In this document: positions 1-45,466 of the stretch, one piece after another
How positions within the stretch are numbered: the stretch's first letter is position 1
Layout of the letters: every line of letters begins with the position of its first letter
Source of the DNA: an uncultured Clostridium sp.
Lineage (GTDB): Bacteria; Bacillota; Clostridia; TANB77; CAG-508
Direction of reading: 5' to 3'
Assembly: GCA_930986425.1 (NCBI GenBank)
Contig: CAKNJR010000012.1
Location: 1-45,466 of the forward strand
Length of the DNA: 45,466 nucleotides
Program-made: the position numbers and the translations under genes
The notes under the pieces: generated by a model
Seen by the model: the letters and a program-made list of their open reading frames with translations, nothing else
The model's database searches: none
Told to the model about the DNA's origin: nothing

Positions 1-6
1 TAAAAA

Positions 7-28
7 AGCACTAATAAAAATTAGTGCT
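7..28 (-). terminator. Hairpin, likely minus-strand or bidirectional terminator
   Basis: A perfect 9-bp stem (AGCACTAAT at 7-15, ATTAGTGCT at 20-28) has a 4-base A loop. A run of A precedes the left arm, which becomes a T-run when read on the minus strand. It lies next to a second hairpin that points the other way. It separates this locus from whatever lies to the left. Confidence 0.55.
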
Positions 29-30
29 AG

Positions 31-56
31 AGTGAACGAAGTTCACTTTTGTTCTT
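31..56 (+). terminator. Rho-independent terminator of the upstream gene
   Basis: AGTGAAC (31-37), loop GAA, and GTTCACT (41-47) form a perfect 7-bp stem followed by a T-rich tract (TTTTGTTCTT). It probably ends a + strand transcript entering from the left, just before the polysaccharide operon promoter. Confidence 0.6.
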
Positions 57-93
57 ATGCTCTAAACAATTTTTGACAAAATACATTTTTATA

Positions 94-122
94 TTTACAA
101 ATTACCTTCGAAATGATAAAAT
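94..122 (+). promoter_or_regulatory. Promoter of the polysaccharide operon
   Basis: A -35 box TTTACA (94-99), a 17-base spacer and a -10 box TAAAAT (117-122) are present. A TG at 114-115 gives an extended -10. Transcription would start near 129, leaving a leader of about 55 bases before the first LCP gene. A second possible -35 (TTGACA at 73-78) pairs with only a poor -10 (TACAAA at 96-101). Confidence 0.6.
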
Positions 123-183
123 ACGACAAGAGTTAATAAAATAATTTCTTGTAAACATAACAAAGATAAATTAGGAGGTAAAA

Positions 184-1290
184 ATGAGTACTTCTGGAAG
201 AAGAATGAAAGAAAACAATTCAAGAATAAATAATAATACAAATGGAAAAGAGAAAAAGAAATCAAAGAAAAGCAGAAAAGCTTTAAAAATAGTATTAATA
301 GTAATATTGGTATTAGTAGTAATTATTGCAGCTGTTTTTGCGGCAGGTTATACATATATATATAGCATGTTAGAAGAAATGAACCAAGAAACAATAAACT
401 TAAACGAAGTAAGTATAGATGATGCAGTTGCTGATGAATTAAGTGATTATAGAAACATAGCATTATTTGGAATCGATTCAAGAGAAGATGACTACGGCAG
501 AGGAAATAGAAGTGATTGTATAATTATTGCTTCAGTTAACAAAAAAACAAATGAAGTAAAATTAGTATCTGTTTATAGAGATACATATTTATTGCTTACA
601 GGAAGAAGTTTAGATAAAGTTACACATGCATACTCATATGGCGGAGCAGAGCTTGCTGTAAGTACATTAAATGCAAACTTAGACTTAAATATAGAAGAAT
701 ATGTAACAGTTAACTTCGATGCTGTAGTAGATGCTGTTGATGCATTAGGTGGAATAAGAATGGAAATAACAAGTGATGAGGTAAAATACATAAATAATTA
801 TATCGATGAGAACAATAGAGTAACTGGCCACAATTCTAGCCATATAACAACAGCAGGTACATATAATTTAGATGGAGTGCAAGCTTTAGCATATTCAAGA
901 ATACGTTATACAGCAGGAGGAGATTACAAGAGAACAGAGAGAATGAGAGACGTATTAGAAGCAATGCTAAATAAAGCAAAAACTTTAAGCATAAGTGAAT
1001 TAATAAATTTTGTGAACATAATGCTTCCAAAAATATCTACTAATATATCAAGTAATGATATTATTGGATTGGCACCAGCATTATTAAATCTTAACATATC
1101 AGAAAGCAATGGATGGCCTGAAGAAACTCAAGGAGCAACAATAGGCGGAGTATATTATGGTGTGCCAGTAACATTATCAGAAAATGTTACAAAACTACAT
1201 GAAGAACTATTTGACCAACAAGGCTATACACCTTCAGAAACAGTACAAAATATAAGTGAGCAAATAGTAACTAGAACAGGAATTCAGTAA
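184..1290 (+). CDS. LCP (LytR-CpsA-Psr) family protein, first copy
   Basis: The 368-residue membrane protein has a Lys/Arg-rich cytoplasmic N-terminus, one transmembrane helix at about residues 33-58, and an extracellular LCP domain at about 90-250. Visible LCP landmarks are the segment starting FGIDSREDD, the acidic/basic pair in SDCIIIAS, the YRDTYL motif and the arginine cluster in YKRTERMRDVL. LCP enzymes transfer lipid-linked glycopolymers onto peptidoglycan. It is the first gene of the locus, with an AGGAGG site about 7 bases before ATG. A paralogue (2062-3183) lies two genes downstream. The likely role is anchoring this polysaccharide to the wall; which paralogue does what cannot be told from sequence. 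Confidence 0.93.
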   Translation: MSTSGRRMKENNSRINNNTNGKEKKKSKKSRKALKIVLIVILVLVVIIAAVFAAGYTYIYSMLEEMNQETINLNEVSIDDAVADELSDYRNIALFGIDSREDDYGRGNRSDCIIIASVNKKTNEVKLVSVYRDTYLLLTGRSLDKVTHAYSYGGAELAVSTLNANLDLNIEEYVTVNFDAVVDAVDALGGIRMEITSDEVKYINNYIDENNRVTGHNSSHITTAGTYNLDGVQALAYSRIRYTAGGDYKRTERMRDVLEAMLNKAKTLSISELINFVNIMLPKISTNISSNDIIGLAPALLNLNISESNGWPEETQGATIGGVYYGVPVTLSENVTKLHEELFDQQGYTPSETVQNISEQIVTRTGIQ

Positions 1291-1370
1291 TTATATAAAG
1301 CCGATATCTAAAATATAAAAGGAATAAAGACAAAATATATTAATGCTATTAATTAGGGGGGATAATAGTA

Positions 1371-2075
1371 ATGGCAGAAAATGAAGCTGTATTAGTTAGA
1401 GACGAAGAAAATGAGGAAATAAAACCAATTATAGTCGTTACAAAAAAGCAAAATATAATTTATCGATTTATAAAAAGGACAATAGACATTTTTGCTGGAT
1501 TAGTCGGTGTAATACTACTAATTCCTTTAATGATTGTTGTAGAAATAATAAGAATTGCAAAAAAAGAAAATCAAGGACCTCTATTTTATGAACAATTAAG
1601 AATTGGAAAAAATGGAAAACAATTTAGAATGTATAAATTCAGGTCAATGTGCATGAATGCAGATGATACATTAAAAGAATATTTAAAAAATAATGAAGAA
1701 GCAAGAAAAGAATTTAAAAAATATAAAAAATTAAAAAAAGACCCAAGAATAACTAAAGTTGGAAAAGTATTAAGAGAAACAAGCTTAGATGAATTTCCAC
1801 AACTAATAAATGTATTATTAGGTAATATGAGCCTAGTAGGACCTAGGCCATATCTCCCTAGAGAAAAAGAAGATATGGGAGAATATTATTCCTCAATAAT
1901 AAAAGTAAAACCAGGAATAACAGGATACTGGCAAATAAGAGGTAGAAGCAAAACATCATTTAATGATAGATTGAAAATGGATTTGCAATATGTAAATAAT
2001 TGTAGTCTAAAAAATGACATAAAAATATTATTCAAAACTTTTGCAAAAGTATTCAAAAAAGATGGAGCAATTTAA
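1371..2075 (+). CDS. Undecaprenyl-phosphate sugar-1-phosphate transferase (priming enzyme)
   Basis: The 234-residue member of the bacterial sugar transferase family (PF02397) starts repeat-unit synthesis by moving a sugar-1-phosphate from a UDP-sugar to undecaprenyl phosphate. A single hydrophobic helix lies at about 38-62. The family signature follows: YKFRSM, LRETSLDEFPQL, GNMSLVGPRP and KPGITGYWQIRGRS. The length fits the short form with only the catalytic domain, as in EpsL/CpsE C-termini. The start follows a GGGGGG-rich Shine-Dalgarno (about 1357). The next LCP gene overlaps its 3' end, suggesting coupled translation. The sugar specificity cannot be read from sequence. Confidence 0.93.
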   Translation: MAENEAVLVRDEENEEIKPIIVVTKKQNIIYRFIKRTIDIFAGLVGVILLIPLMIVVEIIRIAKKENQGPLFYEQLRIGKNGKQFRMYKFRSMCMNADDTLKEYLKNNEEARKEFKKYKKLKKDPRITKVGKVLRETSLDEFPQLINVLLGNMSLVGPRPYLPREKEDMGEYYSSIIKVKPGITGYWQIRGRSKTSFNDRLKMDLQYVNNCSLKNDIKILFKTFAKVFKKDGAI

Positions 2076-3183
2076 TAATAAAATGAACAAAGAAATAAAA
2101 GATAAAAAAGTAGGCAACAGATTTAGAAACAAAGAAGAAAAAAATAAAAAACATAAAAAATTAAAAATATTTGGAATAGTAATTGCGATTATATTAATAA
2201 TTGTAATTGTGTTAGTTGCACTTGTCTATGGATTTTTAAACTCAAAACTTGGAAAATTACAAATAGAACAAATTACTAATGATTTGAATGAATTAGGAAT
2301 AAGTGAAGCAAATCAAGATTCAGAGATGAGTAAATATAGAAATATAGCAATATTAGGATTAGACTCAAGATATGATACATACGATTCGGATTATAGAACA
2401 GATTGTATAATGGTAGCAAGTATAAATAAAGAAACAAATGAAGTTCAATTGTATTCTATATATAGAGATACCTATGTACAAATGGAACTAGATGGAGAAG
2501 TTATATTTGATAAAATAAACCATGCTTATTACAATGGTGTTGAAAATACATTAAAAACAATAAATGAAAACTTAGATTTAAATATAACAGAATATGTAAT
2601 GGCAGACTTTACAGCAATAGCAGACTTAGTAGATAGCGTGGGTGGAATTGAAATAGATGTAGATAGTGAAGAAATTAATTATATAAATGATTATATAAAA
2701 GATGTATCAAGCGTGATAGGAAGAACATCAAGCAATATAACACATACCGGTGTGCAACATCTTGATGGAATTCAAGCAGTATCATATTGCAGAATAAGAT
2801 ACACATCAGGATTAGATTATAAAAGAACAGAAAGAATGAGAGAAGTACTGGGAAAAGTAGTAGATAAAATTAAACAGTCAGACTTAGGAACAATCAATAA
2901 TTTATTAGATACATTTTTACCTAAAATTAGAACTAATATTACAGTAGATGAAATAAAAGCATTAATTCCAATGGCTTTAAACTTAAAACTTAAAGATTCA
3001 TTTGGATGGCCATATACAACAGAAGGTGTCTGGATGAGAGGAGATTTCTACGGACCAGCAACTACATTAGAAAGCAATGTGAAAAGATTGCATGAAGAAG
3101 TATATGGACAAACAAATTATGTTGTACCAGAAGATATAGTAGAAGTAAGTAATAAAATAATTGAAGAAACAGGAGTACAATAA
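2062..3183 (+). CDS. LCP (LytR-CpsA-Psr) family protein, second copy
   Basis: This second LCP enzyme (about 373 residues) has the same layout as the first: a basic N-terminus, one membrane helix (about residues 34-56 from this start), then the LCP domain with LGLDSRYDT, YRDTYVQM and YKRTERMREVL. The two copies match closely along their length, so they are paralogues made by duplication around the priming transferase. Start choice is uncertain. ATG 2062 overlaps the previous gene by 14 bases; ATG 2083 has a GGAG 15 bases upstream; TTG 2041 is also open. The overlap suggests translational coupling. Confidence 0.9.
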   Translation: MEQFNNKMNKEIKDKKVGNRFRNKEEKNKKHKKLKIFGIVIAIILIIVIVLVALVYGFLNSKLGKLQIEQITNDLNELGISEANQDSEMSKYRNIAILGLDSRYDTYDSDYRTDCIMVASINKETNEVQLYSIYRDTYVQMELDGEVIFDKINHAYYNGVENTLKTINENLDLNITEYVMADFTAIADLVDSVGGIEIDVDSEEINYINDYIKDVSSVIGRTSSNITHTGVQHLDGIQAVSYCRIRYTSGLDYKRTERMREVLGKVVDKIKQSDLGTINNLLDTFLPKIRTNITVDEIKALIPMALNLKLKDSFGWPYTTEGVWMRGDFYGPATTLESNVKRLHEEVYGQTNYVVPEDIVEVSNKIIEETGVQ

Positions 3184-3208
3184 ATCGAAAAACAAAAGGG
3201 GATAAAAA

Positions 3209-4624
3209 ATGGCATTTTCATCAACAGTATTTTTATTTGTCTTTCTGCCAGCACTATTGCTAATATATTACTGTAAATTAGTAAAAAGTAATAAAACAAG
3301 AAACATCATATTATTAATAGCTAGCTTATTATTTTACGCATATGGAGAGCCAATATACATATTAGTAATGCTCGTATCAATATTAATCAACTATACCATG
3401 GGGCTATTAATAAACAAATGCAAAGAAGAAAATAAAAATGCCAAAATTGTATTAATAATAGGAATAATTCTTAATATTGGAATTTTAATAATATTCAAAT
3501 ACTTAAACTTTATATTAGAAAATTTAACATTATTAACAAATAAAGACCTGACAATAGAAAGCATAACTTTGCCATTAGGAATATCTTTCTACACATTTTC
3601 AATATTATCATATTTAATAGATGTGTATAAAGGAGAAATAAAAACTAATGAAGGCTTATTAAATATCGCTTTATATATAACATTTTTTCCGAAAATATCG
3701 CAAGGACCAATAATAAAATATAGTCAAATGCAAGAAGAAATAAACAATAGAAAATATGTGCAAAAAGATTTTACAGAAGGTGTAATCAGATTTATAATTG
3801 GTTTAGCAAAAAAAGTTATAATAGCAAATTATATAGCATTAATTGCAGATAATTGTTTTATGGTAGGAAGCATGTCAACTGCAACAGCATGGCTAGGAGC
3901 TATAAGCTATACACTGCAAATATATTTTGACTTTTCAGGATATTCAGATATGGCAATTGGAATAGGAAAAATGTTTGGATTTAATTTGCCAGAAAACTTT
4001 GATTATCCATATTCAGCAGGTTCAATAACCGAATTTTGGAGAAAATGGCACATAACACTTGGATTATGGTTTAGAAACTATGTATATATACCTCTTGGCG
4101 GAAGTAGAGTAAAAAAGCCAAGGCTAATATTTAATTTACTAGTAGTATGGTTACTTACAGGAATATGGCATGGAGCAAACTGGAATTTTGTAATATGGGG
4201 ATTAATATATTTTGTACTACTTGCAATAGAAAAACTCACAAACCTACACAAAAATAAAAAATTTACCAAAACAATAGGACATATTTATACATTATTTTTT
4301 GTAATAATAGGATGGGTATTTTTCAGAAGTGATAGCATAGAATCAGCAATAAAATACTTAACCGAGATGTTTACAATAGGTAAAAAAGGAATAATAGATG
4401 TAACATTCATAGAATATTTAAAACAAGCGTGGTTCGTACTTACGGTAGGAATAATAGCATCTTTCCCTGTAACAAAAGCAATACAAAAAATTATAGAAAA
4501 AAAGGAAATAAACAAAACAATTATAAATATAGTAAAATCAGTAGGATTATGTGCAATTTTCATATTATCATTATCAATGTGCATAAGTTCAACATATAGT
4601 CCATTTATATATTTTAATTTTTAA
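3209..4624 (+). CDS. MBOAT family O-acyltransferase (AlgI/DltB-like)
   Basis: The 471-residue polytopic membrane protein has many hydrophobic helices. It shows the MBOAT/AlgI signature, including SGYSDMAIGIGKMFGF, FWRKWHITLG (His about 281), YIPLGGSR and TGIWHGANW (catalytic-type His about 321). These proteins move acetyl groups across the membrane to a partner that modifies extracellular polysaccharide. The partner is very probably the next gene (4652-5863), as in AlgI-AlgJ/X pairs. It therefore most likely O-acetylates the polymer made here. The ATG has an AAAGGGG-type site just upstream. Confidence 0.92.
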   Translation: MAFSSTVFLFVFLPALLLIYYCKLVKSNKTRNIILLIASLLFYAYGEPIYILVMLVSILINYTMGLLINKCKEENKNAKIVLIIGIILNIGILIIFKYLNFILENLTLLTNKDLTIESITLPLGISFYTFSILSYLIDVYKGEIKTNEGLLNIALYITFFPKISQGPIIKYSQMQEEINNRKYVQKDFTEGVIRFIIGLAKKVIIANYIALIADNCFMVGSMSTATAWLGAISYTLQIYFDFSGYSDMAIGIGKMFGFNLPENFDYPYSAGSITEFWRKWHITLGLWFRNYVYIPLGGSRVKKPRLIFNLLVVWLLTGIWHGANWNFVIWGLIYFVLLAIEKLTNLHKNKKFTKTIGHIYTLFFVIIGWVFFRSDSIESAIKYLTEMFTIGKKGIIDVTFIEYLKQAWFVLTVGIIASFPVTKAIQKIIEKKEINKTIINIVKSVGLCAIFILSLSMCISSTYSPFIYFNF

Positions 4625-4651
4625 AATGAGAAATAAAAGAGGAACTAACAT

Positions 4652-5863
4652 ATGCAAAAAGATGAAAAAGTATTGTATGTAGCAACTAGAATTTTTATAT
4701 TTATACTAATAATCGTATTTTTCTCCGTAATAATAAAATATGGTATAGATAAATATAACAACAATATAGGAACAAAAGAAGAAAAAATAGAATCAATAGC
4801 AGATTACATAAGCTGGTTGGATAAAAAAGAGCAAACTATAGAGGACTATTCCTCAAAATATTTAGCAGGATATAATAAAATTATAGAACTTCAAGAAAAA
4901 TATAAATCAGCAATTAAATGGGACTTGATTAGACTAGAAGATGGAGGAACACCAGTAAACATTGGAAATGGAATGATATCTGAAATAAAGAATAAAAAAG
5001 ACAATAGCGCAAGAGCGCAAAAATTGATAGAATTTAATAATTACTTAGAAGAAAAAGGAATAAACCTATTATATGTACAAGCACCAAGTAAAACAGACAA
5101 TGTAACAACAGGTGGAACACTGAATATAAAGAAAGATTATATAAAAGAAAATACAGATAATTTTCTAAAAAAGTTAACAAAAGAAAAAGTTGATGTATTA
5201 GACTTAAGACAAGAAATAATAAAAGAAAATTTAAAATCAGAAGAAATATTTTTCAAAACTGACCATCATTGGAAGCCAAAAACAGGAATATGGGCTACAA
5301 AAAAGGTTGCAAATAAATTAAATGAATTGTATAATTTTAATATCAATATAGATATGTATAACATAATAAAATATGAAGTAAAAACTATACCAAAGATAGC
5401 TTTAGGCTCAGAAGGTAAAAGAGCAACGCTAGCGAAAGTGGAGCTGGAAGATTTTGATATTATACTTCCTAAATTTAAAAATAATTTAAATGTAGAAATA
5501 CCATCAAAAAATATATGCAAAGAAGGTAGTATAAGCGATACAGCGATTGACTGGACAAGAATCAAAAGGGATTACTATAATACAGAAGTATATGCAGCTT
5601 ATGGGTATGGCAATCCACCATTAATAAAAGTAAAAAACGACTTGGCAAATGACAGTGATAAGAATATACTAATAATAAAAGATTCTTTTGCAAATGTAGT
5701 TTGGCCATATCTGTCATTGGCAATGAATAATACATATGTGCTAGATTTGCGATATTATGGAGAAAGTTTAAAACAATTTATAGCTGAAAATAAGATAGAT
5801 GCAGTAATAATGTTATATTATCCGGCATCTTTAGAAGACTCTAATATGTTTAATTTTGAATAA
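4652..5863 (+). CDS. DHHW-type AlgJ/AlgX-like O-acetyltransferase partner
   Basis: The 403-residue protein has one N-terminal membrane helix (about 10-30) and an extracytoplasmic domain. The diagnostic TDHHW motif is at about residues 203-207, and a KDSFAN serine motif lies at about 343-348. Both match the SGNH-like AlgJ/AlgX/DHHW family, where Asp-His and Ser act in acetyl transfer. It directly follows the MBOAT gene, the usual arrangement for polysaccharide O-acetylation. Acetylation of this locus's polymer is inferred from the pairing; the acceptor sugar is unknown. Confidence 0.85.
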   Translation: MQKDEKVLYVATRIFIFILIIVFFSVIIKYGIDKYNNNIGTKEEKIESIADYISWLDKKEQTIEDYSSKYLAGYNKIIELQEKYKSAIKWDLIRLEDGGTPVNIGNGMISEIKNKKDNSARAQKLIEFNNYLEEKGINLLYVQAPSKTDNVTTGGTLNIKKDYIKENTDNFLKKLTKEKVDVLDLRQEIIKENLKSEEIFFKTDHHWKPKTGIWATKKVANKLNELYNFNINIDMYNIIKYEVKTIPKIALGSEGKRATLAKVELEDFDIILPKFKNNLNVEIPSKNICKEGSISDTAIDWTRIKRDYYNTEVYAAYGYGNPPLIKVKNDLANDSDKNILIIKDSFANVVWPYLSLAMNNTYVLDLRYYGESLKQFIAENKIDAVIMLYYPASLEDSNMFNFE

Positions 5864-5898
5864 TAAATATCAATAAAAAGTAAAAACGGGAGCAGAAA

Positions 5899-7149
5899 AT
5901 GAAGATATTACTTGTAAATAAGTTCCACTATCTAAAAGGTGGAAGTGAAAAATACTATTTTGATTTAGCAAATTTATTAAAAGAAAATGGACATGAAGTT
6001 GCTTTTTTTTCAATGCAAGACGAAAAAAATATAAAGACTGATTGCAAAGAATATTTTGTAGAAAATTCAGATATGAATAGCAAAAACATATTTAAAGCTC
6101 TAGATGTAATCTATTCAAAAAAGAATAAAAAAGCAATGGAAAAAGCATTAGATGACTTTAAACCAGATATTGTTCATTTAAATAATTTTCAAAGACAATT
6201 ATCTGCATCTATAATTAAGCCAATAAAGAAGAGGAATATTCCTATTGTCTTTACTGCACATGACTTGCAAGCTATTTGCCCAGCAATAGTAATGTTGGAT
6301 AATGAAAAGAATATTTGTGATAAATGCATAAATGGTAAATACATGAATTGTATAAAAGGAAAATGCGTAAAAAATTCCTCATTAAAAAGTTTATTAGGTG
6401 CTATTGAAGGAAAATATTATAGAAATAAAAAAATATACACAAAACAAATAGATAAAATAATAACGCCAAGTAAGTACTTCAAAACTATGCTTGTGAAAGA
6501 TGGAGTAAAAGCAGATAGAGTGGAAATATTACATAATTTTATAGATGTTGATGAATACTCCGCCAAGATAGAAGACGAAGGCTATGCATTTTACTACGGA
6601 AGGCTAGCAAAAGAAAAAGGAATTTTTAATTTGCTAAATGCAATAAATAAAGTAAAAAATAAAAAATTACTTATTGCTGGAGAAGGTCCTGATAAAGAAA
6701 AGATAGAAAAATACATAATAGAAAATAATTTAAAGCAAAATGTAAAATTATTAGGATATTTGAAAACTAATCAAATAAAAGAATATGTAAGAAAAGCTAG
6801 AGTGATTATTGTACCTTCGATTTGTAGAGAAAATTGCCCATACTCTATACTTGAAACATTAGCAATTGGGAGACCTATTATAGGAAGTAACTTAGGGGGA
6901 ATTCCAGAGTTAGTCGTTAATAATGAGTGTGGATATATATATAATGATGAAAAAACATTAATTGAAAAATTAGAAAAATTATTAAATGATGAAGCTCTAG
7001 CAAAAAAAATGGGAGAGAATGCAAAAAAAATAGCCAATGAAAAATTTTCGAAAGATGCTTACTATAGTAAAATAATAACATTGTATGAACAATTAAGAAG
7101 AACTAAAAATAAAAAGGAGAGCAAAATCAAGAGTTTCTATGGAAAATAG
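5899..7149 (+). CDS. Glycosyltransferase family 4
   Basis: This 416-residue GT-B enzyme has a GGSEKYYFDLANLL start, an N-terminal acceptor domain and a C-terminal GT4 donor domain with YYGRLAKEKGI and the E-x7-E nucleotide-sugar motif (E311 and E319 in RENCPYSILE). An inserted four-cysteine stretch (CDKC...CIKGKC, about residues 138-156) could bind a metal and is known in some GT4 capsule enzymes. It likely adds one sugar to the lipid-linked repeat at the cytoplasmic face. Its 3' end overlaps the next gene by 11 bases. Donor and linkage are unknown. Confidence 0.9.
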   Translation: MKILLVNKFHYLKGGSEKYYFDLANLLKENGHEVAFFSMQDEKNIKTDCKEYFVENSDMNSKNIFKALDVIYSKKNKKAMEKALDDFKPDIVHLNNFQRQLSASIIKPIKKRNIPIVFTAHDLQAICPAIVMLDNEKNICDKCINGKYMNCIKGKCVKNSSLKSLLGAIEGKYYRNKKIYTKQIDKIITPSKYFKTMLVKDGVKADRVEILHNFIDVDEYSAKIEDEGYAFYYGRLAKEKGIFNLLNAINKVKNKKLLIAGEGPDKEKIEKYIIENNLKQNVKLLGYLKTNQIKEYVRKARVIIVPSICRENCPYSILETLAIGRPIIGSNLGGIPELVVNNECGYIYNDEKTLIEKLEKLLNDEALAKKMGENAKKIANEKFSKDAYYSKIITLYEQLRRTKNKKESKIKSFYGK

Positions 7150-8182
7150 TAAAAAAAGAGTTGTATGGATTGATCATCTGAAAGTATTTGCTTGCATATT
7201 AGTGGTTATAGGTCATTTGATTCAATCATTACAGAAAAGTAATATAGATAATTTTGAGAATATTACGAGTTTTATTAATTGGTTTATATATTTATTTCAT
7301 ATGCCACTGTTTTTTGCAGTGAGTGGGTATGTATATGAAATTAATAAAAAAGATTTTTCTTGGAAAGAATATAAAAGTTTTGCAATAAAAAAAGTAATAA
7401 ATTTAGGAATTCCATATATAGTTTTTTATTTACTATATGTAATAATAAACATGATATTTGCAGATAGTGTTAATTCACCAAAAGGAATTGAGGAAATAGT
7501 AGGAATATTAAATAACCCTATGCCTCCATATTGGTTTTTATATGCATTATTATCAATATTCATATTTGAACCATTAATTGAAAAAATATTAAAAAATAAT
7601 AAAACAGCTATTACTATTTTATTAGTAAGTTTAAAGATAATATCACTCTTTATAAGTACAAATATATATTTAGTTGATTCATTTTTTGGCAATGCTATTT
7701 ACTTTTATTTAGGAAGTATAATAAAAGATGTAATAGAAGCATCAAGAAATAAAATACGAGATAGTAGCATATTAAGAAATATTATGATGATAATAGGATA
7801 TATAATAGGTGCAATCATATACTATATACTTCAAAATAAAATAAATAACTATATATGTGCAATTATTAATTTAATATTTGCAATAAGTGGAACGCTAATT
7901 TGTTTTAAAATATTTATAAGTATTAATAAGTTAAAAATATTTGATTATATAAAGAGATATACTTTTCCAATATATTTATTACATACCATTTTTGCAGCAG
8001 GATTTAGAATAATCTTAATACAACTGGGGATAAGTAATTATTTTATTCACTTTATTATAGGATTATTTGCAAGCATTGCAATTCCAATAATAATTGCAAA
8101 GATATGCGAGAAGACAAAATACTTAAATTTCTTCTTTTATCCATATAAAACGATAAAAGAATTGAAAAATAAAAGCATTTAA
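7139..8182 (+). CDS. Acyltransferase family 3 membrane protein
   Basis: The 347-residue protein has about ten hydrophobic helices. Its N-terminus (WIDHLKVFACILVVIGH) carries the conserved Arg/Lys-x10-His type motif of acyltransferase family 3 (PF01757). Members O-acetylate or succinylate sugars of surface polysaccharides. The start overlaps the end of the preceding glycosyltransferase by 11 bases, so translation is probably coupled. It is one of two such enzymes here (the other is 9395-10387), besides the MBOAT/DHHW pair, so the polymer may carry several acyl groups. Confidence 0.85.
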   Translation: MENSKKRVVWIDHLKVFACILVVIGHLIQSLQKSNIDNFENITSFINWFIYLFHMPLFFAVSGYVYEINKKDFSWKEYKSFAIKKVINLGIPYIVFYLLYVIINMIFADSVNSPKGIEEIVGILNNPMPPYWFLYALLSIFIFEPLIEKILKNNKTAITILLVSLKIISLFISTNIYLVDSFFGNAIYFYLGSIIKDVIEASRNKIRDSSILRNIMMIIGYIIGAIIYYILQNKINNYICAIINLIFAISGTLICFKIFISINKLKIFDYIKRYTFPIYLLHTIFAAGFRIILIQLGISNYFIHFIIGLFASIAIPIIIAKICEKTKYLNFFFYPYKTIKELKNKSI

Positions 8183-8214
8183 ATTATATATTATATAAAA
8201 AGGAGCGATTGAAA

Positions 8215-9393
8215 ATGTCAAATAGAAAGCTAAATGGAACAGTTATAGTTACATACAGATGTAATGCAAGATGCAATATGTGTAGTAGATTTAAAAGACC
8301 ATCAAAACCAGATGAAGAAATTAGCTTAGAAACAATAAAAAAATTGCCAAAGATGTATTTTACAAATATAACTGGTGGAGAGCCTTTTATTAGAGAAGAT
8401 TTAAAAGATATAGTTAGAGAATTATACAAAAAATCAGATAGAATAGTAATATCAACAAATGGATTTTTTACTGATAGAATCATAGACTTATGCAAAGAAT
8501 TCCCTAATGTAGGTATTAGAATATCAATTGAAGGATTAGAAGAAACAAACAATAAAATAAGAGGTTTGCAAGATGGATTCAATAGAGGATACTCAACACT
8601 AAAAAAATTAGTTGAAATGAAGCACCCTGATGTAGGTTTCGGAATGACAGTACAAGATGCAAATGCTAAAGATTTAGTTCCATTATATAAACTATCAGAT
8701 GAACTAAATATGGAATTTGCAACAGCTTCTTTACATAACTCATTCTACTTCGTAGAAAACAAAAACATAATTCATGATAGATTAATGGTTGCAGAACAAT
8801 TTGAAAACTTAATAAATGAATTATTAAACTCAAATCAACCTAAAAAATGGTTTAGAGCTTACTTTAACCATGGACTAATAAATTACATATTTGGACAAAA
8901 GAGATTACTTCCATGTGATATGGCATTTGATACATTTTTTATAGACCCATATGGAGACGTAATGCCATGTAACGGAACAAAAGAAAAAGAAGTTATGGGA
9001 AATCTTAATGAACAAACTTGGGACGAGCTATGGAACAGTGAGCAAGCAGAAAAAGTAAGAAATAAAGTTAGACATTGTGATAGACAATGTTGGATGATAG
9101 GTTCAGTAAGCCCTGCAATGCATAAATACATTTGGAAACCAGCTTGGTGGGTTATAAGACATAAATTCTTTAGATTTTTCAAAAAGAAAAAATACTCAAT
9201 GTATGAAAATAAGATAGTACAAGATTACAAGGATGGAAAAGTAACAAAAGAAGAACTGGACAAATGTTCAACATGTGATTTAAGTTGTCCTGTTAATGAT
9301 GGACTTTCTGATACTTCAAGAGAAATATTAAAAGAAATGTCTGGTGAGGAATTTGTTAATCAAGATATAAAGAAGCAGTTGGAGAAGAAATAA
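8215..9393 (+). CDS. Radical SAM/SPASM domain protein
   Basis: The protein has about 392 residues. The radical SAM cluster motif CNARCNMC (Cys 16, 20, 23) is followed by TGGEPF (SAM-binding GGE) and later strand motifs. The C-terminal part has SPASM-like cysteines (PYGDVMPCNG, then CDRQC) and a further CSTCDLSC group near 346-354, so extra Fe-S clusters are likely. ATG 8215 is chosen because AGGAGC lies 8 bases upstream; the in-frame TTG at 8209 is too close. Such enzymes often modify peptides, but here it sits between two acyltransferases, so a sugar or lipid carrier substrate is possible. The reaction is unknown. Confidence 0.85.
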   Translation: MSNRKLNGTVIVTYRCNARCNMCSRFKRPSKPDEEISLETIKKLPKMYFTNITGGEPFIREDLKDIVRELYKKSDRIVISTNGFFTDRIIDLCKEFPNVGIRISIEGLEETNNKIRGLQDGFNRGYSTLKKLVEMKHPDVGFGMTVQDANAKDLVPLYKLSDELNMEFATASLHNSFYFVENKNIIHDRLMVAEQFENLINELLNSNQPKKWFRAYFNHGLINYIFGQKRLLPCDMAFDTFFIDPYGDVMPCNGTKEKEVMGNLNEQTWDELWNSEQAEKVRNKVRHCDRQCWMIGSVSPAMHKYIWKPAWWVIRHKFFRFFKKKKYSMYENKIVQDYKDGKVTKEELDKCSTCDLSCPVNDGLSDTSREILKEMSGEEFVNQDIKKQLEKK

Positions 9394-9394
9394 T

Positions 9395-10387
9395 ATGGAC
9401 TTGACAATGATAGTATTTTTAATAATATTTTTAGCAATAATTTTATATAAAGCTAAAATTGGAAAGAACATAAATAATAGTTTCTTTGAAAAAGAACAAT
9501 CCAAAGTAATAAAAGGAATATGTTGCATTATCGTTTTTTTAGTCCATGTTCCTAAAGAACATGGAAACGCTATACAAGATGCTATCGGTAGTTTTGGATA
9601 TATTTGTGTTACAATATTCTTTCTACTATCAGCATATGGTCTAAAATATAGTATAAACAACAAGAAAGATTACTTAAAGCATTTTTTTAGAAATAGAATT
9701 ATATCTATATATATACCATTTGTGATTGCAAACACATTATGGCAATTACTTGGATTTGAAGACGGAATAGATATTTGGGCTATAATTGGAATCGATAGTT
9801 TTTCGTTTATAGGAGAGCTAATAATTTTCTATTTATTATTTTATATAATTTACAAAAATATAGACAATAAAAAAGCGGACTTTATAATGATAGGAGCAAC
9901 TTTAGTTATTTCAATAGTATCATACGTTTTTCAAATAGGGTGGTTTGTAGAATGTTTGGGATTCGCTTATGGAATAATTTTTTATAACTTAGAAGAAAGA
10001 ATAAACAATTATTTTAATAAGTCATATTTAAAAAAGGTACTCTCTTTATGTATAATAAGTTTGATTTTAGGAACTGTTTATATTAGACTAAAAAATATTA
10101 TAATATTAAATTATATTTTTAAAATTTTATTAGGAATTTCTATTGTTGGCTTCCTAATTTGCCTATTCAAAAAAGTAAAACTAAATAATAAAATATTAAC
10201 TTTTTTAGGAAATATTAGTTTTGAAATATACTTATTACATGAAATAATAATGAAAATTTTAATTGGATTAAATATCTCTTCAGGTTGCTATATAGTAACA
10301 TCATTATTGTTAACTATTATTTTGGCTTGTATTATGAATTACATAGACATGAAAATAACAAAAGCAATAAAATATAATAAAAGATAG
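9395..10387 (+). CDS. Acyltransferase family 3-like membrane protein
   Basis: The 330-residue protein has around nine or ten hydrophobic helices. An N-terminal cytosolic stretch (EKEQSKVIKGICCIIVFLVHVPKEHG) resembles the acyltransferase-3 start, with a histidine after the first helix, and a late FEIYLLHE motif is typical of the family. It begins one base after the stop of the radical SAM gene, so the two are probably co-translated. It likely acylates the polysaccharide or an intermediate. It is more diverged from the family than the copy at 7139. Confidence 0.72.
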   Translation: MDLTMIVFLIIFLAIILYKAKIGKNINNSFFEKEQSKVIKGICCIIVFLVHVPKEHGNAIQDAIGSFGYICVTIFFLLSAYGLKYSINNKKDYLKHFFRNRIISIYIPFVIANTLWQLLGFEDGIDIWAIIGIDSFSFIGELIIFYLLFYIIYKNIDNKKADFIMIGATLVISIVSYVFQIGWFVECLGFAYGIIFYNLEERINNYFNKSYLKKVLSLCIISLILGTVYIRLKNIIILNYIFKILLGISIVGFLICLFKKVKLNNKILTFLGNISFEIYLLHEIIMKILIGLNISSGCYIVTSLLLTIILACIMNYIDMKITKAIKYNKR

Positions 10388-10397
10388 GAATAAAATT

Positions 10398-11528
10398 ATG
10401 AAAATAGCAATGATAGGGCATAAACGTATACCATCTAGAGAAGGTGGCGTAGAAGTCGTAGTTGAAGAATTGGCTACGAGACTTGTAAAAGATGGTTATC
10501 AAGTAGATGTCTATAATAGAAAAGGAAAAAATGTTCAAGACAAAAAAGCAGATAAAGAAAAAAAGAAGCTAAAAGAGTATAAAGGCGTAAGAATAATAAC
10601 AATACCAACAATAAATAAGAAAGGTATTGATGCACTTCTATATAGTATTTTAGCCACGATTAGAGCTCTATTTGGACATTATGATGTTATACATTATCAT
10701 GCGGAAGGTCCATGTGCAATGTTATGGCTACCACATTTTTTTAGAATATACACTATTGCAACGATACATGGATTGGATTGGCAACGTTCAAAATGGAACG
10801 GCTTAGGTGCAAAATATATAAAATTCGGGGAAAAGATTGCTGCAAAATATGCTGATGAGATAATTGTATTGTCAAAAGATGTTCAAAAATATTTTAAAGA
10901 ATCATATAATAGAAGTACTAATTTTATTCCAAACGGAGTCAATAAAGCAACTATAAGAGAACCTGAAATTATAAAGGAAAAGTATGGACTTGAAAAAGAT
11001 AGTTATATTTTATTTTTAGCAAGAATAGTACCGGAGAAGGGATTGCATTATTTAATTGATGCATATAAGCAGATAGAAACTGATAAAAAACTGGTTATTG
11101 CAGGAGGAGCAAGTCATTCAAACAATTATCTAAAAAAAATAAAAGCAATGATAAAAGATAACCCCAATATAATAATGACTGGATTTGTACAAGGAAAATT
11201 ACTTGAAGAACTTTATAGTAATTGCTATTTATACTGTTTGCCAAGCGATATTGAAGGAATGCCTTTATCCTTATTAGAAGCTATGAGCTATGGATGTGAA
11301 TGTTTAGTAAGCAATATAGAAGAAAATATTAATGTGGTTAATGGATATGGATTCAGCTTTAAAAAGGCAAATGTAAAAGATTTGAAAGAAGTAATGGAAA
11401 AAATGTTGAACAATAGTAATAGGAAAAAAGAAGAAATATCAAATTATGTCATAAGAAAATATAGTTGGGAAAAAAATGTAAAAGAATCGGAAACATTATA
11501 CAATAAAAGCATAAGAAAAAGGAGATAA
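10398..11528 (+). CDS. Glycosyltransferase family 4, rhamnosyltransferase-like (DUF1972 N-terminus)
   Basis: This 376-residue GT-B enzyme has the N-terminus IGHKRIPSREGGVEVVVEELA, typical of the DUF1972/WchF-type enzymes that often act as capsule rhamnosyltransferases. The C-terminal GT4 half has LFLARIVPEKGL, an AGGASHS loop and DIEGMPLSLLEAMSYG. No rhamnose pathway genes are in this window, so rhamnose as donor is only a family-based guess. Ten bases separate it from the preceding gene. Confidence 0.85.
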   Translation: MKIAMIGHKRIPSREGGVEVVVEELATRLVKDGYQVDVYNRKGKNVQDKKADKEKKKLKEYKGVRIITIPTINKKGIDALLYSILATIRALFGHYDVIHYHAEGPCAMLWLPHFFRIYTIATIHGLDWQRSKWNGLGAKYIKFGEKIAAKYADEIIVLSKDVQKYFKESYNRSTNFIPNGVNKATIREPEIIKEKYGLEKDSYILFLARIVPEKGLHYLIDAYKQIETDKKLVIAGGASHSNNYLKKIKAMIKDNPNIIMTGFVQGKLLEELYSNCYLYCLPSDIEGMPLSLLEAMSYGCECLVSNIEENINVVNGYGFSFKKANVKDLKEVMEKMLNNSNRKKEEISNYVIRKYSWEKNVKESETLYNKSIRKRR

Positions 11529-11536
11529 AGAATATA

Positions 11537-12751
11537 ATGGTAGGAAATAAACTTGAAAAGAAATATGCTATAATTTATATTATTATTGTATATGTACTAA
11601 TTTTTCAAAATTTTTTACAAAAGTATGTAAGTATTTTTCAATATACCGATGAAATGATAGCTCTGATTGGAATATTGTATTATATTGGAAATTTAATAAA
11701 GAATAAAAAAATAAAAAAAAGTGATATAATTATAATTATATCTTTAATATTGCTAACTATAATTGGTTTTTATTCAAATTTCACATATAAATATCAAGAC
11801 ATAGGAAGTGCTGCCAAAGACTGGTTTCTAGTTATGAAATTTTTCTTTGTGTATTTATCAGCAAAGACCATATCTTCCAAAATCGATATCAAGATTAATA
11901 GAAAACTTATTTATAATTCTATGAAGATAATTGTAATTATATTATCTATTTTTACGATATTAAATTATATTTTTAAATTATACCCTAGCGAAGTCAGATA
12001 TGGAATAATGTCGAACAAGCTGTTTTATGAACATCCTACGTATTTAGCCGCTGTATGTATAGCATTAATAGCGAATATTATTCTATTTTCAAATAAAATA
12101 ATAAATAAATATATAATAATATGTTTAATTTTATTAATTACGACCCTAAGATCTAAAGCAATTGCAGCATCTATTGTAATAATATTGTTAGTTAGTTACA
12201 TCAATATTAGAAATAAAAAAATATCTTTAATCAAGTTGATGATTGTTGGAATAATAGCTATTATGGTAGCATGGTCACAAATAGAATATTACTTTATTGA
12301 TATAGAAGGTTCTCCAAGAAGAGTGCTAATGGAGACATCTGTAACAATTGCTAACGACTATTGTCCTATTGGTACAGGATTTGGAACGTATGGTTCTTAC
12401 ACTTCAGGAGAAAACTATTCGCCTGTATATGAAATATATGGAATAAACAAAGTAGACGGAATAATGCGAGGCAGAGCATATTATTTGTCGGACACATTTT
12501 GGCCTATGATAATGGGACAATTTGGATTTTTAGGAACAGCTATTTATATTGTTTGCCTTACAATGATTTTTATTAATATTCAAAAATCATATGAAAATGG
12601 TAAGAATATATATATATCAAAAATCATTGCTTTAGTATATTTAGTAATTTCAAGTGTTGCTGAAGCTACATTTGTAAATCCAATATCTATACCTTTAGCA
12701 TTAATACTAGGATTAGAATTAAATCAATCAAACAATAACATGAATAATTAA
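11537..12751 (+). CDS. Wzy-like O-antigen/exopolysaccharide polymerase
   Basis: The 404-residue protein has about ten or more hydrophobic helices and one larger extracellular loop at about residues 256-318 (SPRRVLMETSVTIANDYCPIGTGFGTYGSY...). The short motif GTGFGTYG is the type seen in O-antigen ligase/Wzy (PF04932) loops. Together with a Wzx flippase and a Wzz-like protein in the same locus, it most likely polymerises repeat units outside the membrane. Polymerases are poorly conserved, so the call rests on topology, loop motif and context. GGAGA lies about 12 bases before the start. Confidence 0.78.
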   Translation: MVGNKLEKKYAIIYIIIVYVLIFQNFLQKYVSIFQYTDEMIALIGILYYIGNLIKNKKIKKSDIIIIISLILLTIIGFYSNFTYKYQDIGSAAKDWFLVMKFFFVYLSAKTISSKIDIKINRKLIYNSMKIIVIILSIFTILNYIFKLYPSEVRYGIMSNKLFYEHPTYLAAVCIALIANIILFSNKIINKYIIICLILLITTLRSKAIAASIVIILLVSYINIRNKKISLIKLMIVGIIAIMVAWSQIEYYFIDIEGSPRRVLMETSVTIANDYCPIGTGFGTYGSYTSGENYSPVYEIYGINKVDGIMRGRAYYLSDTFWPMIMGQFGFLGTAIYIVCLTMIFINIQKSYENGKNIYISKIIALVYLVISSVAEATFVNPISIPLALILGLELNQSNNNMNN

Positions 12752-12767
12752 GAAAAAAGGAGAAGAA

Positions 12768-13886
12768 ATGAAGATTTTAAATTTGTTGGAAACAGGACAA
12801 GCAGGAGGAATTGAAGTCTTATGCAAAAATATAGTTTTAAATTCAAAACAGGATAATAGAATATGCTTTCTTCAAAAGAAAGGAGAAATATATGAAGAGC
12901 TAAAAAGAAAAAATGCAAAAATATTTTCAACGGCAGAATTGAAGAAAAATATTTTTAAGATAGTAAGAAGACTAGAAGAGTATTGTAAAAGTGAAAAAAT
13001 AGAAATAGTCATACTTCATCATGAAGGGATTTTTTGTGAGATAGTGTATTTATTATTAATGCATATACTAAAAAATGTTAAGTTTATTAGATATAGACAT
13101 AGTAGCTTTGATGAATACGCTTATGAAAATTGTGGCAATATTTTAAAAAAATATATAGCAAAAAAAATAACAGAAAGAACATTAAATAAATCGAATTTGA
13201 TCATATTTGTTTCAGAGGCAGTAAAGGAAAGTTTTAACAACAATTTTAAAATACAAACGAAGCAAGAAGTTATATATAATGGAATCCCAAAGGAATTTTT
13301 TGAAAATTATAGTAAAAAGAAGAACTATAATAGGATAAACATAACATTTGTAGGAAGATTAACAAAAGTTAAAGGCTTAAATTTATTAATAGAAGCTTTT
13401 AATGAAGTTCATAAAAAAATAAAAGATATAAAATTGACAATTACAGGTGAAGGTGAAGAAAAAGAAGAACTAAGAAAGGAAGTTGAATACTTAAATCTAG
13501 ATAATTGTATAGAATTTACAGGAAGAATGGAAAATGTAATTCCAGTACTTAATGAAACAGATATATTTGTTTACCCATCTATATGTGAAGAAGCTTTTGG
13601 AATATCTGTTATTGAAGCGATGGCTAGGGGGTGTATTCCTATTACATTTAATAAAGGTGGCTTAGTAGAAATAATACATGATAATATAAATGGCTTTATA
13701 GCAAAAGAACAAACTACTGAAGAATTAGCAAAAAAAATAATAAATGTAATTGAAATAATAAAAAATAAACCGAAAAGGGCAACTGAAATTTCAAAAAATG
13801 CTATTAAAACGTCAAAAAGGTTTTCAATAGAAAATACGATAAAGAATATAGATGAATCAATGGAAAATCTAATTAAGGAGGAATAA
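12768..13886 (+). CDS. Glycosyltransferase family 4
   Basis: This 372-residue GT-B enzyme opens with LETGQAGGIEVLCKNI (the GG acceptor-side loop). Its C-terminal GT4 half carries FVGRLTKVKGL, TGEGEEKEEL and the E-x7-E segment in CEEAFGISVIEAMARG. It likely transfers one sugar onto the lipid-linked repeat. Its TAA shares one base with the next gene's ATG (TAATG), so the two glycosyltransferases are translationally coupled. Donor sugar unknown. Confidence 0.9.
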   Translation: MKILNLLETGQAGGIEVLCKNIVLNSKQDNRICFLQKKGEIYEELKRKNAKIFSTAELKKNIFKIVRRLEEYCKSEKIEIVILHHEGIFCEIVYLLLMHILKNVKFIRYRHSSFDEYAYENCGNILKKYIAKKITERTLNKSNLIIFVSEAVKESFNNNFKIQTKQEVIYNGIPKEFFENYSKKKNYNRINITFVGRLTKVKGLNLLIEAFNEVHKKIKDIKLTITGEGEEKEELRKEVEYLNLDNCIEFTGRMENVIPVLNETDIFVYPSICEEAFGISVIEAMARGCIPITFNKGGLVEIIHDNINGFIAKEQTTEELAKKIINVIEIIKNKPKRATEISKNAIKTSKRFSIENTIKNIDESMENLIKEE

Positions 13887-15001
13887 TGATACGTATTTTA
13901 CAAATAGGGATGTCTTCAAATCCGGGTGGAGTAGAAAATTTTATAATGAATATATATAGAAATATAGATAGAAGCAAAGTTCAATTTGATTTTCTTGTTG
14001 ACCACAATTTAAAAAATGTAGCATATGAAGATGAAATAATTGCTTTAGGAGGACATATTTATAGAGAATACTACAGAAGAAAAGAATTATTTATAGAAGG
14101 TAGAAAAAGTTTGAAAAGCTTTTTCAAAGAACATCAAGACATAGTAGGAGTGCACTTCCATGCTAATACAATAAATCCAATGTTTAAAGTCGTAGAAGTA
14201 GCTTACAAACAAGGATTGCCAATTAGAATAATTCATTCACATAATACTAACTACATGACAAAAATGAGTATTAAAGATAAGGCTTATGAAATATTGGAAA
14301 AGAGACGTTTAGATAAAATATCTACCCACTTATTGGCTTGCTCTTATGAAGCTGGAAGATGGATGTTTAATAACAAAGATTTTGAAGTAATAAAGAATGG
14401 AATAAATGTGAAAGAATTTAAACCTAATGTAGAGATAAGGAAGAAGATAAGAAAGCAGTTTAACATAAATAACAATATAGTAATAGGACATGTTGGAAGA
14501 ATGAATTATCAAAAAAATTCATTATTTCTTATAGATATATTTAATGAATTACATAAAATAAATAGCAATATTGTATTATTATATATAGGTGATGGAGATT
14601 TAAAAGAAAAAGTTATCAATAAGATAAAAGAGAATCATCTTGAAGGGAGCGTTATATTAATAGGAGCAAAGGATAATATAAAAGAATTTTATCAAGCGAT
14701 GGATTATTTTATACTTCCATCAAAATTTGAAGGACTACCAGTTTCTTTATTAGAAGCTCAAGCAAGTGGATTAAATTGTTATGTCTCAAATGCAGTTAGT
14801 CGAGAGGCTAATATTACAGGATTAGTGGATTTTTTTAATTCGAAAAATACAGCAAAAGAATGGGCTCTTAAAATAAACTACGACATAAACAATAAAAAGA
14901 TAATAAATGAAAATATAATCAAACAAAAATTCGAAGATAGTGGATATAATATAATCAGTTCAGCCAAAAAACTAGAAAAAATATATTTGATGGAAGAATA
15001 A
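13886..15001 (+). CDS. Glycosyltransferase family 4 (EpsF-like)
   Basis: This 371-residue GT-B enzyme begins RILQIGMSSNPGGVENFIMNIYR, a start common to EpsF/CapM-type capsule enzymes. The donor-binding half has GHVGRMNYQKNSLFL, a YIGDGDLKEK loop and PSKFEGLPVSLLEAQASG (E-x7-E). Its ATG overlaps the stop of the previous glycosyltransferase, with AGGAGG just upstream. It probably works directly before or after that enzyme in repeat-unit assembly. Donor unknown. Confidence 0.9.
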   Translation: MIRILQIGMSSNPGGVENFIMNIYRNIDRSKVQFDFLVDHNLKNVAYEDEIIALGGHIYREYYRRKELFIEGRKSLKSFFKEHQDIVGVHFHANTINPMFKVVEVAYKQGLPIRIIHSHNTNYMTKMSIKDKAYEILEKRRLDKISTHLLACSYEAGRWMFNNKDFEVIKNGINVKEFKPNVEIRKKIRKQFNINNNIVIGHVGRMNYQKNSLFLIDIFNELHKINSNIVLLYIGDGDLKEKVINKIKENHLEGSVILIGAKDNIKEFYQAMDYFILPSKFEGLPVSLLEAQASGLNCYVSNAVSREANITGLVDFFNSKNTAKEWALKINYDINNKKIINENIIKQKFEDSGYNIISSAKKLEKIYLMEE

Positions 15002-15013
15002 AAGGAGATAACC

Positions 15014-15940
15014 ATGAAAGACAAAATAGGTGTAGTAATTGTTACGTATAATAGATTGGAAAAATTAAAAATAGCATTGAAAAAATTCGAAAATCAAACT
15101 AAAAAGCAAGCATATATATTGGTTGTAAACAATGCTAGTAATGATGGCACGCTAGAATATTTAAATGACTGGAAAAAAAATAAGAGCGCATATAATAAAT
15201 TTGTTATTAATTTAAAAGAAAATACAGGAGGAAGTGGTGGATTCTATAATGGCTTAAAAAAAGCTATTGAATTAGATGCTGACTGGATATGGGTTTCAGA
15301 TGATGATGCTTATCCGAAAGAAAATGCTATCGAAAAAGCAGAAGAATTTTTAAAAAAATTTGACAATAAAGAGAAACTTTCTGCTTTCTGTGCTAAAGTA
15401 ATTAATAATGGCAAAATCGATTACTTTCATAGAAAAACAGTTAAATATAATTTAACGCAAATAAAAACTTTTCCAACAAAAGAAGCAGATTATAAAAAAG
15501 AATTCTTTGAAATCGACAGATTTTCATATGTAGGGGCTATACTTAATAAAGATATATTAAAGAAAGCAGGATTAACTAATAAGGATTACTTTATTTATTA
15601 TGATGACACAGAACATTCATATAGAATGAAAAAATATGGAGATATACTTGTTGTTCCCAATATAGTAGTTGAGCATAATGTAAAAAATGGAAATGCACAA
15701 GACTGGAAAATATACTATTATATAAGAAATAAACTAATTTATTATAAAACAATCTCCCAAAAATATTATTATTTTGAACTAATAAAAATTAAATTTAAAC
15801 AAATAGTAAAAAAAATATTGCATTATAAAATGCAAAATTATAAATTAATAAATGATGCAGTTAAGGATGCTAAAACTGGTAATTTAGGAAAAAGTAAAGT
15901 TTATTATCCTGGATGGACATTTAACAAAAGAGGTAAATAA
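15014..15940 (+). CDS. Glycosyltransferase family 2, GlfT2-like
   Basis: This 308-residue GT-A enzyme starts VVIVTYNRLEKLK. It has NNASNDGT, then NTGGSGGFYNGLKKA, the metal-binding SDDDAYPK (DDD), and a late HNVKNG. The NTGGSGGF...WIWVSDDD arrangement is characteristic of galactofuranosyltransferase-type GT2 proteins (GlfT2-like) and close relatives. UDP-galactopyranose mutase, which makes UDP-galactofuranose, is encoded in the same operon (19713-20813). The polymer therefore probably contains galactofuranose. Rhamnosyltransferases with similar motifs are the main alternative. Confidence 0.82.
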   Translation: MKDKIGVVIVTYNRLEKLKIALKKFENQTKKQAYILVVNNASNDGTLEYLNDWKKNKSAYNKFVINLKENTGGSGGFYNGLKKAIELDADWIWVSDDDAYPKENAIEKAEEFLKKFDNKEKLSAFCAKVINNGKIDYFHRKTVKYNLTQIKTFPTKEADYKKEFFEIDRFSYVGAILNKDILKKAGLTNKDYFIYYDDTEHSYRMKKYGDILVVPNIVVEHNVKNGNAQDWKIYYYIRNKLIYYKTISQKYYYFELIKIKFKQIVKKILHYKMQNYKLINDAVKDAKTGNLGKSKVYYPGWTFNKRGK

Positions 15941-15955
15941 AATTAGGAGCAGAAA

Positions 15956-17401
15956 ATGGAAAAGAAAAGTGTAAAGAAAAATTATTTATATAATGTTACT
16001 TATCAAATTCTATTAATAATATTACCTTTACTAACAGCACCATATATATCAAGAGTATTAGGTGCTGAAAGCATAGGTATTTATAGTTATGCTCTTTCAA
16101 TTTCAGCATACTTTATTACATTTGGGTCTTTGGGGGTTGACTTATATGCACAAAGAGAAATTGCTTATTATCAAGATGATAAAAAGAATTATAGTAGGAC
16201 ATTCTGGGAAATTACAATTCTAAGAGCTGTTACGATGTCAATATCCATTTTTATTTTTTATTTTACATTTGCAAGTAATGGAGAATACCAGGTTTTCTAT
16301 AAAATATTGTTAATTGAGTTAATTGGAAAATGCTTTGACATTAGCTGGTTTTTTAAAGGTGTAGAGGACTTTAAAAAAATTGTACTAAGAAATTTAGTAA
16401 TAAAAATTTTGAGCATTATAGCAATTTTCACATTAGTAAAAACACCAGATGATTTGAATTTGTATTTTTGGATATATGTATTGTCTGTTATTTTAGGAAA
16501 TTTATCTTTATGGCTATACTTACCTAAATATGTATGCAAAGTAGAGATACAAAGTTTAAAAATTTTTAGACATCTTAAACCAACAATAAGTTTGTTTATA
16601 CCACAGATAGCAATACAAGTGTATACTTTATTGGACAAGACTATGATAGGAGCTATCTATGAAGATAAATCAGAAGTGGGATATTATGAACAAGGTCAGA
16701 AAATTATAAATATGCTATTAACAGTAATCACTTCTCTTGGAACTGTGATGTTGCCTAGAATTGCAAACTTCTTTGCTAACAATAAAAAGAATGAAGTAAA
16801 ATCATATATGGAAAAATCATTTAACTTTGTATTTTTACTAGCTTTTCCTATGATTTTTGGCATTATTGCTGTTGCTGAAGATTTCGTTCCAATATTCTTT
16901 GGACCAGGATATGATAAAGTTGCAATTTTAATGAGTGTAATTTCTCCAATCCTTCTATTCATTGGAATGAGCAATGTAATAGGAACACAATACTTATTGC
17001 CTACAAAAAGGCAAAAAGAATATACAATTTCCGTTGTAATAGGCTCAATTGTCAACATTTGTATCAATGGATGCCTAATATGGAATTACGGAGCACTAGG
17101 AGCATCAATAGGAACAGTAGTTGCAGAATTTACGGTTACTTTAGTTCAAATAATAATTGTAAGAAAAGAATTTGAATTTAAAAAAATATTTAAGCTTGCT
17201 ATAAATTATATAATTGCATCGATCATAATGTTTATTGTATGTAAAATAGTGAGTGTAATACCATTAAATGAAATTATATCATTAATAATACAAGTATTAT
17301 CCGGAATTGCAACTTATGGTTTAATATTAATAATACTAAAAGAAAAATTTGTATTAAATATTTTGAGACAACTAAAAGAAAAAATAAAGGATAGGAGATA
17401 A
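15956..17401 (+). CDS. Wzx-type oligosaccharide flippase
   Basis: The 481-residue protein has about 12-14 hydrophobic helices of the polysaccharide transport/MATE-like fold. Its start (KNYLYNVTYQILLIILPLLTAPYISRVLGAESIGIYSYA) is the classic Wzx/RfbX N-terminus. It would flip undecaprenyl-pyrophosphate repeat units to the outer face for the Wzy-like polymerase (11537-12751). AGGAG lies about 9 bases before the ATG. Confidence 0.92.
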   Translation: MEKKSVKKNYLYNVTYQILLIILPLLTAPYISRVLGAESIGIYSYALSISAYFITFGSLGVDLYAQREIAYYQDDKKNYSRTFWEITILRAVTMSISIFIFYFTFASNGEYQVFYKILLIELIGKCFDISWFFKGVEDFKKIVLRNLVIKILSIIAIFTLVKTPDDLNLYFWIYVLSVILGNLSLWLYLPKYVCKVEIQSLKIFRHLKPTISLFIPQIAIQVYTLLDKTMIGAIYEDKSEVGYYEQGQKIINMLLTVITSLGTVMLPRIANFFANNKKNEVKSYMEKSFNFVFLLAFPMIFGIIAVAEDFVPIFFGPGYDKVAILMSVISPILLFIGMSNVIGTQYLLPTKRQKEYTISVVIGSIVNICINGCLIWNYGALGASIGTVVAEFTVTLVQIIIVRKEFEFKKIFKLAINYIIASIIMFIVCKIVSVIPLNEIISLIIQVLSGIATYGLILIILKEKFVLNILRQLKEKIKDRR

Positions 17402-17404
17402 AAA

Positions 17405-18529
17405 ATGGGTAAAAAAATAGCAACAATAACTTATCATGCTTCATATAATTATGGCTCTAATTTACAGGCTTTTGCACTTCAAGAAAAAGTTAAAATGATG
17501 ATACCAAATTGTCAATATTCAATAATAAATCTTAGAACGCCTATACAAAAAAATATGTATAAAAACATTTTTGAATTGCCAGGCTTGAAAAACAAGGTAA
17601 AAAGGATAATGTTCCTTTATAGAAAAAAAGAATTTATGAAAAAGCAAGAATATTTTGAAGATTTTATTATTAATAAGCTTAACGTTACTGATGAATATTC
17701 TAGTTTAGAGGAATTGAATAAAGCAAAATTTGATTATGATTATTACATAAGCGGAAGTGACCAAGTTTGGAATTTAAGAGCATACGATTTTGATTGGGCT
17801 AACTACCTTGAATTTGTAAAGAAAGGAAAAAGAATTTCTTATGCAGCTAGCATTGGACCGATTAATTATAAGTTTTCAGATGAAGAGAGGAAAAGAATAA
17901 AACAAGATATAGAGAAATATTCTAATATTTCAGTTAGAGAAAAAAGTACTGCTGATAAAATAAAAGAAATAACAGGATTAGATTCATTAATAAATATTGA
18001 TCCAACATTGTTATTAACAAAAGATGAGTGGAATACACTAATTCCAACAGATGATGAAAAAACAAAATTAGGAAAATATATTCTATTCTATGACCTAAAG
18101 AATAAAGAAGAAGATTGGCAAATGGTGAAATATATTTCAGAAAATTTAAAATTACCAGTAATTATCACAAAATTACCTGCAAAATATCTATATAAATATA
18201 ATTTTAAAATGAAACTAGATGTTGGACCAGTTCAATTTATTAACTTAATAAAAAATGCAGATTTAGTGATATCATCTTCTTTTCATGGAACAGTATTTTC
18301 TATTTTATTTGAAAAAAAGTTCTTATCAATTAACGGAATGGAAGATTTAAGAATAAAAGACTTATTAGAATTAGCCAAACTAGAAAATCAAGCTATAGAT
18401 GTTCATAATTATAGAGAAAAATTAAACAATATAAATACAATAGATTTTTCACCATATAGAGAAAACATAAAAAAAGAAATTAGAAAAGCAGAATTATATC
18501 TAAAAGATGCACTGGAAATAGGAGAATAA
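17405..18529 (+). CDS. Polysaccharide pyruvyl transferase family protein
   Basis: The 374-residue protein matches the pyruvyl transferase family (PF04230): the N-terminal TITYHASYNYGSNLQAFALQ, a central YISGSDQVWN, and a late ISSSFHGTVFSILF histidine motif. The family adds pyruvate ketals from phosphoenolpyruvate to sugars of surface polymers. It starts 3 bases after the flippase and is followed at 4 bases by the Fe-S protein (18534-19680), a pairing common in Clostridia and gut bacterial capsule loci. Acceptor sugar unknown. Confidence 0.9.
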   Translation: MGKKIATITYHASYNYGSNLQAFALQEKVKMMIPNCQYSIINLRTPIQKNMYKNIFELPGLKNKVKRIMFLYRKKEFMKKQEYFEDFIINKLNVTDEYSSLEELNKAKFDYDYYISGSDQVWNLRAYDFDWANYLEFVKKGKRISYAASIGPINYKFSDEERKRIKQDIEKYSNISVREKSTADKIKEITGLDSLINIDPTLLLTKDEWNTLIPTDDEKTKLGKYILFYDLKNKEEDWQMVKYISENLKLPVIITKLPAKYLYKYNFKMKLDVGPVQFINLIKNADLVISSSFHGTVFSILFEKKFLSINGMEDLRIKDLLELAKLENQAIDVHNYREKLNNINTIDFSPYRENIKKEIRKAELYLKDALEIGE

Positions 18530-18533
18530 GGTA

Positions 18534-19680
18534 ATGATATGTGAAAAAGAAAAATGTACAGGTTGCTTCGCTTGTTATAATATATGTCCACATAATGCAA
18601 TAGAAATGAAAGAAGACGAGTTTGGAGCAACTTATCCAGAGATTATTAAAGAAAAATGTGTTAACTGTAAATTGTGCCAAAAGGTTTGTCCACAGCTAAA
18701 AGAAATTAAATATAATACTCCGCAAAAGGCATTTGCAATGTATAGTAAAAATGGAAAAATTAGAGAAGAAAGTACCTCAGGAGGTGCAGCCACACTTTTT
18801 TATACATCAATATTAAATGATAATGGTGTAATTTATGGAGCAGATAATATTAATTGTGAAGGAAAATTTAACTTTATTAGAATTACAAATAAAGAGCAAT
18901 TAAAAAGGGTTAAGGGGTCAAAATATGTACATTGCTATATCAACAATAATTATCTAAAGGTAAAGGAAGATTTAGAAAAAGGAAAGAAAGTATTATTTAT
19001 TGGTACGCCTTGTCAAGTATCAGGACTAAAAGAATTTTTAATAAAATCTTATGATAATTTATATTTAATTGACTTAATATGTCATGGTGCTCCAACACAG
19101 AAATTTCTTCATGAGCAAATTAAATTGCTTAAACTTAAAGAAAAAAGTATAAAAAAAATAACTTTTAGAAATTCATCTGGATATAAGTTGAGCATATATA
19201 ATGAAAATAATAAATTAATATATGATGAATACAGCGATGGAGTCCCATATTGCAGAGAATTTTTAAAAGGGACAATCTTTAGAGAGAATTGCTATAATTG
19301 TAAATATGCTAGAATTGAAAGGATTTCAGATATAACTATAGGAGACTTTTGGGGATTAGAAAAAACGGCAAAGATATATGATGATGAAAAGAAGCGGGAT
19401 TAATTTAATACTTATAAATACTTCAAAAGGTATGCAGTTATTTAATAGTACAAAGAATGAGATGGTCTTAGAGGAAAGGACTATTGAAGAAGCTAGAAAA
19501 GGAAACGGACAACTAAATAAACCCAGTGATAAAATAAATGAGAATATAAAAATTAGAGAAGATTTTATAAAATATGGATATAAGAGAGCCATGAATAATC
19601 AAAAAAAATTAAAAGATATATTTAGAGAATCAAAAGTATATTATTTTTTAAGAAGTATAAAACATTATATTAAAAAATAG
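18534..19680 (+). pseudogene. Coenzyme F420 hydrogenase/dehydrogenase beta-subunit family Fe-S protein, frameshifted
   Basis: The first frame (18534-19403) encodes two 4Fe-4S motifs (CTGCFACYNICP and CVNCKLCQKVCP) and most of the FrhB-type C-terminal domain, up to ISDITIGDFWGLEK, then stops. The missing C-terminal part continues in the +1 frame to 19680 (SGINLILINTSKGMQLF...). Removing one base within about 19386-19394 (GAAAAGAAG) joins both parts into about 380 residues, the usual family length. So this is either a real one-base insertion or a sequencing error. Members next to pyruvyl transferases are thought to be polysaccharide-related oxidoreductases. If real, the first 289 residues could still be made. 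Confidence 0.8.
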
Positions 19681-19712
19681 AAATATTACTATTATGAGAA
19701 AGGATTTTGAAT

Positions 19713-20813
19713 ATGAAATATGACTATTTAATAGTTGGAGCAGGTTTATTTGGAGCAATATTTGCTTATGAGGCAACTAAAAAAGGAAAAAAATGCTTGG
19801 TAGTAGAAAAACGTTCACATATAGGAGGAAATATTTATACTGAAAATATAGAAAACATTAATGTACATAAATATGGTGCACATATCTTCCACACTAGTAA
19901 TAGAAAAGTCTGGGATTATATTAATCAATTTGCAGAATTTAATCGATATACGAATTCTCCAGTAGCTAGATATAAAAATGAATTATATAATATGCCATTT
20001 AATATGAATACGTTTAATAAACTATGGGGAGTAATAACACCAGATGAAGCAAAAACAAAAATAGAACAAGAAAAAAAAGAAGCAGGAATCACTGAACCAC
20101 AAAATTTAGAAGAACAAGCTATTAGTTTAGTTGGAAAAACAATATATGAAAAGCTTGTAAAAGGTTACACAGAAAAACAATGGGGAAAAAAGGCAACAGA
20201 ATTACCATCTTTTATTATTAAGAGACTGCCTGTAAGATTTATATATGACAATAATTATTTTAATGATGATTATCAAGGTATTCCAATAGGAGGATATACT
20301 CAAATTATAGAAAAAATGCTAGACGGGATAGAAGTAAGATTGAATATAGATTTTCTAGAGTATAGAAAAGAATTAGAAAATATTGCAGATAAAATTATTT
20401 ATACTGGACAAATTGATAAATATTATGATTATTGCTTTGGTGAACTTGAGTATAGAAGTTTAAGATTTGAAACAGAAGTATTAGATAAAGATAATTATCA
20501 AGGCAATGCAGTAGTAAATTATACAGAATACGAAGTTCCATATACAAGAATAATAGAGCATAAGCATTTTGAAAAAATAAAGAACAGGGAAAAGACAATT
20601 ATTACTAGAGAATATCCAGATAAATGGGACAAAATTAAAGAACCATATTACCCTGTAAATGATGAAAAAAATAATCAATTATATGAAAAATATAAAAAAC
20701 TTGCAAATCAAAATAATAAAGTTATTTTCTGTGGTAGATTAGGAGAATATAAATATTATGATATGGATAAGGTTATAGATAGGGCTTTGGAAAGTGTAAA
20801 TGAAATATGCTAA
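19713..20813 (+). CDS. glf: UDP-galactopyranose mutase
   Basis: This 366-residue flavoenzyme converts UDP-galactopyranose to UDP-galactofuranose. The N-terminal FAD-binding motif YLIVGAGLFGAIFAYEA (GxGxxG) is followed by KYGAHIFHTSN, GYTEKQWGKKATELP, RLPVRF and the C-terminal GRLGEYKYYDMD, all hallmark Glf segments. ATG 19713 is preferred because AGAAAGGA lies 8 bases upstream; the TTG at 19707 overlaps that spacing. It follows the broken Fe-S gene and supplies the donor for the GlfT2-like enzyme at 15014-15940. Confidence 0.96.
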   Translation: MKYDYLIVGAGLFGAIFAYEATKKGKKCLVVEKRSHIGGNIYTENIENINVHKYGAHIFHTSNRKVWDYINQFAEFNRYTNSPVARYKNELYNMPFNMNTFNKLWGVITPDEAKTKIEQEKKEAGITEPQNLEEQAISLVGKTIYEKLVKGYTEKQWGKKATELPSFIIKRLPVRFIYDNNYFNDDYQGIPIGGYTQIIEKMLDGIEVRLNIDFLEYRKELENIADKIIYTGQIDKYYDYCFGELEYRSLRFETEVLDKDNYQGNAVVNYTEYEVPYTRIIEHKHFEKIKNREKTIITREYPDKWDKIKEPYYPVNDEKNNQLYEKYKKLANQNNKVIFCGRLGEYKYYDMDKVIDRALESVNEIC

Positions 20814-20844
20814 TATTACAAAATATTAATATATTTGTAATATT
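20812..20844. repeat. AT-rich perfect inverted repeat
   Basis: An 11-bp perfect inverted repeat (AATATTACAAA at 20812-20822, TTTGTAATATT at 20834-20844) lies in the 81-base gap after glf. No T-run follows it on the + strand, so it does not look like a normal terminator. It could be an operator or a weak processing structure before the dockerin gene. Confidence 0.4.
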
Positions 20845-20894
20845 AATAAAATATAAAAATGATATTATATAAAATATAGAAAAATGGAGAGAAA

Positions 20895-23573
20895 ATGTTA
20901 CCAAGAAAAAAGATAAAAGCAAAGTTATTTATTATAATATCAATATTATTAGTTATATATATACTCAGTTTATACTTCTTTAAATCGAATAATAATTATA
21001 AAAATAGTTCAGAGACGCAATTAAGAGAAATTATAAGACAAGCTGATTTGATTAGTAGAAGTGAAAATAATGAAGGAATAACATATTATGTATCAATAGA
21101 AGGGACTTCAACGGAAGGAACAAGCATAAATGAGCCTATGTCACTAGAAATGGCAAATACTAAGACATATTATGGAGGAGATAGAGTTCTATTTAAAAGA
21201 GGAGAAACCTTTTATGGAGTAGTAAAGTTCGATGTTGATGCGAATGAAAATAATATGTTCTACATTGGAAGCTATGGTGATGAAAAATTGGAAAAACCTA
21301 TTATTTCAGGTGCAATGGTATTACAAAATTTGAATGCATGGGAAAAAGAGGAAGATCTTCTGTATAAGTTAGATTTAACTAATGAAAAAAATTTCACTGG
21401 ACTTATAGACCCTAGTTGGGACAAATATAATGTTGGTACTTTACAAGGCGAAAATGGAGTTATCTATGGAAATAAGAAAAAAGATATTTCGTCTCTAAAT
21501 GAGGAAAATGACTTTTGTGTTAAAGATAATTGGTTATATGTAAAGTGCCAAAACAATCCTATAGATGAATATGGGCATATAAAAATTACATTGAGAAATG
21601 ATTTAATAAAAATAACTAATAATACAATACTAGATGGATTGATTGTCGAAAATACCGGCGCACATGGAATAGCAGGAGCGACTTTTAATGTCTATATTAA
21701 GAACTGCGTTATACAAAATATAGGAGGTTCATATATTAATGATGATGGAAATCGATATGGTAATGGAATAGAATTTTGGAATGCATCAAATAATACAGTG
21801 GTTGAAAATTGCATATTTAGAAATATATATGACGCAGGATATACATTACAGGGAGATTCTGTAAAAAGCGGATTTTATAATAGTATATGCCAAAATAATA
21901 TATTTATTAATTGCACATATCCAATAGAAATATTTTGCCATAATTCTTTAAATATAGATAATTGTGAATTTGAAAATAATAAAGTAAATAACAATATTAT
22001 TATTAATCAAGGACAAGGTTTTGGATATGAAACAAGACCTGACAAATTCCAACCTGCAAATTTAGTTACTTGGATTTTACCATATCCAGAGACAAAATTT
22101 GAATACACAAATAACAAAATATATAATAGTAGAGCATTATACTACAAAGGAGTAAATGCAGCAGAAGATATGTATTCAAAATGCATTCATTCAAATAATA
22201 ATTTGTATTATATTACTGATAATACCAATTATTTTTTAGATGTAAATAAATATCAGGATTTAGAATATTTACATAGCCAAGGATTAGATTTAAACTCCAC
22301 CTTCAACTACTTATCAGACGCAGAAATCAATGAAATATCAAATCCAAATATATTAAATTCAAATGACTATGAAGAAATCAAAGCATACTATGATAACTTT
22401 GATATCAAATACAGAAATAGTCAATGGAAAGAAGCAGTATTAACTGAATTAGAAACAATAATAAATCAAGAAGATTATGCTGTAATACTACAAAATGCAG
22501 AGATTGAAGCTTCATACGAAGAACTAAAAAATGCCATAGATAATTTAACAAAAAATGTTGACACAATAACTGTGGATAATGTATCATATAGTCATGAGTG
22601 TCTATACAAATTTATAGGAAAAATAGTAGATGAGTATTATAACAATAAATCACTAGATATAGCTGAAAACATAATAATTGAATTGATAGAAGAACTAGAC
22701 AAATTATCAGAACAATATAAAGAAATATACTCATATTACATTACAGAAGATAATGTTGAAATAGAAACTGTAAAAAACAAAATAAATGACACAATTGACA
22801 AATATAATAACAACTTAGACTTAGATATAGCTAGTCTAGAAAGTATAATAACAACTTCAAAGAACATTTACAACAATTATATAACAACAGATAATATATA
22901 TGAAAATCTACTTAATAAAAACAGAATAATATATATTACAAACATAGTAGATAATATAATTGACAATAAGATAAATAAATTTGTCGAAGATGAAAAATCT
23001 AAAATACGAGTTGAATTTAATCAAGACATAGATGAACCAACAAATGAAAATATTACTGCAACATTAATTGTTGGAAACAATACCACAATAATAAATAATG
23101 GAGAAAGTAATACATATACATTTTACGAAAATGGTACATTTAATTTTGAATTAGAAATAAAAGGTGTCAAATTCACAGTTGCAATTACAATTGCCAACAT
23201 AAATAAAGAATATAAAATAGAAAACGGATATATTAGTAATATTTCAAAGAATACTTTAGCTGAAACATTAAGTAATGAGCTTAATATATCTAATTATAAA
23301 ATAACGCATAATGGAAAAGAACTAAATCTAAGCAAAGAGGTAATTTCGACAGGAGACATCCTAACTTATGATAACAAAGAATATACATTAATAGTTAGCG
23401 GTGATATAAATAAAGATGGAGATTGTGGAATACATGATTTAGTAAGCTTTAGAAAATACTTATTAGAATATTCTACATATGATAATTTAGAAGAAATGGC
23501 AGCAGATACAAATCAAGATAATAGTTTAGATATAAAAGACCTAGTTGGTATAAGGAAAATAATATTGAATTAA
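20895..23573 (+). CDS. Secreted parallel beta-helix protein with C-terminal type I dockerin
   Basis: The 892-residue protein has an N-terminal signal peptide or anchor (about 8-28), then a right-handed beta-helix region at about 80-430, rich in N/I/G turns (NNTILDGLIVENTGAHGIAG, NNTVVENCIFRNIYDAGY). Such folds are typical of polysaccharide lyases and epimerases. A helical stretch (about 500-690), an Ig-like segment (about 700-770) and a linker follow. The last 60 residues hold two dockerin repeats: GDINKDGDCGIHDLVSFRKYLL and ADTNQDNSLDIKDLVGIRK. No catalytic residues could be assigned. The next gene encodes a cohesin-like LPQTG protein, a likely docking partner. It may process the polysaccharide made by this locus. 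Confidence 0.85.
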   Translation: MLPRKKIKAKLFIIISILLVIYILSLYFFKSNNNYKNSSETQLREIIRQADLISRSENNEGITYYVSIEGTSTEGTSINEPMSLEMANTKTYYGGDRVLFKRGETFYGVVKFDVDANENNMFYIGSYGDEKLEKPIISGAMVLQNLNAWEKEEDLLYKLDLTNEKNFTGLIDPSWDKYNVGTLQGENGVIYGNKKKDISSLNEENDFCVKDNWLYVKCQNNPIDEYGHIKITLRNDLIKITNNTILDGLIVENTGAHGIAGATFNVYIKNCVIQNIGGSYINDDGNRYGNGIEFWNASNNTVVENCIFRNIYDAGYTLQGDSVKSGFYNSICQNNIFINCTYPIEIFCHNSLNIDNCEFENNKVNNNIIINQGQGFGYETRPDKFQPANLVTWILPYPETKFEYTNNKIYNSRALYYKGVNAAEDMYSKCIHSNNNLYYITDNTNYFLDVNKYQDLEYLHSQGLDLNSTFNYLSDAEINEISNPNILNSNDYEEIKAYYDNFDIKYRNSQWKEAVLTELETIINQEDYAVILQNAEIEASYEELKNAIDNLTKNVDTITVDNVSYSHECLYKFIGKIVDEYYNNKSLDIAENIIIELIEELDKLSEQYKEIYSYYITEDNVEIETVKNKINDTIDKYNNNLDLDIASLESIITTSKNIYNNYITTDNIYENLLNKNRIIYITNIVDNIIDNKINKFVEDEKSKIRVEFNQDIDEPTNENITATLIVGNNTTIINNGESNTYTFYENGTFNFELEIKGVKFTVAITIANINKEYKIENGYISNISKNTLAETLSNELNISNYKITHNGKELNLSKEVISTGDILTYDNKEYTLIVSGDINKDGDCGIHDLVSFRKYLLEYSTYDNLEEMAADTNQDNSLDIKDLVGIRKIILN

Positions 23574-23585
23574 AGGAGCAAGCAT

Positions 23586-24452
23586 ATGAAAAAGGTAAAT
23601 TTAAAATTTATTGTAAGTTTAATTATACTACTATTAGTTATCTCGTTAACTTCAATAACAAAAGCTGCAAATGGTTCACTAACAGTAAGAATTACACCAG
23701 ATGCATCAAAAGCCATTACAGATAAAGAAGTATATGTAACATTAAGTTTAACAGATTTTAATAATGTAGAAACAACTTGGCCAATGGCTGGACAAGGAAC
23801 ATTAGAGTATGACGAAACAATATTTGAAAAAGTCAGTATTGAAGGACTAAATGGTTGGTCTGCAAGTATGAATCAATCAGGAGTAATTTTACTTGACACT
23901 GCAAGTGTAACAGACGGTGATGAAATAGCTAAAATTACATTAACAATAAAAGACAGTGCAACTACATTTAGCACAGAAATAAATGTCAACTCATTTAACC
24001 TAACAAATGGTGATGATGGCGAAGGTAATGAAAATGTTAATGTTGAAAACATGAATTTAACAGCTAGAGTAACAGTAAATGACCAAAGTGGAAGTGATGA
24101 TAACACTGAAACTCCTGGAACAGGAACAGAAAATCCAGGTGATAATGAAAATTCGGGAACAACAGAACCACCAACAGATAACGAAAATAATCCAACAGAT
24201 GACAGTCAAAACAATAATCAAGGCAATAATAATGAAAATAACAATCAGGAAAATAATAATAATTCAAATAACAATGGTAATAGTGATGATGGTAAAGAAG
24301 AGCCTAATACCATAGAAAAAGTAGAAGATTTAACTGTTGCCAAAGATAAATTACCACAAACAGGAACAAGCTATGTAATATTCGGTGTGATAGCATTAGT
24401 ATTAATGATTGGAATAATAGCTTTTATAAGATATAAGAAATTTTATGACTAA
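23586..24452 (+). CDS. LPQTG cell-wall-anchored protein with cohesin-like domain
   Basis: The 288-residue protein has a signal peptide (about 1-28, ending TKAAN), a beta-rich domain at about 30-160, a long Asn/Glu/Gly/Thr low-complexity spacer (about 163-240), and a sortase sorting signal: LPQTG near 260, a hydrophobic helix and a short basic tail. The domain's pattern (EVYVTLSLTDFNNV, TLEYDETIFEKVSIEG, GVILLDTASVTDGDEIAKITLTIK) matches cohesin-fold modules. It follows the dockerin gene by 12 bases. The inference is a one-cohesin surface scaffold holding the dockerin protein on the cell wall. The cohesin call is by pattern only; cell-wall anchoring is well supported. Confidence 0.8.
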   Translation: MKKVNLKFIVSLIILLLVISLTSITKAANGSLTVRITPDASKAITDKEVYVTLSLTDFNNVETTWPMAGQGTLEYDETIFEKVSIEGLNGWSASMNQSGVILLDTASVTDGDEIAKITLTIKDSATTFSTEINVNSFNLTNGDDGEGNENVNVENMNLTARVTVNDQSGSDDNTETPGTGTENPGDNENSGTTEPPTDNENNPTDDSQNNNQGNNNENNNQENNNNSNNNGNSDDGKEEPNTIEKVEDLTVAKDKLPQTGTSYVIFGVIALVLMIGIIAFIRYKKFYD

Positions 24453-24472
24453 TAATTAAGAGGGGTTAATAA

Positions 24473-25174
24473 ATGGAAGAGGAAATAGATTTAAAAAGTA
24501 TAATACAATCGTTCTGGGAAAGAAAAATTGGAATGATTATAATAGTCCTAATATCTTTAATATTAGGATATATATATACAATGTATTTTGTAAATCCAGT
24601 ATATACAGCAACATCAACAGCAATATTGGCAAATAATACAGAGACATCAGATGGTCAAAATGGAGGAGTTACACAAAGTGAAGTAACATTAAACAACTCA
24701 CTACTATCTACATATAGAGGGATTGCAACTAGCGACTCAGTAGTTAACACTGTAATAAGCAATTTGGGATTAAATATATCAGCTGGAGAATTAAAAAATC
24801 AAATAAGTGTTACATCTGCAACAAACACACAAATAATTCAAATTTCGGTAGAAAATGCAGATGCAAGTTTAGCTGCAAGAATAGCAAATGAACTAAGACA
24901 AGTTTTTACTGAAAGAGTTGCTGAAATATATGACATGGAAAATATAAAACCATTAGATGATGCTCAAGTTCCAACAGCACCTAGTAATATAAATCATGTA
25001 AAAGATTTGTTGATATTCCTTGCAGGTGGAATAGTAGTAGCTATAATCTATGTAGTACTAGCAAATCTTTTAGATAACACTGTAAAAAATAGTAATGATA
25101 TAGAAAAAGCAATAGGAATAAATGTTATTGCAGAAATACCAGTTTATGAATTTGGTAGAGGGAGGAAAAGATAA
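24473..25174 (+). CDS. Wzz/YveK-type chain-length and kinase-activator membrane protein
   Basis: The 233-residue protein has two membrane helices (about 18-37 and 181-203) flanking an extracytoplasmic helical domain (about 38-180). The N-terminus EEEIDLKSIIQSFWERKIGMIIIVLISLILGYIYTMYFVNPVYTATST is typical of the Wzz family (PF02706), and a proline-rich PLDDAQVPTAPSNINHVKD precedes the second helix. In Firmicutes this subunit (CpsC, EpsA, CapA) activates the separate tyrosine kinase and sets polymer length. Its stop directly abuts the start of the kinase gene. The CpsC role is inferred from order and family. Confidence 0.92.
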   Translation: MEEEIDLKSIIQSFWERKIGMIIIVLISLILGYIYTMYFVNPVYTATSTAILANNTETSDGQNGGVTQSEVTLNNSLLSTYRGIATSDSVVNTVISNLGLNISAGELKNQISVTSATNTQIIQISVENADASLAARIANELRQVFTERVAEIYDMENIKPLDDAQVPTAPSNINHVKDLLIFLAGGIVVAIIYVVLANLLDNTVKNSNDIEKAIGINVIAEIPVYEFGRGRKR

Positions 25175-26203
25175 ATGAAAAAGGAAATAATCACTCAATC
25201 AGACCCAAAATCCCCAATATCAGAGGTATTTAGAGCATTAAGAACTAATATTCAATTTATGAATAGGTCGGCAGATTGTCAAACCATTCTTATTACAAGT
25301 ACTGTACAAGCAGAAGGAAAAAGCTGGATATCTGCAAATTTGGCTACAACATTTGCACAATCTGGAAGTAAAACTTTAATTATTGATGCAGATATGAGAA
25401 AACCAAGACAACATAAAATTTTTCAAATAAATAATGTTCCAGGACTATCTAATTACCTTTCTGAAATAAATGAAATGGGTAGAAGACAAAAAATAGATGG
25501 AATGGACTGTGTTAAACCAACAGAAGTAGAAAATTTATATTTATTACCCGCAGGAAATATACCACCAAATCCATCTGAGTTATTAATGTCAGATAAGATA
25601 GTAGAATTAATAGATGAAGTAACTAAAAATTTTGATGTAGTTTTATTTGATGGAGCACCATGTTTGCTAGTTACTGATTCAACAATCATATCTAGATTAG
25701 TAGAAAGCACAATTTTAGTTACAAGCTATAAATATACAAAAATAGATGACTTAAAAGAAGCAAAAAAACGTATAAAAAGAGTTGGTGGAAATATAGCAGG
25801 AGTAGTATTAAATAGAGTGGAAATTTCAAATAAAAAATATGAAGAAAAATATTACTATGCAAGCTCAAATACGCCAGCATTAAAAGTAGAAAAGAATACA
25901 AAACGTGCAAGTAAGAATTACGAAAAGTATAGAAGCAAAGCTGATGAAGAGATAGAAAGTAGCATTGACTTGAAAGCAGAGAAATTATCTGAAAAAGTAA
26001 ATAAAGTAAAAACTGAGACAAAAGTGGAAAGAAAACCAGAAGCAAAACAGGAAGAAAATGTTAATAAATATATTAATGACAGAATAGAAGACACACAAAG
26101 ACAAATAGAAGATGAAATAAGAAATACAAAATTTAAGTCAAAAGTAGAAGTACCATCAGATAAAGCAAAGGAAATACTAGAGAGTATAAAAAAATATAAA
26201 TAA
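25175..26203 (+). CDS. CpsD/CapB-type tyrosine kinase with extended C-terminal tail
   Basis: The bacterial tyrosine kinase core occupies about residues 1-235: SPISEVFRALRTNIQFM, Walker A variant AEGKSWISANLA (Trp after GKS), Walker A' LIIDADMRKPR, and Walker B-like DVVLFDGAPCLLVTDS. A short tyrosine cluster (EEKYYYASS) ends the normal core. About 110 Lys/Glu-rich residues follow, giving 342 in total against roughly 230-260 for most relatives. It phosphorylates itself with help from the preceding membrane subunit and is dephosphorylated by the next gene. The tail may be a coiled coil or protein-binding region; its role is unknown. Confidence 0.9.
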   Translation: MKKEIITQSDPKSPISEVFRALRTNIQFMNRSADCQTILITSTVQAEGKSWISANLATTFAQSGSKTLIIDADMRKPRQHKIFQINNVPGLSNYLSEINEMGRRQKIDGMDCVKPTEVENLYLLPAGNIPPNPSELLMSDKIVELIDEVTKNFDVVLFDGAPCLLVTDSTIISRLVESTILVTSYKYTKIDDLKEAKKRIKRVGGNIAGVVLNRVEISNKKYEEKYYYASSNTPALKVEKNTKRASKNYEKYRSKADEEIESSIDLKAEKLSEKVNKVKTETKVERKPEAKQEENVNKYINDRIEDTQRQIEDEIRNTKFKSKVEVPSDKAKEILESIKKYK

Positions 26204-26254
26204 TTAATAGTATTTCAAACTGTAAATATTGATAATTGAAAGGATATACAATAA

Positions 26255-27013
26255 ATGATAGACGTTCATTCTCATATATTACCAAGCATAGATGATGGCT
26301 CAAAAGATATTGAAGAAACATTTAAAATAATAAATGAAGCCTGCGAGGCAGGCTTTTCTAATATTTTTGCAACTTCACATTATATAGAAGGAGAATATGA
26401 ATTTAATAAAACAGATAGAGAATTTATAATTGAAGCAATAATGCAAAAGGTAAAAGAAGAAAGAATTGACATAACCATTCATAATGGAGCTGAGGGATAT
26501 ATATCAAATGAACTACCTAATTTAATAAAAGAAGGAATAGTTCCTACACTTGCAAATAGTAAATATATATTATTTGAATTGCCACTTAGAGCAAAAGTAA
26601 TGTATACAGATGAAGTAATTATCAAATTGATAAAAATGAACTTAGTTCCTATAATAGCTCACCCAGAAAGATATGAATTAATACAAGATGAGCCAGGTAT
26701 AGCAATAAAATGGGTTGAAGAAGGCGCTCTTTTGCAATCTAATTATGGAAGTATAATCGGTAGATATGGTATGACAGCAAAAGAAACTTTATTTAAATTA
26801 TTAGACAGCAATGCAGTGCATTTCTTAGGAACAGATAATCATAGAGCAGGAAGTATATATACAAGAATGGATGATATAAAAAGAGAATTTAAGAAAAAAA
26901 TAGGAAGAGATAAATTTAAAGAGCTAAGCGAAATTAATCCTAGATGTATTCTAAATAATCAGAATATAGAAATAGAGATGCCTAAGAAGATTAAGAAAAG
27001 AAGAATGTTTTAA
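26255..27013 (+). CDS. CpsB/CapC-type PHP tyrosine phosphatase
   Basis: The 252-residue PHP-fold metal-dependent phosphatase begins MIDVHSHILPSIDDGSKDIEET, the metal-binding DxHxH motif of CpsB/YwqE. Further metal ligands appear in IIAHPERY and LGTDNHRAGS. It removes phosphate from tyrosines of the CpsD-like kinase and so regulates polymer length and export. It is the last gene of the polysaccharide locus, with a terminator 60 bases downstream. AAAGGA lies about 12 bases before the start. Confidence 0.93.
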   Translation: MIDVHSHILPSIDDGSKDIEETFKIINEACEAGFSNIFATSHYIEGEYEFNKTDREFIIEAIMQKVKEERIDITIHNGAEGYISNELPNLIKEGIVPTLANSKYILFELPLRAKVMYTDEVIIKLIKMNLVPIIAHPERYELIQDEPGIAIKWVEEGALLQSNYGSIIGRYGMTAKETLFKLLDSNAVHFLGTDNHRAGSIYTRMDDIKREFKKKIGRDKFKELSEINPRCILNNQNIEIEMPKKIKKRRMF

Positions 27014-27073
27014 ATAAATGCATATGGGAATATAAATAAAAATATGAATAGCTGGTATAATATGTTACATGAG

Positions 27074-27109
27074 AAATAAGATAATTCGATATGGATTATC
27101 TTATTTTTT
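27074..27109 (+). terminator. Terminator of the polysaccharide operon
   Basis: A perfect 12-bp AT-rich stem (AAATAAGATAAT at 27074-27085, ATTATCTTATTT at 27095-27106) has a 9-base loop and a T tail. It lies just after the phosphatase gene and before the next promoter. Confidence 0.75.
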
Positions 27110-27118
27110 GGCACATAA

Positions 27119-27145
27119 AACGACATAATTCGACAAAGATTGACA
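27119..27145 (+). promoter_or_regulatory. Three 10-bp-phased CGACA/TGACA motifs, Spo0A-box-like
   Basis: AACGACA (27119), TTCGACA (27129) and ATTGACA (27139) repeat every 10 bases. TTCGACA is the exact complement of the 0A-box core TGTCGAA. The last repeat contains the -35 box of the following promoter, the position where Spo0A-activated sigma-A promoters are known to carry such boxes. Regulation by Spo0A is inference. Confidence 0.4.
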
Positions 27146-27168
27146 AATGGAAATAAATGGTATATAAT
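27140..27168 (+). promoter_or_regulatory. Consensus sigma-A promoter
   Basis: TTGACA (27140-27145), a 17-base spacer and TATAAT (27163-27168) form a perfect consensus. Transcription would begin near 27175. The in-frame ATG at 27157 lies inside the promoter and cannot be the start of the following gene. Confidence 0.85.
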
Positions 27169-27195
27169 AATTTGCATGAGAAAGCGAGAGTGTAT

Positions 27196-28788
27196 ATGAT
27201 TTTAAAAATATTAAGAATTAAAGATGACGTGGATATAGATTTAATAAAATCTATTGTTAAAGAAAGTGCAAGAAAATCTGAAAATTTTGAAGAATTAGAA
27301 AAAAAGACACAGTATGAACAAAAAGAATATAATGTTTTCTTTTATGTTTATAATAGGAGTAATGAAATTCAAATAACATGGATTCGAGATATGGAAAATA
27401 TTTTAGGCGAAGAATTAGAAAATGATAGTAAAGATTTTATATCTTCATATGGAGTTATGCTAATATATAATGATGAATTGAAGTATGCTATTGAATTTGG
27501 AAGAGAAATTACAGGAATATTGAGTTATATAGATTGGGAGTTTGGATTAGATATGGCTTCGAAGATTTTAAATAGCAATTCTTTAAGAAAACAATCGATG
27601 AAATATGCGTCAACTATAAAAAATAGAGCCACATTAGCTTTTTTTAACGCAAATTTTAATCCGAGAGCCGGAGAATCTATTGAAAAGTTAGAAGGAGAGA
27701 TTATAGAGAAAAAAGGACATACCTATGTGAGAGAGTTATTTAATTTAATTAAAAAGAATGTGATTTTCCAAGGAAATATGCAGGTGGATTACAAAAGAGA
27801 AAATAAGAGCTTGAAAGACATAATCCAAATAATTTATTATGTCGATAAAATTAGAGAAAAATATAAGGAAGATAATTTGGATATCCCAAGAGTAAAGTTT
27901 TTAAGTGAATCTAAGGATAAAGAATTAATAACAAATTTAAATGAAAAATTAAGCAACTTTGTGATCAATGGATATCAGGGGGATGATATTAAATTAGATA
28001 TTAATAATTACTTATCTAATTTTCAGCTAAGAACTGGTAGAAAAAGAACAGAGCCTAAGGACACTTTAGAAGCAGAAGACATAAAGAAATTTATGCTAGA
28101 AAATAATATAAGTGATATAACAAAAGTAATTGTTATAGAAAACGGAAAGCCTTATCCCATTCTTGAGTATATAGATACTCGCATAGAAGTTGAGGACAAG
28201 ATGTATAGCTTATCTAAGGGGAGATGGGTTGAACTAAATAGATCTTTTATAGAAAACATAAATTTAGAAATAGCAAATTTAATAAAGCATAAAAGTTTAA
28301 TAATAGAATTTGATAATAAATTTGACTTAAATAAAAATAAAAATAAACAATTTAGAAAATTGCATCCAGAAAAATTTAATGAAAAAATAAATTATGGAGA
28401 ATACGAATACAACATTAGAATAGCCGAAGAATTAGGATATGTAGTATATGATAGAACTAAATTCGATGGTATTGAAATATGTGATTTGTTTGATAAAAGT
28501 AAAGGAGAACTAATCCATGTAAAAAGGGGGTCAATAGCAGACTTCAAATATTGTATTGACCAATCTGAATTAGGAGTAAGAAAATGGATAGAACTAACAG
28601 ACAAAAAAGAATTCAAAAATATTAATAGTATAGCATTAGTACTATTAGCAGATAGTAGTGATTTACTAAAAAAGAAAGACTTGTTGTCAATTAATTCTCC
28701 AATGTTTAAAACAAAGTTAATTGAATGGGCTCAATTAATAATAGATTTGAATATGACTCCTCATATAATTATAGCAAAAAACGAATAA
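27196..28788 (+). CDS. TIGR04141/DUF6119-like protein of unknown function
   Basis: The 530-residue soluble protein has no membrane segments. Segments that resemble the sporadically distributed TIGR04141 (DUF6119) family are YAIEFGREITG...DWEFGLDMASKILN early, and EYEYNIRIAEE..., EICDLFDKSKGELIHVKRG near the C-terminus. The family's biochemical role is not established and its members are scattered, suggesting transfer and possibly a role in accessory or defence loci. The start is placed at ATG 27196 (weak GAGAG upstream) because earlier in-frame ATG codons fall in or near the promoter. A 75-residue membrane peptide follows 4 bases downstream. The family assignment is from memory of patterns. 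Confidence 0.65.
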   Translation: MILKILRIKDDVDIDLIKSIVKESARKSENFEELEKKTQYEQKEYNVFFYVYNRSNEIQITWIRDMENILGEELENDSKDFISSYGVMLIYNDELKYAIEFGREITGILSYIDWEFGLDMASKILNSNSLRKQSMKYASTIKNRATLAFFNANFNPRAGESIEKLEGEIIEKKGHTYVRELFNLIKKNVIFQGNMQVDYKRENKSLKDIIQIIYYVDKIREKYKEDNLDIPRVKFLSESKDKELITNLNEKLSNFVINGYQGDDIKLDINNYLSNFQLRTGRKRTEPKDTLEAEDIKKFMLENNISDITKVIVIENGKPYPILEYIDTRIEVEDKMYSLSKGRWVELNRSFIENINLEIANLIKHKSLIIEFDNKFDLNKNKNKQFRKLHPEKFNEKINYGEYEYNIRIAEELGYVVYDRTKFDGIEICDLFDKSKGELIHVKRGSIADFKYCIDQSELGVRKWIELTDKKEFKNINSIALVLLADSSDLLKKKDLLSINSPMFKTKLIEWAQLIIDLNMTPHIIIAKNE

Positions 28789-28792
28789 AAAA

Positions 28793-29020
28793 ATGAAAAG
28801 AATAATGAAAAAATATAAGAAACCATTAATTATAATTGGAATATGCATATTACTAACCATTATAGGAATATCATCAGATAATCAAGATGAAATAGCACAA
28901 AAAATATTAATAGCTATAATACATTATTTATCAAATTGTGGAGAAAAGAATTCTAAACCAACAACGAAAGCAGATGCAATTGCCAGCGGTTTAACATCTT
29001 GTAAAAAATATGCAAATTAA
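28793..29020 (+). CDS. Small single-helix membrane protein
   Basis: The 75-residue product has a basic N-terminus (MKRIMKKYKK), one hydrophobic helix (about 11-27), then an amphipathic stretch DEIAQKILIAIIHYLSN and a polar tail with two cysteines. It starts 4 bases after the TIGR04141-like gene, with no clear Shine-Dalgarno, so it probably depends on translational coupling (a second ATG is at 28805). It is not recognised. Its layout is compatible with a small effector, toxin or partner subunit, but nothing proves this. Confidence 0.55.
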   Translation: MKRIMKKYKKPLIIIGICILLTIIGISSDNQDEIAQKILIAIIHYLSNCGEKNSKPTTKADAIASGLTSCKKYAN

Positions 29021-29105
29021 TACTAATTTCCATCTCTAACATACCATAAGAAATAGGTTTAACTAGAAATGTAGAAAACTATGGCATTCCTACCAAGGTC
29101 AGCAT

Positions 29106-29140
29106 AAAAATATCTTCTAGCATAGCTAGGAGATATTTTT
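29106..29140 (+). terminator. Strong terminator, likely bidirectional
   Basis: A 16-bp stem with one G-U pair spans 29106-29121 and 29125-29140 around an ATA loop (core TCTTCTAGC/GCTAGGAGA). A-runs and T-runs flank it on both sides. It ends the TIGR04141-like unit. The 65 bases before it (29034-29100) hold only a weak CCATA/TATGG pairing. Confidence 0.8.
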
Positions 29141-29180
29141 ATATAAATAATCTTTTTATTAAAAATTTTCTTCAAATCTA

Positions 29181-29209
29181 TTTAAGTTTTTCCCCATATA
29201 TGATAGAAT
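29181..29209 (+). promoter_or_regulatory. Putative pyrH operon promoter
   Basis: A weak -35 (TTTAAG, 29181-29186), a 17-base spacer and the -10 TAGAAT (29204-29209) preceded by TG (extended -10). The leader then contains a short hairpin (GTGCC 29243-29247, GGCAC 29255-29259) just ahead of the ribosome binding site. Confidence 0.5.
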
Positions 29210-29276
29210 ACACGTGAAATATGAAAAAACAAATTTACATAAGTGCCGAGCTTAGGCACAGCAAAGGAGAGACGCT

Positions 29277-29984
29277 TTGGAAGGAGTAAAATACAAAAAA
29301 ATATTATTGAAATTAAGTGGAGAAGCACTAGCAGGAGATGCAAAAGTTGGTATTTCACCTGAAACAATGAATCAAATATGTGATGCAATAAAAAAAGTTC
29401 ATGATATGGGAGTAAAAATCTCAATAGTTGTAGGTGGAGGAAACTTTTGGAGAGGCAAATATGGTGAAGGAATGGTTAAAACAACAGCAGATTACATGGG
29501 AATGTTAGCAACTGTAATGAACGGTTTAGCACTTCAAGACGCCATAGAAAAAAGAGGAATTGAGGCTAGATTACAAACAGCAATAGAGATGAGGCAAATA
29601 GCAGAACCATTTATTCAAAGAAGAGCAGAAAGACATTTAGAAAAAAATCGAATAGTAATTTTCGCATGTGGAACAGGACATCCATTTTTCTCAACAGATA
29701 CAACAGCAGCCTTAAGAGCAGCAGAAATGGGAGTAGATGCAATATTAGTTGCAAAAACAATTGATGGAGTTTACACAGCAGACCCCAAAATAGACAAGCA
29801 AGCCAAGAAATTAGACCATGTTACATATCAAGAAATTTTAGAAAAAGATTTGAAAGTTATGGACTCTACTGCAATCTCACTTTGCAAAGATAATCACATA
29901 CCACTTGTGGTATTCGCAATGAGTGATGCAGAAAATATTATAAGAGCAGTAAAAGGTGAAAACATAGGAACATTTGTTGATTAA
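29277..29984 (+). CDS. pyrH: Uridylate kinase (UMP kinase)
   Basis: The 235-residue amino acid kinase-fold enzyme phosphorylates UMP to UDP with ATP, feeding pyrimidine and UDP-sugar synthesis. Signature segments are [54 protein letters not shown] and [13 protein letters not shown]. The start is TTG at 29277, with AAAGGAGA 6 bases upstream; no in-frame ATG is near. It begins the conserved pyrH-frr-uppS-cdsA-rseP order, and its UDP product connects to the UDP-sugars used upstream. Confidence 0.97.
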
Positions 29985-30089
29985 TTACAGTTATAAATTT
30001 TAAGGAAAATATATAATTACATTATTTAAATTATATAAGTTACAAAAGACATAAAATAATAGAGTTAATATAAATTTTAGGAGGATTAT

Positions 30090-30638
30090 ATGAGTTTAGA
30101 AAGTATGCAAGAAAGAATGGAAAAGGTTATAGATAATTTAGAAATGAATTATTCAGAAATAAGAGCTGGAAGAGCAAATCCAGCTATACTTAATAGAGTG
30201 TCAGTTGAATATTACGGTGTACCAACACCAATAAATCAAGTAGCAAGTGTTTCAGTACCTGAGGCAAGATTAATAGTTATCCAACCATGGGACAGAAGCA
30301 TATTATCTCAAATAGAAAAAGCCATAGAAAAAGCAGATATAGGTATTCATCCAATGAATGATGGTCAAGTTATAAGACTATCATTCCCAGAATTAACAGA
30401 GGAAAGAAGAAAAGAAATAGTTAAAGATGTTAAGAAAACAGCAGAAGAAGCTAAAGTAGCTGCCAGAAATGTTAGAAGAGATGAAATGGATGAAGCTAAA
30501 GCTAAATTAAAAAATAAAGAAATATCTGAAGATGAAGAAAAATCTTTAGAAGATAAAATTCAAAAAGAAACAGATAAATATGTTGCTAAAATAGATGAAA
30601 TAGCTGACAAAAAAGAAAAAGAAATAATGTCAGTTTAA
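30090..30638 (+). CDS. frr: Ribosome recycling factor
   Basis: The 182-residue protein matches the RRF family in full length: the RAGRANPAILNRVSVEYYGVPTPINQVASVSVPEAR segment, IQPWD, and the C-terminal helical SEDEEKSLEDKIQKETDKYV. With EF-G it splits post-termination ribosomes. AGGAGG lies 7 bases before the ATG. It is in its usual place after pyrH. Confidence 0.97.
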   Translation: MSLESMQERMEKVIDNLEMNYSEIRAGRANPAILNRVSVEYYGVPTPINQVASVSVPEARLIVIQPWDRSILSQIEKAIEKADIGIHPMNDGQVIRLSFPELTEERRKEIVKDVKKTAEEAKVAARNVRRDEMDEAKAKLKNKEISEDEEKSLEDKIQKETDKYVAKIDEIADKKEKEIMSV

Positions 30639-30724
30639 TAGTTTTAAATTGCAGTAAGATATTTATTTTGGCGAAAGCAAGTAAAACTAATTTTTAAATT
30701 TGAAAAATTAAAGGAAATAAAATT

Positions 30725-31432
30725 ATGGAAGAAAAAATTATGCCTAAGCATATAGCAATAATAATGGATGGCAACAGAAGATGGGCTAAAGCAAAAAATT
30801 TAGATGGTAGCCTTGGACACAAAAAAGGTGCAGAAGTTTTAGAAACGGTCGCAAAATATTGTAATAAAATTGGCCTTGAAGCCCTAACTGTTTATGCTTT
30901 TTCAACAGAAAACTGGAAAAGAACTAAAGAAGAAGTAGGAGCAATCTTACTACTTCTTAATATGTATTTAGACAAATTTCTAAAAACAGCTGATTTAGAA
31001 AATATAAAACTAAGAGTTATTGGCGATCGAGATAAGAATATGCCAGAAGAAATTAAAGCAAAAATGATTAAAATGGAAGAAAAAACGAAGAATAATACAG
31101 GGCTTAAATTTAATATTGCTTTTAATTATGGCGGAAGAGATGAAATTGTTAAAGCAACTCAAAAAATTGCTAAATTAGTTAAAGACGGAAATCTTGATAT
31201 AGAAGATATTACAGAAGAAACAATTTCAAATAATTTATACACAGCCGGATTACCTGATCCAGATTTAGTAATCCGCACAAGTGGAGAATTAAGAACAAGC
31301 AATTTCTTACCTTGGCAAATTACTTATTCTGAATTTATGTTTTTAGATAAATACTGGCCAGATTTTACAACAAATGATATAGATGTAGCAATAGAGGAAT
31401 TTTCAAAAAGACATAGAAGAGTAGGAAAATAA
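30725..31432 (+). CDS. uppS: Isoprenyl (undecaprenyl pyrophosphate) synthase
   Basis: This 235-residue cis-prenyltransferase shows the catalytic Asp in IIMDGNRRWAK, GHKKGAE, YAFSTENWKR, and RTSGELRTSNFLPWQ...SEFMF. It makes the C55 lipid pyrophosphate from farnesyl-PP and isopentenyl-PP. That lipid carrier is needed for peptidoglycan and for the polysaccharide encoded upstream. The 86-base gap after frr shows no terminator. Confidence 0.96.
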   Translation: MEEKIMPKHIAIIMDGNRRWAKAKNLDGSLGHKKGAEVLETVAKYCNKIGLEALTVYAFSTENWKRTKEEVGAILLLLNMYLDKFLKTADLENIKLRVIGDRDKNMPEEIKAKMIKMEEKTKNNTGLKFNIAFNYGGRDEIVKATQKIAKLVKDGNLDIEDITEETISNNLYTAGLPDPDLVIRTSGELRTSNFLPWQITYSEFMFLDKYWPDFTTNDIDVAIEEFSKRHRRVGK

Positions 31433-31466
31433 ATAATATCCAATAAAGACGGAAGGAATTTTTTAA

Positions 31467-32312
31467 ATGGAAAAAGAAAAAAGAGCAAAGACAATAAAAA
31501 GAACTATAACAGGTGTAATTGCATTACCTATTCTTGCAGTTATACTAATATTTGCAAATACTATTGTAATGGATATTTTTACTGCAATTATAGCATGTAT
31601 AAGTATGTACGAGTACTTTCACTGTTTTAAATCTACTGATAAAGGAAATCCATCTCAGTATTTAGGATATATATGGTGTATATTAATTGCTTTTACACAT
31701 TTTGTTGATGATAGACTACTTACAAATATCCTAGTTGCAGTTATACCAATTTCACTAGTTATACTATTTGCAGAATTAGTCTTGGCTAAAGGCAAAAAAA
31801 CGATAAAAGATATTGGCATTACAATGCTTGGAATATACTATATTCCACTGATGTTAATATACTTATCTCTAGTAAGAGACATGGAATTAGATGACGGACT
31901 AAATGGAAGAATTTTAATTTGGTTTGTACTAATTGCTTCATGGGGAAGCGACGTATTTGCTTACTTTATAGGAAGACATTTTGGAAAACATAAACTTACA
32001 AAAATAAGTCCAAATAAAACAGTTGAGGGAGCAGTTGCCGGAGTAGTTGGCGCTATTTTACTTGGTATAATTTTTGCTGTTTTGTGTAATACTTTATGGG
32101 GAGTAGGAATAAATTATTTATTAATAGGATGTATTATGGCATTACTAAGTATTGTTGGCCAAATAGGAGATTTAGCTGCATCGAGTATAAAAAGATATTG
32201 TGAAATCAAAGACTTTAGCGAACTTATCCCAGGTCATGGAGGAATGTTAGATAGAATAGATAGTATAATATTTGTTCTTCCATTTGCTTTTATATTTTTT
32301 AGCATATTATAA
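31467..32312 (+). CDS. cdsA: Phosphatidate cytidylyltransferase
   Basis: The 281-residue membrane protein has about eight hydrophobic helices and the CdsA signature near the C-terminus (KDFSELIPGHGGMLDRIDSIIFVLP), plus SPNKTVEGAVAG. It makes CDP-diacylglycerol from phosphatidic acid and CTP for phospholipid synthesis. It lies in its usual position after uppS. In many relatives dxr follows it; here rseP follows directly. Confidence 0.95.
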   Translation: MEKEKRAKTIKRTITGVIALPILAVILIFANTIVMDIFTAIIACISMYEYFHCFKSTDKGNPSQYLGYIWCILIAFTHFVDDRLLTNILVAVIPISLVILFAELVLAKGKKTIKDIGITMLGIYYIPLMLIYLSLVRDMELDDGLNGRILIWFVLIASWGSDVFAYFIGRHFGKHKLTKISPNKTVEGAVAGVVGAILLGIIFAVLCNTLWGVGINYLLIGCIMALLSIVGQIGDLAASSIKRYCEIKDFSELIPGHGGMLDRIDSIIFVLPFAFIFFSIL

Positions 32313-32385
32313 ATTAATACCTTGAAATAAGCTAGCTATTGAACTTATATTAAGCCATAAGGTTTAATAAATTTGGAGGACGATT

Positions 32386-33144
32386 TTGGGTTTTATTATA
32401 GCTGCAATAAAAATAATATTTTTATTAGGTTTTTTAATTATTATCCATGAAGGTGGACATTTTATAGTTGCAAAATTGTGCAAGGTTAGAGTTAATGAAT
32501 TTTCTATTGGTTTTGGACCTAAAATATGGTCGAAACAGGGAAAAGAGACAAAATATGAACTTAGACTTATACCTTGTGGAGGTTTTGTCAACATGGAAGG
32601 AGAAGAAGAGCATTCTGACAAAGAAGGCTCTTTTAGTAAAGCAAGCATACCAAAAAGATTTGCAATAGTTGTCGCTGGAGCATCTGTAAATATTATATTT
32701 GGACTATTAGCATACATGATTTTAATAATGTGCAGATATATGATTGCAGTAGAACCAAATTTTATAAATTCAATCTCATATGCTTTATCTAGCACAGGAA
32801 CTCTTATATATGCAATGTTTGATAGCATAGTACAACTCTTCTCGGGAAATGTATCAATAAATGATATGATGGGACCAGTTGGAATATCTCAAATGGTATC
32901 ACAAACATCAGGTGTAGTACAATTTGTTTACTTATTAGCAGTTGTATCTATTTCTCTTGGAATAACTAACTTATTACCATTTGTACCACTAGATGGCGGA
33001 AAGGCTGTATTATTAATACTTGAAGCTATAAGAAGAAAACCACTAAAACAAGAAACTGAATTAAAAATTCAATCAGCAGGATTTTTTATACTAATAGTAT
33101 TTTCAGTGTTTATAGCATATAATGACATATTGAGAATTGTGTAA
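32386..33144 (+). CDS. rseP: Site-2 (M50) metalloprotease, RseP-like, lacking PDZ domain
   Basis: This membrane zinc protease has the HEGGH (HExxH) site in the first helix (residues 21-25), the PCGGFVNMEGE loop, SIPKRFAIVVAGASVNIIFGLLAY, a GPVGISQMVSQTSG segment and the third zinc ligand motif NLLPFVPLDGG. The start is TTG at 32386 with GGAGGA 5 bases upstream. At 252 residues it is about 80-170 shorter than usual: the stretch between helix 2 and GPVGI, where the PDZ domain normally sits, is only about 60 residues and contains no PDZ. All catalytic elements are present. The RseP-family identity is clear from position and motifs. Confidence 0.92.
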   Translation: MGFIIAAIKIIFLLGFLIIIHEGGHFIVAKLCKVRVNEFSIGFGPKIWSKQGKETKYELRLIPCGGFVNMEGEEEHSDKEGSFSKASIPKRFAIVVAGASVNIIFGLLAYMILIMCRYMIAVEPNFINSISYALSSTGTLIYAMFDSIVQLFSGNVSINDMMGPVGISQMVSQTSGVVQFVYLLAVVSISLGITNLLPFVPLDGGKAVLLILEAIRRKPLKQETELKIQSAGFFILIVFSVFIAYNDILRIV

Positions 33145-33205
33145 TTTTCAGCCAATTAAAAAAATATAGGAAAAAGGGAAAATAAAAAACTTTTGGGGGC
33201 AAAAA

Positions 33206-36200
33206 ATGAATCAAGTAAATACAGAAGTAAAAAAAATTAAAAACGTATTTGTAGATTATAGTTCTAATAGTTTTTCTTTTTCTGATGCAGAAATAGAAAA
33301 TGTAAACTTATACAGAAAAACTAATAAACTTGAAATGTTTCTAAAAACAAATAATTACATAGATATAAATGAAATAAGCAATTTTGAAAAATATGCAATA
33401 AAACGATTTAATGTATCAGGTGTAGATTTAAAAATTCATCTAAAAGATAAAGCAGACGATGGAAATGAACAAATCAATGATGAACAATCTGACGAAGTAC
33501 AATTTGATAACATAGGCAAAGTAAAAGAAGGAAATCCACCAGTTTACAAAGAATGGCCCAATATACTTTCATATTTTTCAAGTAAAAATCCTATGGCAAG
33601 AGCTTTCCTAAGAAATAGTGAACTTGAAAATGATGATTCCAATAGCAATTCAAATACTTTAAATATACATATAAAAGTCAAAGGAAAAGACATTCTAGAA
33701 AAGCAAGGAATGAATACAAAAATATCTAATTTTATAAAAGATATTTATGGAGTAGGTTATAAAGTTAATTTCATTGAGGAAAATTGCAATGAATATGAAA
33801 AACTTTTCCAAGAAAAGAACGAAGATTTAATTAAAAAATATGTAGAAGAAACTAAAATTCTTCAAGCCGAAAACAGCGAAAAAGCTAATAATCAATCATC
33901 ATCAGGCACCAAAAATAATGCCGGAGGAAATGAATCAAGTTCTAGTGGAAGTAGGAAAAATCCTAACAATAACCAAGACGGAAATGGGCATAACCAAGGA
34001 AATTCTGGCAATGGAGGATTTAATAACACTACTAATGGAAATGTTCCACCACAAAGTGAGCCAGCTCCACAGCCAGAAGAAGAGGATTCACCATTAATCT
34101 ATGGTAGAAACGGAAATATAAAAGAGCCATTAATGAAGGTTGAAGATATTTCAGTTGACACATCTGATGTACAAATAGCAGGAGAAATAGTAAATGTGCC
34201 AGACCCAACAGAGCTTAAAAAATCAGGAAAATTCCTATTTTCATTTGATGTATATGATGGTACAAGCACAATAACTTGTAAGATATTTGTTCTTCCAGAA
34301 AAGAAAAAACGTGTGTCATCAAAATTAAAAGTAGGAAATGGCGTACGACTAGGAGGAAGAGCAGCTTTTGATAATTTTGCTAAAGAAATTACAATTATTG
34401 CAAATACAGTAATTGAAGGAGAACCACTAAAAAAGACTCAAAGAATGGATAATGCTGAAGTAAAAAGAGTTGAACTTCACATGCATACTCAAATGAGTCA
34501 AATGGATGCTGTAACACCGGTTAAAGATTTGATAAAAAGAGCTATGAAATGGGGAATGAAATCAATTGCCATAACAGACCACGGTGTTGTTCAATCTTTC
34601 CCAGATGCTCACAAAATGCTAGGATATGATAATAAAGATATAAAAGTTATATATGGTGTTGAAGCTTACTTAGTACCAGATAAAGACCCAATAGTAACAA
34701 GAAGTAAAGGACAAACTCTGGATGATACTACATATTGCGTATTTGACTTAGAGACAACAGGTATATCTTTTAGAACTGAAAAAATCACTGAAATAGGTAT
34801 CATGAAGGTTAGAAATGGAGAAGTAATAGACAGTTTTGAAACATTTGTAAACCCTGAAAAGCCAATACCTATGAGAGTTCAAGAAATAACTCATATTACA
34901 GATGAAATGGTTAAAGATGCACCTACAATAGAAGAAATAATGCCTAAAGTATTGAAGTTTTTTGGAGATTCAGTACTAGTTGCTCACAATGCGGATTTTG
35001 ACACAAGCTTTATAAAATACAATTGTGACAGAATGGGATTAAAATTTGACAATACATATTTAGATACACTTCGCTTAGCAAAAGATTTATTCCCAGATTA
35101 CAAAAAGTATAAATTAGGAATAATAGCTGAAAATTTAGGAATTAAAGTAGAAGTTGCACATAGAGCTTTAGATGATGTTGATACAACAGTAAAAGTATTT
35201 AATGTAATGTTAAAAATGCTTAAAGATAAAGGCATAAAAACATTAGAAGAAATGGACAAAGAAGAAGAAGGAAAGGCAAATTTCAAAAAGCTTAAGAGTT
35301 ACCATGCAATTATCTTAGCAAAAGATTATGTTGGATTAAGAAACTTATATAGATTAGTTTCAATATCTCATGTTGATTATTTTTACAAAAGACCACTAAT
35401 ACTAAAATCATTATTTAAAAAATATTCAGAAGGTTTAATATTAGGCTCTGCCTGTGACCAAGGAGAACTTTATCAAGCAATACTTAATGGAAAATCTGAT
35501 GAAGATATTGAGCAAATAGCTAGAGATTATGATTATCTAGAAATTCAACCAATAGGAAATGACGAGTATTTAGTTAGAAATGGTACACTTCAAAGTGATG
35601 AAGATTTAAAAAATATTGTTAGAAAAATAGTTGACTTAGGCGAAAAACTAGATAAACCAGTTTGTGCAACTTGCGATGTTCACTTTATGGACCCACAAGA
35701 TGAAATATATAGAAGAATTTTGCAAGCTGGACAAGGTTATGATGATGCAGATATGCAAGCACCTTTATACCTAAGAACAACTGAAGAAATGCTAGAAGAA
35801 TTTTCTTATCTAGGAAAAGAAAAGGCATATGAAGTAGTTGTAACAAATACTAATAAAATTTCAGATATGTGTGAAAGAATAAGTCCAATTTCACCAGAGA
35901 AATGTCCTCCACACATTCCGGGCTGTGAGGAAACTATTAAAAACATAGCATATGACAGAGCACATGAATTATATGGAGACCCACTTCCAGAAATAGTACA
36001 ATCAAGACTAGATAAAGAGCTTGATTCTATTATAAAAAATGGATTCTCCGTTATGTACATAATTGCTCAAAAACTGGTTTGGAAGTCTAATGAAGATGGC
36101 TACATAGTTGGTTCAAGAGGTTCTGTTGGTTCTTCATTTGTTGCTAATATGACCGGTATAACAGAAGTAAACTCACTTCCACCACATTATAGATGCCCAA

Positions 36201-37789
36201 AATGTAAATATTCAGACTTTACAGATTATGGCGTAAAAAATGGATTTGACTTACCAGATAAAATTTGTCCTAAATGTGGACATCCATTAGATAAAGACGG
36301 AATGGACATACCTTTCGAAACATTCCTTGGATTTAATGGAGATAAAGAGCCAGATATCGACTTAAACTTCTCAGGAGAATATCAGGCAAAAGCACATAAA
36401 TATACAGAAGTTATATTTGGCAAAGGAACTACTTTTAAAGCTGGTACAGTAGGTACAGTTGCAGATAAAACAGCCTTTGGATATGTTAAAAAATACTATG
36501 AAGAAAGAGGCATACCAGTAAGTAATGCAGAAGTTGGTAGAGTTGCAAAGGGCTGTACAGGTATAAAAAGAACTACTGGGCAGCACCCTGGTGGAATTAT
36601 AGTTGTACCAAAAGGTAGAGAAATATATGAATTTACACCAGTACAGCATCCAGCAGATGACCCAGAATCAGATATAATCACAACACACTTTGACTACCAC
36701 TCAATAGACCAAAACTTACTAAAACTAGATATACTAGGTCATGATGACCCAACAGTTATTCGTATGCTTTATGATTTAACAGGATTTGACCCAACAAAAG
36801 TACCACTAGATGATAAAGCTACAATGTCAATATATTCATCAACAAAAGCTTTAGGAGTTACACCAGAGCAAATACATTCAGAAGTTGGTACATATGGAAT
36901 TCCTGAATCAGGAACAAAATTTGTTAGAGGAATGCTTAAAGATACAAAGCCAACAACATTTGAGGAATTACTTAGAATTTCTGGTTTATCTCATGGTACT
37001 GACGTTTGGCTAGGAAATGCACAAGAATTAATAAACAATGGAACAGCAACATTAAGTGAAGTTATATGTACTCGTGATGATATAATGCTTTATTTAATAA
37101 AACAAGGTCTAGAGCCAAATACAGCATTCAAAATAATGGAGCTTGTACGTAAAGGAAAAGTTGCAAAAGAACCAGAAAAATGGGCTAAATTTAAAGCAAC
37201 AATGGAAGAAAATAATGTTCCAAAATGGTATATAGATTCATGTAATAAAATAAAATACCTATTCCCTAAAGCCCATGCAGCAGCCTATGTTACAAATGCA
37301 TTTAGAATAGCTTGGTTTAAAGTACATATTCCTAAAGCTTACTACTGTGCATATTTCTCTATTAGAGCAGATGCTTTTGATAGTGACATAATGTGCCATG
37401 GAAAAGAAAAAGTAAAAAATGAAATGAAAAGAATAGAGCTTTTAGGACAAAATGCTACTCAAAAAGATGGTGCAATGTATGAAACTTTGGAAATAGTAAA
37501 TGAAATGTATGAAAGAGGAATAAGCTTCTTACCAATCGATTTATATGAATCAAGTGCAACCAGGTTTAGAATGGAAGATGAAGGAATAAGACCTCCTCTT
37601 AATAGCATTCCTGGATTTGGAACAGTTGCAGCACAAGGAATAGAAGAAGCTAGAAAAGACGGCGAATTTATGTCAATAAGTGATTTGAAATTAAGAGCAA
37701 AACTTGGAAAAAGTGGTATTGAACTTTTACAAAATGCAAGATGTTTAAAAGGAATGAGTGAAAGCAATCAAATGAGTTTATTCGCGTAG
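33206..37789 (+). CDS. polC: DNA polymerase III PolC-type alpha subunit
   Basis: This 1527-residue replicative polymerase is typical of low-GC Gram-positives. Domains in order: an N-terminal region (to about 227), a Ser/Asn/Gly-rich linker (about 228-295), an OB fold (about 310-410), a PHP domain (VELHMHTQMSQ near 424) split by a DEDDh 3'-5' exonuclease (CVFDLETTG near 514; VAHNADFD), and the polymerase core with zinc-finger cysteines (CPKCK, CPKCGH near 997-1025) and catalytic PDIDLNF near 1049. The length is slightly above the usual 1430-1470 because of the linker. A GGGGG site lies 7 bases before the ATG. Confidence 0.97.
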   Translation: MNQVNTEVKKIKNVFVDYSSNSFSFSDAEIENVNLYRKTNKLEMFLKTNNYIDINEISNFEKYAIKRFNVSGVDLKIHLKDKADDGNEQINDEQSDEVQFDNIGKVKEGNPPVYKEWPNILSYFSSKNPMARAFLRNSELENDDSNSNSNTLNIHIKVKGKDILEKQGMNTKISNFIKDIYGVGYKVNFIEENCNEYEKLFQEKNEDLIKKYVEETKILQAENSEKANNQSSSGTKNNAGGNESSSSGSRKNPNNNQDGNGHNQGNSGNGGFNNTTNGNVPPQSEPAPQPEEEDSPLIYGRNGNIKEPLMKVEDISVDTSDVQIAGEIVNVPDPTELKKSGKFLFSFDVYDGTSTITCKIFVLPEKKKRVSSKLKVGNGVRLGGRAAFDNFAKEITIIANTVIEGEPLKKTQRMDNAEVKRVELHMHTQMSQMDAVTPVKDLIKRAMKWGMKSIAITDHGVVQSFPDAHKMLGYDNKDIKVIYGVEAYLVPDKDPIVTRSKGQTLDDTTYCVFDLETTGISFRTEKITEIGIMKVRNGEVIDSFETFVNPEKPIPMRVQEITHITDEMVKDAPTIEEIMPKVLKFFGDSVLVAHNADFDTSFIKYNCDRMGLKFDNTYLDTLRLAKDLFPDYKKYKLGIIAENLGIKVEVAHRALDDVDTTVKVFNVMLKMLKDKGIKTLEEMDKEEEGKANFKKLKSYHAIILAKDYVGLRNLYRLVSISHVDYFYKRPLILKSLFKKYSEGLILGSACDQGELYQAILNGKSDEDIEQIARDYDYLEIQPIGNDEYLVRNGTLQSDEDLKNIVRKIVDLGEKLDKPVCATCDVHFMDPQDEIYRRILQAGQGYDDADMQAPLYLRTTEEMLEEFSYLGKEKAYEVVVTNTNKISDMCERISPISPEKCPPHIPGCEETIKNIAYDRAHELYGDPLPEIVQSRLDKELDSIIKNGFSVMYIIAQKLVWKSNEDGYIVGSRGSVGSSFVANMTGITEVNSLPPHYRCPKCKYSDFTDYGVKNGFDLPDKICPKCGHPLDKDGMDIPFETFLGFNGDKEPDIDLNFSGEYQAKAHKYTEVIFGKGTTFKAGTVGTVADKTAFGYVKKYYEERGIPVSNAEVGRVAKGCTGIKRTTGQHPGGIIVVPKGREIYEFTPVQHPADDPESDIITTHFDYHSIDQNLLKLDILGHDDPTVIRMLYDLTGFDPTKVPLDDKATMSIYSSTKALGVTPEQIHSEVGTYGIPESGTKFVRGMLKDTKPTTFEELLRISGLSHGTDVWLGNAQELINNGTATLSEVICTRDDIMLYLIKQGLEPNTAFKIMELVRKGKVAKEPEKWAKFKATMEENNVPKWYIDSCNKIKYLFPKAHAAAYVTNAFRIAWFKVHIPKAYYCAYFSIRADAFDSDIMCHGKEKVKNEMKRIELLGQNATQKDGAMYETLEIVNEMYERGISFLPIDLYESSATRFRMEDEGIRPPLNSIPGFGTVAAQGIEEARKDGEFMSISDLKLRAKLGKSGIELLQNARCLKGMSESNQMSLFA

Positions 37790-37844
37790 TTATATGGTTT
37801 ATAGGTTCATCCATAAAACCTAAATAAAATTTAAGGATTGAAAA

Positions 37845-38150
37845 ATGTTAAGTTTTATAATTGGATATTTAATATTTATAAATATTGTTTCAATGATATT
37901 AATATATGTAGATATAGCCTTTAACTTAAAAATTAAAGAAAAGAATCTTAATTATATATATATATTAATTTCTATCTTGGGCGGAGGAATCGGAATAGTT
38001 ATTGCTTCACAAATGTTTAGTTACAGAAGAGATAGTAAAGTTTTTAAAAGGTTAATTCCGCTTATTGTAGTTATTGAAGTAATTATTGCATTTGCCATTG
38101 TGGCAAATCAAAATGATTGGAAAATTATAAATTGGAACGAATTTTTTTAG
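37845..38150 (+). CDS. DUF1294-like small membrane protein
   Basis: The 101-residue protein has three hydrophobic helices (about 4-26, 37-55 and 68-87). The middle GGGIGIVIASQMFSYRRDSKVFKRLIPL resembles the GG-x-G...RHKT-x-K-x-xF pattern of DUF1294, although the usual His-Lys-Thr is Arg-Arg-Asp here. No function is known. It follows polC by 55 bases and is closed by a terminator. Confidence 0.65.
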   Translation: MLSFIIGYLIFINIVSMILIYVDIAFNLKIKEKNLNYIYILISILGGGIGIVIASQMFSYRRDSKVFKRLIPLIVVIEVIIAFAIVANQNDWKIINWNEFF

Positions 38151-38188
38151 GGTTGCTTTTATACTAATATCAACTCAATAATAAAATT

Positions 38189-38228
38189 AAGGTGATACCT
38201 TTATTGTAGGGTATCATCTTTTTATTTT
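38189..38228 (+). terminator. Terminator after the polC unit
   Basis: An 11-bp stem with one G-U pair (AAGGTGATACC at 38189-38199, GGTATCATCTT at 38210-38220) with a 10-base loop, then TTTATTTT. It closes the pyrH-polC-DUF1294 region. Confidence 0.8.
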
Positions 38229-38390
38229 AATGATGAAACACGGATTCTAACTGTGACTATTGATTTTTATTAAACTATACAAAAAAGATTTTATTTAAAA
38301 ACATAAGTAAAAAAGCTATCATTTAGGCAAAAAATGTATTATAATATAAACATGATTTAACACGAATTGCAGAAAAAGGGAGAAGACCAT

Positions 38391-38903
38391 ATGCTTAACC
38401 AGAAAAACAGCTTTTCTAAAGCATTCAAAATAGCGACAACAAGAACAAAATACAGCTTGAAAGGAGAAGATGAAGTAGGCAAAAAAATCCAAAAAGGCTT
38501 AATAAAAGCAAAGAATGTCCCACATTTTTGTTATGTACAGCAAAAAGGTGGAAGTCTCGAGCAAGCAATGACCATGCTACACATTCTAAAGATGGACAAC
38601 TTAAGTGCATATTTAGGTGTGTACATGGACGAGAGCCTTTACTGCGAAGACCAACTTGCAAGCTATTATTTTGTTCTCTATCGCGACAGCAATCTGGCAA
38701 AATGGTATGTAGCAAACTTTGAACCTGTTGGCGAACCGCTAAACAGATACAAGCAAGATGCAATACCTTTTCTAAGATTTTTACAAGAAAGGAAGGAAAT
38801 CTGGATATATAACGTATATGATTTTCGAAATGGGCAATTGCCCCTTTTTGGAGGGTTCTTTAAAAAGCCTCTTGCCCACTTAAACATTAGATGGTTAATC
38901 TAA
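38391..38903 (+). CDS. Unrecognised protein with atypical base composition
   Basis: The 170-residue soluble protein is not recognised. The N-terminus is basic (MLNQKNSFSKAFKIATTRTKYSLKGEDEVGKK); the rest is compact, aromatic-rich and ends FFKKPLAHLNIRWLI. It has only two cysteines. The start is ATG 38391, with AGGGAG 8 bases upstream. GC in the middle of the gene is about 40% by counting, against about 29% around it, and codon choice differs (CGC, GCG, CTC appear), suggesting recent transfer. It has its own -10 (TATAAT 38340-38345) and a GC-rich terminator, so it is a free-standing unit. Confidence 0.7.
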   Translation: MLNQKNSFSKAFKIATTRTKYSLKGEDEVGKKIQKGLIKAKNVPHFCYVQQKGGSLEQAMTMLHILKMDNLSAYLGVYMDESLYCEDQLASYYFVLYRDSNLAKWYVANFEPVGEPLNRYKQDAIPFLRFLQERKEIWIYNVYDFRNGQLPLFGGFFKKPLAHLNIRWLI

Positions 38904-38910
38904 AAAGCAG

Positions 38911-38939
38911 AAAGCCTGGCGTAAAACGCTGGGCTTTTT
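38911..38939 (+). terminator. GC-rich terminator of the orphan gene
   Basis: An 11-bp stem (AAAGCCTGGCG at 38911-38921, CGCTGGGCTTT at 38927-38937), fully paired with two G-U pairs, a TAAAA loop and a T tail. Its GC-rich stem contrasts with the AT-rich terminators elsewhere in the window. Confidence 0.85.
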
Positions 38940-38959
38940 GCAATTCTACCAACAGTCGA

Positions 38960-38988
38960 TTGAAAAAAATCTTTAATAATGGTATTAT
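38960..38988 (+). promoter_or_regulatory. Promoter of the HTH/Asp-box regulator gene
   Basis: TTGAAA (38960-38965), a 17-base spacer and TATTAT (38983-38988), with TG at 38980-38981 making an extended -10. The leader to the ATG at 39054 is about 60 bases. Confidence 0.65.
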
Positions 38989-39053
38989 CTAGTCATAAGA
39001 TAGCATAAGAAAAATAGAGAAAGGATAATGTTTAAAAACATTAATAAAAAATT

Positions 39054-40961
39054 ATGGATAATGAAAAATTCGGAAATTTTATTAAAGAATTGAGAAAAGA
39101 AAAAAACTTAACGCAAAAAGAATTGGCAAAAGAAATTAATATTACAGACAAAGCAATATCTAAATGGGAAAGAGGACTTAGTTTCCCAGATATAACAATG
39201 TTAAATATTCTCTCAAAAGAATTTAATGTATCAATTGAAGAATTGCTTAATGGTGGAAGAATAAAACCTGAAAATAAAGAAAATGAAAATAGCAATATAA
39301 AAGAAAAAATAGATATTGAAAAAGCTGTTAAAGAAGCATTAGAAAAAGCTAATAATAAAGAAGAAAAAAGAAAAGCAAAGATAGAAAAGGCAAAAAAAAT
39401 TACAAAAATAATATCTATAATTGTATTTGCCATTTTTGTAATACTACAATGTGCGTATTTTTATTTATCTTATCAATATGGTTTCGAATATATTATAGAT
39501 AGCTTGTTTTACATAGTTAATGAAATTATTTTAATAAGTATGTTCTTATTTTTGCTATTTACTTTTAAGAATAAAAAAGTAAAGATTATAACAACATCTG
39601 TTTTTGTCATTATTTCATTAATTAATATTATTTTCATGAGCATATATGGATTTAGAAATAAAACATTTATAAGTTATTCTAATAATTTGCAGTATCAATT
39701 TATAGTAAAACAGGATAAAGAAACAAATGAAGTTAAAATTTATAAAAATGCTATAGTAATATTTGCAAGACAGATGCAAAATTTAGTAGAGCCAGCAAAT
39801 AACGTGAAAGTACAATGGATTTCAAGAGATATATTTAGCATAACATACACAAATAATGATGATGAATTAAAAGAATATGTAATTACTTTAGATGAAGATA
39901 ATTATAAATCATCATATAGACCATTTGATGAGGCTCTAATCGGAAATTGGCAAAGTGTTAATTATAGCAATAAAACTACAAGATTATATGTAGATAGTAA
40001 AAATATTCGAGTTATATTAAATGATGATATATATACTTTTGAAATAGAAGATTGTGTATCAGTAAGAGAAGAGGCTATTATTTTATATTCAAATAAAGTT
40101 CCTAAATTTATTATAGCATTAGATAATAATGCAGAGCTTGATGAGGATACTGGAATAATAAAAGATGAAGGAACGATAATTATCTCTGAAATATCTACTG
40201 ATAAAACAAAAAAGGAAGAACTTTACTGTACTACTCCAAAAACAAATGACTTATCTAATTATAATTATGTGAATTTAGCTGCTAAGCAATATGCAATAAG
40301 AAATGGGTTATTATATTTTAGCTATGATGGTGAAAAAACGGTTGTCGTTCCAGGAAACTTTTCGAAAATTGAATCCTACAATGAAGGACAATATCAAATA
40401 TCAGATGAAAAGATAGTATTCTATTACGAAGCTAATTATGGAAAATATATTGTTTTTTCAGAAGATAAAGGACAAAACTGGCAAACAGAAAAGCTACCTT
40501 TTAGCGGAACTATAAAATCAATTAATTTTCCAACAGCAAAAGTAGGATACATTTTAGAATTTACTGATGAAACAATGGGCGCAGCAACAGGAGCTATATA
40601 CAAAACAACTGACGGAGGAATAAGCTGGCAAGAAGTATTTACAGGAATAAGTGATGGATATTCCACTGTATTTAAGTCAGGAACTGAGATGATATTTGCA
40701 AGTGAAAATGTAGGATTTATAACAATGCCAGATAGAATGGGAGAAGTCAGCTATTTATATATTACAAAAGATGGCGGAAATACTTTTGAAAAATTGGAAC
40801 TTGCAACAAATCCAGACTGCGATTATTATTTATTGCCTACAATAGAAAATGGCGAAATACACATAAAAATAGCTGTAGGATATGCTAGTGATGAATCTTC
40901 ATATAAAACTGTTGAAGAATTTATATCAAAAGATAATGGAGAAACTTTTGAAAAGGAATAA
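39054..40961 (+). CDS. Membrane-anchored XRE-type regulator with C-terminal Asp-box domain
   Basis: The 635-residue fusion has an XRE helix-turn-helix at about 6-62 (LTQKELAKEINITDKAISKWERGLSFPDI), a Lys/Glu coiled coil (about 80-120), three membrane helices (about 121-200) and a large C-terminal domain of about 430 residues. Its last third has four Asp-box (BNR) turns: SEDKGQNW, TTDGGISW, TKDGGNTF and SKDNGETF, as in sialidase-like or YCF48-like beta-propellers. The DNA-binding end is cytoplasmic, so the propeller is probably outside and may sense a ligand. Target genes are unknown. No good Shine-Dalgarno precedes the ATG. Confidence 0.82.
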   Translation: MDNEKFGNFIKELRKEKNLTQKELAKEINITDKAISKWERGLSFPDITMLNILSKEFNVSIEELLNGGRIKPENKENENSNIKEKIDIEKAVKEALEKANNKEEKRKAKIEKAKKITKIISIIVFAIFVILQCAYFYLSYQYGFEYIIDSLFYIVNEIILISMFLFLLFTFKNKKVKIITTSVFVIISLINIIFMSIYGFRNKTFISYSNNLQYQFIVKQDKETNEVKIYKNAIVIFARQMQNLVEPANNVKVQWISRDIFSITYTNNDDELKEYVITLDEDNYKSSYRPFDEALIGNWQSVNYSNKTTRLYVDSKNIRVILNDDIYTFEIEDCVSVREEAIILYSNKVPKFIIALDNNAELDEDTGIIKDEGTIIISEISTDKTKKEELYCTTPKTNDLSNYNYVNLAAKQYAIRNGLLYFSYDGEKTVVVPGNFSKIESYNEGQYQISDEKIVFYYEANYGKYIVFSEDKGQNWQTEKLPFSGTIKSINFPTAKVGYILEFTDETMGAATGAIYKTTDGGISWQEVFTGISDGYSTVFKSGTEMIFASENVGFITMPDRMGEVSYLYITKDGGNTFEKLELATNPDCDYYLLPTIENGEIHIKIAVGYASDESSYKTVEEFISKDNGETFEKE

Positions 40962-40973
40962 TAAAAGCTTGTG

Positions 40974-41046
40974 AGGACACCTTTTGAAAATAGCAAAATA
41001 TAATCAATTGTTTATGTTTTAATTGCTGTTTTTAGAAGGGGGTCCT
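40974..41046. repeat. Long imperfect hairpin (about 23-bp arms)
   Basis: The left arm (40974-40996, beginning AGGACACC) pairs with the right arm (41023-41046, ending GGGGGTCCT) over about 23 bases, with a bulge, one mismatch and some G-U pairs. The loop is about 26 bases. The following sequence is T-rich but has no solid T-run. It could be an inefficient terminator or a remnant of a small palindromic mobile element. Confidence 0.5.
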
Positions 41047-41078
41047 TTAATTTATTTACTTAGCCAATAACAATTTTT

Positions 41079-41095
41079 TGTCTAAAAATGTCGAA
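41079..41095 (+). promoter_or_regulatory. Tandem Spo0A-box-like sites
   Basis: TGTCTAA (41079-41085) and TGTCGAA (41089-41095) are spaced 10 bases apart. The second is an exact 0A-box core and the first differs at one base. This spacing is that of Spo0A dimer sites. They lie about 30 bases before the first Rpn promoter. Confidence 0.4.
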
Positions 41096-41124
41096 CGATT
41101 TTTGAAAAAAAGTACAAAATAGTA

Positions 41125-41153
41125 TTTACATATTATAAAAAACATAATATACT
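41125..41153 (+). promoter_or_regulatory. Putative promoter P1 of the Rpn gene
   Basis: TTTACA (41125-41130), a 17-base spacer and TATACT (41148-41153). A transcript from about 41160 would contain the full Shine-Dalgarno of the Rpn gene. Confidence 0.5.
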
Positions 41154-41277
41154 TTATATCATAAACTTATTTCAGTATTAATAATTGAAATTCATTATAA
41201 TTAATTTCTTAATTTAAATCTAAGAATACCCAAAATTAATTTTAAAATTTAAAGAGTAAATTAATTCACAGGAATCG

Positions 41278-41306
41278 TTGACGAAAAAAAGTGAAAATGC
41301 TATAAT
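41278..41306 (+). promoter_or_regulatory. Putative promoter P2 overlapping the Rpn start region
   Basis: TTGACG (41278-41283), a 17-base spacer and TATAAT (41301-41306), with TG at 41298-41299, make a near-consensus extended promoter. A start at about 41313 would fall inside the AAGGAGG site, so its transcript would be almost leaderless for TTG 41320. It may be fortuitous or serve the internal start. Confidence 0.4.
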
Positions 41307-41319
41307 TAAGGAGGCAAGA

Positions 41320-42255
41320 TTGAAAGAAAATTTGAAGAAAAGTAAAGAAAGTAAGCCTGTAAGAAATATACATGATACAACAGTAAGAGGCGTTTTACTA
41401 AATAAAAAAGAATTAACTATACTTTTAAACAGAGAAATAGACTTTAAAGAAAAAATAAAAAAAGAAGAAATACAATATGTAAATTCAAGGTTTGTAACAA
41501 AGAAACAAAGAAATAGAGAATCAGATATGATTATAAAACTAAATAATCAAAAAATATATTTAATACTAGAACATCAATCAAAAATTGATTATTCAATGCC
41601 ATATAGAACGGAAGAATATACCTTGGAAACACTAAGACAAACAATAGATAAAGAAAAAATAAAAAATAAAAATTATGAATACCCAACAGTAATTGCAATA
41701 GTGTTTTATACAGGAAAGAAAAAATGGAATGCTAAAAGATATATAGAGATAAAAGAATGTATAAATAATTATAATCATCAAATAGGCAAATATATAGTAA
41801 TAGATATGAGTATTTATAGTAATGAAAAATTATTAAAAATGGATGGGGCATTAGCTAAAATAGTAATACTAGATAGGCTGACAAGTAAAGAAATAGGAAA
41901 TGTAAGTAATCTAATAATACAAATATATAAAGCTGTCAAAGATAAAGACGAGCAATTAATAATCGATAATTATTTAAAAGAAGTATTTGCCAATATAATT
42001 AACGATAAAGAAGTGAAAGAAACTATTGAAAAATTAAGAAAGAAAGGAGGTAAGGATAATATGCTTAGAGAAACTATACTAAAAAGGCTAATGAATGAAA
42101 GAAAAGAAGGTAGAAAAGAGGGTAGAAAGGAAGGAAGTAGTCAAGTAGCTATAAACATGCTAAAAGAAAAATACCAGAAAGACGAGATAAAGAAATGTAC
42201 AGGATTAAAAGATGCAGATATTGAAAAATTAGAAAAATCATTACAAAAAGTATAG
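41320..42255 (+). CDS. Rpn family PD-(D/E)XK nuclease (transposase_31-like)
   Basis: This protein of about 311 residues matches the Rpn/recombination-promoting nuclease family (PF04754-like). It has RESDMIIKL (Asp about 69) and YLILEHQSKID (Glu about 84, Gln about 86), the PD-(D/E)XK active-site pattern, then MPYRTEEY. The C-terminus carries three RKEG repeats and a short helical end. The start is taken as TTG 41320, with AAGGAGG 5 bases upstream; TTG 41278 is an open alternative but coincides with a -35 box. A strong internal ribosome binding site precedes Met at 42061. Known Rpn proteins cut DNA and some act in phage defence. Confidence 0.85.
   Translation: MKENLKKSKESKPVRNIHDTTVRGVLLNKKELTILLNREIDFKEKIKKEEIQYVNSRFVTKKQRNRESDMIIKLNNQKIYLILEHQSKIDYSMPYRTEEYTLETLRQTIDKEKIKNKNYEYPTVIAIVFYTGKKKWNAKRYIEIKECINNYNHQIGKYIVIDMSIYSNEKLLKMDGALAKIVILDRLTSKEIGNVSNLIIQIYKAVKDKDEQLIIDNYLKEVFANIINDKEVKETIEKLRKKGGKDNMLRETILKRLMNERKEGRKEGRKEGSSQVAINMLKEKYQKDEIKKCTGLKDADIEKLEKSLQKV
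42061..42255 (+). CDS. Intragenic C-terminal Rpn short protein (RpnS-like)
   Basis: In frame within the Rpn gene, an AAAGGAGG site (42043-42050) lies 10 bases before ATG 42061. It is stronger than most gene starts in this window. The product would be 64 residues: MLRETILKRLMNERKEG, the RKEG repeats, and the helical tail ending LEKSLQKV. In E. coli-type Rpn loci a short protein from an internal start blocks the toxicity of the full-length nuclease. The same arrangement is inferred here from the ribosome binding site and position. Confidence 0.6.
   Translation: MLRETILKRLMNERKEGRKEGRKEGSSQVAINMLKEKYQKDEIKKCTGLKDADIEKLEKSLQKV
42100..42135 (+). repeat. Three in-frame 12-bp repeats (RKEG x3)
   Basis: AGAAAAGAAGGT (42100), AGAAAAGAGGGT (42112) and AGAAAGGAAGGA (42124) are tandem 12-bp units that each encode Arg-Lys-Glu-Gly. 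The unit is a multiple of three, so copy changes would alter length without breaking the frame. They lie in both the long and the short Rpn products. Confidence 0.85.
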
Positions 42256-42278
42256 AAAATTTAATATAATAATTATTA

Positions 42279-42311
42279 GCAACCTCATAAAAATAAGAGG
42301 TTGCATTTTTT
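42279..42311 (+). terminator. Terminator of the Rpn gene
   Basis: A perfect 8-bp stem (GCAACCTC at 42279-42286, GAGGTTGC at 42297-42304) with a 10-base loop, followed by A and six T. Confidence 0.85.
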
Positions 42312-42330
42312 ATCTAATAAAGAGATAAAA

Positions 42331-42350
42331 ACTCGACATAACTCGACATA
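42331..42350. repeat. Perfect 10-bp tandem repeat, Spo0A-box-like
   Basis: ACTCGACATA occurs twice in direct succession. Each copy holds CTCGACA, one base from the complement of the 0A-box core TGTCGAA, at the 10-bp spacing of a Spo0A dimer. It lies 30 bases from a cluster of DnaA boxes. Confidence 0.6.
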
Positions 42351-42378
42351 AAAAGCAAAAATAATTCAAAAAACAACC

Positions 42379-42408
42379 TGTGGATAATGTGGATAACTCT
42401 GTGGATAA
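42379..42408 (+). promoter_or_regulatory. Cluster of three perfect DnaA boxes
   Basis: TGTGGATAA, the complement of the consensus DnaA box TTATCCACA, occurs at 42379-42387, 42388-42396 and 42400-42408, all in the same orientation. Three perfect 9-mers in 30 bases cannot be chance. The gap (42312-42547) has no gene. It may be a DnaA titration or regulatory cluster, or part of an origin; dnaA and dnaN are not in this window. Confidence 0.8.
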
Positions 42409-42547
42409 CTAAAAACAGCGGGATACAACATTCAAGTTTTACACATAAACATAATGCTGAAAAATGATTATGGAAAGTAACGAAAATGCCTAGTTTACAG
42501 TAAAAAGTTGACATATAGATTCATTCACAAAAAATTCACAAAAATAA

Positions 42548-42574
42548 TTAGCAATCTCTATTGACTTTTGCTAA
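42548..42574 (+). promoter_or_regulatory. Degenerate CIRCE-like operator over the hrcA -35
   Basis: TTAGCAATC (42548-42556), nine bases, TTTTGCTAA (42566-42574). The left arm differs at one position and the right arm at three from the CIRCE consensus, but the 9-base spacing is exact. It overlaps the -35 box. Confidence 0.4.
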
Positions 42575-42589
42575 AAATGGATATAATAT
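42561..42589 (+). promoter_or_regulatory. hrcA operon promoter
   Basis: TTGACT (42561-42566), a 17-base spacer and TAATAT (42584-42589); TATAAT at 42582-42587 would give a 15-base spacer. It is flanked on both sides by CIRCE-like inverted repeats. Confidence 0.65.
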
Positions 42590-42597
42590 ATATGCAG

Positions 42598-42624
42598 TTA
42601 GCAAACAAACAATAAGAGTGCTAA
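42598..42624 (+). promoter_or_regulatory. CIRCE operator (HrcA binding site)
   Basis: TTAGCAAAC (42598-42606), nine bases, GAGTGCTAA (42616-42624). The right arm is perfect and the left arm has two changes from TTAGCACTC. It lies just after the promoter and 16 bases before the hrcA start, as expected for autoregulation by HrcA. Confidence 0.85.
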
Positions 42625-42640
42625 TAAGAAGGTGAATAAA

Positions 42641-43657
42641 TTGGAGTTAGATGATAGAAAAAAACGAATACTTCAAGCTATTGTAAATGAATATATTGAT
42701 ACAATAGAGCCGGTTAGTTCTACAAGCCTTATACAAAAGTATGGTTTAGATTGTAGTAGTGCCACAGTAAGAAATGAAATGGCAGAATTAGAAAAAATAG
42801 GATATCTTGAAAAAACACATACATCAAGTGGAAGAGTACCATCAAATAAAGGATACAGATTTTATGTAGATAAACTTTTAAATGATAAGGACTTAAACAT
42901 TGATGAAATAAAATACATTAATTCAAGATTACAAAATAAAGTTGACCAAATGGAAGAACTCACAAGAATTGCTACAAACACTATTTCAGAAGTTACTCAT
43001 TACACAACTGTTGCAATTGGACCAAGTACTAATAGACAAAAAATCGAAGAAATTAAATTTGTATTATTAGGTAGTAGAATGCTTATGGCAGTAATACTTA
43101 CAGACACAGGTACTATTAAAGAAACAATTATTAAATTTGAAGAAGATATTACACAGGAACAAGTAAACACATTAAATCTTATATTTAATAATAAACTTAA
43201 AGGTCAATTATTGGCAACAATTGACAAACCAATGGAAGAATACATAATGAGAGAAATGAATTACAGAATTGATGTAATCAAGCCAATAATAAGCCAAATA
43301 AGTAAAGCTATAAATGATGAAGAAAAAATCTATTTAAAAGGTGCTAATAAAGCATTTGAAAATCCAGAATTTGAAAGTACAGAATTTGCAAGAAAATTTA
43401 TGAACTTACTTGATAGCAAAAACTTGATATTAGACTTACTTGAAAACAGTGAAGATTTCAATGTATATATCGGTAATGAAGTAAATGGACTTAAAGATTT
43501 TAGCGTAGTAACTTTCAAAAATAAAGTTGGTGGAAAAGACTTAGGAACAATAGGAATTATAGGACCAACAAGAATGGATTATTCAAAAGTTATTTCAGTT
43601 ATGAAATATATTAGTAAAGAATTAAATAAAGAACTTGGCAGTGGAAAAGAGGGATAG
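42641..43657 (+). CDS. hrcA: Heat-inducible transcription repressor HrcA
   Basis: The roughly 338-residue repressor binds CIRCE and silences heat-shock genes when GroEL is free. It has an N-terminal winged helix (RKKRILQAIVNEYIDTIEPVSSTSLIQKYGLDCSSATVRNEMAELEKIGYLEKTHTSSGRVPSNKGYRFYVD) and a C-terminal GAF-like domain ending GIIGPTRMDYSKVISVMKYIS. TTG 42641 is preferred, with AGAAGG 8 bases upstream; GTG 42632 would overlap that site. It is the first gene of hrcA-grpE-dnaK. Confidence 0.97.
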   Translation: MELDDRKKRILQAIVNEYIDTIEPVSSTSLIQKYGLDCSSATVRNEMAELEKIGYLEKTHTSSGRVPSNKGYRFYVDKLLNDKDLNIDEIKYINSRLQNKVDQMEELTRIATNTISEVTHYTTVAIGPSTNRQKIEEIKFVLLGSRMLMAVILTDTGTIKETIIKFEEDITQEQVNTLNLIFNNKLKGQLLATIDKPMEEYIMREMNYRIDVIKPIISQISKAINDEEKIYLKGANKAFENPEFESTEFARKFMNLLDSKNLILDLLENSEDFNVYIGNEVNGLKDFSVVTFKNKVGGKDLGTIGIIGPTRMDYSKVISVMKYISKELNKELGSGKEG

Positions 43658-43659
43658 AA

Positions 43660-44190
43660 GTGGAAGAAAATATAGAAAAGAATTCAAATATTGAAAACAA
43701 TCAAAATGTTGAAAATGAAGTTAATGAAAACGATGAATTAAAATTACTTAAGGAAAAATTGGCTAAGCAGAAAGAAGATTTAGAAGATAAAGATGATAGA
43801 ATTAAAAGACTAATGGCCGAATTTGAAAACTTCAAGAAAAGAAGTGACAAAGAAAGAACTGGACTATATAATTCTGTAATGGGAGATGTAATAACATCTT
43901 TGTTACCTGTTTTAGACAATTTAGAAAAAGCAGCTAAAACAGAAACAAAAGATGAACAATACAAAAATGGTATTGAAATGGTTGTAAACCAATTTAAAGA
44001 TGTACTAAAAGCAAATGGCGTTACAGAAATAGAAACAGTAGGAAAGAAATTTGACCCTTCACTTCATGAAGCGGTAAGTCTTGTACAAGATGAAAAGCTT
44101 GGAGAAAAAGAAATAAAAGAAGAATTCAGAAAAGGCTACATGATAGGCGATAGAGTATTAAGACATTCATTAGTAGTTGTAGCAAACTAA
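43660..44190 (+). CDS. grpE: Nucleotide exchange factor GrpE
   Basis: The 176-residue protein has an acidic, Asn/Glu-rich N-terminus, a long coiled coil (about 25-60), and the GrpE beta-wing region (MAEFENFKKRSDKER, LLPVLDNLEKA, KFDPSLHEAV, EFRKGYMIGDRVLRHSLVVVAN). It speeds ADP release from DnaK. The start is GTG, two bases after hrcA, with AGAGGGA 5 bases upstream inside the end of hrcA, so translation is coupled. Confidence 0.96.
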   Translation: MEENIEKNSNIENNQNVENEVNENDELKLLKEKLAKQKEDLEDKDDRIKRLMAEFENFKKRSDKERTGLYNSVMGDVITSLLPVLDNLEKAAKTETKDEQYKNGIEMVVNQFKDVLKANGVTEIETVGKKFDPSLHEAVSLVQDEKLGEKEIKEEFRKGYMIGDRVLRHSLVVVAN

Positions 44191-44375
44191 AAATAAGTAT
44201 TTTACAAAGAATTAATTCGACAAGAATTAAAAAATTAGTTATTAACTTTTTACAATTATATAAAGCAAAATTTGAAATCGTTTTATATTTTTGAAAATCA
44301 AATTATAAAATTATATTTTAAATTTGCATAAAGAACTCAAAAGAAAAAATATTAAAGAAAAAATAACTATAATAA

Positions 44376-45466
<1,091 letters not shown>

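Follow-up and report, generated by a model that had tools for sequence, protein, structure and literature searches.

A predicted cohesin–dockerin pair in a capsule-type locus of an uncultured Clostridium may hold a beta-helix protein near the cell's own polysaccharide

RESULTS

The stretch of DNA analysed here, which we call the window, comprises 45,466 nucleotides of a contig from an uncultured Clostridium sp. A polysaccharide synthesis block (184–20813) encodes LCP proteins, a sugar transferase of the initiating type, acyltransferases, glycosyltransferases, a flippase, a pyruvyl transferase and glf. It is followed by two ORFs, laid out as in the original prediction: a gene for an 892-aa protein that ends in a dockerin (20895–23573) and, after a gap of 12 bases, a gene for a 288-aa protein with an LPQTG motif (23586–24452). 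The gene for a Wzz chain-length determinant (24473–25174; Pfam Wzz, 2.6e-14) starts 20 bases past the end of the LPQTG gene, and is succeeded by genes for a CpsD-type tyrosine autokinase (25175–26203; NCBIfam TIGR01007, 2.2e-60) and a CpsB-type phosphatase (26255–27013; Pfam CpsB_CapC, 1e-53). All of these genes lie on the forward strand, and we refer to the locus as capsule-type because of this gene content. No tRNA gene was found in the window.

Several other features of the window were noted. Directly past cpsB is a gene for a DUF6119 protein with no function assigned (27157–28788), and a helix-turn-helix protein encoded at 39054–40961 contains BNR/sortilin-like repeats. A perfect 11-bp inverted repeat (20812–20844) extends from the end of glf into the gap before the dockerin gene; this pattern, picked after it had been noticed, appeared in 0 of 100 shuffles, and among 238 loci it was present only in L171, which is the same place as the window. 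The radical SAM/SPASM gene at 8209–9393 is 96% identical to its counterpart in a related genome (G015) and the other shared genes at that end are 51–86% identical; a recent exchange of this gene is possible.

The 892-aa protein begins with a hydrophobic segment (residues 11–29, 20925–20981) that falls within a helix spanning residues 5–55 of the predicted structure. Based on a heuristic analysis, this segment has a mean hydropathy of 2.86 over 19 residues and no clear small-x-small site after it, and it is likely an uncleaved membrane anchor. The right-handed beta-helix domain that follows (residues 63–455, 21081–22259) is predicted to be glycan-active, as its fold, that of polysaccharide lyases and glycosidases, matches alginate, rhamnogalacturonan and pectate lyases as well as GH136; four residues of this domain, E293, D313, Q319 and E345, are invariant across 46 aligned sequences. 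The secondary structure of the model then indicates a helical stalk (residues 456–704, 22260–23006) and a small beta domain that by eye resembles an Ig domain (residues 705–770, 23007–23204). These precede a conserved module that is X-module-like in its position before the dockerin (residues 771–833, 23205–23393) and the dockerin itself, which is type I-like (residues 834–892, 23394–23570). The module and the dockerin match jointly in many genomes in which the remainder of the protein is unmatched. The dockerin scores 27.1 bits against PF00404 in the genome scan and 20.9 bits by hmmscan (cut-off 22.9), and it contains the duplicated calcium-binding loop, with Asp/Asn ligands at residues 837, 839, 841 and 848 and at 871, 873, 875 and 882. 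Thus, the claim that a beta-helix protein here ends in dockerin repeats is borne out, with both calcium loops present.

The 288-aa protein likewise has each of the parts originally ascribed to it. A predicted signal peptide (residues 1–27, 23586–23666), with a hydrophobic core and then the small-x-small sequence TKA, is followed by a cohesin-fold domain (residues 28–165, 23667–24080), assigned from the structural model, PDB matches and a profile match. The sequence then runs through a low-complexity spacer rich in Asn, Asp, Gly and Pro (24081–24350) to the LPQTG sortase motif (24351–24365), a hydrophobic stretch and a charged tail. The tail scores 24.6 bits against PF00746 (cut-off 20) and sortases are encoded in the source genome, such that the protein has the LPXTG motif, hydrophobic span, charged tail and genomic sortase expected of a sortase-anchored protein.

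Recognition of the cohesin required the predicted fold, because sequence searches reached cohesins poorly. PF00963 (gathering cut-off 24.1) matched neither the LPQTG protein nor anything else across the source genome. Among counterparts in related genomes, scores exceeded the cut-off in G015 (25.8) and G048 (32.7) and fell below it in G027 (20.5) and G018 (20.6), while those of G003, G025, G006 (C6), G007 (C1, 135–136 kb) and G013 (C25) were unmatched. The check with PF00963 that had been proposed therefore failed for the window protein, but succeeded for some relatives in the same position. A direct search of solved structures with the LPQTG protein sequence yielded chance matches only, and its family profile reached a cohesin (3ul4) weakly, with an E value of 0.18, behind a non-cohesin at 0.078. 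A comparison of the domain with nine PF00963-positive relatives gave a profile match probability of 99.3.

Residues 26–170 are predicted with a pLDDT of 91.3 to form the nine-stranded jelly-roll of a cohesin, which covers the region (residues 30–160) in which a different fold would have spoken against the original prediction. Indeed, the 27 best matches of this domain among solved structures are all cohesins or cohesin-bearing scaffoldins. Lower-ranked cohesins have a Z score of 9.7 versus 9.5 for integrins and rows no more than 1 Z apart count as tied, so only the top cohesins separate from the integrins. It is nevertheless highly improbable that this is a beta sandwich of the adhesin or integrin type and not a working cohesin, given the occupancy of those top 27 rows and the same-position relatives that pass the Pfam cohesin cut-off. 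In addition, a family-seeded cohesin profile recovers 28 of 30 Pfam-cohesin loci, although it was iterated on the same loci and is not independent of them.

The pairing of a dockerin gene with a cohesin gene recurs in related genomes. Among 243 genomes from the same bacterial family, 211 have a match to the LPQTG family profile, a count that includes matches to the LPXTG tail only, and 52 of 95 relatives score above the PF00963 cut-off. We examined 40 regions chosen by their cohesin match, of which 39 were mostly the best profile rows, not in strict rank order, and one was that of G013; the choice was not blind, as several places had been partly viewed beforehand. A dockerin gene is found within 400 nt upstream on the same strand in 28 of the 40 regions (27 of 39 without G013), and allowing either side raises the number to 31; eight of the other nine have none and one has a dockerin gene at 6.2 kb. 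By comparison, the remaining ORFs of ≥200 aa in these regions number 317, and only 2 of them stand within 400 nt downstream of a dockerin gene; this control is crude and includes spurious ORFs. A wzz gene is present downstream, within the fetched stretch, in 13 of the 40 regions, and in 11 of these a dockerin gene is no more than 400 nt away.

The same gene pair was to be sought in related capsule-type loci, and it is found there. We assembled a set of such loci, which is not a random sample, by adding the wzz-bearing loci L035–L041, L043, L220 and the window, counting L039 and L135, whose contigs are equally long, as one and omitting L042 (too short to judge) and L044 (neither dockerin nor wzz). 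This set comprises 22 loci with a cohesin upstream of wzz, at distances from tens of bases to ∼2.7 kb, and a dockerin gene is present, within the stretch examined, in all but L169 (21 of 22), although in L035 and L133 it is non-adjacent, ∼6 kb upstream. The dockerin gene of L043 is broken into two ORFs (7139–9683), and a short additional cohesin ORF is present in L040 (10091–10480) and L042 (1952–2374). We rejected the idea that every wzz locus has the pair, as neither a cohesin nor a dockerin is found in 17 of 20 further wzz regions, several of which end at contig edges shortly upstream. The pair lies beyond cpsB in L219 and upstream of wzz in L220, and L222, cut by a contig edge, starts partway through an LPQTG tail. 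Since many wzz loci are without the pair, only some capsule types have it, as an accessory.

Dockerins are few in the source genome. The Pfam scan found four dockerin genes, and those other than the window gene (L229, G000:C8; L230, G000:C14) encode SH3_3 domains in two cases and Amidase_3 with Big_2 in the third. The gene after each of them encodes a protein that looks secreted and has domains of the Cadherin-like or, weakly, the Big_2 type; the cohesin profile found no match in these neighbours, which may therefore be an unrecognised class of receptor. With only four dockerin genes, the genome does not have the many dockerin-bearing plant-wall enzymes of a cellulosome; no multi-cohesin scaffoldin is evident from Pfam, but Pfam also misses the window cohesin. 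Proteins with both a cohesin and a dockerin, resembling adaptor scaffoldins, occur in L139, L140, L143, L149, L156, L157 and L164.

The presence of four dockerin genes in a genome with no Pfam cohesin implies that other receptors exist or go unrecognised, as would be expected if the window dockerin bound some other cohesin, the LPQTG protein bound some other partner and their adjacency were historical. We consider this very unlikely, because the adjacency recurs far above background (28/40 versus 2/317) and because a single-sequence search of the source genome finds one cohesin-domain protein, the LPQTG protein, its second match being an LPXTG tail. The A1 profile gives two matches in this genome, the second without a listed place.

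Distance matrices for cohesins and dockerins correlate with an r of 0.72 across 58 unique adjacent pairs, a value reached in 0 of 2000 permutations. Among the 33 pairs whose cargo (the dockerin-bearing protein apart from its dockerin) is intact, the cohesin correlates about equally well with the cargo (r 0.69) and with the dockerin (r 0.68); thus, shared ancestry accounts for part of the pair correlation, and this control does not separate dockerin from cargo. Where the cargo is <20% identical (487 of 528 cells), r is 0.36, above all 2000 permutations. Swapping partners within a genome favoured the true partner in three of three genomes, narrowly in one, but this sample is too small to weigh. 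The original pairing, in a polysaccharide locus, of a one-cohesin, sortase-signal protein with a dockerin protein is well supported by the predicted fold, the scores of relatives, the recurrent adjacency and this matched divergence.

Identity to the window in four close loci, those of G015, G027, G018 and G003, respectively, is 75, 79, 76 and 52% for the cohesin, 85, 76, 80 and 73% for the dockerin, 81, 80, 81 and 76% for Wzz, and 38, 57, 53 and 38% for the beta-helix. In G015, both the genes at the start of the locus and its cohesin-wzz-cpsD-cpsB end are kept, and most genes between them differ from those of the window; the dockerin gene stands within this differing middle block. Relatives of 967–978 aa might use a second cohesin class. 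Among the three matches listed for them, the dockerins are 38–49% identical to that of the window, and they are not clearly nearer to the dockerins of L041 or L043.

The cargo itself is diverse. The capsule-type set has 21 dockerin partners, and a Pfam scan covered that of the window and 14 others, with those of L035, L036, L133, L134, L144 and L220 outside its scope. The scan identified LRR cargo in L039, L040, L141 and L166, GH42 with DUF4832 in L152 (and a weak GH42, below cut-off, in L131) and Big_3 in L136, while L037, L038, L041, L043, L132, L153 and L170 yielded a dockerin alone or with extras below cut-off. The partners in L035, L036, L037 and L038 align with the window beta-helix protein, and the L144 partner is identical to that of L141 over its first 60 residues. 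We therefore rejected one constant type of cargo enzyme, as the cargo is variously beta-helix, LRR, GH42-like, Big_3 or unrecognised; the constant feature is the latch. The proposal that the window partner is a polysaccharide-modifying enzyme is plausible insofar as its modelled fold is compatible with lyases and hydrolases of glycans, but the LRR and GH42-like partners elsewhere argue against a single shared enzymatic role.

A relative in one piece is found in G109 (L231, G109:C17, 4199–7873, minus strand). This 1225-aa protein is 31% identical over residues 59–779. It has a further beta-helix region and lacks a dockerin, and its C-terminus consists of IPYTG followed by a hydrophobic span and a basic tail; Pfam Gram_pos_anchor was not reported at E values up to 0.1, so this ending rests on reading by eye. 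The gene adjoins a flippase gene, whose product is 57% identical to that of the window, and other polysaccharide genes including glycosyltransferase genes, and cohesin and dockerin profiles have no match in the 13.9-kb stretch. This one-piece relative suggests that the dockerin–cohesin pair replaces a direct wall anchor.

These arrangements bear on the alternative that the pair displays an outward-facing protein, either an adhesin or an enzyme that targets glycans of the host or its diet, with its place in the operon merely ensuring co-expression with the surface layer through which it has to extend. We regard this as rather unlikely, but the most serious competitor, since the G015 dockerin gene sits among glycosyltransferase genes that differ from those of the window and the G109 gene likewise adjoins flippase and glycosyltransferase genes.

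DISCUSSION

We propose that a wall-anchored cohesin holds a dockerin-tailed, predicted glycan-acting protein near the cell's own capsule, a reading to which we assign a probability of roughly 0.6. The predicted one-cohesin protein, encoded beside wzz-cpsD-cpsB, would be attached covalently to the wall through its LPQTG signal and would grip the dockerin at the end of the beta-helix protein, whose gene immediately precedes its own. Binding between the two is very likely and display at the wall is likely. If the N-terminus of the beta-helix protein is retained in the membrane, the latch would bridge membrane and wall. The beta-helix protein would thereby be held in the wall zone, where it would probably encounter the capsule polymer. 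It is putatively catalytic; that it acts on that polymer is plausible, and is the least certain part of the proposal. More broadly, the cohesin may be a socket at the constant end of the operon into which each locus plugs its own dockerin-tailed cargo. That capsule operons possess such a universal plug and socket, in which the cohesin moves together with the wzz-cpsD-cpsB end and receives type-specific tailoring enzymes or adhesins to form a cellulosome-style machine for the cell's own envelope polymer, is a tentative suggestion.

If this reading is correct, the same latch equips the cell's own surface layer in a small-genome family of Clostridia, whose named members here are all metagenome-assembled genomes, and offers such bacteria a possible route for trimming or decorating their capsules. 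A constant socket with exchangeable cargo would be a simple test bed, and the loci provide candidate new cohesin–dockerin pairs for protein engineering.

The chief known role of cohesin–dockerin pairs is to hold together the cellulosomes that degrade plant fibre. Cohesin modules of Clostridium perfringens glycoside hydrolases, which are a non-cellulosomal use, are the nearest solved folds to the window domain (2vo8, 2jh2, 2w1n); there, according to the PDB titles, the cohesin is within the enzyme, whereas in the window the cohesin belongs to the wall-anchor protein and the cargo bears the dockerin. The best Foldseek match of the beta-helix protein is the GH136 lacto-N-biosidase 6kqs, also a sequence-profile match at its N-terminal part, and the title of that entry names no dockerin. 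Among the open-licence papers listed, judged by titles and the starts of abstracts, we found no cohesin–dockerin pair described in capsule or exopolysaccharide loci; Wzz and cohesin both occur in PMC4035507, and 12 of the 16 places concerned contain no Wzz. Action on the cell's own matrix polymer has a parallel in RbmB of Vibrio cholerae, a lyase that the abstract of PMC11637428 describes as secreted, with no mention of a cohesin or dockerin. Non-SLH anchoring scaffoldins, with LPxTG among their signals, and single-cohesin proteins in a presumably non-cellulolytic Lachnoclostridium appear in a survey of cellulosome genomes (PMC11557425).

The closest parallel is ScaE of Ruminococcus flavefaciens, a single-cohesin LPXTG protein that binds the X-module–dockerin dyads of ScaB and CttA, according to PMC5301203, and whose attachment by sortase is also given in PMC12484212. 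As in the window, one cohesin on an LPXTG protein receives a partner that ends in a module and a dockerin. However, ScaE anchors a cellulosome of many enzymes together with a protein that binds carbohydrate, whereas the window genes belong to a capsule-type operon and have a single beta-helix protein as the partner. By this analogy, our best reading is that the latch resembles ScaE–CttA but would serve the cell's own envelope, as a two-piece socket for wall display within a capsule operon.
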